This document shows, piece by piece, positions 1-64,000 of a DNA stretch of 64,000 nt. The stretch is taken from contig NZ_JAJQRG010000001.1 of the NCBI RefSeq assembly GCF_021228235.1, positions 558,001-622,000 of the forward strand. Reading direction: 5' to 3'. The notes beneath the pieces are model-generated. The model was not told the DNA's origin. It made no database searches and saw nothing but the letters and a program-made list of their open reading frames with translations. The position numbers and the translations under genes are program-made. The DNA is from Pseudophaeobacter flagellatus (GTDB lineage Bacteria; Pseudomonadota; Alphaproteobacteria; Rhodobacterales; Rhodobacteraceae). Position 1 is the stretch's first letter; every line of letters starts with the position of its first letter.

Positions 1-791
1 GACTGTGGGATCAGGTCACGGTTTTGAAACAGCTCCCAGCTGGGAATCGCCCTGATACTGCGATTTGATACAGAGGATTTGTCGGTCAAAGAGCTGATGT
101 CATAGGAAAAATCAGAAAATTTTGTGGTCGAAAGCTGCCGTTTTTCTAGATCCAAACGCTGTGCCATTCCATCAACCATAATGAGGTGGGTGCGCTCTCC
201 GTCGCGCACAATAAAGGCGCGGGCACCGGTGTAGGTGACGCTGTTATTCGGGTCTCGCCGATCGGACAAGAAGACATCATTCAAGGTGCCGTCAGTGTTG
301 ATCTGGCGGATATAAAAGGTCACGCCCTTGGCGGGGTGCAGAAAATTTCCTTCGGTTAGCAGCTTGGCGGTCACATTGCGGGATACTTCCTGTTCGCGCA
401 GCGCCAGCTGATTGATCGAACTGGGCAGCAGAAAATGGGTCAGCACCGACATCATCAGCCCGGTGATCAGCCCAAAGACCAGCGCAGGTCGCGCCATTTG
501 CCAGGGGCTGGTCCCCGTGGCCCGCAGAACCGTCAGTTCGCTTTCACCCTGTAATCGGTTGGTGACCCAGACCGCCGAGGCAAAGACCGCCACTGGCAGC
601 ACCATGCGAATAAGGTTGGGCAGCGCCAGGGCGGTGAATTCAAAGAACACCAGCGCTGTCTGACCGTCGCCGATTAGGCGATCAAACAGGACAACCGCCC
701 GGTTCACCCAGAAGACGGCAACTAAGATAAGCGCAAAAAAGCTGAATAACAGCAGATATTGCGACAGGACGTATCTGTCGAAGCGTGACAC
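1..791 (-). CDS. lptF: LPS export ABC transporter permease LptF (partial; 3' end beyond window)
   Basis: The reading frame is open from a GTG at 789-791 to the left edge, so the N-terminal 263 residues are visible and the C-terminus is missing. The protein starts VSRFDRYVLSQYLLLFS, a typical LptF opening: a short cytoplasmic segment running into the first membrane helix. More hydrophobic helices follow, then a periplasmic beta-rich part. LptF and LptG form the inner-membrane permease that, with LptB, extracts lipopolysaccharide and feeds it to LptC/LptA. lptG would be expected just beyond base 1. The gene is divergent from pepA with about 280 bp between them, the usual arrangement in Proteobacteria. 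The family call is firm; LptF rather than LptG rests on the N-terminus and the pepA neighbour. Confidence 0.85.
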   Translation of the reverse strand, partial: MSRFDRYVLSQYLLLFSFFALILVAVFWVNRAVVLFDRLIGDGQTALVFFEFTALALPNLIRMVLPVAVFASAVWVTNRLQGESELTVLRATGTSPWQMARPALVFGLITGLMMSVLTHFLLPSSINQLALREQEVSRNVTAKLLTEGNFLHPAKGVTFYIRQINTDGTLNDVFLSDRRDPNNSVTYTGARAFIVRDGERTHLIMVDGMAQRLDLEKRQLSTTKFSDFSYDISSLTDKSSVSNRSIRAIPSWELFQNRDLIPQ

Positions 792-1074
792 TCGATCCCC
801 CCAGACCCTGCCATTATCATTTTACCAAACCATAAAGGAATTGTTCTGCGGGGAAAACTGCAATTTGGTGCAAATCCGTGTTCTGGCGAAGCTTTAGCCT
901 CAGGTGCGGCCCCGACAAAGCGCAGAGCGGCACCCGCCGCTGCGAAGGTTTAATGCCAAAGCCCAATCGCCACTGCGTCTTGTGCTCTTGCCTGTGGGGG
1001 CTGGCCATTGCGCGGGGGGCAAGCTACCTATTGGCAAAGCAATTCCAGATTTGATCCCGACAGGAGCCCTAGAC

Positions 1075-2559
1075 ATGAGCACTTTGCCCGCCATTCGCTT
1101 TGCCGAGTATGATCCAAAAGAGCTGTCGGGCATGACCGGACATATTGCCGTTCTGGTGACCCCAGGGGGCGTTATGGATCAGGCCGCGCGCACTGCGAAC
1201 CGGCTGACCAAAGGCGCATTGGCCCGGTTGATCGCAGCCCCTGGATTTGACAAGCATAAGCTTGGAACGGTGATTACCCTTGCCTGGCCGGCCGGTTTGA
1301 TGGCCGAGGCCCTGCATGTGCTGGTGTTGCCACGGCGCGTTTCCCCAACTGAGGCGCGCAAGGCAGGGGCAAAACTGGCGGCAGCAGCCCCAGAAAAAAA
1401 TCTGACGGTGATGGCTGGTGCCATGTCCAAAGCCGCAGAGCTGGCGATGGGCATCGCCCTGCGCAGCTATGGTTTTGACAGTCACAAATCGCCCAAAGAC
1501 GATGCGCCGACTGATCTGCCAACGATCACGGTTGCGCATAAATCTGTCGATGACATGGCCTCCGCCTACGCGCCTTTGGCCGCTGTGGCGGAAGGGGTGC
1601 ATATGACCCGTGATCTGGTGAACGAGCCCGCAAATGTGCTTACCACCGTCGAATTCGCGCGGCGTATCGAAGAGATGTCTGCGCTTGGGCTTGAGGTGGA
1701 AATTCTGGATGAGGCCGCGCTGGAAGAGCTGGGCATGGGGGCCTTGCTCTGTGTCGGGCAGGGCTCTGACAGCCCCTCTAGCGTGGCGGTGATGCAGTGG
1801 AAGGGCGGCGCCGAGGCCGCAGCCCCGCTGGCGCTGGTGGGCAAGGGAGTGGTGTTTGACACGGGCGGTATTTCCCTGAAGCCGGCGGCGGGCATGGAAG
1901 AGATGACCATGGATATGGGCGGCGCTGGCGTTGTGGTTGGCACCATGAAGGCGCTGGCTCTGCGCAAGGCCCGTGCCAATGTGGTCGGCCTGGTCGGGCT
2001 GGTGGAAAACATGCCCTCGGGCAATGCAACCCGTCCGGGGGATGTGGTGAAATCCATGAAGGGTGACACCATCGAGGTGATCAACACGGATGCCGAGGGG
2101 CGTTTGGTGCTTTGTGATGTGCTGTGGTACGCGCAGGAACGCTTTAAACCCTGTGGCGTCATTGATCTGGCGACATTGACTGGTGCGGTGATCATTGGCC
2201 TGGGCCATGAAAACGCCGGGGTCTTTTCGAATGATGACAGCCTGTGCAATGGTTTCCTGAAGGCGGCGGAGGCCGCAGATGAAGGGGCTTGGCGCCTACC
2301 TCTGGGGCAGGGCTATGATGATCAGCTGAAATCGCGCCTTGCCGATATGAAAAACGTCGGTGGCCGTCCGGCGGGTTCTATCACTGCGGCGCAGTTCCTG
2401 AAGCGGTTCATCAAGGAAGACATGCCCTGGATGCACCTTGATATCGCCGGTGTCGCCTCGGTGAAATCAGCCACCTCCTATGCGCCAAAGGGGGCAACCG
2501 GCTGGGGTGTGATGGCGTTGAATCGTCTGGTGCAGGACCGCTTCGAGACCGAAGAATAA
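1075..2559 (+). CDS. pepA: Leucyl aminopeptidase (PepA, M17)
   Basis: A 494-residue cytosolic dimanganese/dizinc M17 aminopeptidase that removes N-terminal residues from peptides. The C-terminal catalytic half carries the M17 signature NTDAEGRLVL, the metal and active-site lysine region VGKGVVFDTGGISLKP, and GDVVKSMKGDTIEV. The frame extends upstream to 904, but ATG 1075 is chosen because CAGGAG lies about 10 nt before it and the resulting length matches the family. It is divergent from lptF, and holC follows after 6 nt, so pepA and holC are probably co-transcribed, as in many Proteobacteria. Confidence 0.95.
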   Translation: MSTLPAIRFAEYDPKELSGMTGHIAVLVTPGGVMDQAARTANRLTKGALARLIAAPGFDKHKLGTVITLAWPAGLMAEALHVLVLPRRVSPTEARKAGAKLAAAAPEKNLTVMAGAMSKAAELAMGIALRSYGFDSHKSPKDDAPTDLPTITVAHKSVDDMASAYAPLAAVAEGVHMTRDLVNEPANVLTTVEFARRIEEMSALGLEVEILDEAALEELGMGALLCVGQGSDSPSSVAVMQWKGGAEAAAPLALVGKGVVFDTGGISLKPAAGMEEMTMDMGGAGVVVGTMKALALRKARANVVGLVGLVENMPSGNATRPGDVVKSMKGDTIEVINTDAEGRLVLCDVLWYAQERFKPCGVIDLATLTGAVIIGLGHENAGVFSNDDSLCNGFLKAAEAADEGAWRLPLGQGYDDQLKSRLADMKNVGGRPAGSITAAQFLKRFIKEDMPWMHLDIAGVASVKSATSYAPKGATGWGVMALNRLVQDRFETEE

Positions 2560-2565
2560 CCGACA

Positions 2566-3024
2566 ATGGGAGCCGCCTATTTCTACCACCTGACCCGCCG
2601 CCCGCTGCAAGAGACACTGCCAGTGTTGTTGCAAAAGGCGCGCGGTGTGGGCTGGCGCATTGCAGTGCGGGGTCAGGACGTTGGGCGCATGGCCTGGCTG
2701 GATGAAACGCTCTGGCAGGGCCGGGATGACAGCTTTTTGGCGCATGGCCTGTCGGGCGGTGCCCATGATGCGCTGCAACCCATTTTGCTGACCACCAGCC
2801 AAGAAAGCCCAAATCACCCTGATTGTTTGATGACGGTGGATGGCGCGCCGCTGACCCCAGAAGAGGTGCAGGCCCTGCAACGGGTCTGCATCCTGTTTGA
2901 TGGTACCGACGAAGACGCCGTGCAACAGGCCCGTGTGCAATGGAAATCGCTGACGGGCGCAGGGTGTTCGGCGCAGTATTGGTCCGAAGAGTCTGGGCGC
3001 TGGGAGATGAAGGCAGAGGCCTAA
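2566..3024 (+). CDS. holC: DNA polymerase III chi subunit (HolC)
   Basis: A 152-residue protein opening MGAAYFYHLTRRPLQETLP. It contains LLQKARGVGWRIAVRG, WLDETLWQGRDDSFLAHG and PILLTT, the standard HolC blocks. Chi links the clamp loader, through psi, to single-stranded DNA-binding protein at the replication fork. It starts 6 nt after pepA stops, which implies a shared transcript and possible translational coupling. Its length is normal for the family. Confidence 0.93.
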   Translation: MGAAYFYHLTRRPLQETLPVLLQKARGVGWRIAVRGQDVGRMAWLDETLWQGRDDSFLAHGLSGGAHDALQPILLTTSQESPNHPDCLMTVDGAPLTPEEVQALQRVCILFDGTDEDAVQQARVQWKSLTGAGCSAQYWSEESGRWEMKAEA

Positions 3025-3602
3025 TCCCGAGCCACCGCGCCTGATGTCAAACCCTGCGCCGAGGCGATCCGGCTGTGCAGGTTCTGCGCCCCACGATTTG
3101 CCAGATGTGATTCTCTTATTGGCGCGCTGTGCGGACTCTGCGGCGGCCGTTCTGACAGAGACAGAAATTTTTCTCGCCCTGTACGCCTTATTGAACGGGC
3201 CTTGCCATCCCGGTTTTTCCAACAGTTGATGCGCAAATGCTCCCGGCACGATGTGCCTGTCTGTGGGAAGTTGAAAATCAGCCTTTGTTGTGACCGGGTC
3301 CTTTGCAGCAAAAACCGCGATCTATGCTGCTACCTTCTGGGGCTGATTGTTGGTATTTGAATGGGTTTGCCCGCTGGGAGGTCCTGTAAATAGGCCTCCA
3401 CTCTGGATTGCATTGTTATAAAATTTCCCTCGTGCCTGAGTTGAAAGTAAGGAATTTTTAGCGAGTTTTACCAATGGTAGAAGGGGCTGAAACAGCACCC
3501 GTGCAGTGGCTCGGTCTGGGCGGTCGAAGGACGTAAATATAACAGGTTTGAGATCAGACAGGACTATGGCTTCAGACTGTCCGATGTTTAGGTGAAAATG
3601 CG
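3025..3602. other. Intergenic region, 578 bp, no convincing gene
   Basis: Short open frames exist on both strands but lack ribosome-binding sites, compositional support or recognisable domains. The right part (about 3400-3560) is AT-richer and probably holds the promoter of the PilZ gene. No strong terminator hairpin is evident after holC. Confidence 0.5.
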
Positions 3603-4538
3603 ATGAAAAACTGCAGTAAAGTCGGCCCCGGCAGGCGATTTGGGCCCATGGCAGCGGCTTGGCGCGGCGCCTCTGCCGTTTTGCTGCTGATCCTGGCTCT
3701 GGCGACTCCCAGCACGACCTTTGCTGGCTCGCGGGATAGGAACTGTAGCGTCTTGAGTGAGCTAGTAACCCTGCTTCACCTGAGTGAACAGTTTTTGGAT
3801 CACGTCGAAAGTGGCGCTAACCCCGAATCGTCGGTACGGCTGGCGAAATTCATCAACAGGACCCCGGTTGTGGATCTGCGCCTGCGCCTCGCCGCGCAAG
3901 GCTTTGACAAGATTGGTGGCCCAACTGCCAAATTCTTGGCTCTGCAAAAAACCTTTCTGAAAATCAAAACGATAGGCGGCCAGTTCAAAGCAGCCAGTGC
4001 CGCGCGTAAACTGCACCTGCGTGACAAGCTGGACACATATCGCAGGCAACTGGTGGTGCTGCCCTGCATGGATGTGAATGGCCGCTTGATCAAGGCGGGG
4101 GATGCCGCCAGCAGCGACTTCTTGGTCTCAACCAAGACCGCTAGCTTTGGTGCCATCAGCATTCTTATTCTTGGTGTGGCGGCCTTTGTCATCTTTGATC
4201 GGATCCATAAGACAAACTCCAGAAGGAAAAAGCGCTTCATCTGTCGCGCCGCCTGTACGATCGGTACCGCAGGCTCGGCAGAAATGGCCGAAGGCCAGAT
4301 TGTGGATGTCAGTCGGTTGGGGGCCAAGGTTAAGTCCGAAGATTTGGCCTGTGATGTCGGGGCCGAATTGGAAGTGCATCTTCCCAAGAAAAGATTGAAC
4401 TTTTCTGACCACACGGTGACCTATGATCCATGGTCATTTATGGCCCGCGTCTTGTGGAAAAATGGCGATTATCTGGGATTGGAATTTAGAGAGATGCTGG
4501 CACAGGAATACCTGGATCAATTAGTGGCCTCTCGTTAG
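3603..4538 (+). CDS. Membrane-anchored protein with periplasmic N-domain and C-terminal PilZ domain
   Basis: A 311-residue protein. Residues about 1-42 form a cleavable or anchoring signal (hydrophobic AVLLLILALATPSTTFA). A mainly helical, cysteine-bearing segment follows to about 175, probably periplasmic. A transmembrane helix (about 180-200, SILILGVAAFVIFD) is followed immediately by a basic stretch. The C-terminal domain has both PilZ c-di-GMP signatures: RRKKR at about 207-211 and DVSRLG (D/NxSxxG) at about 235-240. This suggests a transmembrane protein that couples cytoplasmic c-di-GMP binding to a periplasmic domain. The output is unknown and no cellulose synthase or flagellar genes are nearby. 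The RBS is AGGTGA before ATG 3603. Confidence 0.75.
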   Translation: MKNCSKVGPGRRFGPMAAAWRGASAVLLLILALATPSTTFAGSRDRNCSVLSELVTLLHLSEQFLDHVESGANPESSVRLAKFINRTPVVDLRLRLAAQGFDKIGGPTAKFLALQKTFLKIKTIGGQFKAASAARKLHLRDKLDTYRRQLVVLPCMDVNGRLIKAGDAASSDFLVSTKTASFGAISILILGVAAFVIFDRIHKTNSRRKKRFICRAACTIGTAGSAEMAEGQIVDVSRLGAKVKSEDLACDVGAELEVHLPKKRLNFSDHTVTYDPWSFMARVLWKNGDYLGLEFREMLAQEYLDQLVASR

Positions 4539-4619
4539 CGGCGCATGGCCCCATACCTCAAGTTCAAGGCCTCAGGTGCCAGACAGAACAGTGCCCCCGC
4601 CTGGCGATCCGGCGACTGC

Positions 4620-5201
4620 CTAGCGGGTTAAAACCAGCGCGCCGTTGCGGATTTCGATGCTGGACCAGCGTTGCAAGTAGGTCATTCCCAGAAGTGATTT
4701 ATCCATCTCTCCTTGATTGACCCAGGCACGCAGATTTTGGTCGTGAATGGGGCCCAGGGCCAGTTCCTTGATCCGGATCGAAGCGGTGCGCACCTCGCCA
4801 TTGGCGGTCGTGGCGCGCCCCAGATAGGCCAGAGTTTCCGGTTCAAACCCGGCGCGGCGAGCGTCTGGCGCGCTTAGCACCACCTCAGAGGCACCAGTAT
4901 CGACCAGAAACTCTATCGCGGCGCCATTGACGGTCAGGGTCAGATAATAGTGCCCATCCGGCGCCCGCGGAACCGTGATCTGCCCGGCGGCCCCCACGAC
5001 GGATTGCTGCGGGCGTAGGGTGTGGCGGATGTCGCCCCACAGCCCGTAGGCCGCAATCACGCCGAGAAAGATGAAGCCCCAGATTGCCAGTTGCTGTACA
5101 GTTTTGCTTAGGCCTTGGCGGTTCTGCACCAAGACCCAGGAACCAACCGCACAGAGCAGCAGAACCAGATAGATCAGGCGACCAAAATCAAGATTTTCCA
5201 C
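4620..5201 (-). CDS. Retropepsin-like aspartic protease, membrane-anchored (TIGR02281-type)
   Basis: With the GTG start at 5199-5201, which follows an AAGGA site, the protein is 193 residues. Two transmembrane helices (LIYLVLLLCAVGSWVLV and LAIWGFIFLGVIAAYGL) are followed by one aspartic-protease lobe whose active site reads FLVDTGASEVVLS. A second conserved block is SLLGMTYLQRW. This matches the clan AA single-lobe aspartic proteases common in Alphaproteobacteria, which would act as dimers outside the inner membrane. It sits downstream of marC on the same strand with about 60 bp between them. The biological substrate is unknown. Confidence 0.85.
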   Translation of the reverse strand: MENLDFGRLIYLVLLLCAVGSWVLVQNRQGLSKTVQQLAIWGFIFLGVIAAYGLWGDIRHTLRPQQSVVGAAGQITVPRAPDGHYYLTLTVNGAAIEFLVDTGASEVVLSAPDARRAGFEPETLAYLGRATTANGEVRTASIRIKELALGPIHDQNLRAWVNQGEMDKSLLGMTYLQRWSSIEIRNGALVLTR

Positions 5202-5260
5202 GCGTGTGATCCTTCTTGGTGACAAGCCGTTGGGCGGTTGGGGCAGGCTGCTGTGGCGTC

Positions 5261-5884
5261 TTAGGTGGCAAAGCCAAAATCGCGCAGCCCGTCCAGCACA
5301 AATTGCACGCTGAGCGCTGCCAGCAGCATTCCCAACAGTCGGGTCACCACATTGATGCCGGTCTTGCCAATCGCGCGTTCGAACAGACCAGAGGCCAGAA
5401 ACATCACCAGCATCAGCATCAATACGCTCAGCACCACGCACATGACTAGGGCAAAGCCTTCCAACCCCGGTTTTTGCCCCGATAGCAGGATTACCGTCGC
5501 AATCGAACCAGGGCCTGCAATCAGCGGGATAGAGAGCGGAAAGACGGATGGATCCTCTGCCGCAGTGGCCTCTTCCCCCTGATTTGCGCGCCGTTTGGTA
5601 CGCCGCTCAAACAACATGTCCAGCGCAGTGAGAAATAGCAGCACACCGCCCGCTACGCGAAAGGCAGCCATGGAAATGCCCGCAAAGCCCAGCACCGCCT
5701 CGCCAAAGGCGGCAAACAGCGCCAGCAGCGCCATGGCGGTCAAGGCGGCACGCACCGCAATAGAGCGACGTTCCTGTGGGGTGGCCCCCTGTGTCAGCGC
5801 CAGAAAGATCGGAGTAAGGCCAATGGGATCAATGATCACAAAGAGCGTCACAAAAGAGGTGATCAAAAAGGCGGTGTCGATCAT
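5261..5884 (-). CDS. MarC family integral membrane protein
   Basis: A 207-residue multi-spanning membrane protein opening MIDTAFLITSFVTLFVIIDPIG, followed by PIFLALTQG, FPLSIPLIAGPGSIATVI and a C-terminal GINVVTRLLGMLLAALSVQF. These are the MarC/UPF0056 blocks. The family's function is unsettled; the old link to multiple antibiotic resistance was not upheld. ATG 5882-5884 overlaps the upstream ABC-F stop as ATGA, with GAGG just before it, so the two are translationally coupled. Confidence 0.92.
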   Translation of the reverse strand: MIDTAFLITSFVTLFVIIDPIGLTPIFLALTQGATPQERRSIAVRAALTAMALLALFAAFGEAVLGFAGISMAAFRVAGGVLLFLTALDMLFERRTKRRANQGEEATAAEDPSVFPLSIPLIAGPGSIATVILLSGQKPGLEGFALVMCVVLSVLMLMLVMFLASGLFERAIGKTGINVVTRLLGMLLAALSVQFVLDGLRDFGFAT

Positions 5885-7749
5885 AGGGCCTCGGCTTTTT
5901 CCAATTTCTCCAGAGCCCGCATCCAAAGCAGCTCGGCGCGTTCCAGCGCTACGATTACTTCGCTATGTTTGCCCTGCCAAACCCGAGCTTCGTCTTTTTT
6001 CTCGGGTTCGTAAAGCTCTGGATCGGCCAGTTTCACATCCAGCTTGTCCTTCATCTGAGTGAGCTTGTTGACCCGTTCCTCAGACTTGCGCGCCTCTTTG
6101 CGCAGGGCCAGAATTGCCTCGCGCGAGGGGCGTGCGGCTTTCGGCTTTTCTTTTTTGGCGGCCTTGGCGTTGGGCTTGGGCGCGGGCTTGTCTTTCTCCA
6201 GCAGCAGCGCCCGGTACGAGGCAAGATCGCCCTCATAGGGTTTGACGGTGCCTTTGGAAACCAGCCAGAGCCGATCGGCCACCAGGCTGAGCAGGTGCAT
6301 ATCGTGGCTGACCAGAATAACTGCGCCGGTATAGGCGGTCAGCGCCTCGACCAGGGCTTCACGGCTCTCGATATCAAGGTGGTTGGTCGGCTCATCGAGG
6401 ATCAGCAGATGTGGCGCATCCAAGGTGGCCAGCAAAAGAGACAGGCGTGCCTTTTGCCCGCCCGAAAGGCGGCCCACTTCGGTATCGGCCTGGTCGGCAC
6501 CAAGGCCAAATCCAGCTAGGCGCGCACGCAGGCGCGGCTGGCCCTCGGTGGCCCGCTCGCGCATCAGGTGCTGTAGCGGGGTTTCATCGATATACAGCTC
6601 GTCCACCTGATGCTGGGCAAAGAAGCCGATGCGCAGCTTGCTGGACTGCGCCATCTTGCCCCCCATCGGCGCCAAACGGGCCGAGAGCATTTTCGACAGG
6701 GTCGATTTGCCTTCGCCGTTTTTGCCCAGCAGCGCGATGCGGTCGTCCTGGTCGATGCGCAGATCCAGATGGCTCAGGATGACCTTGTCATCATAGCCGA
6801 CCTTGACGCCTTCGGTGGCGATGATGGGCGGCGACAACTCTTCCGGGGTGGGAAAGGTGAAAACGGTGCGCGCGGCATCTTCGGGCGCGCGGATGGTTTC
6901 CATCTTTTCCAGCATTTTGACGCGGCTTTGCGCCTGTTTTGCCTTGCTTGCCTTGGCCTTGAAGCGGTCGACGAAGCTTTGCAAATGGGCGCGGCGGGCG
7001 TCTTGCTTTTTCGCCTGGGCGGCCTGATTTGCCCGGTTGGCAGCACGCTGGCGGGCGAATTGATCATAGTTGCCGCCATAATAGGTCAGCTGGCGGTCTT
7101 CCAGATGCAGGATGCCGCCAACGGATCGGTTCAGTAGTTCCCGGTCGTGACTGATGATGATCACTGTATGGGGGTATTTGACCAGATAGGCCTCAAGCCA
7201 GAGCGCACCTTCCAGATCAAGATAGTTGGTCGGTTCATCCAACAGCAGCAGATCCGGTTCGGAAAACAGCACCGCCGCCAGGGCAACCCGCATCCGCCAG
7301 CCACCTGAAAAGTCAGAGCAGGGCCGCTGTTGTGCCTCTTCGTCGAAACCCAGACCTTTGAGGATCGAGGCGGCGCGCGCTTCAGCGGACCAGGCGTCGA
7401 TATCGGCCAGCCGGGTCTGCACCTCGGCGATGCGGGTGGGATCTGTTGCGGTCTCGGCCTCTGCCATCAAGGCGGCCCGTTCGGTGGCAGCGGCCAGCAC
7501 AGTGTCTATCAGCGACACATTGGACGAGGGGGCCTCTTGCGCGATGCCCCCGATCTGGGCCTTTGACGGCAGAGTGATCGACCCTGTCTCAAGCGCCAGC
7601 TCGCCGCGGATAAGGCGGAACAAGGTGGTCTTGCCGGTGCCGTTGCGCCCCACCAGCCCTACTTTGTGGCCGTTGGGAATGGTGGCACTGGCCTCTTCGA
7701 ACAGAGGGCGGCCTTCAACCGAATAGGTGATATCCTGAATACGTAGCAT
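5881..7749 (-). CDS. ABC-F family ATPase (YheS/Uup-like), ribosome-associated type
   Basis: A 622-residue soluble protein with two ABC nucleotide-binding domains and no membrane segments. It has Walker A motifs GRNGTGKTT and GKNGEGKST, signatures DFSGGWRMR and LSGGQKARLS, Walker B/D-loops LLLLDEPTNYLD and LLILDEPTNHLDI, an inter-domain linker and a charged coiled-coil C-terminal tail. ABC-F proteins act on the ribosome, in E-site resolution of stalling or antibiotic protection. ATG 7749 (MLRIQDITYSVEG) is preferred over an in-frame ATG four codons upstream because it matches the family N-terminus; neither has a strong RBS. marC overlaps its stop. Confidence 0.92.
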   Translation of the reverse strand: MLRIQDITYSVEGRPLFEEASATIPNGHKVGLVGRNGTGKTTLFRLIRGELALETGSITLPSKAQIGGIAQEAPSSNVSLIDTVLAAATERAALMAEAETATDPTRIAEVQTRLADIDAWSAEARAASILKGLGFDEEAQQRPCSDFSGGWRMRVALAAVLFSEPDLLLLDEPTNYLDLEGALWLEAYLVKYPHTVIIISHDRELLNRSVGGILHLEDRQLTYYGGNYDQFARQRAANRANQAAQAKKQDARRAHLQSFVDRFKAKASKAKQAQSRVKMLEKMETIRAPEDAARTVFTFPTPEELSPPIIATEGVKVGYDDKVILSHLDLRIDQDDRIALLGKNGEGKSTLSKMLSARLAPMGGKMAQSSKLRIGFFAQHQVDELYIDETPLQHLMRERATEGQPRLRARLAGFGLGADQADTEVGRLSGGQKARLSLLLATLDAPHLLILDEPTNHLDIESREALVEALTAYTGAVILVSHDMHLLSLVADRLWLVSKGTVKPYEGDLASYRALLLEKDKPAPKPNAKAAKKEKPKAARPSREAILALRKEARKSEERVNKLTQMKDKLDVKLADPELYEPEKKDEARVWQGKHSEVIVALERAELLWMRALEKLEKAEAL

Positions 7750-7965
7750 GGGGCCATCCACTGTCGCAGTGTCCGCGCCTTGTCAATGCGTCTTGGGTGG
7801 CATTTGTGGGTTCAGTCACGTCTTGGCCCTGCCTGGCGCGGATTGGCACCTTGTAAAGGGGTGCGGCGCACGCTGCGTCACGCAACAGCAATGGATTGGC
7901 GGGGCTGGCCTGGCGCAGGGCTTGCTGATAGCAGGGGGCACTAGCGACAACTTTCTGGTGAAATA

Positions 7966-9168
7966 ATGCGGGCTGCGCAGAGTGCTCCTCATCTTGTGAC
8001 GCTGATCTTCAGCACCGCGCTGGCGGTTTTGTCGCTGAACATGTTCTTGCCATCGCTGCCGCGGATCGCGGCCGACTTTGAGAGCAGCTATAGTCTGGTG
8101 AATCTGTCGCTTGGCGGGTATCTGGCGTTGTCGGCGGTTTTGCAGCTGATCATGGGGCCGTTGTCGGATCGCTATGGGCGGCGGCCGGTTCTGGTGGTGT
8201 CGATGCTGGTTTTTGCGCTGGCCTCGGTGGGCTGCGTGCTGGCAGAATCAATCTGGGTGTTTCTGGGCTTTCGCATGTTACAGGGCGCTGTGGTGGCAGG
8301 GCAGGTGCTGTCACGTGCGGCCATCCGCGATATGTACTCTACCGCAGAGGCGGCCAGCAAGCTGGGCTATGTCACCATGGCAATGGCGCTGGCCCCGATG
8401 CTGGGGCCGATGCTGGGCGGCGCATTGGACATTGCCTTTGGCTGGCGCTCCAGTTTTGTGCTCTATGCGGTTCTGGGGCTTAGCGTGCTCTTGCTCAGCT
8501 GGGGGGATTGGGGCGAAACCAATCACCAGCGGGCCGCCACATTCGGGGCGCAGATGCGCAGCTACCCAGAGCTGCTGCGCGCGCGCCGGTTTTGGGGCTA
8601 TAGCTTCTGTCTCGCCTTTTCCATCGGGGGGTTTTACGCCTTTATCACTGGGGCGCCGCTGGTAGCGGCGGCCTGGTTCGATTTGAACCCGGCGCTCTTG
8701 GGGGTGGGGATCGGGATCATCACCTGTGGCTTCATGGTTGGCAATTTTGTCACCGGCCTGCTGGCGCGGCGGGTGCCGCTGATCACGCTGATCCTTGCGG
8801 GGCGGCTGGCAGCGGTTATTGGCCCGCTGATTGGATTGAGCCTGTTTCTGGCCGGGCAGGGAGCGACGCTCGTGTTCTTTGGCTCTGCTATTGCGGTGGG
8901 CTTTGGCAATGGTCTGACTGTGGCCAATGCCAGCACGGGCCTAATGTCGGTGCGGCCGCATCTGGCAGGCAGTGCCTCGGGCCTGTCGGGGGCTGTTGTG
9001 GTGGCGCTGGGGGCGCTGCTGACCACCGGAACCGGTTTTTTGGTGACGCCTGACAATGCGCCATTCATGGTCTTGTCGATTATCCTGCTGTCCAGTTTCT
9101 GCGCCCTGGCTGCGGCCCTTTATGTCTGCTGGCTGGATATCCATGAGCCGCTGGAGGAAACCGCTTAA
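7966..9168 (+). CDS. MFS multidrug efflux transporter, Bcr/CflA type
   Basis: A 400-residue, twelve-helix major facilitator. The loop 2-3 signature reads GPLSDRYGRRPV and the N-terminus contains NMFLPSLPRIAADF, typical of Bcr/CflA drug:H+ antiporters (DHA1). The motif-C helix AMALAPMLGPMLGGAL is the antiporter signature. It is divergent from the ABC-F gene. The ATG has only a weak GGTGA upstream. The substrate cannot be told from the sequence. Confidence 0.9.
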   Translation: MRAAQSAPHLVTLIFSTALAVLSLNMFLPSLPRIAADFESSYSLVNLSLGGYLALSAVLQLIMGPLSDRYGRRPVLVVSMLVFALASVGCVLAESIWVFLGFRMLQGAVVAGQVLSRAAIRDMYSTAEAASKLGYVTMAMALAPMLGPMLGGALDIAFGWRSSFVLYAVLGLSVLLLSWGDWGETNHQRAATFGAQMRSYPELLRARRFWGYSFCLAFSIGGFYAFITGAPLVAAAWFDLNPALLGVGIGIITCGFMVGNFVTGLLARRVPLITLILAGRLAAVIGPLIGLSLFLAGQGATLVFFGSAIAVGFGNGLTVANASTGLMSVRPHLAGSASGLSGAVVVALGALLTTGTGFLVTPDNAPFMVLSIILLSSFCALAAALYVCWLDIHEPLEETA

Positions 9169-9291
9169 AGCGGTCGCCTTTTTGACGTGGCGCGCAACTC
9201 TCCCTCTTCCCATGTGCCTACAGGCATGGTAGGCGGCGCGCGATCATATGGCGCAGAATTTCTGGCGCCGGTTTTAAATGGAGAACACCCG

Positions 9292-9714
9292 ATGGCTCTG
9301 CAACGCACTTTTTCGATCATCAAACCCGATGCTACCCGCCGCAACCTGACCGGCGCGATCAACGCCAAATTCGAAGAAGCTGGCCTGCGCATCGTCGCAC
9401 AAAAGCGCATTCAGCTGACCAAGGCACAGGCCGGCAAATTCTATGAAGTGCACGCCGAGCGTCCCTTCTATGACGAACTGTGCGAGTTCATGTCGTCCGA
9501 GCCTATCGTTTGCCAGGTTCTGGAAGGTGAAAACGCCATCGCGAAAAACCGCGAAATCATGGGCGCCACCAACCCAGCCGATGCGGCAGCCGGTACCATC
9601 CGCGCCGAATTTGCAGAATCCGTTGGCGAAAACTCGGTGCACGGTTCCGACGCACCTGAAACAGCTGCTGTTGAAATCGCTTACTTCTTCTCTGGTCTGG
9701 AGCTGGTCGGCTAA
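9292..9714 (+). CDS. ndk: Nucleoside diphosphate kinase
   Basis: A 140-residue cytosolic kinase that equilibrates nucleoside di- and triphosphates through a phosphohistidine. The N-terminus [20 protein letters not shown] is canonical and the active-site motif is [16 protein letters not shown] lies about 9 nt before ATG 9292; an upstream in-frame extension to 9187 has no family match. A strong Rho-independent terminator follows at 9743, so the gene is probably monocistronic. Confidence 0.97.
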
Positions 9715-9742
9715 GCCACCGCTTTGATCTGAAAACGAAATT

Positions 9743-9779
9743 GGGTCGCATCGGTCTTGTGCCGGTGCGGCCCTTTTTT
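9743..9779 (+). terminator. Rho-independent terminator of ndk
   Basis: A 12-bp stem pairs GGGTCGCATCGG (9743-9754) with CCGGTGCGGCCC (9762-9773), using two G-T pairs, across a 7-nt loop. Six T residues (9774-9779) follow. Confidence 0.9.
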
Positions 9780-9835
9780 ATGGCGATGTCCCCTTTGGTT
9801 AGGTCGGCCCGGCGCTGTCAGCGCATGGGGCGGCG

Positions 9836-10174
9836 CTAGGCGCTGGCGGATTTTTCGATCACGCCAATCTGATCCAGGATACGCTCAAACTCTGAAAGCC
9901 CCGCGTCAAAGCTGCGCGCCTTGATGGCGTCAAACCGTTTGCGCAGGGCCTTTTTTTCTTCACCTTTGCAATCGTTCCAGGGCCGTCCCTGCAGCGCCAT
10001 GACCAGCACGTAATAGCCAATGAAATGCGGCTTGCTGCCATTGGCCAGCAGCCGTGAGTAGGCAGTGTCGGCACCTAGGCTGCGCAGCTCTTCCGCACTG
10101 TGAATCCCGGCGCGTTTACAGGCCTCTTCATAGGCGGGGCCGAGATTGCGGATGGTTGAAATTGGCGTGGACAT
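9836..10174 (-). CDS. TfoX/Sxy C-terminal domain-like protein
   Basis: A 112-residue protein opening MSTPISTIRNLGPAYEEACKR, with SAEELRSLGADTAYSRLLANG. This is the helix-hairpin-helix-like block of the TfoX C-terminal domain (DNA-uptake regulator family). The N-terminal TfoX domain is absent, so it is a stand-alone C-terminal-domain protein. ATG 10174 is chosen over an upstream extension because the conserved region starts there. It is divergent from the P450 gene. A role in competence is not implied by this domain alone. Confidence 0.75.
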   Translation of the reverse strand: MSTPISTIRNLGPAYEEACKRAGIHSAEELRSLGADTAYSRLLANGSKPHFIGYYVLVMALQGRPWNDCKGEEKKALRKRFDAIKARSFDAGLSEFERILDQIGVIEKSASA

Positions 10175-10316
10175 AGAGCGAACATAGACCGGGTTTGCCG
10201 GGCTGTCACCCAAAGGTTTTGCCAATTTTCAGCCTCTGCCTGCGCCGGATGTGATTGACAGTTGTGGTTTCGTGGCGGACCCTGCGCGCAGTTTCATCGG
10301 AGGAGCCACCTTGTCC

Positions 10317-11582
10317 ATGTCCGCAGATCTCACACCGGCGGTTGACGTCAGAGATTTTGATCTCGCTGCGCCTTTTGACGGCTTTGTCGAAGATCCTTTT
10401 CCCATCTATGATGCGCTTTTGGCGCAGGCGCCGGTGCTGCCGCAAAAGGATGGGTCCTATGTGATCAGTCGCCATGCGGATCTTGACCGGATATACCGCG
10501 ATACGACCTTGTTTTCATCCGATAAAAAGGCGGCCTTTGCCCCCAAGTTTGGCCCCGAGTCCGAACTGTTTGAGCATCACACCAGCTCTTTGGTGTTTTC
10601 CGACCCGCCGTTGCATACGCGGGTACGCCGGGTGATGACCTCGGCCTTGACGCCGCGTGCCATTGCCCGGATGGAGCCGGGGTTGATTGTGGCTGTAGAC
10701 CGGTTGCTGGCGCAGATGGACAGCGGCGGCGAGGTGGACCTGATCGAGGATTTTGCCGCCTGCATTCCAATCGAGATCATTGGCAATCTGCTGGATGTCC
10801 CCGCGGATGAGCGCGCACCGCTGCGCGATTGGTCGCTGGCCATTCTGGGCGCACTGGAACCTGCGCTCAGCGCTGAAACTCTGGCGCGCGGCAATCGCGC
10901 CGTTGCCGAGTTCAAGGCCTATCTGGGCGATCTGGTGGCGCGCCGCCGGGCCGCGCCGGGTGATCCCGAAACCGATGTGCTGACCCGGCTGATCAATGCC
11001 GAAACCGGACCGGAGGGGGCAGAGGGGTTGAGCGAGATAGAATTGATTCAGAACTGCATTTTCATTCTGAACGCGGGCCATGAGACCACAACAAATCTGA
11101 TTGGAAACGGATTGGCCCTTTTGCACGATTATCCCGTGCAAAAGGCACGACTGCTGGCGCAGCCAGAGCTGATGAAAACTGCGATCGAAGAGGTACTGCG
11201 CTATCGCTCCCCCAATCAATTGGGCAATCGTGAAACTACAGATCAGGTAGAGATTGGCGGGGTGACGATCCCGGCGGGCAGCAATCTGCATCTGGTGATT
11301 GGCGCGGCTAACCGTGACCCACAGGTTTTTGCCGAGCCCACAAAATTTGACATCGCGCGCAAGCCAAATCGCCATCTGGCCTTTGCGGGTGGGCCACATG
11401 TCTGCGTCGGGCTGACATTGGCTCGGCTGGAAGGCAGAATTGCGCTCGAGCGCTTTCTCGCAAGCTTTCCCGACTACAGTATTCTACCAGGGCGGCGGGA
11501 TGGCGGGCGCATGCGTTTTCGCGGCTACGCAGCCCTGCCAGCGCGCCTGTCCGGGACAGAGGGGCAGTCAGCCGCGGGGTGA
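10317..11582 (+). CDS. Cytochrome P450 (bacterial class I type)
   Basis: A 421-residue soluble P450. The I-helix oxygen-binding motif is NAGHETTTN, the K-helix ExxR is EEVLR, and the heme-ligand loop is FAGGPHVCVGLTLA with the axial cysteine. It lacks an N-terminal membrane anchor and should need separate ferredoxin and reductase partners, which are not adjacent. A strong GGAGGAG (10299-10305) sits 5 nt before a TTG at 10311 and 11 nt before ATG 10317, so translation may begin at the TTG, two codons earlier. The substrate is unknown. Confidence 0.92.
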   Translation: MSADLTPAVDVRDFDLAAPFDGFVEDPFPIYDALLAQAPVLPQKDGSYVISRHADLDRIYRDTTLFSSDKKAAFAPKFGPESELFEHHTSSLVFSDPPLHTRVRRVMTSALTPRAIARMEPGLIVAVDRLLAQMDSGGEVDLIEDFAACIPIEIIGNLLDVPADERAPLRDWSLAILGALEPALSAETLARGNRAVAEFKAYLGDLVARRRAAPGDPETDVLTRLINAETGPEGAEGLSEIELIQNCIFILNAGHETTTNLIGNGLALLHDYPVQKARLLAQPELMKTAIEEVLRYRSPNQLGNRETTDQVEIGGVTIPAGSNLHLVIGAANRDPQVFAEPTKFDIARKPNRHLAFAGGPHVCVGLTLARLEGRIALERFLASFPDYSILPGRRDGGRMRFRGYAALPARLSGTEGQSAAG

Positions 11583-11619
11583 GCAGGGACAGCGGCAAGC
11601 CTGCAGTCGGGGCCAGAGT

Positions 11620-12234
11620 CTAGAACAGGCCGGCCTCTTTGGCAGTCATCGCGGCCTGGGTGCGGTTTTTTGCATCCAGCTTGCGGCATAGGGTGCGCAT
11701 ATGCAGCTTGATTGTCACTTCCTGTAAATCCAGGTCGCGGGCGATTTCCTTGTTGGCCTGGCCTTTGCAAAGCCCTTCCAGCACCTGAAATTCACGCGGG
11801 CTGAGCTTCTCTGCCAGCGGATGGGTTGATGGTGTGGCCTCTTCCCGCATCAGATCAACCGGAACATAGACCTCTCCGGCGACCATGAAACGCACCGCAT
11901 TGAGCAGGGACTGCGCCCCCATGGTTTTGGGAATAAAGCCAATCGCCCCCAGCTTGAGCGCGTCTTGTGCGGTTTTGGCCGGAGCATTGCCGGACAGGAT
12001 GGCGACACCCTTGCCGCCATTGGCTTCGATCGCAGCGCTAAGCCCCACCAGCCCGTTCATTCCGGGCATCTGATAATCCAGCAAAACGAGATCAAACGGC
12101 CCCGCATCGCGAATTGTGCGTAAAGCCTCGTCGATGTCGGTGGCCAAAGCAACGGTCGCATCGCCTTTGCTTTCGAGATAGGCGGAGATTGTTTCGCGGA
12201 CCATATCGTGGTCGTCTGCTAGCAGGATACGCAT
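11620..12234 (-). CDS. LuxR/NarL-family response regulator
   Basis: A 204-residue two-domain regulator. The receiver spans residues about 1-120 with acidic pocket DD (7-8), phospho-acceptor Asp53 in LVLLDYQMPG, and the lysine in FIPKTMG. The C-terminal LuxR helix-turn-helix reads LSPREFQVLEGLCKGQANKEIARDL. ATG 12234 is taken because MRILLADDHD is the normal receiver start; a TTG seven codons upstream is possible. It is divergent from the PruR-like protein and hybrid kinase, making it the likely phosphorelay target. Confidence 0.93.
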   Translation of the reverse strand: MRILLADDHDMVRETISAYLESKGDATVALATDIDEALRTIRDAGPFDLVLLDYQMPGMNGLVGLSAAIEANGGKGVAILSGNAPAKTAQDALKLGAIGFIPKTMGAQSLLNAVRFMVAGEVYVPVDLMREEATPSTHPLAEKLSPREFQVLEGLCKGQANKEIARDLDLQEVTIKLHMRTLCRKLDAKNRTQAAMTAKEAGLF

Positions 12235-12625
12235 GAATTTCTGTGACCTGTTCAACTGGGTTCACTTTGAACCTACAATTAGAAGTCTTTCAATTCCATA
12301 AAGTTTTCAGGACAATTCTCTGCGCTTCTTTGTAAGGCTGACAGCCTGTGATCTGGCTGTGGTTGTTGAGCGGGGTGTTGGGCTTGGCGCTCATATATTG
12401 TGGGGTGTTCGGTGACCTTTGTAATCTGCTGAAGGTGGGGCCTTGCCCGGTCTTTCTAGGCGGTCGGATACCGGGCCTATACCGAAGGATAGGCCCGGTA
12501 TCCTGAGGCGTGGATGAGAGTTCGCGCCAGATGTGTCAGGGTTCGTGACAGATAGAGGGCTCGCTTCTGTGGTACGGCATTAGCTGGTGCGCAAACGGGG
12601 CTGCTGGAAAATTGGAGAAAGACAT
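12235..12625. other. Divergent intergenic region with a 15-bp perfect hairpin
   Basis: This is the control region between the response regulator and the PruR-like/kinase operon. GGATACCGGGCCTAT (12466-12480) pairs perfectly with 12489-12503 across an 8-nt loop, ACCGAAGG. There is no T-run on either side, so it is not a classical terminator. No gene is visible. It may be a dyad operator, an RNA structure or a mobile repeat. Confidence 0.7.
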
Positions 12626-13168
12626 ATGAAACGCTGGAAGATGTTATTTTCGTTTTCTTTTTTATGTGGCCTGCTTGGCCTGTTGGCGACTGGTGATACT
12701 GGCATGGCGCGGGCAGAGACCCAGCCCGGGCAAGAACCGGTTTTGCTGACAGTGACCCAGGAAGGGGGCGATGCGCCGCTGCTACGCCTCTCTCTCCAGG
12801 ATCTGCAGGGCTTTGACGTCGAGAGCTTTACAACGGCGACCATTTGGACAACCGGCCCGCAAGAATTTACCGGGGTGCCATTGGTGGATATCCTGGCACG
12901 GCTTCAGCAGGAACAGGGCCTCAAAACCACCAGTATCAAGGCGCGTGCGGTGAATGATTATATGGTGGAAGTGCCAGTATCGGATGCCGTTGAGGGCGGC
13001 GCGATGATTGCCTTTCAACGCAATGGTAAGCTAATGTCTTTACGTGATAAGGGTCCCTTGTGGGTGGTTTATCCCTATGACAGCGACGCCGCCTATCGCA
13101 GTGAGGCGGTCTATTCCCGCAGTGTCTGGCAACTGGATCGCCTGATTGTCGAGGCGACGCCGCAGTGA
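12626..13168 (+). CDS. Periplasmic SUOX-fold (molybdopterin-oxidoreductase-like) protein, PruR-like
   Basis: A 180-residue secreted protein. The signal peptide is LFSFSFLCGLLGLLATGDTGMARA, with cleavage near residue 32. The mature part resembles the sulfite-oxidase/pterin-binding fold: TGPQEFTGVPLVDIL, NDYMVEVPVSD, MIAFQRNGKLMSLRDKG, PLWVVYPYDSD and RSVWQLDRLIVE. It contains no cysteine after the signal, so it cannot ligate molybdenum as true SUOX enzymes do. In Agrobacterium, PruR is a protein of this kind that binds pterins and controls a membrane partner. The gene has GGAG before its ATG and is followed by the hybrid kinase about 20 nt later. A ligand-sensing partner role is inferred. Confidence 0.72.
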   Translation: MKRWKMLFSFSFLCGLLGLLATGDTGMARAETQPGQEPVLLTVTQEGGDAPLLRLSLQDLQGFDVESFTTATIWTTGPQEFTGVPLVDILARLQQEQGLKTTSIKARAVNDYMVEVPVSDAVEGGAMIAFQRNGKLMSLRDKGPLWVVYPYDSDAAYRSEAVYSRSVWQLDRLIVEATPQ

Positions 13169-13187
13169 CGACAGGAACTGGGATGCT

Positions 13188-15893
13188 GTGAGACAGCAAG
13201 GCGCCAGACAAGAAAGGCCAAGATGGCTGAGTGATATGATGCAGACCAGCCAACAGGGCCAGCAGGGCCAACAGAAGCCCGACACAGAGACTGCCGCCCC
13301 TGTAGGACGGCGGGCTGCCCTGTCTGGGGGGTGGCCTTTTGGTACTCGGTCTGCCGCTCTGACGGCAGGGGACTGGCCTCGCACCACCAAGGTACTATTT
13401 TTTCTATCTCTTTTGATCTTGCCGCTGCTTGCGGTGCAGGCCGTACGGATGGGGCTTGAGGTGGTGCATCGCCTCGATGGCCTGTCCACCGCAGCCACCG
13501 ATAATATGCAATGGGTGTTGTCGCAGGCCGAGGTAGAGCACCTGAAGCTGCAATCCGAAACGCTCTTGGTGGAGGAGCCTGCGGATCTGGCGAATGTGCG
13601 ACGCCAGTTTGATCTCTATTACAGCCGCATCAATACCTTTGTTGAAGGGCCGCTTTTTGCGGATATGCGTGACAGTGATCGGGGGGGCAAGGTGCTGCGC
13701 CGCCTGCAGGCGCGGCGCGCAACCCTGGTGGAATTGATTGACGTGCCGGATGCACAGTTGATGCAAAACCGTGCTGAGATCCTGGCGCAGTTGGAAGACA
13801 ACGGCGATGAGGTCCGAGAACTGGCGCTGCTTGGCGTGTCAATGCAGGTCAAAGGTGCCGAAGGCAAACGCCTGAATCTTTTTGCCCTTCTGTCGCGTAT
13901 GGCGTTTGTCGTGGTGGCGCTGGTTGCGGCCTTGGCCATCACTGCCTTGCTCTTGGGGGGGATGTATCGCCGGGGCCGGGATCTGGCCAGGGAGCGCAGC
14001 AAGGCGCTGTCCCGGATGGAGGCGATGATCTCTTCCTCGCTGGATGCCATTCTCGTGGTGGACCGGGAAGGGACGATCCTTGCCTTCAATGGCGCTGCCG
14101 AGACGATCTTTGGCTACAGCCGCGACGAGGCGATTGGTGCCAGCATGGAGCGCCTGATCATTCCGCCGCATTTGCGGGCGGCCCATCGAGTGGGCATGGA
14201 TCGCTATTGGCAAACCTCCGAGCCGCGCTTGGTCGGCAACGGCAGGGTGCAGCTGGAAGGGCTTCGCAAATCGGGCGAGGTCTTTCCTGTCGAGGTCTCT
14301 CTCTCGGTGAGCCGCAGCCAGGCGGATCTGGTGGTTGTCAGCTACATTCGTGACATTTCTGATAGGATCGCCGCCGAAGAAGCACTGCGGCGCGCCCGCG
14401 ATGATGCCCTGGCGGGCGAACAGGCCAAGGCAAATCTGCTGACAGTGATGAGCCATGAGATGCGCACACCGCTGACGGGTATTCTGGGGGCGGTTGATCT
14501 GCTGCATCTGACTGATCCCGATGAAGAGCAGCTGCGCTATTTGAACGCAATGCAGGTTTCCGGAGAGCTGCTGCTGAACCACGTCAATGATATCTTGCAA
14601 CTGTCCAGCCTGGAGGCCGGGGTCGCCTCCGAAGAGGCCAGCGCCTTTGATCTGCGGCAGATCCTGGATGGCCTGATCGAGAGCCAGAAAGCTGCGGCGT
14701 CAAACCGGGGCAACCAATTGACCCTGAACTACCATATAAAAGACGGCGATTATGTTGTGGGTCGCATGCGTGCGCTGCAGCAGGCGCTGCTAAATCTGAT
14801 TGGCAATGCGATTAAATTTACCAACGATGGGCGGATCACGGTCGAGGTTGAGCACAGCGCAAGCCCCGGTCAGATCGCCTTTCATGTTTCTGATACCGGT
14901 GCAGGGATAGCGGAGCAGGATCAGAAACGGATCTTTGAGGATTTTATCACCCTTGATGCCAGCTTTGGGCGCGGCTCTGAGGGAACCGGCCTTGGCCTGG
15001 CCATCACGCGCCGTATTGTCGATTCCCTGGGCGGCACCATCACCTGCGAGAGCGAATTGGGCGAGGGCAGCCTGTTCACCCTGACCCTTCCCTTGACGTT
15101 GGAGGCCAAGCAAACGCCAGAGCACGCACAGGACAGGCCTGCGCTGGAGCACAGTGCCAGAATTCTGGTGGTGGAAGACAACGACATCAACCGCGAATTG
15201 CTTCAGAAGATGTTGCAGAACCAGGGGCACCAGGTTACCGCCGCTGCTGGTGGGGCGCAGGCGGTCGAGTCCTGCCGCATTCAGCAGTTTGACCTGGTCC
15301 TGATGGATATCAGCATGCCAGAGGTGGACGGGATCGAAGCAATCCACCGTATTCGTGCTGGGCAATTGGCCGAAGGGGTAGAGATCGTCGCGCTGACTGC
15401 CCATACCGGGCCAGAGGACCATGCCCGGATTCTTGCGGCAGGGTTTGCAGAGGTGGCGACCAAACCAATCAGCGGGCCGGATTTGGCAGCGCTCGTGGTG
15501 CGTCGCGCGAAGGGGGCACCCGCTTTGATCACGTCGGCTCCGCAGGCGACAAACGCAGATCCAGCTAGCGGACAATCCGATATTACCGAGTTTTTCGAGA
15601 CGCTTGGCCCCGAGCGTGCCCTCGGGTTTCTGCAGTCCTTCATTGCCGAGGTTGCGCAGTTCATCACAGAGATTCAGGCCGGCACAGAGCTACAACCGGC
15701 GCAGCGCAAAGAGGCCCATCGCCTCGCGGGGTCAGCAGCCGTTCTTGGGCTCGCAGAGCTGCGCAGCGCCCTGAGTGACATCGAGATGCTACCAACAGAC
15801 GCCCCTCTCGCCTGTGCCGCGCTTGCGAGCAACTGGCAGAGGGTAAAGCCGCTGTTGGAGGCGCATCTGATACAGCCCGCCCATACAGCGTAG
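13188..15893 (+). CDS. Hybrid sensor histidine kinase with PAS, receiver and Hpt domains
   Basis: About 901 residues from GTG 13188. The start is uncertain: TTG 13146 and ATG 13236 are alternatives. The layout is two transmembrane helices bracketing a periplasmic helical domain, a PAS domain (LDAILVVDREGTILAFNGAAETIFGY), HisKA with His about 423 in MSHEMRTPLTG, a HATPase (NLIGNAIKFTNDG, SDTGAGI, GTGLGLAI), a receiver (VVEDNDINRELL, LVLMDISMPEVDG), and a C-terminal Hpt with His about 844 in EAHRLAGSAAVLG. This is a complete phosphorelay chain in one protein. It lies directly behind the PruR-like gene and divergent from the LuxR-type regulator, its probable output. Confidence 0.9.
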   Translation: MRQQGARQERPRWLSDMMQTSQQGQQGQQKPDTETAAPVGRRAALSGGWPFGTRSAALTAGDWPRTTKVLFFLSLLILPLLAVQAVRMGLEVVHRLDGLSTAATDNMQWVLSQAEVEHLKLQSETLLVEEPADLANVRRQFDLYYSRINTFVEGPLFADMRDSDRGGKVLRRLQARRATLVELIDVPDAQLMQNRAEILAQLEDNGDEVRELALLGVSMQVKGAEGKRLNLFALLSRMAFVVVALVAALAITALLLGGMYRRGRDLARERSKALSRMEAMISSSLDAILVVDREGTILAFNGAAETIFGYSRDEAIGASMERLIIPPHLRAAHRVGMDRYWQTSEPRLVGNGRVQLEGLRKSGEVFPVEVSLSVSRSQADLVVVSYIRDISDRIAAEEALRRARDDALAGEQAKANLLTVMSHEMRTPLTGILGAVDLLHLTDPDEEQLRYLNAMQVSGELLLNHVNDILQLSSLEAGVASEEASAFDLRQILDGLIESQKAAASNRGNQLTLNYHIKDGDYVVGRMRALQQALLNLIGNAIKFTNDGRITVEVEHSASPGQIAFHVSDTGAGIAEQDQKRIFEDFITLDASFGRGSEGTGLGLAITRRIVDSLGGTITCESELGEGSLFTLTLPLTLEAKQTPEHAQDRPALEHSARILVVEDNDINRELLQKMLQNQGHQVTAAAGGAQAVESCRIQQFDLVLMDISMPEVDGIEAIHRIRAGQLAEGVEIVALTAHTGPEDHARILAAGFAEVATKPISGPDLAALVVRRAKGAPALITSAPQATNADPASGQSDITEFFETLGPERALGFLQSFIAEVAQFITEIQAGTELQPAQRKEAHRLAGSAAVLGLAELRSALSDIEMLPTDAPLACAALASNWQRVKPLLEAHLIQPAHTA

Positions 15894-16002
15894 AGAGCGC
15901 GATTGCGCAGATCACCGCCTGCCGAATGCGGCCCCCAGCAGTGTCTGGCAAGGTGTAGAATAGCGCTTAGGAGTTTGTTCCCCCGGGCGTTTCCCGAAAG
16001 AA

Positions 16003-16032
16003 AAGGGCCTAGCGAATGAACACTAGGCCCTT
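16003..16032 (-). terminator. Orphaned terminator formerly downstream of tRNA-Asn
   Basis: A 10-bp perfect stem pairs AAGGGCCTAG (16003-16012) with CTAGGCCCTT (16023-16032). Read on the minus strand it is followed by TTTTCTTT. It lies just beyond the attL tRNA fragment, so before the island inserted it would have terminated the tRNA-Asn transcript. Confidence 0.75.
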
Positions 16033-16040
16033 GAAATCTT

Positions 16041-16087
16041 TGGCTCCGGCGGTAGGGATCGAACCTACGACCAATTGATTAACAGTC
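16041..16087 (-). repeat. attL: 47-bp duplicate of the tRNA-Asn 3' part
   Basis: The 47 bases are identical to 26030-26076, the 3' part of tRNA-Asn from the anticodon loop through CCA. The sequences diverge immediately outside on both sides. No 5' tRNA half is present here, so this is an attachment-site scar and not a functional tRNA. Confidence 0.95.
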
Positions 16088-16216
16088 TCTTGTTGTGTCC
16101 GTCCATGGTTGCGAGTTATTTGGCGTGATTCTGGTTATCTATATTTAAACTAAGGAAATAATGTAAATTCCTTGCCATTGATTTGGAGGTGTTCGGTACC
16201 ATATAGTGCGGTGAGG

Positions 16217-16235
16217 TGGCTACTAAATGGCTACT
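16217..16235 (+). repeat. Left tandem integrase arm-site candidate
   Basis: TGGCTACT occurs at 16217 and again at 16228, direct and 11 bp apart. The same pair with the same spacing and orientation occurs near the right end (25942 and 25953), differing only in the two spacer bases. This is the expected layout of arm-type binding sites for a tyrosine integrase. Confidence 0.7.
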
Positions 16236-16257
16236 TTGTTAGAATTCCGGGGGGCAA

Positions 16258-17463
16258 ATGGTCCAACTATTGCTGAAAGCTGATATGGTTCGTGATCTGC
16301 CGCAGACCGATGCCGGGCAGGCGTTTTATTTCGACACTCAGACGCAGGGGCTGGGGCTTCGCGTTGGCACCCGTAAGAAAGCGTATTTTGCCGAGGGCCG
16401 CGTGGGTGGCAAGAAACGTCGTGTCACGCTGGGCAACACCGATCAACTGACCTTGGCCGATGCTCGCAAACTTGCCAAGAAAGCCGTTGCCGAGATGGTG
16501 GGAGGGACTGATCCGAACAAGGTAAAGGCCGAACAGCGGGCCAAGGGCATGACGCTGGGCGACGCTGTTGACGCTTTCTTGTCGGGCAGGGATCACAAGG
16601 CCAGCACCGCCGCCAACTACCGAAACACCCTGCGTCGGGATTTCGGGGATTGGCATAAACGGGAGCTGCGGCACATCACGCCCCAAATGACGCTGGACCG
16701 TTTCAACAAGATCATGAAGCGCACTCCCAGCGGTGCCGCTCTTGCCATGAGGACGTTTCGGAGTTGCTGGAACTATGCCCGCGAACTGACCGCCGATCAA
16801 GACGGCGTTCCGGTGCTGCACGATTGCCCGGTGCGCCGCGTGACCGCTTTGAAGTTGATGCCGAAGGCCACCCGCAGGCAAAATCATATCACCGATTTTC
16901 AGGCGTGGTTCGCGGCTATTGACGTCGCTGCAGGTCAGGCAAGATCGCACCGCCACAAGAATGCAGGCGAGAACTTCCGCGATTTTTGCGAACTGCTGGT
17001 GCGCTCTGGCTTACGCAAGTCCGAAGCAGCAAACCTTCAATGGGCTGATGTGGATTTCAAGGGTCGCACCTTTACCGTGGCCGCCGAGCGCAGCAAGAAT
17101 GGCCAACCTCTGACTCTGCCATGCAGTCTCCAAGTGCTGGAGCTGTTCCGTCGGCTCAGAGAGCGCCATGTAGAAGGGGCTTATATCTGGGGGATTGCCC
17201 CCCTTGGCGACCCACGTAAGACCTTGGTGCGGGCGAGAGAAGCGCTAGGCGAGCCGTTTAGCTTTCATGATGCACGCAGGACGTTTGCCGTGTTGGCCGA
17301 ACGGCTGAACGTGAACTATCCAAAACTGCGTCGGATGATGAACCATGCCGATAATGATGTAACTCTTGGCTATCTCGCTAGTCGTGATCCTGAGCGGCTT
17401 CGAAACGAGATGCAGATGATCAGCGACGAGATTGACCGATTGACGGACGCCGCGATCGCGTGA
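16258..17463 (+). CDS. int: Tyrosine-type site-specific integrase (Arm-binding DUF4102 type)
   Basis: A 401-residue integrase. The N-terminal arm-binding domain (about 1-100) contains GLGLRVGTRKKAYFAEGRVGGKKRRVTLG and LTLADARKLAKKA. A SAM-like core-binding domain (about 105-190) and the catalytic domain follow, with Arg in SGLRKSEAANLQW, the HxxR box HDARRTFAVLAE, and the nucleophile Tyr in NDVTLGYLAS. The enzyme recombines att sites, here the tRNA-Asn 3' part. It lies 170 bp inside attL and reads into the island, as in most tRNA-targeting islands. G-rich GGGGGGC precedes ATG 16258. Confidence 0.95.
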   Translation: MVQLLLKADMVRDLPQTDAGQAFYFDTQTQGLGLRVGTRKKAYFAEGRVGGKKRRVTLGNTDQLTLADARKLAKKAVAEMVGGTDPNKVKAEQRAKGMTLGDAVDAFLSGRDHKASTAANYRNTLRRDFGDWHKRELRHITPQMTLDRFNKIMKRTPSGAALAMRTFRSCWNYARELTADQDGVPVLHDCPVRRVTALKLMPKATRRQNHITDFQAWFAAIDVAAGQARSHRHKNAGENFRDFCELLVRSGLRKSEAANLQWADVDFKGRTFTVAAERSKNGQPLTLPCSLQVLELFRRLRERHVEGAYIWGIAPLGDPRKTLVRAREALGEPFSFHDARRTFAVLAERLNVNYPKLRRMMNHADNDVTLGYLASRDPERLRNEMQMISDEIDRLTDAAIA

Positions 17464-17531
17464 TTTTTCAAAATTAACCGGGCGTTTCCAGTCGCAATGG
17501 TGCAGGGTACGCACCACTTTGAAACCGATTG

Positions 17532-17560
17532 TTGACCAACGCACCGCAAAGGCAAATAAT
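17532..17560 (+). promoter_or_regulatory. Sigma70-type promoter upstream of the AlpA-like gene
   Basis: TTGACC (17532-17537) is separated by 17 bp from AATAAT (17555-17560). It lies about 130 bp before the AlpA-like start. A small inverted repeat, TGGTGC-N7-GCACCA (17498-17516), sits just upstream and could be an activator or repressor site. Confidence 0.6.
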
Positions 17561-17691
17561 TGCACTATCGAATGCTGCCATGGAGGGCTGCGTTCCGTCT
17601 CCGCCTTCTGCGGTGGGTCTGAGACAGTGAACGCCATTCGCAGTCACCGCGCCGCTGGCGCAATGCGAAACACTACTCCATGGAGGCCCGA

Positions 17692-17940
17692 ATGGCCCTG
17701 AAACTGAACACGACCACCCCCAAACCCGTTACCGATTTGGACATGCCTAGCCTTTCGCCCAAGCAGGTGGAAGCCATGACTGGAGGCGCGCTGACTTCGG
17801 GGCAACTCAAGACTGACCGATATGAAGCCGAACAGAACGGCACAGCGCCCAAGCTACCCTATTATCGCATGGGCTACAGGACGGTGCGCTACAAGCCTGC
17901 TGACGTGCGGTTCTACCTCGAAACGCTCAGGGTGGGCTGA
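17692..17940 (+). CDS. AlpA-like excisionase/transcriptional regulator (small winged-HTH type)
   Basis: An 82-residue basic protein. SLSPKQVEAMTG resembles the recognition helix region of MerR/AlpA-type DNA-binding domains, and the C-terminus GYRTVRYKPADVRFYLETLRVG has the usual form where the residue choice leads into the last helix. Such proteins serve as excisionases or as activators of satellite genes, and an AlpA gene next to int is typical of PICI and P4-like satellites. ATG 17692 is chosen because GGAGG lies 6 nt upstream; an ATG at 17680 has no RBS. The next gene starts 2 nt after the stop. Confidence 0.72.
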   Translation: MALKLNTTTPKPVTDLDMPSLSPKQVEAMTGGALTSGQLKTDRYEAEQNGTAPKLPYYRMGYRTVRYKPADVRFYLETLRVG

Positions 17941-17942
17941 TA

Positions 17943-18590
17943 ATGCGTAAGGACAAGCAAGCGCGGCATGACCAACTATGCCAACTCATAGGCGATCTGA
18001 CCGCAAAAGAATGCCAGATGTGCAATGGCCACAAATGGGCGCTGCGGTCTCGAAACGAATGGGCGGCAATGCTTGGCGTGTCGCCCCCCACGCTCACAGA
18101 ATTGACGAACATAGCGCCTATTCAGAAAATGGTGACGATGGGCGTGGATGATGAGACCGGAAAACCGGTGAAGGTGATGGCCCTGCGCGTCGGAGAACCA
18201 CCCACGTTGGACACGCGCGACATGGCCAACATCATGGCCAAGGCGTTCAGGAAACAGACAGGTAGGCCCGTGTCCCAGGGTGAATGGGGGATGCTGAACG
18301 GCTTGGCCGAAGATCTGCCTGATGGGTACCAGATCGACATTTTCCGGTACGTGATCACCACCGACGGTTGGCATAACTTCACGGCGATATACGCGGTTGA
18401 GATACAGCACATGATTAGCGAGGCCAAAGAAAAGGGCGAACCCACGGCCGTGTTCAAGCGGTATTACCGACACTCATCGATACGGGTTCTTCGCCTGTTC
18501 TGGATGTTCGCAGCGGACGCATACAAGGCTGCGATGCAGGAAAAGAAAAATTTTTCCGACCCCGAATACCCTTACTTTATTGACCCGTAA
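17943..18590 (+). CDS. Unknown satellite protein with N-terminal HTH-like region (possible replication protein)
   Basis: A 215-residue protein starting 2 nt after the AlpA-like gene, so co-expressed with it. The early part has a C-x2-C pair (KECQMCNGHKW) and a helix-turn-helix-like block, RNEWAAMLGVSPPTLTELTN. The remainder is helical with many aromatic residues (IFRYVITTDGWHNFTAIYAV, RLFWMFAADAYK). I do not recognise the family. In PICI-type islands this position, after alpA, commonly holds a primase/replication initiator, and a large intergenic region with inverted repeats follows. That is a positional inference only; a regulator or small terminase is also possible. Confidence 0.6.
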   Translation: MRKDKQARHDQLCQLIGDLTAKECQMCNGHKWALRSRNEWAAMLGVSPPTLTELTNIAPIQKMVTMGVDDETGKPVKVMALRVGEPPTLDTRDMANIMAKAFRKQTGRPVSQGEWGMLNGLAEDLPDGYQIDIFRYVITTDGWHNFTAIYAVEIQHMISEAKEKGEPTAVFKRYYRHSSIRVLRLFWMFAADAYKAAMQEKKNFSDPEYPYFIDP

Positions 18591-18680
18591 GGGATGCGGG
18601 GGCGATGCTGAGTGTCGAAAGGAAAGGTTGTGGCTGGGTTAAGAACTTTGCTTTTCCTATCCTGACCAACTGAACTAATA

Positions 18681-18744
18681 CCTACTATCCCTATAACTAC
18701 TTCCAAGGGGTTATGATAAAAAGAAAGGTTATAGGGACAGTAGG
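18681..18744. repeat. 17-bp inverted repeat with 30-nt spacer
   Basis: CCTACTATCCCTATAAC (18681-18697) is the inverse of 18728-18744, with one mismatch that would pair as G-T in one strand. It lies about 90 bp after the putative replication gene. Confidence 0.7.
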
Positions 18745-18927
18745 GGCCTGACCTTTGGCCAGTCCTAGCGAGACAACGAGCAGACCGGGCGGAGCAGGGG
18801 GAGGTTTCTATGTTAGAAATCGGTGTTGAGAGTAGTGTGCGTAGGGAATTTTCTCGCCGCTGACCTTGGTTGCCGAACCAAAACGAACTACAATTGTTTG
18901 CACACTTGTGATGTTAAGGTTATTTCT

Positions 18928-18963
18928 ATGTGCGTTGACGCACATGTGGATTTTCGCTATTCT
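18928..18963 (+). promoter_or_regulatory. Promoter with an 18-bp palindromic operator over its -35 box
   Basis: TTGACG (18935-18940), a 17-bp spacer and TATTCT (18958-18963) form a sigma70-like promoter. The -35 box lies within ATGTGCGT-TG-ACGCACAT (18928-18945), a perfect dyad with 8-bp arms. This is the classic geometry for repression. The target transcript is unclear because no gene starts within 500 bp downstream on this strand. Confidence 0.55.
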
Positions 18964-19160
18964 ATCCGCGTCCTGCCCGCTGCCTGTGAACATCAAATTC
19001 GAACGGCAGCGCCAGACATCCGTAATCTCCTTGTCTCGTCTGGCGGGTAGGACACACCATCAAACATCAAGGGAACCCTGCTGGGAGGGATGAGACCCGG
19101 GTATCTATCGGAGTAGGGCGGGAGTTGTTTGTCACTCTGAAAATAGCTTAGGCGTCAGGA

Positions 19161-19403
19161 CTAGACCTTCGGAATGCAGACGAAGCGGCTACCCGATTTC
19201 CCGAAGTAGAAATCCGCTTCCGCGTTGTTCGCTCTCGTGTCCTTTTTGGCCTGCGTCCATTCGGTGGTCGCCGCCTTGGCCGCATCCAAGCAATCAGCAG
19301 AAGCATCAAAAATGGTATTGCTCGGAAGCACCTCGACATGCCTATCACTCTGTAGCTTGTCAGTCGTCGCATGGACGAACACAAAAACCAGCATCCACTT
19401 CAT
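19161..19403 (-). CDS. Small secreted protein of unknown function
   Basis: An 80-residue protein read against the capsid cassette. AAGGAG lies 9 nt before ATG 19403. The N-terminus MKWMLVFVFVHA is a short signal or membrane segment. Two cysteines (SADCLDAAKAA and FVCIPKV) could form a disulfide in the mature part. I do not recognise the family. It lies between the regulatory region and the terminase gene and may be an accessory gene of the island. Confidence 0.6.
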   Translation of the reverse strand: MKWMLVFVFVHATTDKLQSDRHVEVLPSNTIFDASADCLDAAKAATTEWTQAKKDTRANNAEADFYFGKSGSRFVCIPKV

Positions 19404-19494
19404 CTTTCTCGGCTCCTTCGGAATTCAGCAATGTGTTTTGGACCCTAACAGGCACCACTTGAACGAAACAGCCTGAAACGACCACTCCAGACGA

Positions 19495-19524
19495 TTGACA
19501 TGCTGATCATCCCCTCTGCATAAT
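19495..19524 (+). promoter_or_regulatory. Promoter of the head/packaging cassette
   Basis: A consensus TTGACA (19495-19500) and CATAAT (19519-19524) are separated by 18 bp, immediately before the terminase gene. The -10 box covers the first ATG (19523), so transcripts from here would begin near 19531 and use a later start. Confidence 0.65.
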
Positions 19525-21061
19525 GGGGCATATTTTCACCGAACCAAGCCATGGAGGGCACCGGTTCCCAGAGTATTGGGACTTGTGCGCTATGGCTTTA
19601 CGGCTGGCGAAATCGACCAAGAAGACCTTCACCGCTTCGGCGGATGTTATCGCTTTGGTAGAAAGCCTCGACCAGTGGGGCCGCGAGACCTTCACTGTTC
19701 CCCACGGGATAAACAAGGGCCAGCCGTTTGGCCTAAGCTCCTTCCAGAAAAGATTGCTGGTGGCGCTGTTCAGCCGTGACATTGACGGCCCGACATTCCG
19801 AACCTTGATCTACACACTGCCCCGAAAGCTGGGAAAATCCATGCTGCTGGCGTTTTTGCTGCTGGCGTTCGTGTGCCCTGACAGCCCGGCTTACAGGGAA
19901 GGCTGCGTCGGGGCTGTCGCCGCGCCTACAGAAAAGCACTGCGGTTACGTTGCCGATCACATGTTTGCTCTGCTGGAAACAGCTGGCCGTGAAGACGAAC
20001 TACGTCGCCGCTCTGACCCGCGCCCCGGCATTCTCGAAATGCGTAACTGCAAGGTCTATCTCAGCACCGGCAGCAATTGGGGCGGGCACGGTCTGGGTCT
20101 CGACTTCGCAATCATTGATGAATGCGGCCTGATCACCAAAGGCCAAGACGAATTGATCACGGGATACTACGATGCCCTGTCGTCACGCGATGGCCAATTG
20201 ATTGGGCTGGGCACCCGTGGCGACAACCTGATTTTCAATGAAATGATCGAAAACCCTGACCCTCGAACGCATGTGATCTGCTACGGGGCCAGCAAAACCG
20301 ACGACCCCAGCGATCCAGCTACCTGGGCAAAGGCAAATCCGGATGGTGGAACTATTAAGCCACTGCGGTTTTTGAAGGATGCACACGACAAGGCATTGCA
20401 TTCGGGCAGTTTGACCGAATTCTGTGTCTGGCAACTCAACATGCCACTTTCACCAACACGGCAATTGCTGCTGGATTACCCCACGCTGACCAAAGCCTAT
20501 CGCGCCAACCCCGAGCCGATACCCGGTGAACCCGTGCATATCGGGATTGATCTGGGCGGTTCTGCGTCAATGACCGCTGCCGTCGTGGCATACGAACAAT
20601 CCGGCTTGATCAAGTTGCTGGGGGCCTTCCCCGGTGCTGATATGGACTTAATCACCCGAGGTAAGCGAGATCTTGTGGGCGACCTATGGCACCGCGCTGC
20701 TCTTGATAGTGATTTGATCGAAACGTCTGGCAGCGTGTCCGATCTGAACGAATTCCTGCCTGCCGTGGTGGATATGGTAGGTAATCATCCCGTGGCGTCC
20801 GTTTCCTGCGACCGATACCGGCAAGCCGAATTTTCCACCGCGCTGGCCCGTCAAAAGCTGGCGTGGCCCGTGATCTATCGCGGTACCGGCCCACGTGACG
20901 GTGATCAGGATATTCGCGCCACCCGCCGTCTATTCCTGTCTGGCAGTGTCAACATGGTACGCAGTGTTTTGCTGGAGGGCTCATTGGGTGAGGCTGACGT
21001 AAAGGTGAGCACCACCGGGGCCTGCCAACTCGACAAGAGCCACAAAACCGCCCGCATCTAG
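19523..21061 (+). CDS. terL: Phage terminase large subunit (HK97/lambdoid type)
   Basis: Up to 512 residues. The ATPase region shows SFQKRLLVALFS, a Walker-A-like IYTLPRKLGKSMLLA, GAVAAPTEKHCGYVAD, and Walker B FAIIDECGLITKGQDE followed by a motif-III-like LIGLGTRGDN. The nuclease half contains HIGIDLGGSASMTA and CDRYRQAEFSTAL. It packages DNA into procapsids. Because ATG 19523 lies in the -10 of the promoter at 19495, ATG 19592 may be the real start. The end, HKTARI, is abrupt for the family and the TAG overlaps the GTG of the capsid gene. No small-terminase gene was recognised. Confidence 0.9.
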   Translation: MGHIFTEPSHGGHRFPEYWDLCAMALRLAKSTKKTFTASADVIALVESLDQWGRETFTVPHGINKGQPFGLSSFQKRLLVALFSRDIDGPTFRTLIYTLPRKLGKSMLLAFLLLAFVCPDSPAYREGCVGAVAAPTEKHCGYVADHMFALLETAGREDELRRRSDPRPGILEMRNCKVYLSTGSNWGGHGLGLDFAIIDECGLITKGQDELITGYYDALSSRDGQLIGLGTRGDNLIFNEMIENPDPRTHVICYGASKTDDPSDPATWAKANPDGGTIKPLRFLKDAHDKALHSGSLTEFCVWQLNMPLSPTRQLLLDYPTLTKAYRANPEPIPGEPVHIGIDLGGSASMTAAVVAYEQSGLIKLLGAFPGADMDLITRGKRDLVGDLWHRAALDSDLIETSGSVSDLNEFLPAVVDMVGNHPVASVSCDRYRQAEFSTALARQKLAWPVIYRGTGPRDGDQDIRATRRLFLSGSVNMVRSVLLEGSLGEADVKVSTTGACQLDKSHKTARI

Positions 21062-22167
21062 TGGAAGGTGCTGAACGCGACCAGATAAAGGAACCGGAGA
21101 AGGCTGAAACCGATTTTGAGCGGGAATGCCGCAATTTCAGCCTATCGGGTCTGACTGCCAGCGTGACCGAAGGTAAACCGCTGGACGGACGCGAACTGGA
21201 AATCTCGCAGGAATTAGAACAGCGCAACGGGCCGTCGCAAAAAGGAGGCATTCAGGTGCCGTGGGCCGTGTTCGATTTAGAAGAACGCGCGGACCTGGCC
21301 ACCGATGCCAGTGCAGGCACCAGCCAAGAATTAGCGAGTCGCCCGGTGATGAACCATCTGCAACGGTTCTTTGAAACGTCGGCAGCGGCGCGGTTCGGTA
21401 TCAAAGCAATTCAGGTTTCCGGCACCCCCGCATTCCCTGAAATCACCGGGGGCGGCACCATGTCGTGGGTGGCTGAAGGTGCTGGCAGCGATGCCACTGC
21501 AATCACCACGACCAGCCAAACGCCGACTATCAAGACCGCAAATGCGCGATATGTGGTGACCCGCCAAGCGGCCAAACAGAACCCGGCGATTGAAAGCATC
21601 CTACGTCGCGATCTGGCCGAAGTCATGCGCGAGGGTATTGACCTTGCAGCCTTCCAAGGCACCGGGGCCAATGAACAGCCAACTGGCCTAGAGAACGCCT
21701 TGACCGGGGCGCGGGCGATCAACGTGTCGGACATTGCCAGCTTCACCGAACTACATTTGCGCGCAACCACCCTTTGGGAAAGCGCCAAACTGTCGGACGT
21801 TTCGGGCATCAACTTCGCGGGTGCGCCTATCCTGCGTCAAACGCTGATTGACAGCCTGATCACAGGCACTGCCGTAAGCGAATACGACCGCTTTAGATCA
21901 GCCGGATTTAGTGGCGTCTGGTCGCAACAGGTAAGCGCGCAGAGTGCCCGGGATGCCACCGGCAAAGGCGCGTCGAATGTGTACCTGTCGGCGACGGGTG
22001 GCCACGCTTTCATGCCGACATGGGGCGGCGTCGAACTAGTGATCGATCCATACAGCGAAAGCAAATCCGGCAAGATCGCGATAACTGCGTTTGCCTTTGT
22101 CGATCTGCTGTTCCAGCGCCTCAGCACCCACTTCCTGAAACTGGAAAACGTGCAGGACCGCGCATAA
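21061..22167 (+). CDS. Major capsid protein, HK97 fold
   Basis: A 368-residue phage capsid protein. The N-terminal charged helical segment (about 1-75) resembles the delta/scaffold domain removed by prohead protease. The core contains GTPAFPEITGGG, WVAEGAGSDATAITTTSQTP, AFQGTGANEQPTGLEN, FAGAPILRQTLID and a C-terminal FAFVDLLFQRLSTHFLKL. The start is GTG 21061, overlapping the terL stop as TAGTG, with only a weak RBS, so translation is probably coupled. The following protease ATG overlaps its TAA by one base. Confidence 0.9.
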   Translation: MEGAERDQIKEPEKAETDFERECRNFSLSGLTASVTEGKPLDGRELEISQELEQRNGPSQKGGIQVPWAVFDLEERADLATDASAGTSQELASRPVMNHLQRFFETSAAARFGIKAIQVSGTPAFPEITGGGTMSWVAEGAGSDATAITTTSQTPTIKTANARYVVTRQAAKQNPAIESILRRDLAEVMREGIDLAAFQGTGANEQPTGLENALTGARAINVSDIASFTELHLRATTLWESAKLSDVSGINFAGAPILRQTLIDSLITGTAVSEYDRFRSAGFSGVWSQQVSAQSARDATGKGASNVYLSATGGHAFMPTWGGVELVIDPYSESKSGKIAITAFAFVDLLFQRLSTHFLKLENVQDRA

Positions 22168-22754
22168 TGGAAAGCCGCGCCACATGGGTCGCGCAATCCC
22201 TTGAGGTGCGGCAACAGGGAGGGCGACCCACGATTGTGGGCCGCTTCCCCTATCAAGCATTGGCTGTGATCGCAGATCGCGGCACCATCAGGAAAGAACG
22301 GATCATGCCGGGGGCGTTTGACTTCACGCTGCAAGACGACACGCGGGAAGTGAATTTGCTGGTAGGTCACAGTTTCGATAAGCCGCTGGCCTCGAAAAAG
22401 GCGGGCAGTCTTGAATTCAACGACACCGAAGAATTTCTTGAGTTTAGCGCCATCATTCCCGAGGGCGCGGAACGTGCCAGCCATGTGACCGATGCGCTGG
22501 CGATGCTTGGCGCGGGCCTGATCAAAGGCGTGTCCCCCGGTTTTCGGGTGCCGCCCAAGGACGTGGTGCCCGATGCCGAAAAGCTGGTGCCTGAACCCGG
22601 AAACCCCGGAGTGATGATCCGTCAACTTGGGGCCCTGCTCCTATACGAACTGAGCCTTGTCACCCGTCCAGCCTATGAGGCTAGCGAGGCCGAATTACGG
22701 GCAATGGACCGGGCGCAGCGCCACCAACCCCAACCGAGGATATGGCTGCCATGA
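22167..22754 (+). CDS. HK97-family prohead protease
   Basis: A 195-residue serine protease (peptidase family resembling HK97 gp4/U35). It has IRKERIMPGAFDFTL, the His region LLVGHSFDKPLASKKAGSL, LGAGLIKGVSPGFRVPP and LYELSLVTRPAYEASEA. It processes the capsid N-terminal segment during head maturation. Start ATG 22167 overlaps the capsid TAA, and its TGA overlaps the next gene's ATG. It is placed after the capsid gene, whereas tailed phages usually put it before. Confidence 0.9.
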   Translation: MESRATWVAQSLEVRQQGGRPTIVGRFPYQALAVIADRGTIRKERIMPGAFDFTLQDDTREVNLLVGHSFDKPLASKKAGSLEFNDTEEFLEFSAIIPEGAERASHVTDALAMLGAGLIKGVSPGFRVPPKDVVPDAEKLVPEPGNPGVMIRQLGALLLYELSLVTRPAYEASEAELRAMDRAQRHQPQPRIWLP

Positions 22755-23311
22755 TCGACCTGCTGGAAACCGAATTCACCCATGGCGATGCCCCGTCTGA
22801 TCTGGTGGCATCTGAAATCGCATTGGAGGCTGGCGTGTCAGAGGTGGACGCTGCCGCCATGATCGCCGCAAGCTGGATACAGGCCGAGACCTTTACGAAC
22901 CGGGCATTTCGTCCGGTCACCGCCGGCAAGGTGATCATTAAAGTAAACCGTGAAGACGGATACCGCTGGCCTCGCTATCCGTACCCTGCAGATTTGGATG
23001 TTGAGGTATATCTGAACGGCATTTGGCTGAGCCATTCCGAAACCTACTTGGCCGAAGCGGGCCTTGTCGAACTGGTACCGTGGACGCTCTACCGCCTGAC
23101 CCAAGTGGGTACCGTGACGCCACCGGCTCCAACCGCCAACGTGGTGCAGGCCGTCCGAAACCTCGCTCTGTATCAACTGGTGCACATGCCCCAGCGTCGG
23201 GAATTCAAGAGTCAATCTGCTGGCGACACTAGTTTGACCCGCGAGAACTTGCAGGGCCTGTTTTGGGCTTCTGGAGCGGGCATTCTTTTAGCGAATGAGG
23301 TGCGCCAATGA
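22751..23311 (+). CDS. Head-tail connector protein, gp6-like
   Basis: A 186-residue protein with an N-terminal helical bundle (EFTHGDAPSDLVASEIALEAGVSEVDAAAMI) and a later conserved PTANVVQAVRNLALYQLVHM. These match the phage gp6-like head-tail connector (adaptor) family that docks under the portal. ATG 22751 is preferred over 22742 because GAGGA ends only 1 nt before the latter. It overlaps the protease TGA, and the portal ATG overlaps its own stop. Confidence 0.78.
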   Translation: MIDLLETEFTHGDAPSDLVASEIALEAGVSEVDAAAMIAASWIQAETFTNRAFRPVTAGKVIIKVNREDGYRWPRYPYPADLDVEVYLNGIWLSHSETYLAEAGLVELVPWTLYRLTQVGTVTPPAPTANVVQAVRNLALYQLVHMPQRREFKSQSAGDTSLTRENLQGLFWASGAGILLANEVRQ

Positions 23312-24321
23312 TTTGGCCATTCCGGAAGAAATCCGATCTGGAACAGCGCAGCGGTTTTTCCAACATGACGCAGACATACGTCGATGCGAGGCGCAAGACC
23401 TTGCAAGCGGATGGTAGTGCGGCCCTGTCTGCAACCGTCGCCACTGCCGTGGGCATGTGGTCGCGGGGCTTTACCATGATCACCCCAGCCCCAGCCGATC
23501 TGCTGACGCCTGACACTATGGGGGCCATTGGTCTTGACCTATGTCTGCGTGGTGAAAGCGTCTGGCATATCCGGGTGGAAGGCAACGTCGCCAAGCTGTT
23601 GCCCGTGGCCTATTGGGACGAACTGGGCCAGGGCCGGTATCACCTACACATTGCTCGGGTGAACACTACAGAAACAGTCAGGGCTTTGGAACCCGAGGTA
23701 CTCAAGCTGGTGATCAACCCGGCCCCCTCGAAGCCGTGGCGTGGTCGATCACCATTTACGCTCATGGGCCTATCGCCCATGTTGATGGCCGAGATTGAAG
23801 CTGCTGTATCCGGGGCCATGCCGATGGTGGGTAAGGGCTTGTTGCCGATGTCAGCCAATATCCCCGAGGAACAGCAAAGCAAGGTTTTGTCTGGGCTGCG
23901 CACCGGATCGCTAGCCACGGTGCTGAGCAAGCAAGACTTCGGCCACCAGACAGGCGGGGATCGCTCAGAACTGCGCCGGGTAGAACTAACCCCTGATCTG
24001 CAAAAGATGGACCTCAACCCGGCAACCGATGGGCTACACCACCGCATTCTGAGCGCAGCGGGCATTCCCCCGGCTCTGGTGACCGAACAGGGCAACGCAG
24101 GCGCGATGCGTGAGGCCTATCGTCTGTTTGCCTTGCAGACCCTTGAACCGATGGGGCGGCAACTCATGCCAGAGTTTCAGGCTAAGCTGAACGTGGCCAG
24201 TCTGAACCTTGACGCCATGATGAGTGCGGACACGGCAGGTCGTGCCCGATCTGTGGGCGCTCTGGTGAAAGCTGGCGTTGATCTGGAACGGGCCATGAAG
24301 CTGGTGGGGTGGACTGAATGA
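23308..24321 (+). CDS. Phage portal protein, HK97 type
   Basis: A 337-residue protein opening MIWPFRKKSDLEQRSGFSN. It contains LDLCLRGESVWHIRVEGN, WRGRSPFTLMGLSPM, a clip/stem region, and HHRILSAAGIPPALVTEQGNAGAMREAYRLFALQTLEPMG, the canonical C-terminal block of HK97-type portals. The dodecameric portal is the DNA channel and the site of terminase and connector binding. It is a little short for the family (often 380-420 residues). Its position after capsid, protease and connector genes is unusual. ATGA overlaps are present on both sides. Confidence 0.9.
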   Translation: MIWPFRKKSDLEQRSGFSNMTQTYVDARRKTLQADGSAALSATVATAVGMWSRGFTMITPAPADLLTPDTMGAIGLDLCLRGESVWHIRVEGNVAKLLPVAYWDELGQGRYHLHIARVNTTETVRALEPEVLKLVINPAPSKPWRGRSPFTLMGLSPMLMAEIEAAVSGAMPMVGKGLLPMSANIPEEQQSKVLSGLRTGSLATVLSKQDFGHQTGGDRSELRRVELTPDLQKMDLNPATDGLHHRILSAAGIPPALVTEQGNAGAMREAYRLFALQTLEPMGRQLMPEFQAKLNVASLNLDAMMSADTAGRARSVGALVKAGVDLERAMKLVGWTE

Positions 24322-24698
24322 CCCATGCCGCCAATCTGAAACGCGCCGCCCGGTTCAATCCGGTGTGGCAGGATGCCCGTATTTATGAGTATGCTCTGGA
24401 TGGCGGGGGCGCCCCGATCACAGCAGGTGGGGAATATCGCTTTGACCTACGAGAAGTCACCTACGGGTTTCGTGATCTGAAACCGGAAACTGTGTTCACC
24501 ATTTCGCAAGTATATCAGGGCGGTACAGTTGTGACACTGATCACAGAAAATTCACCCAATAGTTCGCATATCATCCTGCTAGGAAGCACATGGTATGTTC
24601 CGCAAGAGGTGCGTGCCGCTGATGCTCTGGGCGCAACTGTGTCATACATCGCCCGCGCGATGGACAGCATACCAGATATTCGGAGCGACACGCTTTGA
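24318..24698 (+). CDS. Head-closure/head-tail joining protein
   Basis: A 126-residue beta-rich protein opening MTHAANLKRAARFNPVWQDARIYEY. Its position (after portal and connector), size and strand-rich pattern (VVTLITENSPNSSHIILLGSTWYVP) suit the head-closure or stopper family. No family signature is decisive. It overlaps the portal stop by 4 nt and the next TTG start by 4 nt. Confidence 0.6.
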   Translation: MTHAANLKRAARFNPVWQDARIYEYALDGGGAPITAGGEYRFDLREVTYGFRDLKPETVFTISQVYQGGTVVTLITENSPNSSHIILLGSTWYVPQEVRAADALGATVSYIARAMDSIPDIRSDTL

Positions 24699-24958
24699 CC
24701 CCAGATCCTCAGATACCCACGGCCCCTCACGCCACCGCGACAGACGCTGAATGGCGGGAATATCTGGGTGACCTGTTAGACCTCGCAAGTGATCAAGGCG
24801 TGACCGCTCTAAAGATGCAAGGTTTCACGGATCAGGAATTGTTCCAACTCAGGCGATTGGCCACTGCGTACAGATCGGGCAAGGGTACTGTTGAAGACCT
24901 ACAGTCCCTGCGCCAGATCGCAGACAAGTTGGAGCCAAGATGCCAGATTGTGACCTAG
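24695..24958 (+). CDS. Small protein at the end of the capsid cassette, unknown function
   Basis: 87 residues from TTG 24695, which overlaps the previous TGA, with CGGAGC about 9 nt upstream. It is helical and acidic: DAEWREYLGDLLDLASDQG, LKMQGFTDQELFQLRRLATAYRSGKG. It could be an accessory head protein, a tail-completion-like adaptor or a redirecting factor; no family was recognised. Its stop TAG and the stop of the reversed cargo gene share the palindrome CTAG (24955-24958). Confidence 0.6.
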   Translation: MTPDPQIPTAPHATATDAEWREYLGDLLDLASDQGVTALKMQGFTDQELFQLRRLATAYRSGKGTVEDLQSLRQIADKLEPRCQIVT

Positions 24959-25812
24959 AAAGGGATTTCGTCAAACACTACATCAAGATCGACACGAGTT
25001 GGAAACATGCCTTCTGCGGTTGATATCTGGACAACCATAAAACCTTGTGCCCTATAGATTTCTCTAGGTTCGACACCTCCATCCCGATACTTCCGCCAAA
25101 AACTTGTTTCCAGTTCACATCTAATTTGGGTCCAAGCGCCGGGTGCAAGCCGGTTCGTACTTGTTGCCAGGATGTGCCTTCTCTTTAAGTTTTCATCGTC
25201 AGATTTCGTATGGCCGCAACGTTTTCCATCTTGTTTGATCTCCCACCTTTCCGAGGTATTCAGGTATATCGCGTCGATCTCAGGGCTACGCTTTTCCGTT
25301 CTGTTGTGGATGTCTATTACAAGCTCGAAAGTTCCTGTTCGGGCGAACTCGCTCATAGTCAGCAATTCGTTCTGGGCTTTCACATTGACTTCGAACGTAA
25401 CAGTTTTTCTACGTTCCAGCTCCGACTTAACCCAATCGATGTCCTCACCCAACATCCTTTGGAGATCCGTAATTGACCCATTGTAAACTAGGTGGCGGTG
25501 ATGCTTCAAATCGAAAGGAATGTCATTTGCTTCTTGGGTGATAAGGGTGCAGATCTTTTCCTTCGCATGAGCGTATCCGACTTCGTAGAAAACATTGGGG
25601 TTTTTTCCCGTCATATCGGCGATTATAAAGTCCGCCGCATCGATCTGGCGGTAGATGCGTTCCAGAATGCTCTCAGTGTAAATCTGCTCGTCAACCCGCT
25701 CTGCGACGACGCCGTGCTTGTTTGCCGTTTCTTGGATGCCGATCCGATAGATGTCATTAAACTCATTGCCGAACGGCATCAGCACGAACGCGAACGGTTT
25801 TGGTTTCGTCAT
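24955..25812 (-). CDS. Cargo protein with nucleoside 2-deoxyribosyltransferase/TIR-like N-terminal domain
   Basis: A 285-residue protein. Residues about 6-125 form a Rossmann-like domain with AFVLMPFGNEFNDIY, SILERIYRQIDAADFIIADMTGKNPNVFYEVGYAHA, LITQEANDIPFD and HHRHLVYNG. These blocks are shared by nucleoside deoxyribosyltransferase-like and TIR-like NAD-targeting proteins, often annotated as nucleotide-binding. The C-terminal 150 residues are beta-rich and unrecognised (VFDEIPF end). It is reversed relative to the head cassette and adjacent to attR, the usual cargo slot of satellites, where anti-phage genes are frequent. A defence role is inferred, not shown. Confidence 0.7.
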   Translation of the reverse strand: MTKPKPFAFVLMPFGNEFNDIYRIGIQETANKHGVVAERVDEQIYTESILERIYRQIDAADFIIADMTGKNPNVFYEVGYAHAKEKICTLITQEANDIPFDLKHHRHLVYNGSITDLQRMLGEDIDWVKSELERRKTVTFEVNVKAQNELLTMSEFARTGTFELVIDIHNRTEKRSPEIDAIYLNTSERWEIKQDGKRCGHTKSDDENLKRRHILATSTNRLAPGAWTQIRCELETSFWRKYRDGGVEPREIYRAQGFMVVQISTAEGMFPTRVDLDVVFDEIPF

Positions 25813-25941
25813 AATACGTCCATTTTGCTAGTTGTGCCCAAAATGCGAGCATTCGTGATTATACAGGCGCTTTCTTACATTCTGTCAATGAATTCAACTT
25901 TGTTGGCCAGAGGTTCGAGGTACGTCAATGCAGTATTTGGC

Positions 25942-25960
25942 TGGCTACTATGTGGCTACT
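25942..25960 (+). repeat. Right tandem integrase arm-site candidate
   Basis: TGGCTACT occurs at 25942 and 25953, direct and 11 bp apart. It matches the left pair at 16217/16228 in orientation and spacing, with only the two spacer bases (TG versus AA) differing. Confidence 0.7.
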
Positions 25961-25992
25961 AGCTTGGATGTGTTCGCAAGGATCTAAAGTCA

Positions 25993-26028
25993 AAAAAGCC
26001 ACCAAGCTATTGAGCTTAGTGGCTTTTT
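25993..26028 (-). terminator. Island-encoded terminator now serving tRNA-Asn
   Basis: AAAAAGCCACCAAGCT (25993-26008) pairs with AGCTTAGTGGCTTTTT (26013-26028) with one internal mismatch. On the minus strand it ends in a run of T. It lies immediately downstream of the reconstituted tRNA-Asn and inside the island, replacing the terminator left at 16003. Confidence 0.8.
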
Positions 26029-26029
26029 A

Positions 26030-26104
26030 TGGCTCCGGCGGTAGGGATCGAACCTACGACCAATTGATTAACAGTCAACTGCTCTACCGCTGAGCTACGC
26101 CGGA
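26030..26104 (-). tRNA. tRNA-Asn (GUU), rebuilt at attR
   Basis: A complete 75-nt cloverleaf on the minus strand with encoded CCA. The acceptor TCCGGCG pairs with CGCCGGA, the discriminator is G, the D-arm is GCTCAGCGGTAGAGC, the anticodon is GTT in the loop CTGTTAA, and the T-arm is GTAGGTTCGATCCCTAC. The 47 bases at the 3' end are duplicated at 16041-16087, showing that the island supplies the 3' part. Confidence 0.97.
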
Positions 26105-26177
26105 ACGGTCCGTGCGATATAGCGAGGCGGATTGGGGAGGTCTAGGGGGTGGAGCCGATTTTTTGAAAAAAGTTTTG

Positions 26178-27092
26178 TCAACCAAGCCAATGGAAGAGCG
26201 CGCCTTCTGTCAGCTCGTCCTGGGGACGGACTTTTGCCCGGCTGGTTAGGTCGACAAGGTGGGCAAGGACATTGCGTTCTGCTGCTGGCAGCAGCGCCTC
26301 CGGGGTGTCGCTGTACATTGCGCGTGCCAGCTCGGCCGGGGTGGCCGGGGCGCGTTGCAGATGGGCGAGGATTTCCGCCTCGCGGTTTTGCCTGTGGCTG
26401 ATCAGCCAGTCCAGTCGTGCCTGTGGATCGGTGATTTCGCCGCCGTGACCAGGGTAGAACACCCGCCAATCCCGATCGCGAAGCCGGGTGCAGGAGGTCA
26501 TGAAATCGGTCAGATCGCCATCTGGTGGTGAGACGAGAGAGCTGGCCCAGCCCATGACATGATCGGCGGTAAAACAGGCGTCATTCAGGGCCAGGGCGAT
26601 ATGGTTGCCCAGATGGCCGGGGGTGTGAATCACCTCAAGCTGCCAGTCCGGCGCGTTCAGGCATTGCCCATCCGCCAGGGTAATATCGGGGGTGAAGCCC
26701 ATATCGATGCCTTCGCCGCCGCTGCGCATCCCAGCCGAGACGAGGTCTTGCATGATGGGGCTGCGCCCGGCGCTCGCATCGCCAAACCCATAGGTGGGGG
26801 CACCACAGCGGGCCGAAAGGGCGGCGGCAAGCGGTGAGTGGTCCAGGTGGCTATGGGTGACGATGATATGGCTGATCACTTGCCCAGGCTGCAGCGCCGC
26901 CAGGATGGCCTCTAGGTGGGCGGGGATATCGGGGCCAGGGTCGATCACTGCGATCTGGCTGGTGCCGACCAGATAGGTATTGGTGCCACGATAGGTCATC
27001 GCAGAGGGGTTGGGCGCAAGCAGGCGCCGCACGCCTGGCTCTAGCTGCTCTGGCTGACCGGGGATCGGGTCGAAATCATCAGGGGCCTGCAT
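26178..27092 (-). CDS. MBL-fold hydrolase, LACTB2-like
   Basis: A 304-residue metallo-beta-lactamase-fold protein. The metal motif is VTHSHLDHSPLA (HxHxDH), with IDPGPD upstream, HTPGHLGNHIAL and FYPGHGGEI downstream. The C-terminal helical domain (HRQNREAEILAHLQRAPATPAEL) is typical of the LACTB2/endoribonuclease-like subgroup, which suggests nuclease or thioester hydrolase activity. The reaction cannot be fixed from the sequence. Confidence 0.88.
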   Translation of the reverse strand: MQAPDDFDPIPGQPEQLEPGVRRLLAPNPSAMTYRGTNTYLVGTSQIAVIDPGPDIPAHLEAILAALQPGQVISHIIVTHSHLDHSPLAAALSARCGAPTYGFGDASAGRSPIMQDLVSAGMRSGGEGIDMGFTPDITLADGQCLNAPDWQLEVIHTPGHLGNHIALALNDACFTADHVMGWASSLVSPPDGDLTDFMTSCTRLRDRDWRVFYPGHGGEITDPQARLDWLISHRQNREAEILAHLQRAPATPAELARAMYSDTPEALLPAAERNVLAHLVDLTSRAKVRPQDELTEGALFHWLG

Positions 27093-27257
27093 GTGTTTCT
27101 GCCTTGATTGGGGCCGCTTGGGGCCGCTGTGAACCTATGCGCACCCGGGCCAGGACATCGCCCCGGTCCTGTTGTCGCGGACCGGGTCTCTCTGCCAGTG
27201 TGGGCGCTATGATTTAGCGGCCTTCACAGGGGGGGCGCGCGCCGCTAGTATTAGCCT

Positions 27258-28577
27258 ATGTTCTTCCAATGGCTCAAACAATATGTCCCGCGCAGCCTGT
27301 ATGCCCGTGCGGCACTGATCCTTGTCGTCCCCGTGGTTGCATTGCAGCTACTGGTCACGATTGTCTTTATCAAACGCGATCTTGAGGATCTTACCACGCA
27401 GATGACCGCCACCATTCAGCGCGAAATTGCGCTGTTGCGGCAACAGGCCAGGGGGGCGCGCTCTCCCGAGGAATATCTGAGCCGCCTGACGCCCTATCTG
27501 GCCCCCTTGACCATGCAGGCACGGTTCCTGCCGCCAGATGCGCCGCCGCCGCAGACCGCCCTTAGCCTGAACGAGTTTTCGGGCCGGGTGGTGCGAGAGA
27601 AGCTGCAGCGCGAGCTGGAGGGGTTCGTGGCGGTGCAATTTCCGGAAGACCGCGCCTTTTTGCTGTATTTTGACACCGAGGTCGGCACTCTGGAGCTGGC
27701 CCTGGACCGGCGACGCCTGACTGCGGCAGCCCCGCACCAGTTGATCGTGACCATGGTGTTTTTTGGGTTTCTGATGACGGTGATTTCCTTTGTTTACATG
27801 CGCAATCAGCTGCGCCCGATCAAGAAACTGGCCGATGCGGCGCAGGCTTTTGGCCGAGGACGGCACCTTTCCTATTCACCGCGCGGCGCGACCGAAGTGC
27901 GGGTTGCCGGCAGTGCCTTTGTCGATATGCGGGCGCGCATAGAGCGCCAGATCGAGCAGCGTACGCTGATGCTTTCGGGGGTGAGCCATGATCTGCGCAC
28001 GCCCTTGACCCGGCTCAAGCTGGGTCTGGCGATGATCGATGAGGACGAGGCAGAGCCGATGCTGCGCGATGTCGAGGAGATGCAGGCGCTGTTGGATGCC
28101 TTTCTTGATTTCTCGCGCGGGGCCTCTACCGGAGAACCAGAGCCGGTGGATCCGCAGCAGCTGGCAATTGCAGTGGTCGAGGCCTGGCAGCGACAGGGCA
28201 AGGACGTGATGCTGGGAGAGTTGAGCGGCGCGGGCACGGTGCTGCTGCGACCGCAGGCGATGCGCCGCGCGCTCGAAAATCTGGTCTCGAATGCGGTGCG
28301 CTATGGCACGCGGGCGCGGGTCTCGGTGGCCTTGACTGAAAAATCCCTGCGGCTGCGTGTCGAAGACGATGGGCCCGGCATTCCCGCGTCACAACGCGGC
28401 GATGCGGTGCGGCCCTTTGCGCGGCTGGACCCGGCGCGGAATCAGGATCTGGGCTCGGGGGTTGGTCTGGGGCTGGCGATTGTCACCGACATCGCCCGCG
28501 CCCATGGCGGTACCTTGCGGCTGGGGCAGAGCGAGGCGCTTGGCGGCTTGTCGGCTGATATCGTGATTGGCCGCTAG
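27258..28577 (+). CDS. EnvZ-type sensor histidine kinase
   Basis: A 439-residue inner-membrane kinase. TM1 (about 17-38) and TM2 (about 165-185) flank a periplasmic sensor; a HAMP (QLRPIKKLADAAQAFGRGR) follows. HisKA has His about 244 in SGVSHDLRTPLTRLK. The catalytic domain has the N-box NLVSNAVRYG, G1 EDDGPGIP and G2 GSGVGLGLAIV. No response regulator is adjacent, so the partner is encoded elsewhere. It is divergent from the MBL hydrolase. Confidence 0.9.
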   Translation: MFFQWLKQYVPRSLYARAALILVVPVVALQLLVTIVFIKRDLEDLTTQMTATIQREIALLRQQARGARSPEEYLSRLTPYLAPLTMQARFLPPDAPPPQTALSLNEFSGRVVREKLQRELEGFVAVQFPEDRAFLLYFDTEVGTLELALDRRRLTAAAPHQLIVTMVFFGFLMTVISFVYMRNQLRPIKKLADAAQAFGRGRHLSYSPRGATEVRVAGSAFVDMRARIERQIEQRTLMLSGVSHDLRTPLTRLKLGLAMIDEDEAEPMLRDVEEMQALLDAFLDFSRGASTGEPEPVDPQQLAIAVVEAWQRQGKDVMLGELSGAGTVLLRPQAMRRALENLVSNAVRYGTRARVSVALTEKSLRLRVEDDGPGIPASQRGDAVRPFARLDPARNQDLGSGVGLGLAIVTDIARAHGGTLRLGQSEALGGLSADIVIGR

Positions 28578-28768
28578 CGGCCCCCTTGTCGCCGTCTTTG
28601 CCGTTTCAGGACATGTGAGAAAATCCGCTACCTCCATCGCGCCCTGACAGAAATTTGTCGGTTGTTAATCAGTGTGTTGCAGTCTAACCCCCAAGGGCCC
28701 GGCAGGGGGTACTTCCCTCTGGCGCGATATGAGCCCGCTGTATTTGAAGTTGAAAGTTCGATCTGAGA

Positions 28769-29206
28769 ATGACCATAAGTAAACGAGACATGATTGCGCG
28801 CTGGTTCACCGTTATCTGGGAAGACCGCAATCTGGCTGAACTGGATTCGTTTCTGGCGCCCTCTGTGCAGGAGGATGACATGCTGATCGGCCAGCTGGCG
28901 CCAAGGCGCGATATCCCCCTGTTGGTAGAGGTCTTCCACACGCTACTCGGGGCGATCAAAATCGACATGCACCAGTTCATGACGGATGGTGATTTGGCCT
29001 GCGTATCCTATACCGTTTGCGCCGCTGGTGCGGATCGGGTCACGCCGGTTGCGGTGGATGGAATGATGATGGTGCGGTTTGAAGAGGGGCTGATTGCCGA
29101 GATCATCTCAAGCCTAGATTGCCTGAGCATGTTTGAACAACTGGGGCAGATGCCGCCTGACACTCTGGCCGCCTGTTTTTCCGGGCAAAGCCTGACCTGG
29201 AAGTGA
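28769..29206 (+). CDS. SnoaL/NTF2-like small protein
   Basis: 145 residues opening MTISKRDMIARWFTVIWEDRNLAELDSFLAP. It then has VEVFHTLLGAIKIDMHQFMTDGDLACVSYTV and DGMMMVRFEEGLIAEIISSLD, the alpha+beta barrel pattern of SnoaL-like polyketide-cyclase/NTF2 proteins. These serve as hydrolases, isomerases or ligand binders, so the function is open. It appears monocistronic. Confidence 0.72.
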   Translation: MTISKRDMIARWFTVIWEDRNLAELDSFLAPSVQEDDMLIGQLAPRRDIPLLVEVFHTLLGAIKIDMHQFMTDGDLACVSYTVCAAGADRVTPVAVDGMMMVRFEEGLIAEIISSLDCLSMFEQLGQMPPDTLAACFSGQSLTWK

Positions 29207-29397
29207 GGAGCCCCGGCCAGCTGCAAGGGCAAAGTGCATGATGCTGCGTTCGGCACGGGTGGAAGCGACCCGCAGTTTCCTGACTTTGCAAAGCAAAGGC
29301 GGCTGGGCATTGCGGATCGGCGCGACCGGCCCGAAAGCTGCCATTCGACGGTCTGCAGCGGACGGCGGATTAGCGCCCAAGGTCGGCCCCGAACTAG

Positions 29398-29622
29398 TCA
29401 GAACCTGCCGGGATACATGCTCATCATGCTTTGGACGTCGGCATCGCTGGAGAAGGCATCCGGGTTACGGGAAAGAACCTCCCAGATGAATTCCCGCCGG
29501 GATCGGGCGTCATCGGGCTGCGTTTCCTCAAGGCGGGGGGCGAAGTTAAAAACACGCTGGATGAAGCCAAGAGCCTTTTGAAGCGGCGGGACGGTGCGGG
29601 CGCTGGTCATGAATGCGTTCAT
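29398..29622 (-). CDS. Small conserved-looking hypothetical protein
   Basis: A 74-residue protein, MNAFMTSARTVPPLQKALGFIQRVF..., ending in SMMSMYPGRF. It has GAGAG before the first ATG and a second in-frame ATG four codons later. It is divergent from the LysR gene. No known domain was recognised. The coding call rests on the RBS, coherent composition and its place opposite a LysR gene that may control it. Confidence 0.55.
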   Translation of the reverse strand: MNAFMTSARTVPPLQKALGFIQRVFNFAPRLEETQPDDARSRREFIWEVLSRNPDAFSSDADVQSMMSMYPGRF

Positions 29623-29717
29623 CTCTCGGGCCTTTTCTGCTGCTGCGAAGGTGCCCCCACTGTAGCGGCTGCGCGATTTTCCCGGTATCGGCCGCGGCGA
29701 TGTGCTATTCTACAAAA

Positions 29718-30605
29718 ATGAAGAACGAATTCCGGAGCTGGTCAGAAATCAGGGTCTTTCTTGCCGTCGTGCGCTCGGGGTCCACCTTGGCTGCCTCGCG
29801 CCAGCTCGGCATGGCCCAGCCAACCGTTGCGCGCCGCATTGAGGCGCTTGAGCATGAGCTTGGCGTAACCCTGTTCGAGCGGGACACGCGCGGCTTCCGG
29901 CCGACCGGAACAGCACGAGCGATCCTGCAGAACGCGGAAGAAATCGAAGCGGCGGCAACCTGCCTGGCGCAGATGGTTGAAACGCTGCACAGCACCAGGC
30001 CGATCCGGATCACGGCCTATTCCGGCAACTTCTCACCCCGGGTTGCAACGATCTTCAGCGAGTTCTCTTTGCTCCGCCCCGATGTCAGCTTCGAATTCCT
30101 GCCCAGCGTCGAAGTCCTGGATCTGTCGGCTGGCGAAGCGGATGTAGCATTGCGCGTGACAAGAAGTCCCCCCCATCCAGACCTGATCTGCCGCAAGATA
30201 AGCACCGCGCGTTACGCGCTGTTCGGATCCCGTTCCTACGCCGAAAAACACGGGTTGCCGACCTCGATCGAAGACCTGTTCAACCATACGTTTGTCGGCT
30301 TCCTGCGTGAAGGTGTGCCGTCAGCCTATCACGATTGGCTGATCCGCCATGCAGAACCTGATCAGATCAGGCAAACCTATTCCGAGATAGATTTGATGCA
30401 TGCCGCGATCCGGTCGGGTTATGGTCTTGGAATCATGAACGTGAAACTTGCCGAAAGCGATGACACGCTCATCCAATGCTTTGCGCCGCTGGAGGAAATG
30501 AACTCGGAGCACTTGATGTTGATCGCACCAGAGGCGTATCGGCGCCCCGAAGTGAAGGCCTTCGCGAAGTTCTTCGCGCCCCGCTATGCCGCCGTTTTCA
30601 GGTAG
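29718..30605 (+). CDS. LysR-family transcriptional regulator
   Basis: A 295-residue regulator. The N-terminal winged HTH reads WSEIRVFLAVVRSGSTLAASRQLGMAQPTVARRIEALEHELGVTLFERDTRGF. The effector domain (about 90-290) includes ADVALRVTRSPPHPDLICRKI. ATG 29718 is chosen where the family homology begins, although the frame is open upstream. Targets are unknown; the divergent small gene is the first candidate. Confidence 0.88.
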   Translation: MKNEFRSWSEIRVFLAVVRSGSTLAASRQLGMAQPTVARRIEALEHELGVTLFERDTRGFRPTGTARAILQNAEEIEAAATCLAQMVETLHSTRPIRITAYSGNFSPRVATIFSEFSLLRPDVSFEFLPSVEVLDLSAGEADVALRVTRSPPHPDLICRKISTARYALFGSRSYAEKHGLPTSIEDLFNHTFVGFLREGVPSAYHDWLIRHAEPDQIRQTYSEIDLMHAAIRSGYGLGIMNVKLAESDDTLIQCFAPLEEMNSEHLMLIAPEAYRRPEVKAFAKFFAPRYAAVFR

Positions 30606-31048
30606 AAACTTCCCGTGAAACTGGAGTAGAGAATTGCGGCGGCCAATCACACCGGTTGCGTATTCATCCGCACGCCGACTGTCTATGAATTGCGTCCCGA
30701 ACGACCGCTCTCCGGCTAGCCTGCATATGCTCCCTCATAGGTTCCGTGAACCGGGTTGAACCCACCTGTCTTGCGCAGGTGTTGAAAAACGCTTGAGTAA
30801 AAAGCGGTTCCCTTGCCTGGAACCAATGGCTTGTGCCAGGGGCGTGTTGTTCACATCGAAGATGTAGGGAGTTCGAGCCTCTCATCACCCATCATTCCAT
30901 CCAGAACTGCCGTTCGGGGATAGATTCTCGGTGTTCCTCTCAGAAAACTGCGGTACACTCACGCCATAACCCATTGAAACGTACAAGCTGCGGTAATGCG
31001 AGTGCTGCACACCGAGGGTGTTGATTTTAATGAATAATTTTGGCGGAT
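30606..31048. other. Intergenic region with clustered hairpins and a tRNA remnant
   Basis: No convincing gene in 443 bp. Three adjacent inverted repeats lie at 30740-30752 (GGTTC/GAACC), 30753-30763 (GGGTT/AACCC) and 30763-30781 (CACCTG/CAGGTG). A tRNA-Val 3' half follows at about 30849-30894. The segment looks like the edge of an old tRNA-targeted insertion. Confidence 0.6.
30849..30894 (+). pseudogene. 3' half of a tRNA-Val(CAC)-like gene (attachment-site remnant)
   Basis: From the anticodon loop onward the sequence reads as a tRNA: loop TTCACAT with anticodon CAC (30852-30854), stem CGAAG, T-arm GGGAG-TTCGAGC-CTCTC, and acceptor ATCACCC-A-TCA (30884-30894). The 5' half, expected to begin GGGTGAT, is missing and the 5' anticodon strand is mispaired. 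Such 3' halves are left by integrases that cut in the anticodon loop. Confidence 0.6.
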
Positions 31049-31124
31049 TGGTAGGCCTGGCAGGATTTGAACCCGCAACCAAAGCGTTATGAGCGCTCTG
31101 CTCTAACCGTTGAGCTACAGGCCC
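31049..31124 (-). tRNA. tRNA with CAU anticodon (Ile2 or elongator Met)
   Basis: A 76-nt gene on the minus strand with encoded CCA. The acceptor GGGCCTG pairs with CAGGCCT (one G-U), the D-arm is GCTCAACGGTTAGAGC, the anticodon loop is CTCATAA within GAGCG/CGCTT, and the T-arm is GCGGGTTCAAATCCTGC. CAU can be Met or lysidine-modified Ile2. The acceptor resembles alphaproteobacterial Ile2, but this is not certain. Confidence 0.9.
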
Positions 31125-31158
31125 GCTGCGACGTGGTTAGAAAATGCTTGCCAGAAGG

Positions 31159-32094
31159 TCAAGCTATGATTGCAGCAGGCGGGTGACGACGGGCAATTGA
31201 CGCGACACGCAGGGCTTCCATCCGATCGAGAAGACTGGAAATGATGACTTCGTGGCGTTTGTCATAGCTGTGGCGTGACGGGTAAACAGCATAGATTTCT
31301 TTATGTTGTGGTTGATACCGCGGCAGGATCTCCTCAAAACGGCCATCCCAAAGGGCCTCTTCCAGGAATAGGCGCGGGGCGCGGGCATAGCCGGTATGGT
31401 TGCTGACCGCGCGGATGATCAGATCGGGATCATCCGCGGTAAAGCCCACATGGACTGGTGCCTGATATTCCACCCCGTCTAGGGTGAGCGGGACAAAACC
31501 GCCGGTCTGGTCCTCGTGGTGCTGGATGAATTTAAGCCGCTTCAGCTCTTCGGGTTCCTTGGGGCGACCGACCTGATCTAGGTAGGTTGAGGTGGCAAAA
31601 AGCACGGTCTCCATCTGGGCAATTTTGCGTGCCGCGCCGTCGCTGTCGCCCAGCGTGCCAGAGCGAATGGCCAGATCCACGTTTTCGCGCACAACATCAA
31701 CCAGCCGGTCTTCCAGTTTCATCACGATATCCAGGTCAGGATAGGCTTGGTTCACCTCCAGCAGCACCGGCCCCAGGATGATGCGGCCAAAAAACGTACT
31801 GGTGCTGATGCGAAAGGTGCCAGAAATGCTGTCCGTCAGGGCGCTCAGCTCGGCGGACATCCGGTCATAGCCGGACAGTAGCCCCTGGGCCTGGGTGTAG
31901 ACCAACTGGCCGGGGCGGGTCGGCTTGACCCCAGTGGAAGAGCGATGCAGCAGCTCATGGCCCAACAGCGCCTCAAGTTGTTTGATTTGCAGACTCATCG
32001 CAGGCTGGCTGATGCCGCGCCGCTGTGCTGCCCGGTTCAGGCTGCCTTCATCCAGGGCAATGACAAAGCTTTCAAGCAATCCAAGGCGATCCAT
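31159..32094 (-). CDS. LysR-family transcriptional regulator divergent from a Tat-exported MBL hydrolase
   Basis: A 311-residue regulator with N-terminal winged HTH LNRAAQRRGISQPAMSLQIKQLEALLGHELL and a normal effector-binding domain. It shares a 117-bp divergent control region with the MBL-fold gene at 32212. That region contains an ATAT-rich dyad around 32100-32140, the usual place for LysR binding, so this regulator probably controls that enzyme. Confidence 0.9.
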   Translation of the reverse strand: MDRLGLLESFVIALDEGSLNRAAQRRGISQPAMSLQIKQLEALLGHELLHRSSTGVKPTRPGQLVYTQAQGLLSGYDRMSAELSALTDSISGTFRISTSTFFGRIILGPVLLEVNQAYPDLDIVMKLEDRLVDVVRENVDLAIRSGTLGDSDGAARKIAQMETVLFATSTYLDQVGRPKEPEELKRLKFIQHHEDQTGGFVPLTLDGVEYQAPVHVGFTADDPDLIIRAVSNHTGYARAPRLFLEEALWDGRFEEILPRYQPQHKEIYAVYPSRHSYDKRHEVIISSLLDRMEALRVASIARRHPPAAIIA

Positions 32095-32211
32095 TTCTGT
32101 TATAATTCCTGCTTATATCTGTAATAGCAATATTCTGGCTACAGCCAGGTGAGACTGCTACTTTATTGAAATTTGTGACCGATACTGGTCGAAACCATAT
32201 TGGAGTCTCTT

Positions 32212-33183
32212 ATGACGATCAATCGTAGAACCTTACTCGGCGGGTTGGCTGCTGCACCTGCTGCCACCTTGATTTCTGGCCAGGCAGTGGCTGACACCGC
32301 AGGGGCGCCTACCGCGCTGCCGCCTGTGCTGCACCAGTTCCATCTGGGGGATGCAAAGGTGACTGTGCTTCTGGATGGCCACTTGCCGCTGGGGGTGCAG
32401 CTGTTTACGGATTATGACGCAGAGAAGGCAGAGGTCGCCCTTGCCAAGGGGCTGCATCAAATGACCCCTGAAGGGCTGAATATTCCCGTGAATGGCTATC
32501 TGGTAGAGCAGGGGGATCGTAAAATTCTTATTGATGCGGGGACGGCAGATTTGATGGGGCCAAGTCTTGGTGCCTTGGGGGGCGCTCTGGCCGCCACGGG
32601 CGTGAAGCCCTCTGAGATTTCAACCGTTCTGCTGACGCATATGCACCCGGATCACTCGGGGGGGCTGGTCAAAGCCAATGGCCAGGCGGCCTATCCCAAT
32701 GCAGAGCTGGTGGTGTCACAGGTGGAGTGGGACTTTTGGCATGATGACGCGATCATGGCCTCTGTTCCCGAAGGCAGCCGCGGGTTCTTTCAGATGGCGC
32801 GGGGCACGGTTGCGCCCTATGCGGATCGGTTGCGGCTGATTAAAGGCGAAGCCGCTGTCATTGATGGGTTTACTGCGATGCCGTTGCCGGGTCATACGCC
32901 GGGTCATACTGGCTATATGCTGGACAGCGGCGGGCAACAGCTGCTGTTCTGGGGCGATGTCATCCACAGCACGGCGCTTCAGTTCGCCTATCCGGACTGG
33001 ACCATTGCCTTTGACACTGATGCGGCGCTGACGGCTGAAACCCGCGTCAAGATGTTTGATCGTGCGGTGGCCGATAACCTCTTGCTGACTGGCAGTCATA
33101 TCGACTTTCCTGGACTTGGCCGGGTGCTGCGCCATGGCAAGAGCTATGCCTATCAGCCCGCGCCCTGGCAATTTGGTCTCTGA
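32212..33183 (+). CDS. Tat-exported MBL-fold hydrolase
   Basis: A 323-residue protein. The N-terminus MTINRRTLLGGLAAAPAATLISGQAVA is a twin-arginine signal, so the enzyme folds in the cytoplasm before export. The metal site is LTHMHPDHSGG, with IDAGTADL, PLPGHTPGHTGYM and FWGDVIH. This is the family of lactonase/thiolesterase-like MBL proteins. GGAG lies 8 nt before ATG 32212; a TTG four codons earlier is rejected. It is divergent from a LysR gene. The substrate is unknown. Confidence 0.9.
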   Translation: MTINRRTLLGGLAAAPAATLISGQAVADTAGAPTALPPVLHQFHLGDAKVTVLLDGHLPLGVQLFTDYDAEKAEVALAKGLHQMTPEGLNIPVNGYLVEQGDRKILIDAGTADLMGPSLGALGGALAATGVKPSEISTVLLTHMHPDHSGGLVKANGQAAYPNAELVVSQVEWDFWHDDAIMASVPEGSRGFFQMARGTVAPYADRLRLIKGEAAVIDGFTAMPLPGHTPGHTGYMLDSGGQQLLFWGDVIHSTALQFAYPDWTIAFDTDAALTAETRVKMFDRAVADNLLLTGSHIDFPGLGRVLRHGKSYAYQPAPWQFGL

Positions 33184-33300
33184 GCAGGGCGCTGATTGTG
33201 CCCCTCCATCGCGCGACAAGATGCGCGCGGTGGATTCCTTTGTTTCTTTCTGGTCAGCCTTGCGCTAAAGGCTGCGCAACCAGTTTTAAGGAGCCAAGAG

Positions 33301-34347
33301 ATGACCAGCGGCAAGAACGGTTTGACCTATGCGGATGCAGGTGTGGACATTGACGCGGGCAATGCCCTGGTGGACCGCATCAAGCCGGCCGCCAAACGGA
33401 CCAATCGCTCCGGCGTGATGAGCGGATTGGGCGGCTTTGGCGCGCTGTTTGACCTGAAAGATGCCGGTTATAGTGATCCGATCCTAGTAGGGGCCACCGA
33501 TGGCGTGGGCACCAAGCTGCGCATCGCCATTGATACCGGCCATGTGGACGGCGTGGGTATCGATCTGGTTGCCATGTGCGTCAACGATCTGGTCTGTCAG
33601 GGGGCAGAGCCTTTGTTCTTCCTTGATTACTTTGCCACCGGCAAGCTGGAAACCGAAACCGCCGCCCGCATCATCGAAGGCATCGCCGAGGGCTGCGTGC
33701 GTTCTGGCTGTGCCCTGATCGGCGGCGAAACCGCAGAGATGCCCGGCATGTACCCCAAGGGTGACTTCGATCTGGCCGGCTTTGCGGTTGGTGCGATGGA
33801 ACGCGGTACTGCCCTGCCTGCAGGCGTTGTCGAGGGCGATGTGCTCGTGGGGCTGGCCTCGGATGGGGTGCATTCCAATGGCTATTCTTTGGTGCGCAAG
33901 ATTGTCGACCTCTCCGGTCTGGGCTGGGACGCGGAATCGCCCTTTGGCGCGGGTCCCCTGGGCGAGGCGTTGCTGACCCCAACCCGTCTTTATGTAAAAC
34001 AAAGCCTTGCAGCGGTGCGGGCCGGGGGCGTGCATGCGCTGGCCCATATCACCGGCGGCGGCCTAACCGAAAACCTGCCACGGGTTCTGCCCGAAGATCT
34101 GGGTGCCGATATCGACCTGAATGCCTGGGATCTGCCCGGCGTGTTCAAATGGATGGCCGAGGTGGGCGGCATTTCCGAGGCCGAGATGCTGAAAACCTTT
34201 AACTGCGGCATTGGCATGATCCTGTCCGTTTCAGCCGATCGCGCCGATGATCTGATTGCCGTGCTGGAGGCCGAGGGCGAAACCGTCAGCCGTCTGGGCA
34301 CAGTCACCGCCGGGGAAGGCATGCGCTATACGGGCAAGCTGCTGTGA
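33301..34347 (+). CDS. purM: Phosphoribosylformylglycinamidine cyclo-ligase (AIR synthetase)
   Basis: A 348-residue enzyme of de novo purine synthesis that closes FGAM to AIR with ATP. The N-terminus [22 protein letters not shown] is canonical. Further blocks are [54 protein letters not shown] and [14 protein letters not shown] lies 8 nt before ATG 33301. Its TGA overlaps the GTG of purN, a common coupled pair. Confidence 0.97.
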
Positions 34348-34946
34348 GCGATAAGAAGAAGGTTGCTATTCTGGTCTCGGGTGGCGGTTCCAACATGGTG
34401 GCGCTGGTCGAGAGCATGCAGGGTGACCATCCGGCCCGCCCCTGTCTGGTTTTGTCAAACGACGCCGAGGCAGGCGGGCTGAAAAAGGCGGCGGCGGCCG
34501 GGATTGCCACCGCCGCTGTCGATCACCGCCCCTTTAAGGGCGATCGCGCCGCATTTGAGGCAGAGCTGGTCAAACCCATTCTGGAATCTGGGGCCGATAT
34601 CGTCTGTCTGGCCGGGTTCATGCGGGTTTTGACCGCAGGCTTTGTTGGGCATTTTCAGGGGCGTATGCTGAATATTCACCCCTCTTTACTGCCTAAATAC
34701 AAAGGATTGCACACCCATGCGCGGGCGCTGGAGGCTGGAGACAGTGAACATGGCTGCACCGTGCATGAGGTAACGCCCGCTCTGGATGATGGCCCGATTC
34801 TGGGCCAGGCGCGGGTCCCCGTTTTGGCAGGCGATACCGCAGAAACGCTCGCCGCGCGCATTCTGGTGCAGGAACATCGGCTCTACCCGGAAGTGCTGCG
34901 CCGCTTTGCTGGCGGTGATCGCAGCCCGGTGTATCTCCAGGGTTGA
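34344..34946 (+). CDS. purN: Phosphoribosylglycinamide formyltransferase
   Basis: A 200-residue GAR transformylase using 10-formyl-THF. Motifs are [24 protein letters not shown], the catalytic region [17 protein letters not shown] and [19 protein letters not shown]. The start GTG 34344 overlaps the purM stop by 4 nt, so the pair is translationally coupled. Confidence 0.96.
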
Positions 34947-35034
34947 ACCGGGCTGACCTGCGGTTTGCATTGCGGGCGGCAAAGGCGTATCACCATATTC
35001 ACCTTCGTTTAGATTACCAGAAAAGTCGTTACAT

Positions 35035-36192
35035 ATGAAAACTCTGACCACCACCGACGCGCTGCATGCCTTTTGCAAAGAGGCTGCGAACCACCCCTAC
35101 GTGACGGTCGATACCGAGTTTCTGCGCGAACGCACTTATTATTCCAAACTCTGCCTCATCCAGCTGGCCTTTTCCGGTGACGGAGAGAGTGACGCGGTTC
35201 TGGTGGATCCGCTGGCCGAAGGGCTGTCGCTTGCGCCGCTGTATGATCTGTTTCGCGATGAAACCGTGGTCAAGGTGTTTCACGCCGCCCGTCAGGACCT
35301 TGAAATTTTTTGGGTTGATGCGGCAGTCTTTCCTAAACCCCTGTTTGACACCCAGGTCGCAGCGATGGTCTGCGGCTTTGGCGATCAGGTTGGCTATGAA
35401 ACCCTGGTGCGTAAGATCGTCAAGGAAGGCATTGACAAGAGCTCTCGCTTTACTGACTGGTCGCGCCGCCCGCTGAGCGATGCGCAAAAGACCTATGCGT
35501 TGGCCGATGTGACGCATCTGCGCCAGGTCTATGAATTCCTGGCCGCTGATCTGGAGCGCAGTGGACGGTCTCACTGGGTTTCGGAAGAGTTGCAGGTTCT
35601 GACGGATCCTGCCACCTATGAAATCCAGCCGCAAGAGGCATGGCGCCGGGTGAAAACCCGGACGTCTTCAGGCAAATTCATGGCGGTGGTACGGGAATTG
35701 GCCGCCTTTCGCGAAGACTATGCCCAGACCAACAATGTGCCGCGCAATCGGGTGTTCAAGGATGACGCTTTGGTAGAACTGGCCTCGACCAAGCCACGCA
35801 CTACAGCCGATCTTGGTGGCTCTCGCCTGTTGCTGCGCGAGGCGCGCAAAGGCGCGATTGCCGAAGGCATCCTGCAGGCCGTTGCTAAGGGTATCGATTG
35901 CCCGCCGGAACAGCATCCCAAAGTGGATCGCAGCCGCGAGAAAATGCAGGTAAACCCCGCCTTGGCCGATCTTTTGCGGGTGCTGCTGAAGGCCAAGACC
36001 GAATCTGCCGGGGTGGCCGCCAAGCTGATTGCCCCCAGCGCGGATCTGGATGCGATTGCATCCGGGCAGCGTGACGTTGCCGCCCTGACGGGCTGGCGCA
36101 AGGAAGTCTTTGGCGAGGATGCGCTGCGCCTGTGCAATGGTGAAATCGCCCTGTCAGCCAAGGGGCAATCGGTGAAGGTTGTTGCCCTGTAG
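35035..36192 (+). CDS. rnd: Ribonuclease D
   Basis: A 385-residue 3'-5' exoribonuclease acting in tRNA 3' maturation. The DEDDy residues are seen in VTVDTEFLRERTYY, VKVFHAARQDLEIFW and KTYALADVTHLRQVYEFL. An HRDC-like helical part lies after about residue 200 (RVFKDDALVELA). ATG 35035 is about 90 bp after purN and could be co-transcribed or independent. Confidence 0.94.
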   Translation: MKTLTTTDALHAFCKEAANHPYVTVDTEFLRERTYYSKLCLIQLAFSGDGESDAVLVDPLAEGLSLAPLYDLFRDETVVKVFHAARQDLEIFWVDAAVFPKPLFDTQVAAMVCGFGDQVGYETLVRKIVKEGIDKSSRFTDWSRRPLSDAQKTYALADVTHLRQVYEFLAADLERSGRSHWVSEELQVLTDPATYEIQPQEAWRRVKTRTSSGKFMAVVRELAAFREDYAQTNNVPRNRVFKDDALVELASTKPRTTADLGGSRLLLREARKGAIAEGILQAVAKGIDCPPEQHPKVDRSREKMQVNPALADLLRVLLKAKTESAGVAAKLIAPSADLDAIASGQRDVAALTGWRKEVFGEDALRLCNGEIALSAKGQSVKVVAL

Positions 36193-36202
36193 GTAAGCGC
36201 TA

Positions 36203-36285
36203 GAGCCTGTCGCTCGAAAGTGGTTTCCTATTTCGAGCTATCCGACATGCGAAATCAATAAACGAGGGCCTGTCGCCCGAATGTG
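36203..36285. repeat. Two related mini-hairpins with covarying stems
   Basis: GAGCCTGTCGCTCGAAAGTG (36203-36222) and GGGCCTGTCGCCCGAATGTG (36266-36285) are imperfect direct repeats. Each forms a 4-bp stem around CTGTC (GAGC/GCTC and GGGC/GCCC), and the stem substitution is compensatory. Confidence 0.55.
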
Positions 36286-36396
36286 AATGAATGCGATGCG
36301 CTCTCTGTTGCCCCACAAGGCTGACCGAGTGTTGGCCGATAGGGCGGCAGGTCCTCGCGAAGATTGATGTTCGACGTATCTGATTCTGGAAATGAT

Positions 36397-36428
36397 AAGG
36401 CGCCGCTGGTAAAATCAAGCGGCGCCTT
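36397..36428. terminator. Bidirectional terminator-like hairpin between rnd and the lipoprotein gene
   Basis: AAGGCGCCGCT (36397-36407) pairs perfectly with AGCGGCGCCTT (36418-36428). On the plus strand TTTT overlaps and follows the stem. It sits 42 bp past the lipoprotein stop on the minus strand and 200 bp past rnd, so it separates two convergent genes. Confidence 0.75.
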
Positions 36429-36470
36429 TTGTCCCTTTCGGGGGTATTCGTTCCGGGCGGGTCGCGCGGG

Positions 36471-36986
36471 TTAGCGGCGGCGGGTTTCGCGGGCGTTTTC
36501 CGCGCCGCTGACGCGGATGGTCCGAATACCGCGAAGATCCTGTTCTGACAGGGTAACAGCCGCGCGCAGGGTGCGACTATGTTCGTTACCTGTTGGGGTT
36601 CCGGCCTCGGGGTAGACAACGTTGAAGGTATATTCCAGCGTGTCGGGGGCGGTATCCGGCACCCGCTTCAGTGCCAGATCATAGGCTCCCTGGCGGGCCG
36701 CGATGGCGGTGGCATAGATGATGGCGCCGTTTGGCGTAGGTTCTACCCGCAGTTCGCTAATCTGTCTTGCCGGCAGGCTGATGTCTTCTTTTTCGGGGCG
36801 ATCAAAGATACCAAGGCCGGTTTTTTCGGGGATCAGCGGGTTCACATCGCCCGTTGCTGCGGATGCAACAGGGGCGGATTTTGATTTTCCGAACCAATTG
36901 CCGGGGTTTATGCGTGAATCGCTCCAGCCGCCACAACCGGCCAGCAATAGGCTGCCTGCCATCAATAATGCCAAGGGTTTGCGCAT
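36471..36986 (-). CDS. Lipoprotein of unknown function
   Basis: A 171-residue protein with a lipoprotein signal, MRKPLALLMAGSLLLAGC; Cys18 is the acylated residue. The mature part has ISELRVEPTPNGAIIYATAIAARQGAYDLAL and a terminal EQDLRGIRTIRVSGAENARETRRR. It is probably an outer-membrane-associated protein conserved in Rhodobacteraceae. No enzymatic motif is evident. It is convergent with rnd. Confidence 0.85.
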   Translation of the reverse strand: MRKPLALLMAGSLLLAGCGGWSDSRINPGNWFGKSKSAPVASAATGDVNPLIPEKTGLGIFDRPEKEDISLPARQISELRVEPTPNGAIIYATAIAARQGAYDLALKRVPDTAPDTLEYTFNVVYPEAGTPTGNEHSRTLRAAVTLSEQDLRGIRTIRVSGAENARETRRR

Positions 36987-37124
36987 GTCGTCCCGCCCGT
37001 CTTTTAGGTCTGTTGATTGTGGTTACCCGATTGCGCGGCGCTTGAAAAGCAGTTGAAAACCACTGGCAGGCGGCATAGGTGCTGGTCTGCTGATTTTCGT
37101 CACCAACAAAAGGGACGCCCGGTC

Positions 37125-37535
37125 ATGGCCAGTGCCGCATTTGAAGAGATCGTCGAGGACTTTGAATTCCTGGAAGACTGGGAAGACCGGTATCGGCATG
37201 TGATCGAACAGGGCAAGGCGATGGAGCCTTTGGACGAGGCGCTGCGCGTGCCTGCAACCAAGGTGGATGGCTGTGCCAGTCAGGTCTGGATGCATCCGGT
37301 GATTTCAGAGGGACGCTTTCATTTTGACGGTGAAAGTGATGCGTTGATCGTGCGCGGCCTGATTGCTGTGCTGCGCTGCCTGTATAACGGCCTGACACTG
37401 GATGAGGTTCTGACGGTTGATGCCCGTGCAGAACTGGGGCGTTTGGGGCTAAACGAACATCTGTCGGCGCAGCGCTCCAACGGTGTGCGCGCCATGATCG
37501 AACGAATCCGCGAGACCGCAGCCGCCCACCGCTGA
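37125..37535 (+). CDS. sufE: SufE family cysteine desulfurase activator
   Basis: A 136-residue protein opening MASAAFEEIVEDFEFLEDWEDRYRHVIE. The active cysteine is Cys50 in VDGCASQVW. SufE accepts sulfur from SufS and passes it on for Fe-S cluster assembly. ATG 37125 is chosen at the family N-terminus, with AGGGA about 12 nt upstream. No other suf gene is adjacent. Confidence 0.94.
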   Translation: MASAAFEEIVEDFEFLEDWEDRYRHVIEQGKAMEPLDEALRVPATKVDGCASQVWMHPVISEGRFHFDGESDALIVRGLIAVLRCLYNGLTLDEVLTVDARAELGRLGLNEHLSAQRSNGVRAMIERIRETAAAHR

Positions 37536-37578
37536 ACTGGCCAGCACGGCCCAAAGCGCGGGCAAAGGTGAAACTGGG

Positions 37579-38280
37579 CTATTGGTCTCGTGCTTTGTGG
37601 CGCGCCCGCAGAGTGTCGAGAAAGTCCCGCAAAAGTGGCACACGGCGCGGGCGAAAGCTCTCGCTGGTTCTTGCGTACTGCTCAATGCGGGTGACGTGGA
37701 AAAAGCGAAAATCTGACCTCTTGCAGCACCAGGCAAGCAACATGACGGCGTTATCGTGGTACGAGACGGCCAGGGGATATATGCGTCTGTCTGTCTTGCG
37801 GTCTTGCAGATCTCTATAGCTGATCTGCAGGGCTTCTTCCGCCCACATTGCCTCGCGCAAGAGGGTCATGTCGATTGTGGGCGCGATCGGAGTGGTGAAC
37901 CTGTGGGCCAGGTTGACGGCATGCATCGCCTGTCGCTGCTGGCGCTCTGGCAGGGTGGCCAGAATCTTGGTCAGGGCGTCGTCGGCGGCCTCTGCCAGAT
38001 CCGGGTCGCCGCGTTGCGCGACATCTGCCAGGCCAAGCGTCAGCGCCTCTATTTCGATCTGTGTAAAGGTCTGGGGTGGTAGGGCCGGGTCCTCGGTCAT
38101 GGTATAGCCCAGGCCAGCTTCGCCCTCTATCCGGGCGCCTGCTGCTCGCAGGCTGTCGATGTCCCGGTAAATCGTGCGCTCCGATACCTCCATGGCTGCC
38201 GCTAGCCGCGCAGCTGTGACCGGCGGGTGCAGACCCCGGATCAGATGCAGCAAACGAAAGAGGCGATCAGTTTTAGCCAT
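37579..38280 (-). CDS. YafY-type HTH/WYL-domain transcriptional regulator
   Basis: 233 residues. The N-terminal HTH reads LHLIRGLHPPVTAARLAAAMEVSERTIYRDIDSLRAAGA. The C-terminal WYL-like domain has the region LQISYRDLQDRKTDRRIYPLAVSYHDNAVMLLAWC. The gene is divergent from the GST gene 95 bp away, its likely target. ATG 38280 is chosen at the conserved start MAKTDRLFRL. Confidence 0.9.
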   Translation of the reverse strand: MAKTDRLFRLLHLIRGLHPPVTAARLAAAMEVSERTIYRDIDSLRAAGARIEGEAGLGYTMTEDPALPPQTFTQIEIEALTLGLADVAQRGDPDLAEAADDALTKILATLPERQQRQAMHAVNLAHRFTTPIAPTIDMTLLREAMWAEEALQISYRDLQDRKTDRRIYPLAVSYHDNAVMLLAWCCKRSDFRFFHVTRIEQYARTSESFRPRRVPLLRDFLDTLRARHKARDQ

Positions 38281-38375
38281 AAGGTGGTCTCGCAGATTCA
38301 TCCTGACAGTAATTGGCAGGAGGGTAGCGTCATAAGGGCCCCATCTTCAACAGCAGAACCTGAAAGGTCTTATAC

Positions 38376-39005
38376 ATGCCAACGCTTTATCATTCGCCGC
38401 ACAGCCGGTCTTCGCGTGTCATTGCGCAATTGATGCAACTGGGAAAACTTGATGCAGTTGATGTGGTCGTTGTTGAGGTCGTCAGGAATGACGGCACGGG
38501 CCGACATGACCCCCAAAACCCGCATCCCGAAGGCAAAGTGCCGTTTCTGGTGACGGAGACGGGCACATCCGTGCGCGAGAGCGCCGCCATCATGATGTAT
38601 CTGGATGAGCTGTTCGATTACCCGCTAAGCCCGCGCCCCGGACAGCCCGAGCGCGGTAGTTTCCTGGCCTGGATGACCTATTACGGCGGCGTGGTGGAAC
38701 CGACCATGGTGGCGCATTTCTCTGGTCTTGAGCATCCGGCCCTGGTTGGGGCGTTCCGCACCCTGACAGAGGTCGGAGCCGAGTTGGAAAGAGCCTTGCA
38801 AGGCCGGGACTTTCTGCTTGGAGACAGCCTGTCGATTGCCGATATCCTGCTGGCCTCGGCCTTTCAGTGGGCGCCAAATCTGACACCAGATATTGCTGTG
38901 GTTCAGGCCTGGGTGCAACGGGTGACGGATGCGCTGGACGGCGATCGCCTAGCAGCCTTTGAAGCTGAGGCCCTGACAGGCTTGCAGGCGCTGAAACGCG
39001 CCTGA
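38376..39005 (+). CDS. Glutathione S-transferase family protein
   Basis: A 209-residue protein. The N-terminal thioredoxin-like domain has LYHSPHSRSSRV, GKVPFLVTETGTSVRESAAIMMYL, with the typical cis-Pro and Glu/Ser glutathione contacts. The helical C-domain has FLLGDSLSIADILLASAFQW (the N-capping box). It is divergent from the WYL regulator, suggesting induction by a small molecule. The substrate is unknown. Confidence 0.9.
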   Translation: MPTLYHSPHSRSSRVIAQLMQLGKLDAVDVVVVEVVRNDGTGRHDPQNPHPEGKVPFLVTETGTSVRESAAIMMYLDELFDYPLSPRPGQPERGSFLAWMTYYGGVVEPTMVAHFSGLEHPALVGAFRTLTEVGAELERALQGRDFLLGDSLSIADILLASAFQWAPNLTPDIAVVQAWVQRVTDALDGDRLAAFEAEALTGLQALKRA

Positions 39006-39056
39006 TCCTGCCGGGCTGACCAAGACAGAATGTAGAAAAACGGCCGAGTCGAAAGT

Positions 39057-39084
39057 CCCTGCGCCCCAAGTTCGGGGCGCAGGG
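39057..39084. terminator. Hairpin between convergent GST and acidic-protein genes
   Basis: CCCTGCGCCCC (39057-39067) pairs perfectly with GGGGCGCAGGG (39074-39084) across a 6-nt loop. On the minus strand it is followed by ACTTTC. The T-tract is poor on the plus strand. Confidence 0.6.
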
Positions 39085-39128
39085 GTCACCTTATGGGGCA
39101 CTCGTCTGACAACAAGACCGCAGCTGGC

Positions 39129-40037
39129 TCAGACCAGCTCAAAGCCGTCGTCCTCGGCGAACTCGGGGTCGGTCGGGGGCTCTTCTGGGGTTTCTTCAAG
39201 GCTAAGCGCCGAGATAAGGTCTTCACCTTCGTTGGTTTCCGGTTCTGCGGCTTGTTCTTCCATTGACAGGATGGCGTCGTCATAGGCTGCAAGCACCTGA
39301 TCGGCATCTTGAAAGCCACCGTCAGGCGCATCAAGGCGAAAGTCCTCGACTGTGTTGCCCTCTGCATCAGTGCCATAGAAAACAATGGACTGGACCTCCG
39401 ACAGATCCCCCCCGACTTCGTCAGACTGGAAGAAGGACAGATAGTTTTCAAAGGTGGGGTCTGTACCTTCCGGCAGGGCCGGGATCGAATAGGTGTTTGG
39501 ATCCGGCGCTTCATCCAGGATGAAGGTGCCACCAATCGGGTCGCCGGCGTCAGAGAAGACCTCCCCAAAGAAAATCTTTTCATAGGTCGGGTCTTCTGGC
39601 TCCTCGGGTGGGTCTTCCGGGTCATCCGAGACCGCTTTGATCGAACCTGCATCGGTGGAGGTTGAGGTGGCGCGAATGCCAAAGATGTCAATGTCTTCGA
39701 GGCTCTCGACATCCAGTGACACGGTGAGAGTGTCGCCAGTGGTCAAATAGGTGTCCTTGTCGTCCCCTTCAGGCCCCAGACCGGGATCACTGAGTGTGAC
39801 AGCCTCGTCCCATTGAATGGACTCGCCATCCAATCTGGTTCCGTTCAGATTCAGCGGTCCGTTCAGGCTCTCACTGGTGCCGGATTGGTCATCGTCGCCA
39901 AAATAGATGGCATTTACATCCATGGCACCTTCATCGACGGTGATGTCGGCAAAATAGCTGCCGTTCTCTTCGTAAAGGGTGACGGTATAAGAAAGACCAT
40001 CTACCTGGTAACTGAACGTCTTTGTTGGTTCCGGCAT
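39129..40037 (-). CDS. Highly acidic protein of unknown function
   Basis: 302 residues, rich in Asp and Glu, with no signal peptide or membrane segment; DDPEDPPEEPEDP and the repeated EEPPTDPEFAEDD show this. The N-terminal part TKTFSYQVDGLSYTVTLYEENGSYFADITVDEGAMDVNAIYFGDDD resembles beta-rich calcium-binding or surface proteins. AAGGAT lies before ATG 40037. It could be an extracellular protein exported by a non-Sec route. I do not recognise the family. Confidence 0.7.
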   Translation of the reverse strand: MPEPTKTFSYQVDGLSYTVTLYEENGSYFADITVDEGAMDVNAIYFGDDDQSGTSESLNGPLNLNGTRLDGESIQWDEAVTLSDPGLGPEGDDKDTYLTTGDTLTVSLDVESLEDIDIFGIRATSTSTDAGSIKAVSDDPEDPPEEPEDPTYEKIFFGEVFSDAGDPIGGTFILDEAPDPNTYSIPALPEGTDPTFENYLSFFQSDEVGGDLSEVQSIVFYGTDAEGNTVEDFRLDAPDGGFQDADQVLAAYDDAILSMEEQAAEPETNEGEDLISALSLEETPEEPPTDPEFAEDDGFELV

Positions 40038-40397
40038 TTGCTTATCCTTGTTGTGTGAATACTCGATTCTAACAGGCAAAGGAGCTGCTGTGAAAATATC
40101 GACGGACTATCGAGTCAGAGCCATGCCCATAAAATGACACATTTCGCTAAGTAATCGGAAAAAGATAAAATACAAAGGAAACAGACTGTTTCCACCGGTT
40201 CATTTGAGGGGGGTGGCAGATGAAAATCTACAGGAATCCTCAATTTGTGCAGTTAATGCACTGAAATTAATAACGACTGTGGGTCGGAACCTTGCCGGGT
40301 GCGGCCCGGTCAAAGCGGCACCTGTGCACGCAATGGGCATGGTCTCGGCGGGGTCTTGGAAAACAATAGCGATCACAGGCGGGGATTGTTTCGAGGC
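40038..40397. other. Intergenic region of 360 bp, no gene seen
   Basis: Small open frames overlap the end of the DUF1638 gene and are not supported. The left half is AT-rich and probably contains the promoter of the acidic-protein gene. No hairpin of note. Confidence 0.5.
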
Positions 40398-41123
40398 TTA
40401 CTCGCGGTCTGTTGCTGCGCTCCAGTCCAGCATGACCTCTTGCAGCTCTCCATAGCCGGTATGTCGGTGTTCAAATTCCAGCCCCATGCGGGCGGCGCAG
40501 TCGCGGGCCTTTGCAACTAGCGACGGGTCGTTCAGTTGCGATTGGTACACAAGCTTGGTGTAATTGCCAAAAATCATATCGCGCAGTTCCGGGTGTTTAT
40601 CCAACCCCATGGGTTTCCAGATAAAGGCGTCAAACTGTTTGACCAGAAAATCCGTCAGGTAAAAGGCGGTGATTTCACCGGATTCGGCGTGTTTTGCAAA
40701 GGTCTCATTGCCTTCATAGAAGGAATAGCAATGTGGGCCGGGAACCATCTCTACCCCCAGCTCGGTGCATTTTTGTGCCAGTTCGCCGCCGGTGCCGCAA
40801 TCGGCATAGACCACGCAGATCTGATCATAGCTGGACCGGTGTTTTTGCACCGCGCCCTCAACCGCAATGGTGATCTGGTCGGGGTAGAGGTGCAGCTTGG
40901 CAGGCAGGCAGGTGAGGTCGATATGATCCAGCCCGTTGATCTCTTTGATGGCAAGGATCTCGCGCGCGAGGGCACCACAGGCGATCAGCAGGATACGGCT
41001 GTGTTTCTTTTCTGGGGCAGCCAGCCCCCGCTCCGTGAGGGAGCTTTCCTCTAGGGTTCGCCCTGTAGGAGGGCGAAATGCGGCCCGCTCATTCAAGCGG
41101 GCTGCACGTCCTTTTCGGGCCAA
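40398..41123 (-). CDS. DUF1638 family protein of the corrinoid/methyltransfer cluster
   Basis: Up to 241 residues. The conserved core begins SRILLIACGALAREILAIKEINGLDHIDLTCLPAKLHLYPDQI and has VVYADCGTGGELAQKC, VPGPHCYSFYEGN and FYLTDFLVKQFDAFIWKP; the cysteines and histidines may bind a metal. DUF1638 genes accompany corrinoid-dependent methyltransferases. The start is uncertain: TTG 41123 (1 nt after the corrinoid-protein stop) or TTG 41096. It is probably co-transcribed with the corrinoid gene. Confidence 0.85.
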   Translation of the reverse strand: MARKGRAARLNERAAFRPPTGRTLEESSLTERGLAAPEKKHSRILLIACGALAREILAIKEINGLDHIDLTCLPAKLHLYPDQITIAVEGAVQKHRSSYDQICVVYADCGTGGELAQKCTELGVEMVPGPHCYSFYEGNETFAKHAESGEITAFYLTDFLVKQFDAFIWKPMGLDKHPELRDMIFGNYTKLVYQSQLNDPSLVAKARDCAARMGLEFEHRHTGYGELQEVMLDWSAATDRE

Positions 41124-41124
41124 T

Positions 41125-41823
41125 TTAGGCGCTCATCTGGTTGTGCTTGCGCGCAACAAAGTCCTTGGCCATTTCCACTGCAACAGCGGCATCACGGCAG
41201 TAGCCGTCAGCCCCGATTGCCTTGCCAAATTCTTCGTTCAACGGCGCGCCGCCAACCAGAACAACATAGTCGTCGCGTTTGCCTTGTTCGATCATCGTGT
41301 CGATCACAACCTTCATGTAGGGCATGGTGGTGGTGAGCAGGGCAGACATGCCGAGGATGTCGGGCTTATGCTCTTCCAGCGCTTCCAGGTAGTTTTCAAC
41401 CGGGTTGTTGATCCCCAGATCGACAACCTCGAAACCGGCGCCTTCCATCATCATCGACACCAGGTTCTTGCCGATGTCGTGAATGTCGCCCTTGACGGTG
41501 CCAATCACCATGGACCCCATGCGCGGCGCGCCTGTTGCGGCCAACAGTGGCTTCAGGATGGCCATGCCGCCCTTCATGGCGTTTGCCGCCAGCAGCACCT
41601 CTGGCACAAACAAGATGCCATCCCGGAAATCGGCGCCGACAATGGTCATACCGCCAACCAGCGCTTCGGTCAGCACCTTGTAGGGCTCCCAGTCGCGCGA
41701 CAGAAGGATGTTCACGCCTTCTTCGATCTCTTCCTTCATACCGTCGTAGAGATCGTCAAACATCTGTTGGACAAGTTCTTCGTCGTCCAGTTCCGCCAGG
41801 ATGATATCTTCTTCTTCTGACAT
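41125..41823 (-). CDS. Corrinoid (cobalamin-binding) methyltransferase protein, MtbC/MetH-like
   Basis: 232 residues. A helical cap (about 1-95) precedes a B12-binding domain with the diagnostic GTVKGDIHDIGKNLV (DxHxxG), GFEVVDLGINNP and LVGGAPLNEEFG. The histidine in DIHDIG is the lower cobalt ligand. It carries a methyl group between a methyl donor and an acceptor. With bmt (43240) and DUF1638 nearby, betaine or another methylated amine is a plausible donor. It precedes DUF1638 by 1 nt. Confidence 0.93.
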   Translation of the reverse strand: MSEEEDIILAELDDEELVQQMFDDLYDGMKEEIEEGVNILLSRDWEPYKVLTEALVGGMTIVGADFRDGILFVPEVLLAANAMKGGMAILKPLLAATGAPRMGSMVIGTVKGDIHDIGKNLVSMMMEGAGFEVVDLGINNPVENYLEALEEHKPDILGMSALLTTTMPYMKVVIDTMIEQGKRDDYVVLVGGAPLNEEFGKAIGADGYCRDAAVAVEMAKDFVARKHNQMSA

Positions 41824-42007
41824 GCGCCTATTCCTTGAGTGGCCGGGGAGTCCCCTGCGTGGCATCGTTATGCCGATTATTGGGCTACTTTGTCGCGTCT
41901 AGACTGCGTGAATTGCGACATTGCCGTTGTCCAGACCGACCTATAGGCGCAAAATATGCAGATTGATAATGAAGAATTCGCAAGCAAATCTTCGATTTCC
42001 CGAGTTT

Positions 42008-42022
42008 GTTCTTCATTTGTTC
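42008..42022. promoter_or_regulatory. Alphaproteobacterial LexA (SOS) box
   Basis: GTTC-TTCATTT-GTTC fits exactly the alphaproteobacterial LexA consensus GTTC-N7-GTTC. It ends 24 bp before the start codon of the radical SAM gene, a good position for repression. Confidence 0.75.
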
Positions 42023-42046
42023 CAAAGTTGCTGCCACAATGCCCCG

Positions 42047-43126
42047 ATGGAACAAATGATTCACAAAGCGCCGCCGCGTCGCAAAGGGCGTGCCAGTCTT
42101 ACGAATGCGGCAGGCCGCTACGATATGGCCCGCGAAGCGATAGACGATGGCTGGACGCAGGAGCCGCCGTGCGAGGTGATTCCCACCCAAATCCGCCTTG
42201 AACAGGCGCGCAGTGTGATCTCCTATAACCGCTCGCCGGACCTGCCTTTTGATCGCTCGGTCAATGCCTATCGGGGATGCGAACATGGTTGCATCTATTG
42301 TTTTGCCCGTCCCAGCCATGCCTATCTGGGGCTGTCGCCAGGCTTGGATTTTGAAACGCGGCTTATCGCCAGGCCCAATGTGGCGGCAGTGCTGCGCCAA
42401 GAGCTGTCGAAGCCGCGCTACCGGGTGGCGACGCTGGCTATGGGCACCAATACCGACCCCTATCAACCCTGTGAGCGCGATCACGGGCTGACACGGGCTT
42501 GCCTGGAGGTGCTGCAGCAGTTCAATCATCCGGTGGCCATCGTCACCAAGGGTGTCTTGATCGAACGGGATCTTGATATCCTTGCGGATCTGGCAACGCG
42601 CGGCCTGGTGCGGGTTGGTATATCGGTAACGACGCTGGATGCAGAGCTGTCGCGCCGGATGGAGCCTCGGGCGCCAACCCCGGCGCGCAGGCTGGCGGTG
42701 ATCCATCGGTTGACCAGCGCCGGGGTGCCGGTGCGTATCATGACCTCTCCGGTGGTGCCGGGGCTTACGGATCACGAGCTGGAGGCGCTTTTGGCGGCAG
42801 GGGCCGAGGCAGGGGCGGATGCGGCCAGCTGGATCATGCTGCGGCTGCCACGTGAGGTTTCGACGCTGTGGCAAGAATGGCTGGCCGAGCACGCGCCAGG
42901 GCGGGCGGAAAAGGTCATGGCGCGGCTGCGCGAAATGCATGGCGGGCGCGATTATGATCCGCGTTGGGGGCAGCGGATGCGGGGCGAGGGCGAATATGCC
43001 GCCATGATCGGGCGTCGATTTAAGGCCGCCTGCAAGCGACTTCACCTCAACACTGGCAGCACGCCGCTGCGTTGCGATCTGTTTGGCCGCCCGGCCCAGC
43101 CCGGCGACCAGATGGCGTTGTTTTAG
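42047..43126 (+). CDS. PA0069-family radical SAM protein (SplB-related), SOS-box preceded
   Basis: 359 residues. The radical SAM cluster motif is CEHGCIYC (C-x3-C-x2-C) in SVNAYRGCEHGCIYCFARPSHAYLG. Related blocks are IARPNVAAVLRQEL, VATLAMGTNTDPYQPCE and VRIMTSPVVPGLTDHE. The family is close to spore photoproduct lyase, but its reaction is not known. ATG 42047 is chosen because the family homology begins about there; 42056 is also possible. The LexA box just upstream suggests DNA-damage induction. It lies between bmt and the corrinoid gene but on the other strand. Confidence 0.9.
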   Translation: MEQMIHKAPPRRKGRASLTNAAGRYDMAREAIDDGWTQEPPCEVIPTQIRLEQARSVISYNRSPDLPFDRSVNAYRGCEHGCIYCFARPSHAYLGLSPGLDFETRLIARPNVAAVLRQELSKPRYRVATLAMGTNTDPYQPCERDHGLTRACLEVLQQFNHPVAIVTKGVLIERDLDILADLATRGLVRVGISVTTLDAELSRRMEPRAPTPARRLAVIHRLTSAGVPVRIMTSPVVPGLTDHELEALLAAGAEAGADAASWIMLRLPREVSTLWQEWLAEHAPGRAEKVMARLREMHGGRDYDPRWGQRMRGEGEYAAMIGRRFKAACKRLHLNTGSTPLRCDLFGRPAQPGDQMALF

Positions 43127-43182
43127 GCGGCGCAGCAGCAGTGCCTGACCCAGATGTGAAACGCAGGCCTCTAAACAGAAAA

Positions 43183-43204
43183 AGGCAGCGCAATTGCGCT
43201 GCCT
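43183..43204 (-). terminator. Terminator of bmt
   Basis: A 22-nt perfect palindrome, AGGCAGCGCAA/TTGCGCTGCCT, followed on the minus strand by TTTTTCTGTTT. It lies 36 bp past the bmt stop and also separates the convergent radical SAM gene. Confidence 0.8.
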
Positions 43205-43239
43205 CATGGATGTGTGACGGGGCAAGATCTTTCGGTGCG

Positions 43240-44253
43240 TTAGCTGCGGCGGCGCCCACGGCGGGTACGGCTTGGGGTGGCCTCTTCGCCGGTGCCATCG
43301 CTGGCAGATGAAAACGGGCCCAGGGCTTCGACGATCTGTTCCAGGCTGGGGCGGTCGCCACGCGGGCGGGAGTCCAGGGCTTCGCGCATATGGCGCAGGT
43401 GTTCTGGCATGGTGCCACAGCAACCGCCGATGATCTTGGCACCGGCATCGCGCGCCATCACGGCATAGTCGCCCATCAGCGCGGGCGTGCCGTCATAGTG
43501 GATATGACCCTCGACATATTTCGGTATCCCGGCATTGCCTTTGGAGATGATCGGCCGTTCGGCGCCCTGCGCGGCAAAGCCCAGAACAGTGCGCAGAATG
43601 TCTGACGATCCGGTGCCGCAGTTCGCGCCAAAGGCCAGCGGTGGGTTGGGCAGATCCTCGACCAGCTGCGCCAGATCGGCCGAGGTGACCCCCATCATGG
43701 TGCGCCCAGCGGTGTCAAAGCTCATGGTGCCGCACCAGGGCATATCCGCCAGGGCAAAGGCCTCTGCGGCGGCGCGGAATTCTTCGGGGGCAGAAATTGT
43801 CTCCAGCCAGAGCACATCAACGCCGCCCTCTTTCAGGGCCTCGGCCTGTTCGTGGAACATCTCCACCGCCAGTTCATGGCTCAGCTCTCCCACAGGGATC
43901 ATGATTTCGCCAGTTGGCCCCACGGATCCCGCCACTGCAACCTTGCGGCTGGAACGATCGGCGACCTCGCGGCCCAGCTCTGCGGCGGCGCGGTTCAATT
44001 CGCGCACACGCCGCTGGGCCTTATGCAGTTTCAGACGGGCAGCGGTGCCGCCAAAGCTGTTGGTCAAAAACAGATCGCTGCCGGCATCCACGGCCCCCTG
44101 GTACAGTGCCATGATCTTTTTGGGCTCATCCGTATTCCACAGCTCTGGTGCATCGCCGGATTGCAGCCCCATGTTAAAGAGGTTGGTGCCCGTGGCACCA
44201 TCGGCCAGCAAGGCGTCTTTTTCCGCAAGGAACTGGGCAAAGAATGTGGTCAT
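43240..44253 (-). CDS. bmt: Betaine/homocysteine S-methyltransferase-like enzyme
   Basis: 337 residues of the MetH/BHMT homocysteine-methyltransferase barrel. Motifs are LLADGATGTNLFNMG, FLTNSFGGTA, VAGSVGPTGEIM, GVDVLWLETIS, AFGANCGTG and the zinc-cysteine pair IIGGCCGTMPEHL. It transfers a methyl group to homocysteine, and the corrinoid protein nearby makes betaine use in a B12-linked reaction plausible. ATG 44253 (MTTFFAQFLAEKDALL) is the family start. The basic tail RTRRGRRRS is not conserved. Confidence 0.85.
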   Translation of the reverse strand: MTTFFAQFLAEKDALLADGATGTNLFNMGLQSGDAPELWNTDEPKKIMALYQGAVDAGSDLFLTNSFGGTAARLKLHKAQRRVRELNRAAAELGREVADRSSRKVAVAGSVGPTGEIMIPVGELSHELAVEMFHEQAEALKEGGVDVLWLETISAPEEFRAAAEAFALADMPWCGTMSFDTAGRTMMGVTSADLAQLVEDLPNPPLAFGANCGTGSSDILRTVLGFAAQGAERPIISKGNAGIPKYVEGHIHYDGTPALMGDYAVMARDAGAKIIGGCCGTMPEHLRHMREALDSRPRGDRPSLEQIVEALGPFSSASDGTGEEATPSRTRRGRRRS

Positions 44254-44380
44254 AGGGATATGTCCTGTCAAAGAGGGGACGTTGAGAACGCCGGGTTTCG
44301 GGCCGCAAAGCGCAAAGGTATGGTGCTGTCTGCTGTGTCACGGGCGCAAATAGAGGGCAATTGCTTTTTGCTCAACTTGA

Positions 44381-46345
44381 TTATGAGGCGCGCATCTGTT
44401 CGGGTTTTCGCGCCGCAAAGCAGCCTGTTGCGGTGGTGTCTGGTTGCGGGCTGTCACCAAGAGAACTGGCCAAGGCCGTTGCCGGGCTGAAAACCTGGCG
44501 CGCGGTGGCCGGCAAAACGGCCGGAAGAACGGCACCAGGGCGGTGAATCAGGCGGAGCATTTCGAATCCGGCCAAAACCATCCCCCACCAGTTTGGGCAG
44601 GCCATATAGCGCGGCTGCCACTGCGGCGCAAAACAGGCCTTGAAGCGGCGCAGGCCGGGGTCCATTCGGGTGGCAAATCGGTGATCGGGCACCGTAGCAA
44701 GCGAGAGCTGCGCAATGCCCTCTTGCTTGGCACCGGCGATGGCGGCACGCAACAGGGCGTGGCCCGTGCCATCCGGTGCCTTTGGGCAGATCCGGATCAG
44801 ATCAAGGCACCACTCGGTTTCACAACAATGCAGGCTGATAAAGCCGATGAGGTGCCCCTCTTGCCAGGCCAGATAGACCTGCTGTGTAGCCAGGTAGTTG
44901 GCTTCGAACCGCCCCATGGTCGTACCACGCGCCCCCCGATGACGGCGCTGCCAGGCTTGGTCCAGGGCTGCCATCTGCGCCAATGGCATCTGGGCCGGGG
45001 CAGGGGTCACGGTGATGCCTGATTTTTCTGCTTGGCGCAGCTTGCGACGCAATTGGCGATGGCTGGATCCTGTCTCGTTAAAGGATTGCGGGTACAGGAC
45101 TGCTTCGGCGGCGATGCGCAGAACCGCCCAGCCGGCCTGCCGGGCGGCAAGTGCATTGCGGGCAGAGCATTTGTAAAAGCAGGCGCTGGCATTGCGCTGA
45201 TGGGCATAGCGGCGCAGCGGCTTTAGGGTTTCGCTCATGTCGCCGTTCAGCGGGTCAAACAGCACGACAGAGATCTGCGGGCTGTCCAGCAGGGCCAGCT
45301 GGTTAAAGCCAAAGGCCTGCACATGGCCGCCATTCTGGTGAATGATGCCGATTTCGGCGCAGCTGCGCTGGTGCGGCAGCAGGCTTGCGGGGCTGCGCCG
45401 AGCCCCCAGTAGGTCGGGATCAATCGGCGGTGCACGCATGATTGTTAGCCGGTGCGGCATTACCATGATGGCACAGGACAGCGCTGCCGGCAGGGCGTAG
45501 TAAATCAGGCGAAAGGCCAGCAGCGCCGCTAAAAGCCCGGTGCTGTCGTGGCCTGGCAACAGGGTGAAAATCGTTAACTCTAGCGGGCCGGTGCCACCGG
45601 GGGCCGAGGATATGATCGCAGCCCCTAGCGCCATGGCATAGACAACAAAAAGGGTGCTCCAGCTGATATCAAGCCCCTGCGGCAACAGAACCCAAAGGGC
45701 GCTGCCGGCCGCCATCACATCAATCAGGGCCCAGCCGAACAGAGCCGCCATGGCGGTGATCGAGGGCCAGCGCAGCGTTATCGTGCCAAGGTGGAGGCTG
45801 GGCGTAAGAAAGCTGACAAGGGTGCCCGCAAGGGCGGCAGCGACCAGCAGCATCCCAACCGGGGTAAACCAGGCAAAGACCGGGAACAGCACCATTGCCA
45901 GCCCACAGATCATCGCCAGCGCCGCCATGAAGGTCAGCCCGACCAGACCGGTTAGCTGTGCCGCCTGCATCACGGTGAGCCCCGGCACCAGTCGCCAGCG
46001 CGCATAGGCTCCGGTCAGCAGGCCAAAGCCCACCAGCTGCGAAAAGGCGATCGCCGCCATGCCGGCCTGGCGGGCCTCGGGGCCATCAAGCCCGGTTTGC
46101 AGGTGGCGATGGGCAACGGAATCATAGCGCCCCAGCGCCCAGAAACTGATCCCTGTGGCGCCACAGGCCGCCAGCCATTGCCACAGATGCAGACCGCCCA
46201 GCAAACCGCCGATATCAGCCGCCGTGGGCAGAACAATTCGCGCGGACAAGGCCCACAGACACAGGCCTGCCATGGCAAATGGCGTAGAAAGACGTAGCAC
46301 ATGAAGTGCCAGAGCAGCCGCGCCGGGAAGTTTAATGTCCTGCAT
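44381..46345 (-). CDS. MprF-like aminoacyl-phosphatidylglycerol synthase
   Basis: 654 residues. The N-terminal half (about 1-320) has eight or more membrane helices of the MprF flippase type (SSAPGGTGPLELTIFTLLPG). The C-terminal half is the DUF2156/LPG-synthase catalytic domain: FYKCSARNALAARQAGWAVLRIAAEAVLYPQSFNETGSSHRQLRRKLRQAEKSG and GFISLHCCETEWCLDLIR. It moves an amino acid, usually Lys or Ala, from tRNA to phosphatidylglycerol, reducing surface charge. No AtvA/AcvB-type partner is adjacent. The RBS is weak. Confidence 0.85.
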   Translation of the reverse strand: MQDIKLPGAAALALHVLRLSTPFAMAGLCLWALSARIVLPTAADIGGLLGGLHLWQWLAACGATGISFWALGRYDSVAHRHLQTGLDGPEARQAGMAAIAFSQLVGFGLLTGAYARWRLVPGLTVMQAAQLTGLVGLTFMAALAMICGLAMVLFPVFAWFTPVGMLLVAAALAGTLVSFLTPSLHLGTITLRWPSITAMAALFGWALIDVMAAGSALWVLLPQGLDISWSTLFVVYAMALGAAIISSAPGGTGPLELTIFTLLPGHDSTGLLAALLAFRLIYYALPAALSCAIMVMPHRLTIMRAPPIDPDLLGARRSPASLLPHQRSCAEIGIIHQNGGHVQAFGFNQLALLDSPQISVVLFDPLNGDMSETLKPLRRYAHQRNASACFYKCSARNALAARQAGWAVLRIAAEAVLYPQSFNETGSSHRQLRRKLRQAEKSGITVTPAPAQMPLAQMAALDQAWQRRHRGARGTTMGRFEANYLATQQVYLAWQEGHLIGFISLHCCETEWCLDLIRICPKAPDGTGHALLRAAIAGAKQEGIAQLSLATVPDHRFATRMDPGLRRFKACFAPQWQPRYMACPNWWGMVLAGFEMLRLIHRPGAVLPAVLPATARQVFSPATALASSLGDSPQPDTTATGCFAARKPEQMRAS

Positions 46346-46502
46346 CTTGATCTTTCTATCAGCCCGAGAAAAGGGGAATAGAAGGCAGGATAGGGCCTTT
46401 TGGTTTTTGTCGCGTTAACCGCGCCTATGGCACAGCATCGCGGCAGCATCAGGGTTGCGGCATTGCGGCCGGCGATGGGTCAGTCGTTGGCAAACGGGCC
46501 TC

Positions 46503-46805
46503 TCAGGACTGCGACAAAAGCTCTGTCATTTTGTCCTGGATGATTTCGGGGGTGATTGCTGATTTATGGCTGGCGGCCATATCGGCGGCAATTCTATTCA
46601 GCACATCGCGGTTGCCGTGGCTTTTTAGTCCAGCTGAGACAAGGGCATCGGCGTAGTCCTGTGCCGCACCGCCATGGTGGCCCAAAATTTCCGCTGCCCA
46701 AAGGCCAAGCTGTTTGTGACAGCGGGCACGGGCCTCAAAGAGCTTCGCTTCATCCTGGGCAAACTTGGCTTCAAATGCCTGTTCGCGTTCGTCAAACGTG
46801 GTCAT
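46503..46805 (-). CDS. F1F0-ATPase inhibitor subunit zeta (DUF1476)
   Basis: A 100-residue protein opening MTTFDEREQAFEAKFAQDEAKLFEARARCHKQLGLWAAEILG, which closely follows the Paracoccus zeta subunit. The zeta subunit inserts its N-terminal helix into F1 to block ATP hydrolysis, a trait of Alphaproteobacteria. The normal length and single-gene context fit. Confidence 0.9.
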   Translation of the reverse strand: MTTFDEREQAFEAKFAQDEAKLFEARARCHKQLGLWAAEILGHHGGAAQDYADALVSAGLKSHGNRDVLNRIAADMAASHKSAITPEIIQDKMTELLSQS

Positions 46806-47130
46806 GTCCTTTCCCTTTCACCGAAACAGATCTGCCCCTTTGAATATGGGGCGCGGGGGCGCGGGGGCAAGAAATGGGCCAGGTTTCGCCGTGTCTGCAC
46901 CCCGCGCAAAGGCGGGAACCAAGCGGCAAAAGGCCCGCAAGGGGCGGTGGTTTTCGGCCTGACGCAGCTGCGATCTTGGTGCAAAATAGGATTTAGCTGT
47001 GCGAAATGCGGCAAATCAGGGCAATGGTCGCCGCCATGTGCCACGATACTTGCAGCAATTCCCCCCTTGCCCTATGAGAGCGGCAAGAAACCGGGCCGGG
47101 ATTCCTGGCCTTTACCTCGAAAGGTTCCTC
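46806..47130. other. Divergent intergenic region between the zeta subunit and purC
   Basis: No gene seen in 325 bp. A short GCCCC-TTTGAATAT-GGGGC hairpin lies near 46830-46850. The rest is likely promoter and leader of purC. Confidence 0.5.
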
Positions 47131-47892
47131 ATGGCACGTCGCAAAAAGATCTACGAAGGCAAAGCCAAAACACTGTATGAAGGCCCCGAGCCTGGCACAA
47201 TTGTGCAGTATTTCAAGGATGATGCCACGGCCTTCAACGCCGAAAAGAAGGACGTGATCGAAGGCAAGGGTGTGCTCAACAACCTGCTGAGCGAATATTT
47301 CATGAAGGGGTTGGGCCAGATTGGTGTGCCGACGCATTTTCTGAAACGGCTGAACATGCGCGAACAGCTGGTGCGCTCTTGCGAGATCATTCCCTTGGAA
47401 GTGATCGTGCGCAACTATGCGGCTGGGTCGATGTCGAAACGGCTGGGCATTGATGAGGGCACCCAGTTGCCCCGGCCCATCGTGGAATATTGCTACAAGG
47501 ACGACGCGCTTGGCGACCCACTGGTCACCGAAGAGCATATTGCTGCCTTTGGCTGGGCCAGCCAGCAGGACATGGATGATATCCTGAGCCTGGCACTGCG
47601 GGTGAATGACTTTATGTCCGGCGTCATGCTGGCGGTGGGTATTCGCCTGGTGGATTTCAAAATTGAAATTGGCCGCGTTTATGACGGTGATTTCCAGCGC
47701 CTGGTGGTTGCAGATGAAATCAGCCCCGACAGCTGCCGTCTCTGGGACATCGAAACCGGCGAGAAGCTCGACAAGGATGTGTTCCGCCGTGATCTTGGCA
47801 GCCTGACGGATGCCTATAGCGAAGTGGCGCGCCGCCTTGGGGTGATGCCGAACAATCCGCCAGCCCCCAGCAAACCGACGCTGGTCAACTGA
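47131..47892 (+). CDS. purC: SAICAR synthetase
   Basis: A 253-residue enzyme joining CAIR and aspartate with ATP in purine synthesis. Motifs are [44 protein letters not shown] and [15 protein letters not shown] 47131 has AAGGTTCCTC upstream. purS and purQ follow with about 110 bp and 0 bp spacing, forming a purine operon. Confidence 0.97.
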
Positions 47893-48003
47893 TCTGGTGA
47901 GACCGATTTCCCCTGCGCTGGTCCTGTGACTGGGGCAGGGACAACTTTTTCTGCAAAGGGCGCGACCAGGGGTCGGCTCCCATCGAAGCTGAGGAATGAC
48001 ACG

Positions 48004-48234
48004 ATGAAGGCACGGGTGCATGTAATGCTGAAGAACGGGGTTCTGGATCCGCAGGGCGAAGCAGTGCGTCACGCACTGGGCGCCATGGGGTTCGACAAGG
48101 TTGAAGGCGTGCGTCAGGGCAAGGTCATCGACCTGGATCTGGCCGCAGGCGCCACCGAGGCGGATGTGACCGAGATGTGCGAAAAGCTGCTCGCCAATAC
48201 TGTGATTGAATCCTACAGCATCGAGATGAATTGA
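48004..48234 (+). CDS. purS: FGAM synthase subunit PurS
   Basis: A 76-residue protein opening [40 protein letters not shown], the full family pattern. PurS bridges PurQ and PurL in the three-subunit FGAM synthase. Its TGA overlaps the purQ ATG by one base. Confidence 0.96.
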
Positions 48235-48902
48235 TGAAAGCAGCCGTTGTCGTATTTCCCGGATCCAATTGCGACCGCGATCTGGCAGTTGCCTTTGAAC
48301 AGGCTGGTTTTGATGTCTCAATGGTCTGGCACAAGGATAGTGTTCTGCCCGAAGGTATTGATATCGTGGGGGTTCCTGGTGGGTTCTCTTATGGGGATTA
48401 CCTGCGCTGTGGCGCCATCGCGGCGCAGTCTCCGATCTGTCAGGCGGTCGTCGAACATGCCAACCGTGGCGGCTATGCCATGGGCGTGTGCAACGGCTTT
48501 CAGATCCTGACCGAAACGGGCGTTTTGCCGGGGGCGCTGCTGCGCAATGCCGGGCTTAAATACATCTGCCGCACGGTGGATCTGCAGGTTGCCACTGCGG
48601 ATAGTGTCTTTACCCAAGGCTATGCCAAGGGCGATGTGATTGGCATTCCGATTGCGCATCACGATGGGAACTATTTTGCCGATGCCGATACTCTTGCGGC
48701 GCTGAAGGATCAGGACCGTATCGCCTTTACCTATGGCGACAACCCCAATGGGTCGGTTGACGACATCGCAGGCATTCTGTCGGAAAACCGGCGTGTGCTT
48801 GGTATGATGCCACATCCTGAACGCGCCGCAGATGACGGCCATGGCGGCACCGATGGAACGGCAGTGTTCCGCGCATTGGCCGGGATCCTCGCCCCTGCGT
48901 GA
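48234..48902 (+). CDS. purQ: FGAM synthase glutaminase subunit PurQ
   Basis: A 222-residue class I glutamine amidotransferase. It has [31 protein letters not shown], the nucleophile in GVCNGFQIL and the His-Glu pair in MMPHPERA. It supplies ammonia to PurL. The ATG overlaps the purS stop, so expression is coupled. purL is not adjacent. Confidence 0.97.
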
Positions 48903-48938
48903 CTTGAGCTCCTGCGGTGGCGGGAATAGGGTTTCCCT

Positions 48939-50711
48939 ATGAATGCCCCGCAGACGCCAAAACGGATTATCCGCAAAGAAACTGGCTCGCGCACCATCCC
49001 CTGGGGCGCAAGGTTGGCCTTGGTGCTGTTCATGGCGGTGGCTGCCGTTACCATCTGGGTGACCAACCAGCAATTGACCCACCGCTTTACCGAAAGCACC
49101 CGCAACCGGGGTGAGCTGCGTCTGGCGCTATATTCCGGCAACCTGGTGAGCGAGCTGCGCCGCCATGCCATTGTTCCGCAGCTTTTGGCGCGGGATCAGA
49201 CCCTGATCGCCGCATTGCAAAGTCGCGATTTTTCCCTGTCAACGCAGCGCTTGATGTCATTCATTGACGAAATCGGCGCCAACTCCATCATGCTGCTGGC
49301 CAATGACGGGCGTACCGTGGCCGCGACCAATCGCAACCGATTAGGCCAAAACCATCGCAATGCCGCCTATTTTGTTGATGCGGCCCGCGCCAGATCAACG
49401 GTCTTTTCGGTGATCAAGCGCGAGGTGGGCGGCTATCGCTTTACTTATTCGCGCCGCGTCGTCGATACCTCGGGATTGCTGGGTGTCATCGTCATCGAGG
49501 TGGACCTGCGCAAGTTTGAGCGCGCCTGGGCCGGGGTGTCGGATGCGGTCATGGTGACCGACAGTCAGGGCAATGTTGTCCTGTCGACCGAGGCGCGTTG
49601 GCGCGGGCTGACAGAGAGCGAAGCGGTGGTGCTGCAAACCCCTGAAAGCGCAATCCAGCGTGCCATTCGGGCCACGGCAGACTGGAGCACCCTGCCTCCG
49701 GACGCCTATTTGCAGGGCGAGGCGGTGATGCGGCTGGAGACGCGGGTGCCGTTTCAGGGCTGGCGCTTGACCTCCTTCACCACCTTTGCCTCAATCCGCG
49801 AAAAGGTGAATGCGGTTTTGGCGCTTGAAATCATGGGATTCGCCATCCTGCTGGCGCTCGCCTTCTATGCGCTGAGCCGTAAAACCGCGATTAGGATGGC
49901 GCTGTTTCAGCGCGAGTCGGCGGAGCTTCGCGTATTGAATGCGCGCTTGCAGCGGGAAATCGCCGAACGTGAGCGTATGCAAAAGACCCTCGCGGTGGCT
50001 GAACAAAGCCTGGCGCAGAGCTCAAAACTGGCCGCCTTGGGCGAGATGTCCGCCGCTGTCAGCCATGAGCTGAACCAGCCGCTGGCGGCAATGAAAACCT
50101 ATCTGGCGGGGGCGCGGCTTTTGCTGACCCGCAACCGCCCCGAAGAGGCGCTGGCCTCCTTTGGTCGCATTGATGACCTGATCGAGCGCATGGGCGCCAT
50201 TACCCGCCAGCTAAAATCTTATGCGCGCAAGGGGGGCGATGCCTTCAGCCCTGTAAACGTTGGCGATGCGTTAGCCTCGAGCTTGTCGATGATGGAGCCC
50301 CAGTTGCGCCAGCGCCATGTTAAAATCACCCGGATCCTGCCGGATGATCCGGTTTTTGTCATGGCAGATCGGATGCGGTTGGAACAGGTTATGGTCAACC
50401 TCTTGCGTAACGCCCTAGATGCCACCAAATCAGTAGAGGAACCGGAGGTCGAGATCCTCTTGGCGGCGGGCGAAACCGCCACCTTGACGGTGCGCGATAA
50501 CGGGATGGGAATTGAAGATTTTGGCAGTCTGTTTGATCCATTTTATACTACCAAGCAGGCCGGCGACGGGGTTGGCCTGGGGCTTGCCATCTCCTCTGGG
50601 ATCGTGAACGACCTGGGCGGACGGCTTGCAGCCCGGAATGGGCAAAAGGGCGGTGCCGTGTTTGAAATGCAATTGCCGATCCTGGTGGACGGCATCGAAG
50701 CCGCTGAATAG
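48939..50711 (+). CDS. dctB: C4-dicarboxylate-type sensor histidine kinase DctB
   Basis: 590 residues. TM1 (about 25-45) and TM2 (about 290-310) bracket a large periplasmic double-PAS (Cache) domain with RRHAIVPQLLARDQTLIAALQS and GGYRFTYSRRVVDTSGLLGVIVIEVDL. A coiled coil (LRVLNARLQREIAERERMQKTLAVAEQSLAQ) leads to HisKA with SAAVSHELNQPLAAMKTYLAGARLL and a HATPase with VMVNLLRNALDA, DNGMGIED and GLGLAIS. This is the DctB organisation. It starts 36 bp after purQ and is followed by dctD. The actual ligand cannot be proved here. Confidence 0.9.
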   Translation: MNAPQTPKRIIRKETGSRTIPWGARLALVLFMAVAAVTIWVTNQQLTHRFTESTRNRGELRLALYSGNLVSELRRHAIVPQLLARDQTLIAALQSRDFSLSTQRLMSFIDEIGANSIMLLANDGRTVAATNRNRLGQNHRNAAYFVDAARARSTVFSVIKREVGGYRFTYSRRVVDTSGLLGVIVIEVDLRKFERAWAGVSDAVMVTDSQGNVVLSTEARWRGLTESEAVVLQTPESAIQRAIRATADWSTLPPDAYLQGEAVMRLETRVPFQGWRLTSFTTFASIREKVNAVLALEIMGFAILLALAFYALSRKTAIRMALFQRESAELRVLNARLQREIAERERMQKTLAVAEQSLAQSSKLAALGEMSAAVSHELNQPLAAMKTYLAGARLLLTRNRPEEALASFGRIDDLIERMGAITRQLKSYARKGGDAFSPVNVGDALASSLSMMEPQLRQRHVKITRILPDDPVFVMADRMRLEQVMVNLLRNALDATKSVEEPEVEILLAAGETATLTVRDNGMGIEDFGSLFDPFYTTKQAGDGVGLGLAISSGIVNDLGGRLAARNGQKGGAVFEMQLPILVDGIEAAE

Positions 50712-50739
50712 TGGTTTGAAACGAGAGAAGGGGTGTCTG

Positions 50740-52077
50740 ATGGCACAGGCCATGAAAATCGCGATTGTTGATGATGAGCAGGATATGCGTCAGTCGATCA
50801 GCCAGTGGTTGGCGCTTTCGGGGTATGACACAGAAACCTTTGCTAGTGCCGAAGACGCGCTGAAGGAACTGGGCGCAGACTATCCCGGCATCGTCATTTC
50901 CGATATCAAAATGCCCGGCATGGATGGCATGCAGTTCTTGAAAAAGCTGATGGGCAGCGATAGCGGCCTGCCAGTGATCATGATTACCGGACACGGCGAT
51001 GTGCCCATGGCGGTAGAGGCAATGCGGGTCGGCGCCTTTGATTTCCTGGAAAAGCCCTTCAACCCGGATCGCATGTCGGAACTGGCCAAGCGCGCCACCG
51101 GGGCGCGGCGTCTGACTCTGGACAACCGTGCCCTGCGCCGGGAATTGTCGGATGGCGGCCAGATCATGAAAAAACTCATCGGCATGAGCCCGGTGATGGA
51201 GCGCCTGCGCGAAGATCTGCTGGATCTGGGGCAGGCGGATGGTCATGTGCTGATCGACGGCGAAACCGGCACTGGCAAAACCCTGGTGGCCCATGCGCTG
51301 CATGCGGTTGGCAGCCGCGCGGGCAAGAAATTTGTCCTGGTCTCCTGTGCCGCCCTTGAAGAAGAAGCCCTGTCCAAACGATTGTTTGGCCCTATGCAGC
51401 CAGAAGACAGCTTGCTGCCCGCTTTGGAAGAGGCACGGGGCGGCACCCTGGTGCTGGAAGGGATTGAAGCGCTAAGCGAGACACTGCAGGCCAAGCTGCT
51501 GAGCGCGATCAATGAGCAGGGCATGCCCGGAGAGACGCGGATCATTGCGATTTCCAACCTGCAGGAGGCGGGGAAGACCTGCGAAGATGCGCTGCGCTCG
51601 GATCTGTTTTACCGTCTGGCTGCCCTGCGCATCACTGTGCCGCCGCTGCGCCAGCGCGGCGAAGACATCTTGACGCTGTTTACCCGGCTCTGCGATCAAT
51701 TCGCCGAAGAATACGGCTGCGACGCGCCGCAGGTATCGGCCCAAGAGGCCGCCCAACTGTTGCAGGCCCCCTGGCCAGGCAATGTGCGTCAGCTGATCAA
51801 TGTGGCGGAACGTGCGGTGCTGCAGGCGCGGCGTGGCTCTGGCACCATCGCCTCTTTGTTGATGTCTGATCACGAAGAGATGCAACCGGTGATGACCACC
51901 GAGGGCAAGCCGCTGAAGGAATATGTCGAAGCCTTTGAACGCATGTTGATCGACAATACCATGCGGCGCCACAAGGGCTCTATCGCCAGCGTGATGGAAG
52001 AGCTTTGCCTGCCACGCCGGACCTTGAACGAGAAGATGGCCAAATACGCACTGCAGCGCTCTGACTACCTCGGTTGA
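50740..52077 (+). CDS. dctD: DctD-like response regulator lacking the sigma54 GAFTGA motif
   Basis: 445 residues. Receiver (about 1-125): IVDDEQDMRQS, Asp in IVISDIKMPGMDG. AAA+ domain: Walker A GETGTGKT, then FVLVSCAALEEEALSKRLFGPMQ, where family members have GAFTGA within a longer stretch that is absent here. Walker B reads TLVLEGIEAL instead of TLFLDEIG, so the Mg/catalytic acidic pair is altered. Arg-finger region LRSDLFYRLAALRITVPPLRQRGEDI and the Fis-type HTH SIASVMEELCLPRRTLNEKM are kept. It is probably not a sigma54 activator but a sigma70-type regulator. AAGGGG precedes ATG 50740. Confidence 0.88.
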   Translation: MAQAMKIAIVDDEQDMRQSISQWLALSGYDTETFASAEDALKELGADYPGIVISDIKMPGMDGMQFLKKLMGSDSGLPVIMITGHGDVPMAVEAMRVGAFDFLEKPFNPDRMSELAKRATGARRLTLDNRALRRELSDGGQIMKKLIGMSPVMERLREDLLDLGQADGHVLIDGETGTGKTLVAHALHAVGSRAGKKFVLVSCAALEEEALSKRLFGPMQPEDSLLPALEEARGGTLVLEGIEALSETLQAKLLSAINEQGMPGETRIIAISNLQEAGKTCEDALRSDLFYRLAALRITVPPLRQRGEDILTLFTRLCDQFAEEYGCDAPQVSAQEAAQLLQAPWPGNVRQLINVAERAVLQARRGSGTIASLLMSDHEEMQPVMTTEGKPLKEYVEAFERMLIDNTMRRHKGSIASVMEELCLPRRTLNEKMAKYALQRSDYLG

Positions 52078-52745
52078 TACGAACTCTCTGGTCTTACCCG
52101 CAGGTGCGACTCGCTTGTGGGTAAGATCTCTTTTGTGCTTACTCCCAGGGCTTTGGCCTGGGGGTAAAGCAGGGGATATCTGGCAATTCTGCGCAGCATA
52201 TCGGGCAATATATTGCTGTCCGGCTGGCTTTCCTTCATTGAAACTTTATCAATTTGCCTTTTAAGCCCATTGTTTACCATGCCGACGCGCCTTGTTGACG
52301 AATGCCCATTGTCATTTCCCAAGTGCTGGTCTTATGGTGATAAGATGGAATAGCGCCCGCTAAGGGGGCTCCATGTGATTGAGATTCGCTGTCTCTCCTT
52401 TTGTCCGGCATGATCAGACATCGGCAGGCGCCGACCAAGACATGAGCCGAGAAAGGCAAGACAGACCGATTGGCTCCGAAGTAATGCGGAGCAGCTAAGC
52501 GCCTCTTTGACCAATCGAAGAGGGATAACAAGGCAGGCAACGGGATCCCCGACCTGTCGGAGAAGTAACGCGATGACGCGCGCGCGAGCGAAGAGCATGC
52601 AGGCAAGAGGACCGGACGCAAGTTCCTGGGCCGCCACCTGCTGTGCGCCGTCCCAAATCGCCCTGACAAGACACCCCCCAATACAGACACGGCCCCCCGG
52701 ATCGGGAGGGCTTGCCTCTGCGCAGGGCCGGTGCATCAAGGAAAC
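52078..52745. other. Intergenic region and long RNase E leader
   Basis: 668 bp without a supported gene. The left end holds the dctD terminator (52092-52126) and a second CCCAGG/CCTGGG hairpin near 52144-52163. The rest is GC-rich and probably the untranslated leader of rne, which in other bacteria mediates autoregulation by RNase E. Confidence 0.6.
52092..52126 (+). terminator. Terminator of dctB-dctD
   Basis: TCTTACCC (52092-52099) pairs with GGGTAAGA (52119-52126), with an inner GCGA/TCGC pair. TCTCTTTTG follows. It lies 15 bp after the dctD stop. Confidence 0.65.
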
Positions 52746-55571
52746 ATGGCAAAGAAGATGCTTATCGATGCCACCCACGCGGAAGAAACCCGCGTCGTGG
52801 TGGTTGACGGAAACAAGGTTGAGGAGTTCGACTTTGAATCTGAAAACAAACGCCAGCTAGCTGGCAATATTTATCTGGCAAAGGTCACGCGGGTTGAACC
52901 CTCGCTGCAGGCTGCTTTTGTAGAATATGGCGGCAATCGCCACGGGTTTCTGGCCTTTTCGGAAATTCACCCCGACTACTATCAGATCCCGATTGCTGAT
53001 CGCGAAGCCCTGATGGAAGAGGAACGCGCCTATGCAGAAGCCCTGCGCGCGCGTGACGAGGAAGAAGACTCCAAACCGTCGAGATCGCGCTCGCGTGGTC
53101 GCAAGTCTGGGCGCTCGAAGGCGGCCAAGGTCACGTCGGACGACGCGGTAGAAACCAAAGAGGTCGCTCCCGCCGCCAGCGAAGCCAATGACGAAACGCC
53201 TGCGGCGGACTCTTCGGCTGCGGAAATCGCTGGCATGGAAACCATTGATCTGGTGGAAGACAGCGACCGCGAGGCGACCAAGCTGGCTGAGGTCCCCGAG
53301 GGATCGTCGCCGATGGAACGTGTGGCAGAAGCGCCAGTTGCTGAACCCGATGCCGAAGACGGCGCGGATGCTGTGGATGCGCCTGACAAGGCGCAGTCTG
53401 CTGATGCGGCCTCTGACGAGGACACCGAAGGCAGTGATGACGCCGATGACGTTGACATCCGTGCCGATGCCACCACCAAGGACGAGAGCATTGAATCGGT
53501 CGCCGATGAGGATGACAGCGAAGACATTCGGCCAGCTCGCAAGCCACGCCCCCGGCGCTACAAAATTCAGGAAGTCATCAAGGTCCGTCAGGTTCTTCTG
53601 GTGCAGGTTGTCAAGGAAGAGCGTGGCAACAAGGGCGCCGCGCTAACCACCTATCTGTCGCTGGCCGGTCGCTACTGCGTCTTGATGCCCAATACCGCCC
53701 GTGGCGGCGGCATCAGCCGCAAGATCACCAATGCCGTTGACCGTAAGAAGCTGAAAGAAATCGCAACCGAAATGGACGTGCCGAGTGGCGCGGGCCTGAT
53801 CGTGCGTACTGCCGGGGCAAAACGCACCAAGGCAGAGATCAAGCGTGATTACGAATATCTGCAACGGCTTTGGGAACAGATCCGCGAGCTGACGCTGAAA
53901 AGCGTTGCCCCCGCCAAGATCTATGAAGAAGGCGACCTGATCAAACGCTCGATCCGCGATCTTTATAACCGCGAGATCGACGAGGTTCTGGTGGAAGGCG
54001 AACGCGGCTACCGCATCGCCAAGGACTTCATGAAGATGATCATGCCGTCCCATGCCAAGAACGTGAAAAACTACCAGGAAACCCTGCCGCTCTTCGCGCG
54101 TTTCCAGGTCGAAAGCTATCTGGCGGGGATGTTCAACCCCACCGTTCAGCTGAAGTCTGGTGGCTACATCGTGATTGGTGTCACCGAGGCTCTGGTTGCG
54201 ATCGACGTGAACTCGGGTCGGGCGACAAAGCAGTCCTCGATCGAAGAAACCGCGCTCAACACCAATCTGGAGGCCGCCGAAGAGGTGGCCCGTCAGCTGC
54301 GTCTGCGTGACCTTGCCGGCCTGATCGTCATCGACTTTATCGATATGGACGAGCGCAAGAATAACGCTGCCGTTGAAAACCGGATGAAGGACAAGCTGAA
54401 GACAGATCGCGCCCGCATTCAGGTGGGCCGGATTTCTGGCTTTGGCTTGATGGAAATGTCGCGTCAACGTCTGCGCCCTGGCATGATCGAAGCCACGACG
54501 CAGCCCTGTTCGCATTGCCACGGCACAGGCTTGATCCGGTCCGACGACAGCATGGCGCTGTCGATCCTGCGCCAGATCGAGGAAGAGGGCACCCGCCGTC
54601 GCTCGCGTGAGGTTCTGGTGCGCTGTCCCATCGATATCGCCAACTATCTGATGAATCAGAAGCGCGAGCATATCGCCCAGATCGAAGCGCGTTATGGTCT
54701 GTCGGTGCGCATCGAAGGCGATGCCTCTTTGGTCAGCCCGAATTTCTCTCTCGAGAAGTTCAAGACCGCCACTCGCGTGGTGCCGGTATCGGCGGCACCG
54801 GTTGTCTCTGCCGATACCTCGCTAATGGCCGAGGTTGACGCCGACGAGGTCGATGAAGACGAACTGCCGGAAGAAAGCGTCAGCGTGGAAGCTGAAACCC
54901 GCGAAGCCCCCGAGGCTGCGGCAGAGACCAATGGTGATGACAAGCCCAAACGCAAGCGCCGTCGTCGGCGTCGGCGCAAATCCGGCAACGGCGGGGAAGA
55001 GGGCGTCGAAAACACGTCTGAGTCCGGTGCCTTTGCGGATGGCGCGGATAAATCCGACAGCGAGACGACATCCGATAGTGCGGACCGGCCTGACAGCGTC
55101 CAAGAGGATGATGCCGAGGGCAAGAAGCCCAAGCGCCGTACCCGCACCCGTGGTGGCCGCACCCGCAGCAAGAAGAGCGAAGAGACCACTGCTGCGCCTA
55201 CCGAAGCTGAAGCCAACCCGGAGGAAACCACTGTTGCACAGGAGGCTACAGCGGCAGAGATCACAGAGGCGAAGGCCGCAGAGACTGTGAGCGAATCCAG
55301 GCCGACGGAGGTCGAAACCGCTGTTGCGCAGAACACCCCGGCCGAGGCGATAGCCATCACATCTGAACCTGCGGAGGTTCAGGTTGCTGAAACGGTTGTT
55401 GCTGATGCTGCGCCAGTGGCTCCGGCTGAAGTTACACCTGAGCCTGCAGCGGCAGAACCTGAGCCTGCAGCGGTAGAACCTGAGCCTGCGGGGGCAGAGC
55501 CTGAGCCTGCGGCGGCAGAGCCGACAAGCCAGCCCAAGCCCAAGCGGCGCGGCTGGTGGTCCATCGGATAA
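52746..55571 (+). CDS. rne: Ribonuclease E/G
   Basis: 941 residues. It opens MAKKMLIDATHAEETRVVVVDG; the S1 domain (from about 35) is split by an acidic Ala/Asp/Glu insertion (about 100-265) before RYKIQEVIKVRQVLLVQVVKEE. The catalytic core has the metal aspartates in LVAIDVNSGRATKQ and LIVIDFIDMDERKN, and the Zn-link CSHCHGTG. The C-terminal 250 residues are disordered, with Arg-rich KRKRRRRRRRKSG and Ala/Pro/Glu repeats, typical of the degradosome scaffold. CAAGGA lies before ATG 52746. It cuts mRNAs and rRNA precursors at the membrane. Confidence 0.96.
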   Translation: MAKKMLIDATHAEETRVVVVDGNKVEEFDFESENKRQLAGNIYLAKVTRVEPSLQAAFVEYGGNRHGFLAFSEIHPDYYQIPIADREALMEEERAYAEALRARDEEEDSKPSRSRSRGRKSGRSKAAKVTSDDAVETKEVAPAASEANDETPAADSSAAEIAGMETIDLVEDSDREATKLAEVPEGSSPMERVAEAPVAEPDAEDGADAVDAPDKAQSADAASDEDTEGSDDADDVDIRADATTKDESIESVADEDDSEDIRPARKPRPRRYKIQEVIKVRQVLLVQVVKEERGNKGAALTTYLSLAGRYCVLMPNTARGGGISRKITNAVDRKKLKEIATEMDVPSGAGLIVRTAGAKRTKAEIKRDYEYLQRLWEQIRELTLKSVAPAKIYEEGDLIKRSIRDLYNREIDEVLVEGERGYRIAKDFMKMIMPSHAKNVKNYQETLPLFARFQVESYLAGMFNPTVQLKSGGYIVIGVTEALVAIDVNSGRATKQSSIEETALNTNLEAAEEVARQLRLRDLAGLIVIDFIDMDERKNNAAVENRMKDKLKTDRARIQVGRISGFGLMEMSRQRLRPGMIEATTQPCSHCHGTGLIRSDDSMALSILRQIEEEGTRRRSREVLVRCPIDIANYLMNQKREHIAQIEARYGLSVRIEGDASLVSPNFSLEKFKTATRVVPVSAAPVVSADTSLMAEVDADEVDEDELPEESVSVEAETREAPEAAAETNGDDKPKRKRRRRRRRKSGNGGEEGVENTSESGAFADGADKSDSETTSDSADRPDSVQEDDAEGKKPKRRTRTRGGRTRSKKSEETTAAPTEAEANPEETTVAQEATAAEITEAKAAETVSESRPTEVETAVAQNTPAEAIAITSEPAEVQVAETVVADAAPVAPAEVTPEPAAAEPEPAAVEPEPAGAEPEPAAAEPTSQPKPKRRGWWSIG
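55437..55520 (+). repeat. Four 21-bp tandem repeats in the 3' end of rne
   Basis: Four imperfect copies of CCTGAGCCTGC-NGNGG-CAGAR (55437, 55458, 55479, 55500) encode PEPAAAE, PEPAAVE, PEPAGAE and PEPAAAE. They lie in the disordered tail, so copy number may vary without damage. Confidence 0.8.
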
Positions 55572-55578
55572 TGTAGAG

Positions 55579-55605
55579 AGGCGGGCCGCAGTGCCCGCCT
55601 TTTTC
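55579..55605 (+). terminator. Terminator of rne
   Basis: AGGCGGGC (55579-55586) pairs perfectly with GCCCGCCT (55593-55600) across CGCAGT, followed by TTTTC. It lies 8 bp after the rne stop. Confidence 0.92.
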
Positions 55606-55737
55606 TTGTTCGATCAAAAGGGGGTAGGGGTCTTTCTTCATCTCTTTTCCGCTTCAGCTTTTCACTGCGCGAGATTGCCCGTAGTTGTCGCCACCCCGGT
55701 GATGGTTGCGTCCTCACAAATCTGAGGTTTCAACCCC

Positions 55738-56130
55738 ATGCCAAAACAGATGTCTTTGCCCGCCTCGGTGGCGTTACCAGAAATCCTGGACTGCGAAAGA
55801 CTGGTTTGGGAGGCCTTGATCCGTGGTGATCAGGCCGCAGATGCGGCGGCACTCCACCCCGAGTTTCTGGGCGTCTACCCAAGCGGCTTTGCCAATCGCC
55901 AGGATCATGTGGCGCAGCTTGATGCGGGGCCATCGGTGGCCAGCTATCACCTGAGCGACGCCCGGATCCTGGATCTTGGCCCAACCTGCCAGTGCCTGTC
56001 GTACCGCGCGCGGTTCACCCGTCCGGGTTGCGAACACGCGGAAGAAATGTATGTCTCTTCCATCTGGCAGTGGCAGGGTGAGGGCTGGATCAATATCTTT
56101 AGCCAAGACACGCCCTTGGCTTGCGGCTGA
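55738..56130 (+). CDS. NTF2-like/DUF4440 protein
   Basis: 130 residues opening MPKQMSLPASVALPEILDCERLVWEALIRGDQAADAAALHPEFLGVYPSGFANRQDHVAQL, then SYRARFTRPGCEHAEEMYVSSIWQWQGEGWINIFSQDTP. This is the cone-shaped NTF2-like fold seen in small ligand-binding and isomerase proteins. Start is ATG 55738 or 55750. Its role is unknown. Confidence 0.75.
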   Translation: MPKQMSLPASVALPEILDCERLVWEALIRGDQAADAAALHPEFLGVYPSGFANRQDHVAQLDAGPSVASYHLSDARILDLGPTCQCLSYRARFTRPGCEHAEEMYVSSIWQWQGEGWINIFSQDTPLACG

Positions 56131-56185
56131 GCCTCTGCTTTCGCGAACACAGGTTACATCACTGTGCAGGCAGGCGCTGCGTGCT

Positions 56186-56431
56186 CTAGCGGAGGCCGCC
56201 CTTGCGGATCAGATAGATCTGGTGCCCGTCACCGGCGCTCTGGCCCAGGAATTCATGCCCGGACTCCGCACAGAAATGCGGCATATCAATCAGCGCGGCA
56301 GGATCGTCTGCCAGCACCTCAAGAATATCGCCTTGCGCCAGAGATTTAAGCCGTTTGCGTGCCTTTAGCACGGGCAGGGGGCACAGGAGCCCTAGGGCAT
56401 CGAGGGTGGCGTCGCTTTTGATCATAGGCAT
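56186..56431 (-). CDS. TusA-family sulfurtransferase
   Basis: 81 residues. The active cysteine is in DALGLLCPLPVLKARKRLKSL, Cys17 from ATG 56431, followed by LEVLADDPAALIDMPHFCAESGHEFLG, the SirA/TusA pattern. It relays persulfide sulfur for tRNA thiolation or other thiol chemistry. TTG 56446 and ATG 56425 are alternative starts. It is convergent with the NTF2-like gene and divergent from ccdA. Confidence 0.9.
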   Translation of the reverse strand: MPMIKSDATLDALGLLCPLPVLKARKRLKSLAQGDILEVLADDPAALIDMPHFCAESGHEFLGQSAGDGHQIYLIRKGGLR

Positions 56432-56540
56432 CAGATAATCCGCCAATCACGGCCTGTCCACAGGGATGTGACCATTGTGCCCCGTGACCTTTGCCTGTGG
56501 CTGGTCTAAGGGTGCGGGAGGTCAGTTTCCGGGGAATGAC

Positions 56541-57293
56541 ATGTTTGGAATAGAGATCATCGACGCAGGCCTGTTGCCTGCAATGTTTGTTGCGCTTCTA
56601 GGGGGGCTTATCAGCTTTCTGTCACCCTGTGTGCTGCCGATCGTGCCACCCTATCTGGCCTATATGAGCGGCGTTTCTATTGGCGAAATGCAGGGCACTG
56701 CCGCAGCGCGCCGCAAGGTGGTTCTGTCGGCCCTGTTCTTTGTCATGGGGCTGTCGACCGTCTTCTTGCTGCTGGGCTTCACCGCCTCGCTGTTTGGCGC
56801 CTTTGTGCTGCAGAATCAGGAACTCTTTGCCAAGGCCTCAGGCGTGGTGGTGATTATCTTCGGCCTGCATTTCCTATCGGTGTTTCGCATTCCTATCCTG
56901 GACCGCGAAGCACGGGTCGATACCGGCCAGGCCGGCGGATCGGTGCTGGGCGCCTATGTGCTGGGCCTGGCCTTTGCCTTTGGCTGGACCCCTTGTATCG
57001 GGCCGCAGCTGGGGGCGATCCTGTCTCTGGCCGCCTCTGAGGCCTCGGTCAGCCGGGGCACCGTATTGCTTGGGGTCTATGCCGTTGGTCTTGGGCTGCC
57101 GTTCCTCTTGGCGGCGATTTTCATCAACCGTTCTATGGTGCTGATGACCAAGATGAAACGCCATATGGGGCTGATTGAAAAGCTGATGGGCGCGCTGCTG
57201 CTGCTGGTGGGCTTTATGCTGGTGACCGGGCTGTTTTCGACCTTTTCCTGGTGGCTGCTGGAGGCCTTTCCTTTCCTGGCGACACTGGGCTAA
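56541..57293 (+). CDS. ccdA: Cytochrome c biogenesis protein CcdA
   Basis: 250 residues with six membrane helices. The redox cysteines lie in FLSPCVLPIVPPYLAYMSG and FGWTPCIGPQLGAILS. CcdA passes electrons from cytoplasmic thioredoxin to periplasmic apocytochrome c reductants. GGGGAATGAC precedes ATG 56541. It is divergent from tusA, a reasonable sulfur/redox pair, and ends at a terminator. Confidence 0.94.
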   Translation: MFGIEIIDAGLLPAMFVALLGGLISFLSPCVLPIVPPYLAYMSGVSIGEMQGTAAARRKVVLSALFFVMGLSTVFLLLGFTASLFGAFVLQNQELFAKASGVVVIIFGLHFLSVFRIPILDREARVDTGQAGGSVLGAYVLGLAFAFGWTPCIGPQLGAILSLAASEASVSRGTVLLGVYAVGLGLPFLLAAIFINRSMVLMTKMKRHMGLIEKLMGALLLLVGFMLVTGLFSTFSWWLLEAFPFLATLG

Positions 57294-57309
57294 CAGCCTG
57301 AATTGGGGG

Positions 57310-57333
57310 CGCCCCTGCAAAAGGGGGCGTTTT
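57310..57333 (+). terminator. Terminator of ccdA
   Basis: CGCCCC (57310-57315) pairs with GGGGCG (57324-57329), loop TGCAAAAG, followed by TTTT. It lies 17 bp after the ccdA stop. Confidence 0.8.
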
Positions 57334-57402
57334 CTCGGCGCGGGCCTTACTCTGGCCGAAAATCCGGTCTAGTCTTGCGCCACAGGGATAAGAGGCCGGG
57401 AC

Positions 57403-58743
57403 ATGGAGCGCAGCGCAGCATTTTCAACAGCTCCAGAGATGCAGGCCGATAGCGCCGCAGCGCAGGCGGCACCGGTTCGAATGCGGCGGGTGTTTTACAT
57501 TCCCGGCTATGATCCCATTCACCCGCGTCGCTACCGCGAATTGTACCGCAAGGAAGCCGCCGCTCAGGCCGCGATCAGCGGCTATGACATCGCGCTTGCG
57601 CCGCACAAGCCCAAGCCCCCAGATCAAGAGACAGCGCCACATGGCACCGCCGGGCAGTCCCGCCCCTATGGCTGGCAGGTTTCGGCCTGCATCGATGGGC
57701 AGGACACAAAGACAGATTTCAGCGTGCTGGTCTGGTCCGATATTGTGCGCGACAGCATGGAGACATCTATCGCGGCGACCTATGTGCAACTGCTGCGTAC
57801 CGCCTGGATCTATATCGCCTCGGGGACGCTGCGCCGCCTGATGTGGCTGCGCAAAGGGCCGGTGATTGCAGCGCTTTACCCTGTGGGAATGTTGCTGCTG
57901 CAGGCGCTACTGGCATTGATCCTGTTTGCCGCTGTGTCGGCTGTCTGCACGGCAGTGATGACGCAGATTGTGCCGCAGCTGTGGTGGCTGGTACCGCTGC
58001 CAGGCTGGGGGCTGGGCCTCTGGGCTTCGGTGGCGCTGCTTAGGTGGTTCAAGGAACAGGATGGCAAGTTTTTCGCCTACTATCTCATGCATGACTACGC
58101 CTATTCGGCTGCCTCGCACGGGGCCAACCCGCCAGCGCTCGAGGCGCGTATCGCCGTCTTTAAGCAGGAAATACAAAGGGCGCTGGCCGAGGGCACCATG
58201 GACGAACTGCTGGTGGTGGGCCATTCATCCGGGGCCCATGTGGGGGTTTCAGTACTGGCCGATGTCATTCGCGAGGGCCTGCCTGCGGATGCGCCTGAAA
58301 TCGGGTTTCTGACACTTGGGCAGGTGGTGCCTATGGTCTCCTTTCTGCCGCGTGCAGGGCGGTTGCGCGCGGATCTGCGCTATCTTTCGCAGCGGGCGGA
58401 AATCGCCTGGATTGATGTCTCGGCCCCTGGTGATGGCTGTGCCTTCGCTCTCTGTGATCCGGTCGCGGTAAGCGGTGTCGCCCCGCCGGAAAAACGCTGG
58501 CCGCTGGTGATTTCTGCGGCCTTTACCCAGACGCTTAGCCCTGCACGGTGGGCGGCGCTGCGGTGGCGGTTCTTTCGGCTGCATTTCCAGTATCTTTGCG
58601 CCTTTGACCAACCTGGCGACTATGATTATTTCTGTGTTACGGCCGGGGCGCAGACCCTGCGGGCGCGCTATGCAGGGCGGCGCGCTTCGATGTCTCGTAT
58701 TGATGTGGCGGCCTCCAAATTCACCTCGGTGGAGGCTGAATGA
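57403..58743 (+). CDS. Membrane-associated alpha/beta-hydrolase-like protein coupled to a P450
   Basis: 446 residues. A soluble N-part (VFYIPGYDPIHPRRYRELYRKEAAAQAA) is followed by two to three hydrophobic helices (about 153-215; PVIAALYPVGMLLLQALLALILFAAVSAV). The second half has a lipase-like nucleophile elbow GHSSGAHVGVSV with Ser in G-x-S-x-G form, then FLTLGQVVPMVSFLP. Start ATG 57403; an in-frame ATG at 57481 is possible. Its TGA overlaps the P450 ATG. It may act on a lipid or ester that is the P450 substrate. This is inferred from coupling only. Confidence 0.7.
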   Translation: MERSAAFSTAPEMQADSAAAQAAPVRMRRVFYIPGYDPIHPRRYRELYRKEAAAQAAISGYDIALAPHKPKPPDQETAPHGTAGQSRPYGWQVSACIDGQDTKTDFSVLVWSDIVRDSMETSIAATYVQLLRTAWIYIASGTLRRLMWLRKGPVIAALYPVGMLLLQALLALILFAAVSAVCTAVMTQIVPQLWWLVPLPGWGLGLWASVALLRWFKEQDGKFFAYYLMHDYAYSAASHGANPPALEARIAVFKQEIQRALAEGTMDELLVVGHSSGAHVGVSVLADVIREGLPADAPEIGFLTLGQVVPMVSFLPRAGRLRADLRYLSQRAEIAWIDVSAPGDGCAFALCDPVAVSGVAPPEKRWPLVISAAFTQTLSPARWAALRWRFFRLHFQYLCAFDQPGDYDYFCVTAGAQTLRARYAGRRASMSRIDVAASKFTSVEAE

Positions 58744-60170
58744 CAGATAATAAGGCGCAGTCGCCGCAAACACCGCCCCCGCAGCGCAGCATAAGGCCAG
58801 AGCCGCCAAAACCCCCGGCGCGCCCCAGCAAGGTTTCTTTCTGGCAGTATCTGCGTCTGTTTCGCGAAGACATCCTGTCGGCCCAGCCGGCCAAGCTCTA
58901 TCGGGCCTGGATGGCGGAATTTCGCGCCCCGAGTTTTCGTTCTTTTCTGATCAATCAGCCTGATTTGATCAAACGGGTGCTGAAGGACGAGGCTGATAGC
59001 TTCCCCAAATCGGATCGCATCGCCGAAGGGCTGAAGCCGCTGCTGGGGGATTCGGTGTTCTTGACCAATGGCGAGACCTGGAAGCGGCAGCGCCGCATCA
59101 TTGATCCGGCCTTTGAAGGCGGTCGCCTGAAAGAGACCTATCCGGCGATGCGCGCGGCGGCAGAGGCTGCGGTAGAGAGGCTGCATCGGCAGCTAGGGGG
59201 GGGCGATGTGGTTGAGGTCGAAGAAGTCACCAGCCATGTGGCCGCAGATGTTATCTTTCGCACCCTGTTTTCCATTCCGATTGAAAATACCGTTGCAAGT
59301 GAAGTCTTTGGTCGGTTTCGCGCCTATCAGCGCAGCCAGCCTCTGCTGAATCTTGCGGCCTTTGTACCGCTGCCAAAATGGATGCCGCGCTTCTTTCGCC
59401 CCGACACCCGTGCCAGTGCCGATAAGATCCGCGCCCTGATCACAGAGCTGACGCAGGCGCGCATGGCGGCAATTGCGCGAGGCGATGCGCCGCAGGATCT
59501 TGCGACCAAGATCATGACCACCAGCGACCCCAAAACCGCAGAACGCTTTGACACCGCTGAAATGGTCGATCAGGTGGCGATCTTTTTCCTTGCGGGGCAT
59601 GAGACCAGCGCTTCGGCCCTGGCCTGGACGCTCTACTTGATGGCGCTCTACCCTGATTGGCAAGAGAAATTGGCGCAAGAGGCCGCCGTTCTGGAGGATC
59701 CGGGCTTTGCCGCCATGTCGAAACTGCGCCTGTCGCGCGATGTGTTCCGCGAGGCGCTGCGGCTGTATCCGCCAGTGCCGATGATGGTGCGCGAGGCCAG
59801 CTGCCCGGTCACTTTTCGCAATCGCAGCGTCCCAAAGGGCGCGCAGATTGTACTAAGCCCCTGGCATCTGCATCGTCATACCCGACTGTGGGACAACCCG
59901 GATGGCTTTGATCCGACCCGGTGGCACAGCGAAAATGGCAAGAAATGTCAGCGCGAGGCCTATATTCCGTTTTCAAGCGGCGCGCGGGTCTGTCCGGGGG
60001 CGGGCTTTGCCATGGTCGAGGGCCCGCTGATCCTGTCGATGATCCTGCGTGATTTTAAGCTGAGCTGCAGTGCCGAGAAGGAACCGGTGCCAGTGGCACA
60101 TCTGACGGTGCGCTCCAAAAATGGGATTTGGCTGCAGATCACCCCGCGCCACGGCGCTGATCAGTTCTGA
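58740..60170 (+). CDS. Cytochrome P450, second copy (long, eukaryote-like class)
   Basis: 476 residues. I-helix FLAGHETSASAL, ExxR FREALRLYPP, PERF-like DPTRWHSENGKK, and the heme loop FSSGARVCPGAGFA with axial cysteine. The Pro-rich N-terminus has no membrane anchor. The family resembles CYP fatty-acid-type hydroxylases more than the short class I P450 at 10317. The ATG overlaps the hydrolase stop by 4 nt. It ends convergently against the RHH gene, overlapping by 10 nt. Confidence 0.92.
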   Translation: MTDNKAQSPQTPPPQRSIRPEPPKPPARPSKVSFWQYLRLFREDILSAQPAKLYRAWMAEFRAPSFRSFLINQPDLIKRVLKDEADSFPKSDRIAEGLKPLLGDSVFLTNGETWKRQRRIIDPAFEGGRLKETYPAMRAAAEAAVERLHRQLGGGDVVEVEEVTSHVAADVIFRTLFSIPIENTVASEVFGRFRAYQRSQPLLNLAAFVPLPKWMPRFFRPDTRASADKIRALITELTQARMAAIARGDAPQDLATKIMTTSDPKTAERFDTAEMVDQVAIFFLAGHETSASALAWTLYLMALYPDWQEKLAQEAAVLEDPGFAAMSKLRLSRDVFREALRLYPPVPMMVREASCPVTFRNRSVPKGAQIVLSPWHLHRHTRLWDNPDGFDPTRWHSENGKKCQREAYIPFSSGARVCPGAGFAMVEGPLILSMILRDFKLSCSAEKEPVPVAHLTVRSKNGIWLQITPRHGADQF

Positions 60171-60394
60171 TCAGAGAGCTGTGCCTGCAGATCGCGTAGC
60201 ACAAATAGGCGAATAGCCGAGGCCAAGCCGCAATCGGCCCCGCGCATCTCGTCGATCTCGGCGGCCAGCTCGTTGATCGGGCGCTTGGTTCTTGCGGCAA
60301 TCTGGCGAAAGGCCAGCCAAAACGGATCTTCCAGCGAGACCGAGGTGCGATGACCGCGCAGGGTCAACGAATGCTTGCGCGGGCGGCTGTTCAT
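60161..60394 (-). CDS. Ribbon-helix-helix domain protein
   Basis: 77 residues. KHSLTLRGHRTSVSLEDPFWLAFRQIAARTKRPINELAAEIDEMRG fits the ribbon-helix-helix fold, with a short beta strand and two helices; it is probably a dimeric DNA-binding or adaptor protein. It follows DUF4169 with ATGA overlap and overlaps the P450 end by 10 nt. It forms a fumC-DUF4169-RHH operon. Confidence 0.8.
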   Translation of the reverse strand: MNSRPRKHSLTLRGHRTSVSLEDPFWLAFRQIAARTKRPINELAAEIDEMRGADCGLASAIRLFVLRDLQAQLSDQN

Positions 60395-60567
60395 TCTTCG
60401 CCCTTGTGGCCGTCAAGATCGCGGCTGGCCTTTTGGCTGCGGGCTTTTTCAAGCTCTTTTTCAGATTTTCTGCGGCCAAATTTGACAGCATTCCTGTCAG
60501 CGCGGGCCTTGTCGTCGGCCCGCGCCTTATCTTTTCGAAACCGGTTCAGATTGACCGGTTTGCCCAT
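60391..60567 (-). CDS. DUF4169 family small protein
   Basis: 58 residues, [20 protein letters not shown]..., strongly basic and helical, ending in DLDGHKGEE. The ATG (60565-60567) overlaps the fumC TGA by one base, and its TGA overlaps the RHH ATG. The opening KPVNLNRFRKDKAR is the DUF4169 hallmark. Function unknown. Easy to miss because it is so short. Confidence 0.85.
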   Translation of the reverse strand: MGKPVNLNRFRKDKARADDKARADRNAVKFGRRKSEKELEKARSQKASRDLDGHKGEE

Positions 60568-61961
60568 CAGCCCTTGGGACCGATCATGTCTTCGGGGCGC
60601 ACAACCGCATCAAAGGTCGCCTCGTCCACAAAGCCAAGTGCGATCGCCTCTTCCTTCAGGGTGGTTCCGTTTTTATGCGCGGTCTTGGCGACCTTGGTGG
60701 CATTGTCATAGCCGATGGTGGGTGCCAGAGCTGTCACCAGCATCAGGCTTTCCTTCATCAGCTTGTCGATGCGCGGCTCATTGGCCTGAATGCCGTTCAA
60801 CATGCGCTCGGTAAAGCTGTCGGTCGCATCGCCCAAGAGCTGGATCGATTGCAAAAGGTTGTAGGACATCATCGGGTTATAGACGTTCAGTTCAAAATGG
60901 CCCTGGCTGCCGGCAAATTTGATCGCGGCGTCATTGCCCATGACATGGGCGGCCACCTGCGTCAGCGCCTCGGCCTGAGTTGGGTTCACCTTGCCTGGCA
61001 TGATCGAAGACCCGGGCTCATTCTCGGGCAGGATCAGCTCTCCCAGGCCAGAGCGGGGGCCAGACCCGAGGAAGCGAATGTCGCTCGCGATCTTGTAGCA
61101 GCTGCCTGCGATAGTCGCGAGAGCACCCGACAGGAAGACCATGGCATCATGGGCGGCCAGGGCTTCGAATTTGTTGGGGGCAGTGACAAAAGGCAGATCT
61201 GTAATTTCGGCCATATTGGCCGCTACAGTCTCGCTCCAGCCCTTTTGAGTGTTCAGACCCGTGCCAACCGCGGTGCCGCCCTGCGCCAGTTCATAGATGC
61301 CGGGCATGGCCAGCTCGACGCGGGCAATGCCCTGGCGGATCTGGTGGGCATAGCCGCCAAATTCCTGGCCCAGTGTCAGCGGCGTGGCATCCTGGGTATG
61401 GGTGCGGCCGATCTTGATGATGTCTTTGAATTCGTCGGATTTGGCTTCCAGACCTTCCGCCAGTTTTTTCAGGCCGGGCAGCAGCACGTCGCGGACCGAC
61501 ATGGCGGTCGCGATATGCATCGCGGTCGGGAAGGTGTCGTTTGATGATTGCCCCATATTGCAGTGGTCATTGGGGTGGACGGGGTCCTTGGATCCGATTA
61601 CGCCGCCCAGCATCTCGATGGCGCGGTTGGCAATCACCTCGTTGGAGTTCATGTTGGACTGGGTGCCAGAGCCGGTTTGCCAGACCACCAGCGGGAAGTT
61701 ATCGTCAAACTTGCCATCGATGACTTCGCCAGCAGCGGCAATAACCGCATCGGCGATGCGTGGCTCCATCTTGCCTGAGGCTTTGTTGGCCATGGCACAG
61801 GCCTGTTTGATCACTCCCAGCGCGCGCACTATGGCGGTGGGCTGCTTTTCCCAGCCGATGGGGAAATTCATGATAGAGCGTTGGGTCTGAGCACCCCAAT
61901 ATTTGTCTGTGGGGACTTCTAGTGGGCCAAAGCTGTCGGTTTCGGTACGGGTATCGGACAT
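60567..61961 (-). CDS. fumC: Class II fumarate hydratase
   Basis: 464 residues, an iron-independent TCA enzyme interconverting fumarate and malate. The family signature [11 protein letters not shown] is present, with [40 protein letters not shown] and [16 protein letters not shown]. It is first in the operon fumC-DUF4169-RHH with one-base overlaps. Confidence 0.97.
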
Positions 61962-62212
61962 CTTGTCTCTCTCTCAGTCTATATGCAGTCTATGCGTGGT
62001 CTGGTATGCGGTTGCATGCCATTTATCCTCTGCATCGGCGCGACGCAATTGGCCAGTTGCGCGCATCATAGCCAATCATCGGCAGGGGAACAGAAAAAAT
62101 GCGCCCAGTTTCGCCGGATGCGGCGTCTTGTTGGTTTGCGGTTATTGCCAGATGGGCGCAGATCTTTACACTGGTGATGCGTAGCTGCGTATGTTTGAAA
62201 CAGGGGATCCAT

Positions 62213-62827
62213 GTGAACCATACCGTTGTATCCAATCCTCCGCTGCATGTCGGGCCCGGGCTATTGTCCGAACCGGGGCGGGCTGTGACTGGCCCCTTGG
62301 GGCCTTGGCTGGCTTGGATTACCGCTATTGTCCTGCTGCTGGCAACGCCGCTTTCAGCGCATGAGGTCGAGGACTTCTTTGGCCGCTACAGCGGCACGGC
62401 GACGTTCGAAACCGCGACGGGTGAAGAGATTGAACGCGGCATCACCGTTGAAATCGCAGAATCTGGCAAGGGCTTTTCTGTCCAGTGGACAACCATCAGT
62501 GAACAGGAAGACGGGCGGCGCAAGGTCAAATCCTATGACGTCTCCTTTCTACCAAGTGATCGCGAAGGGATCTTTGCCGCTGCGATGCAGCGCGACCTCT
62601 TTGGCCATGCCGAACAGCACGACCCAATGAAGGGGCGCCCCTATGTCTGGGCCCGCCTAACGGGGGATGTACTGACGGTGTTTTCTATGTTCATCCATCC
62701 CAATGGCGACTACGAGATCCAGCAATATGATCGCAGTCTCACAGAGACTGGATTGCATCTGGTGTTCCGGTCGCATCGCAATGGGGTTGCTCTGCGCCAG
62801 ATTGAGGTTGATTTGTTGCGCCAATAG
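62213..62827 (+). CDS. Secreted protein of unknown function
   Basis: 204 residues from GTG 62213, which has AGGGGA 7 nt upstream; ATG 62177 is possible but has no RBS. A long N-region leads to a signal helix, AWITAIVLLLATPLSAHE, with cleavage after SAHE-like Ala. The mature part is beta-rich: FFGRYSGTATFETATGEEIERGITVEIAE, AAMQRDLFGHAEQHDPMKGRPYVWARL. It is unrecognised. It is divergent from fumC. Confidence 0.7.
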   Translation: MNHTVVSNPPLHVGPGLLSEPGRAVTGPLGPWLAWITAIVLLLATPLSAHEVEDFFGRYSGTATFETATGEEIERGITVEIAESGKGFSVQWTTISEQEDGRRKVKSYDVSFLPSDREGIFAAAMQRDLFGHAEQHDPMKGRPYVWARLTGDVLTVFSMFIHPNGDYEIQQYDRSLTETGLHLVFRSHRNGVALRQIEVDLLRQ

Positions 62828-62887
62828 GTTGCTGAACCCATCTTGGGGCGGAACTTGCCGATAGAAATTCGCTTTCCGGCAAATAAA

Positions 62888-62910
62888 AACCATGCCTCGC
62901 GGGCATGGTT
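62888..62910 (-). terminator. Terminator downstream of sspB
   Basis: AACCATGCC (62888-62896) pairs with GGCATGGTT (62902-62910), loop TCGCG. On the minus strand the stem runs into TTTTTATTT. It lies 120 bp past the sspB stop. Confidence 0.7.
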
Positions 62911-63029
62911 CATAGGCAGATGGGGCATTGTCCGCGCAATTGGTGATGGTGCAGTCCGGGGTGACAAGGCGGCGTGATTTCGCCTTGTATTATCAGCGCT
63001 GTAGCGCGCCAAGCCCTGGCCGTAGGGAA

Positions 63030-63500
63030 TTAGTTTTTGCGAAAACTGTCCAAAGACACCACTTCCCCCTCAGAGGAAGTGGGCGGCTCGTCGTCGTGAT
63101 CCTCACCGGTTTCACCCAGAGGGTCGTCATCGTCATCATCGTCATCTTCAGCAGATTCGAAACGAAGCCCGAATTCCACCGATGGATCAACAAAGGTCGC
63201 GATTGAGTCATAGGGAATATACAGCGGCTCTGGCGCATCCCCAAAGTTCAGGGTGATGCCAAAACCATCTTCCCCAACCTCAAGATTGTCATACCAATGC
63301 TGCATCACCACGGTCATTTCACCTGGGTAGCGATCACGCAGCCAATCCGCCAGTTGGGCGTCTGGATGGGTGGTGTCAAAGGTGATGAAGAAGTGATGGT
63401 TGCCCGGCAGGCCTTTGTCCGCGACTTCCTGCAGGACGGTGCGAATGAGGCCGCGCATGGCGGTGTGCATCAGATTTCCGTAGTCGATTTGACGCGACAT
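63030..63500 (-). CDS. sspB: SspB-family ClpXP adaptor protein
   Basis: 156 residues opening MSRQIDYGNLMHTAMRGLIRTVLQEVADKGLPGNHHFFITFDT, then QLADWLRDRYPGEMTVVMQHWYDNL, the alphaproteobacterial SspB fold. The C-terminal acidic tail DDDDDDDD ends in VVSLDSFRKN, which resembles the ClpX-binding XB motif. It delivers ssrA-tagged proteins to ClpXP. AAGGGTGG lies before ATG 63500; a GTG three codons upstream is rejected. Confidence 0.93.
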   Translation of the reverse strand: MSRQIDYGNLMHTAMRGLIRTVLQEVADKGLPGNHHFFITFDTTHPDAQLADWLRDRYPGEMTVVMQHWYDNLEVGEDGFGITLNFGDAPEPLYIPYDSIATFVDPSVEFGLRFESAEDDDDDDDDPLGETGEDHDDEPPTSSEGEVVSLDSFRKN

Positions 63501-63649
63501 GAAAGCCACCCTTGTTAAATTGCTGCACCAGCATAGTGAATTCTAGCAGAAACTAAAGGGCAGCCCTACTAGTTTTGTAAATATTTTTGGGGGCCTAGGG
63601 GGCGTTCCCGGACTGGATCTACCCGTTAACCCGTCGGCCCATACCGCGC

Positions 63650-64000
63650 TCATCCTAGCGCGGCTAATCCCTGGCTGGCCGCGTGCACTACGAGGCCGAG
63701 GCCAGCCATGATCAGCAAGAGCCAGAACAGGCGCCCTTTGAGCAGATATGCCAGGGGAGGCGCAGCCAGAACCAGCAACGCCGCCGTCGGATCCCAGCTG
63801 TGCAGGCTGGGCCAGGGCATGGCAAGCGGGCCGGAGCCCAGCACACTGACCTGTTGGAACAGCACATGCAGGGTGAACCAGATCATGAGATTGAAGATCA
63901 CCCCGGTGACCACGGCGGTGATGGATTCCAACGCTGAGGCCAGCCGTGGTTGCGCGGCCAGGCGTTCCACATGCGGCGCTGCGGCAAAAATCCACAGGAA
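63650..64000 (-). CDS. Chromate transporter ChrA C-terminal part (5' part beyond window)
   Basis: Open to the right edge. The visible end reads FLWIFAAAPHVERLAAQPRLASALESITAVVTGVIFNLMIWFTLHVLF and several later hydrophobic helices, matching the end of CHR-family transporters. About 116 residues are visible. The 5' part lies outside, so function cannot be checked further. Confidence 0.75.
   Translation of the reverse strand, partial: FLWIFAAAPHVERLAAQPRLASALESITAVVTGVIFNLMIWFTLHVLFQQVSVLGSGPLAMPWPSLHSWDPTAALLVLAAPPLAYLLKGRLFWLLLIMAGLGLVVHAASQGLAALG

Follow-up and report, generated by a model that had tools for sequence, protein, structure and literature searches.

A Probable Capsid-Forming Phage Satellite of Pseudophaeobacter flagellatus, Most Likely Disabled, and Its Relatives in the Rhodobacterales

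The Island and Its Insertion Site

We analysed a window of 64,000 nucleotides from Pseudophaeobacter flagellatus (assembly GCF_021228235.1, contig NZ_JAJQRG010000001.1, positions 558,001 to 622,000, forward strand); coordinates below are window positions, counted from its first letter, and features lie on the plus strand unless stated. An island of about 10 kb, holding genes for an integrase and an AlpA-type protein together with an HK97-type head cassette, lies between two exact 47-bp direct repeats of the 3' part of tRNA-Asn, as the initial annotation had described. The left repeat (attL, 16041-16087) is a partial copy of the tRNA 3' end, with the same core in the related islands L047, L051, L052, L053 and L130 (L numbers denote loci), and the right repeat (attR, 26030-26076) is the 3' part of an intact tRNA-Asn gene at 26030-26104 on the minus strand. 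An Rfam search matched tRNA alone at E values up to 0.1. Among the 11 other genomes of the genus, seven have an island-free site, four are unresolved, and none carries the island's capsid gene.

Integration, Regulation and Putative Replication

The tyrosine integrase (401 aa, 16258-17463; PHROG phrog_1, 7.2e-50; Pfam, 1.8e-15) is a full-length open frame in which we located the positions of what we take to be the tyrosine-recombinase motifs; it is not the broken integrase that the initial annotation had named as evidence against its reading. The small HTH protein that follows (17680-17940) is assigned to the AlpA/excisionase type by family alignment, being 28-67% identical to the other ten members of a family in which PF12728 (HTH_17) is matched by seven of 11 aligned members, the window protein not among them. 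An AlpA-type regulator is a feature of PICIs. For the PICMI model, the accessible text of PMC10803314 names the AlpA profiles PF05930 or PF12728.

Neither this protein nor the next (17943-18590) has an HMM match of its own at 0.01 or better. The latter appears from an alignment (A7) and a predicted structure to be a winged-helix DNA-binding protein. Predicted together with seven relatives it reached a pLDDT of 83.7 and a pTM of 0.56 (a model of the protein folded alone, pLDDT 48.7, was left unused), and the model has weak matches in the PDB, the best being to CtsR (E 0.015). A few of its counterparts have PHROG replication-initiation matches, in no family more than 3 of 16. The protein is probably a replication initiator, and a TerS-like role instead is possible. 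On the 3' side of its gene we read an inverted repeat, CTACTATCCCTATAAC / GTTATAGGGACAGTAG (18682-18743), part of which is common to L042 and which is a possible origin or operator, and then a palindromic TATGTGCGTTGACGCACATGT (18927-18947), identical at 20 of 21 positions in L042, which is a possible operator or promoter.

A Conserved cos-like Element

Ahead of the TerL gene lies an element conserved among relatives (19061-19138), with the core AAGGGAACCCTGC at 19069-19081 and TCGGAG further on. It is kept in this position in the window's clade and is also retained in L044 despite a separate deletion of head genes there. It was matched weakly in L046 (0.052) and L202 (3.3) and was not found in L052, L130 or L204; L048, L123 and L128, which are copies of L036, L043 and L050, were left out of the alignment. 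With two mismatches allowed, the window holds two copies of the core where chance predicts 2.03, and in this loose form the core by itself carries no information. The case for a cos-like element is thus made by the exactness of the core and its placement in many relatives, which suggest a cos function. The 148 "non-family" loci that served as controls are not all phages, since the L057-L118 group among them contains att-bounded islands, and many are islands of the second clade described below.

A Deletion Between the TerL and Capsid Genes

The TerL gene (19523-21061; identified by HMM and by alignment with relatives and HK97) is shortened, and the gene for the HK97-fold major capsid protein (21061-22167; HMM and alignment) lacks about 54 N-terminal residues. 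The capsid GTG start overlaps the TerL stop by 1 nt (TAGTG), and at this joint (21058-21061) about 0.67 kb is missing by comparison with relatives. Every one of the 28 relatives spanning the joint has a TerL that runs to residue 511 or beyond of 514 and is followed by an HNH gene, and a capsid alignment that begins at residue 1, about 54 residues earlier than in the window; this count includes L043, whose capsid gene has a stop at codon 13, and leaves out L207 and L209, which have no TerL on their contigs. In an order-wide capsid search, 51 of 52 matches start at query residue 1 or 2 and the window alone starts at 54; the lost residues are strongly conserved among relatives. The window TerL stops one residue short of the position of D471 in HK97, one of three nuclease aspartates among the catalytic residues given in the accessible text of PMC9410871. 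An aspartate is aligned there in 33 of 35 TerL rows, HK97 included; the two rows lacking it are that of the window and that of L110, which is blank at that point.

Judged by these alignments, the 1-nt overlap is a deletion scar and not a sign of intactness. Most simply, the TerL end, the HNH gene and the capsid start were lost in one deletion, although the joint could be an assembly error, and TAGTG could permit reinitiation. The initial annotation had taken the satellite to be complete and its head cassette to be unbroken and intact, with the gene overlaps as its argument; none of this holds for a copy in which TerL lacks the catalytic aspartate position, the HNH gene is gone and the capsid has no N-terminus. 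Tidy gene overlaps, it appears, are no proof of an intact cassette.

The other head genes have open frames. The prohead protease (S78; 22167-22754; Pfam, 1.9e-16) is identified by HMM, like TerL and the capsid, and the portal (23308-24321) by sub-threshold matches (Pfam, 4.3e-9 but below the cut-off; PHROG, 1.4e-4). Two proteins are assigned by position, a putative head-tail connector (22742-23311; no HMM match) and a putative adaptor of 126 aa (24318-24698), and each is conserved in all nine close islands. They are followed by a protein of 87 aa, found in several relatives, with a weak PHROG connector match (24695-24958; 0.087). When six genes were compared with L042, third codon positions were the most divergent in all six, and the head genes were therefore under selection for most of the divergence.

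At the end of the island, on the minus strand, is a cargo gene (24955-25812) for a TIR/nucleoside-deoxyribosyltransferase-like protein (PADLOC TIR, 1.4e-10; Pfam, 1.6e-5, below the cut-off), possibly an anti-phage effector; GC content is 0.47 at 25001-26000. This gene was absent from the initial annotation.

Tail, Lysis and Small Terminase Genes

As had been claimed, the window island has no tail or lysis genes that we could match among its scanned proteins. Nor was any tail or lysis family found for the close clade (47 ORFs; best 25 of 41 PHROG families and 14 of 14 Pfam families) or for 25 distant islands (144 ORFs; best 25 of 68 PHROG families), although rare tail genes may occur in PHROG families ranked below these; four proteins from the tail or neck of the C26 prophage had no match among island ORFs. 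Relatives running on into tail genes, the other observation that had been named as contrary evidence, are not seen where the continuation is visible.

Two TerS queries found no small terminase among 2048 ORFs of 34 islands, and none is present among the families listed for the close, winged-helix-counterpart and distant sets; one L059 protein has a weak TerS match (0.007) that ranks below its replication-initiation matches. The host genome carries a tailed prophage, a possible helper. No second satellite was seen in it by TerL or capsid search.

Related Islands

The best 80 of 152 relatives were retained. We count 34 att-bounded islands of 9.3-11.2 kb, spread over many genera and nine tRNA types. 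Among the 12 named close-clade loci seven have a repeat; L049 (19 bp) is not counted in the 34. Distant loci of at least 15 kb numbered 49, and we accepted 25 as islands and rejected 24; those rejected include L069 (18-nt repeat) and L088, whose 28-nt repeat does not lie at a tRNA, and L104 was retained with no tRNA gene called at its repeat. Capsid, protease and portal genes are present in all 34 islands, as is TerL by selection, and the HNH gene in 33, missing solely in the window. Some islands have an extra protein, labelled "gp10-like". In the capsid tree the islands fall into two clades (support 100/99 and 93/87), separate from the five phage capsids sampled, and members of the capsid family are present in 45 of the 390 genomes of the order. 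We considered the L057-L118 group (TerL 25-33%) as ordinary prophages and rejected this, as att-bounded islands of 9.3-10.9 kb are among them. Phaeobacter marinintestinus has islands of both clades, and co-residence of satellites therefore does happen. Isolated hosts, among those listed, include Thiosulfatihalobacter, Ruegeria, Phaeobacter and Mameliella.

Interpretation

The reading we think likely is that of a capsid-forming phage satellite present here in disabled form; it bears out the initial annotation as to the kind of element, a tRNA-Asn island and not a tailed prophage cut short. An intact member would excise from a tRNA gene by its own integrase and AlpA-type factor, replicate via the winged-helix initiator, build a small HK97-type head from its own genes, use TerL and HNH to cut its DNA at its own cos-like site and package it in unit lengths of about 10 kb, and obtain tails and lysis from a helper phage. 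Initiation of packaging is not explained by this model, since the two queries found no TerS in the 34 islands. The open frames of the other head genes, their codon-position signal and the possible reinitiation at TAGTG also speak against the reading of a disabled copy. Excision, integration and replication of the window copy are probably still possible, but because the TerL end, HNH gene and capsid start are lost it would neither make nor fill its own heads unless another element supplied the missing proteins.

Damage in the family, namely the window deletion, that of L044 (from the capsid end to the portal end) and the capsid stop in L043, might together with the HK97-type genes suggest a decayed tailed prophage that kept its head genes alone. 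We regard this as quite unlikely and rejected it, because the same tail-less cassette recurs at closely similar size in the 34 att-bounded islands at nine tRNA types and the island capsids stand apart from those of the sampled phages; in a phage collection the L042 capsid has its best matches at 25-29%, among the 15 records listed out of 20. A gene transfer agent or a fragment of one, brought to mind by HK97-type head genes in a host of Rhodobacterales type, is barely credible and was likewise rejected: the element has its own integrase and att sites, relatives have island-free sites, and no tail gene was matched among the proteins scanned. The gene order of GTAs also differs from that of the island.

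The remaining alternatives concern the deletion itself. The frames are open, the GTG overlaps the TerL stop and we saw no other damage, so that TerL and the shortened capsid protein might still work in a functional minimal satellite; given the conservation of the lost capsid residues and the loss of the residue aligned to a nuclease aspartate, we find this very doubtful. Somewhat less improbable, yet still unlikely, is a "cheater" that has given up its packaging genes, kept att and cos, and rides in the heads of an intact satellite or phage. No lesion is visible in the genes for the integrase, the AlpA-type protein and the winged-helix protein or in the cos-like element, L044 keeps the element despite its own deletion, and co-residence is real in P. 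marinintestinus, but this genome has no second satellite by TerL or capsid search, the other head genes are still present, and such deletions occur in just two of 29 TerL-bearing rows.

The family is a stronger result than the window copy. We suggest tentatively, at somewhat short of even confidence, that these islands make up a distinct lineage of minimal capsid-forming satellites in the Alphaproteobacteria, divided into two clades and with a capsid gene in about one of every nine genomes sampled in the order, whose single genomes of about 10.3 kb would be packaged by TerL and HNH without a classical small terminase, at a clade-specific cos site in the window's clade, into heads among the smallest tail-carrying ones of the HK97 fold; damaged copies may persist as riders on intact ones. 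Such a recurrent, narrowly sized Rhodobacterales family would bring capsid-forming satellites to ecologically important marine bacteria and would offer very small HK97-type heads, and possibly a TerS-less cos system, for study, with isolated hosts available in which to seek helpers.

Comparison with Known Systems

A literature search, with subscription journals mostly beyond its reach, found no report of such satellites in Rhodobacterales. The small prophages of coral bacteria described in the accessible text of PMC8682789 are different and do not resemble these islands, and the "Charybdis" elements, which we considered and set aside as unrelated, are of 4.6 kb with no HK97 capsid in the accessible text of PMC12324425.

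The closest likeness is to cf-PICIs such as EcCIEDL933, which, as defined in the accessible text of PMC10690885, have their own capsid, protease, portal, connectors, TerL and HNH and use helper tails. The window island shares with them its own integrase and site-specific integration, an AlpA-type regulator (through family members' PF12728 matches and the alignment) and the absence of tail and lysis genes, for the family among the PHROG matches listed; its large terminase is shortened, HNH is absent and the capsid set is incomplete. The family, likened to cf-PICIs by description and gene content, probably works as they do and is a candidate for membership. The islands differ in size, at about 10 kb where the mean given for cf-PICIs is 14 kb (PMC10803314, accessible text), in having no TerS that we found, in the damage to the window copy and in their hosts, which fall outside the list there, cf-PICIs being recorded there mainly in Enterobacteriaceae, Morganellaceae, Pasteurella and several Firmicutes.

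Compared by description, the Streptomyces satellites MulchRoom and MiniFlayer also have their own capsid and packaging genes but, in the accessible text of PMC10690885, encode TerS and a scaffold and have Streptomyces hosts. The marine PICMIs are likewise small, with an integrase and an AlpA-type gene, but are without capsid-remodelling or identifiable packaging genes in the accessible text of PMC10803314. HK97 and other cos siphophages share TerL and an HK97-type capsid: HK97 TerL is 26% identical to the L042 protein, TerL matches PDB 6z6d (8.9e-27), and HK97 also has an HNH endonuclease (PMC9410871, accessible text). The HK97 order is TerS-TerL-portal-protease-capsid and then tails, whereas that of the tail-less islands is TerL-HNH-capsid-protease-connector-portal.

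Insertion at tRNA-Asn

The exact 47-bp repeats (16041-16087 and 26030-26076) and the tRNA-Asn are as first described; between the repeats lie an integrase gene, two small genes, the head cassette and one cargo gene. The tRNA-Asn and its right-hand neighbour, a metallo-hydrolase-like gene, were matched in all 12 genus genomes, the window's included. The initial annotation had proposed looking for the island at tRNA-Asn in related strains, and 7 of the 11 other genus genomes show an island-free site, with the left-hand neighbourhood directly at the tRNA (the remaining four were unresolved). In four of these seven, 0.15-0.62 kb separate the end of a kinase gene from the tRNA, the window's distance being 0.15 kb with the island discounted; in three, left-flank DNA abuts the tRNA. 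Since these seven sites are without the island, and a capsid search found the gene in none of the 11 genomes, the window's island is an insertion.

A family of islands

Scanning species genomes with a TerL alignment gave 152 relatives. Among the best 80, which were kept, 12 with Rhodobacterales names stand at 46-73% identity; the others, after a gap, are at 33% or less. The att-bounded islands of the close clade (that of the window) are at tRNA-Asn, Pro and Thr, with one at Tyr whose repeat is only 19 bp. Below the gap, in the distant clade, 25 of 49 long loci have repeats of at least 19 bp bounding 9,317-10,859 bp (median 10,304), in a search permitting about 5 to 20 kb. All 34 islands of the resulting set (9 close, 25 distant) have capsid, protease and portal genes, and TerL by selection; 33 have an HNH gene, the window being the sole exception. 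Adaptor and head-closure genes are present in the distant clade. No tail genes were seen in the PHROG and Pfam families listed (close clade, 25 of 41 PHROG and 14 of 14 Pfam, 47 ORFs; distant clade, 25 of 68 PHROG, 144 ORFs).

In Phaeobacter marinintestinus (L051 and L081), both clades are represented within one strain, by islands at tRNA-Asn core repeats and at tRNA-Phe; another integrase adjoins the Asn island, which suggests tandem elements. Metagenome contigs labelled Gammaproteobacteria and Chloroflexi (L054-L056) carry TerL relatives at 29-32%, thus this kind of island may extend beyond the Rhodobacterales. Some islands (L047, 6161-6652; L049, 11837-12370) have an extra protein of 164-178 aa and a further, gp10-like one between HNH and capsid; the window lacks these, and a comparison with 71 other loci gave no match to them.

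The TerL-capsid region

The head cassette had been described as unbroken, but at 21058/21061 the window has none of three parts, the TerL end, the HNH gene and the capsid start, that are all present in the 28 of 28 relatives covering this joint, among 31 loci tabulated. In L033, an IMG/VR relative (TerL 70%, capsid 88% identical to the window's), about 29 more TerL residues, an HNH gene (named from its sequence pattern) and the first part of the capsid protein are encoded here; Thiosulfatihalobacter marinus L042 (TerL 73%) shows these three parts too. An order-wide search found 52 capsid matches, distributed over 45 of 390 genomes, with islands delimited in only part of these genomes; 51 matches start at query residue 1 or 2, and the window's at 54. 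The window's unit of 9,989 bp plus the missing 0.67 kb comes to about 10.7 kb, which falls inside the 10.4-11.2 kb range of close relatives. The capsid tree has two clades, and because the window sits beside the intact L042, its deletion is, to judge from this tree, derived. In the TerL alignment, the first residue lost aligns with HK97 D471, which a passage of PMC9410871 places with D302 and D388 in the TerL nuclease centre.

One of the 28 relatives, L043 (Pseudotabrizicola alkalilacus), has a stop at codon 13 of its capsid gene (11823-13091) and looks like a third damaged copy. In L044 (Cypionkella aquatica), a deletion near 12928 fuses the capsid gene (at about residue 366) out of frame to the last part of portal, removing protease and connector and retaining the cos-like element; this deletion is independent of the window's.

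A candidate cos site

The sequence GGGAACCCT stands upstream of TerL in 23 of the 30 loci inspected, a count that takes in three duplicates, and the consensus of 20 aligned elements is AAGGGAACCCTGCC, about 25 variable bases, then TCGGAG. In the window the element is at 19061-19138. Its profile finds sequences outside the training set (L047, 4e-8; L126, 1.1e-7; G246, 0.0012), none in three loci, and no match below 0.01 in 148 other loci (1.93 Mb), many of them distant-clade islands. The paired pattern matched 15 contigs of a viral collection, nine of them family members, the other six encoding no family protein in the stretches examined; the 4.29 Mb of the host genome contain a single match, and the reversed control gave zero. 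Because it precedes TerL and has a near-palindromic core, the element is a candidate cos site; the distant clade presumably uses a different sequence.

Proposed working and possible helpers

Capsid, protease, portal and connectors would form the head, TerL and HNH would cut and pump the DNA, and a helper would supply tail and lysis. In HK97, HNH promotes cos cutting, according to a passage of PMC9410871. Two TerS queries found no TerS among 2048 ORFs of the 34 islands. Replication would rest with winged-helix proteins in the close clade, and with primase/helicase or initiator genes in part of the distant clade. Behind the window's winged-helix gene, an inverted repeat (18682-18743) and a 21-nt palindrome (18927-18947), in part kept in L042, are origin or operator candidates. 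The low-GC cargo gene (24955-25812, minus strand) has a TIR/nucleoside-deoxyribosyltransferase-like domain, and its product is possibly an anti-phage effector borne by the satellite.

On contig C26 (L041) the host carries a conventional tailed prophage that encodes TerS, TerL, portal, capsid, neck, tail terminator, major tail and tape measure proteins. A second phage-like element, with an endolysin and an integrase adjoining tRNA-Leu, is on contig C7 (L040). Four tail or neck proteins of the C26 prophage matched no ORF of the 34 islands. Among the distant-clade ORFs, 10 are relatives of its head-closure protein (best 7.1e-25), a kinship that fits shared tails in that clade. For the window's clade no helper is suggested, as none of 71 other loci matched the profiles of its two adaptor-position proteins and 11 of the 71 matched the connector profile.

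Relation to capsid-forming satellites

The initial annotation saw a complete cf-PICI-like satellite, that is, a capsid-forming one taking its tails from a helper. Because the window's capsid and packaging genes are incomplete, and because in the family the two queries found no TerS and helper dependence is a prediction, we do not class this copy as a cf-PICI. The interest lies in the family more than in the window's copy, an island that works like, or formerly worked like, a cf-PICI.
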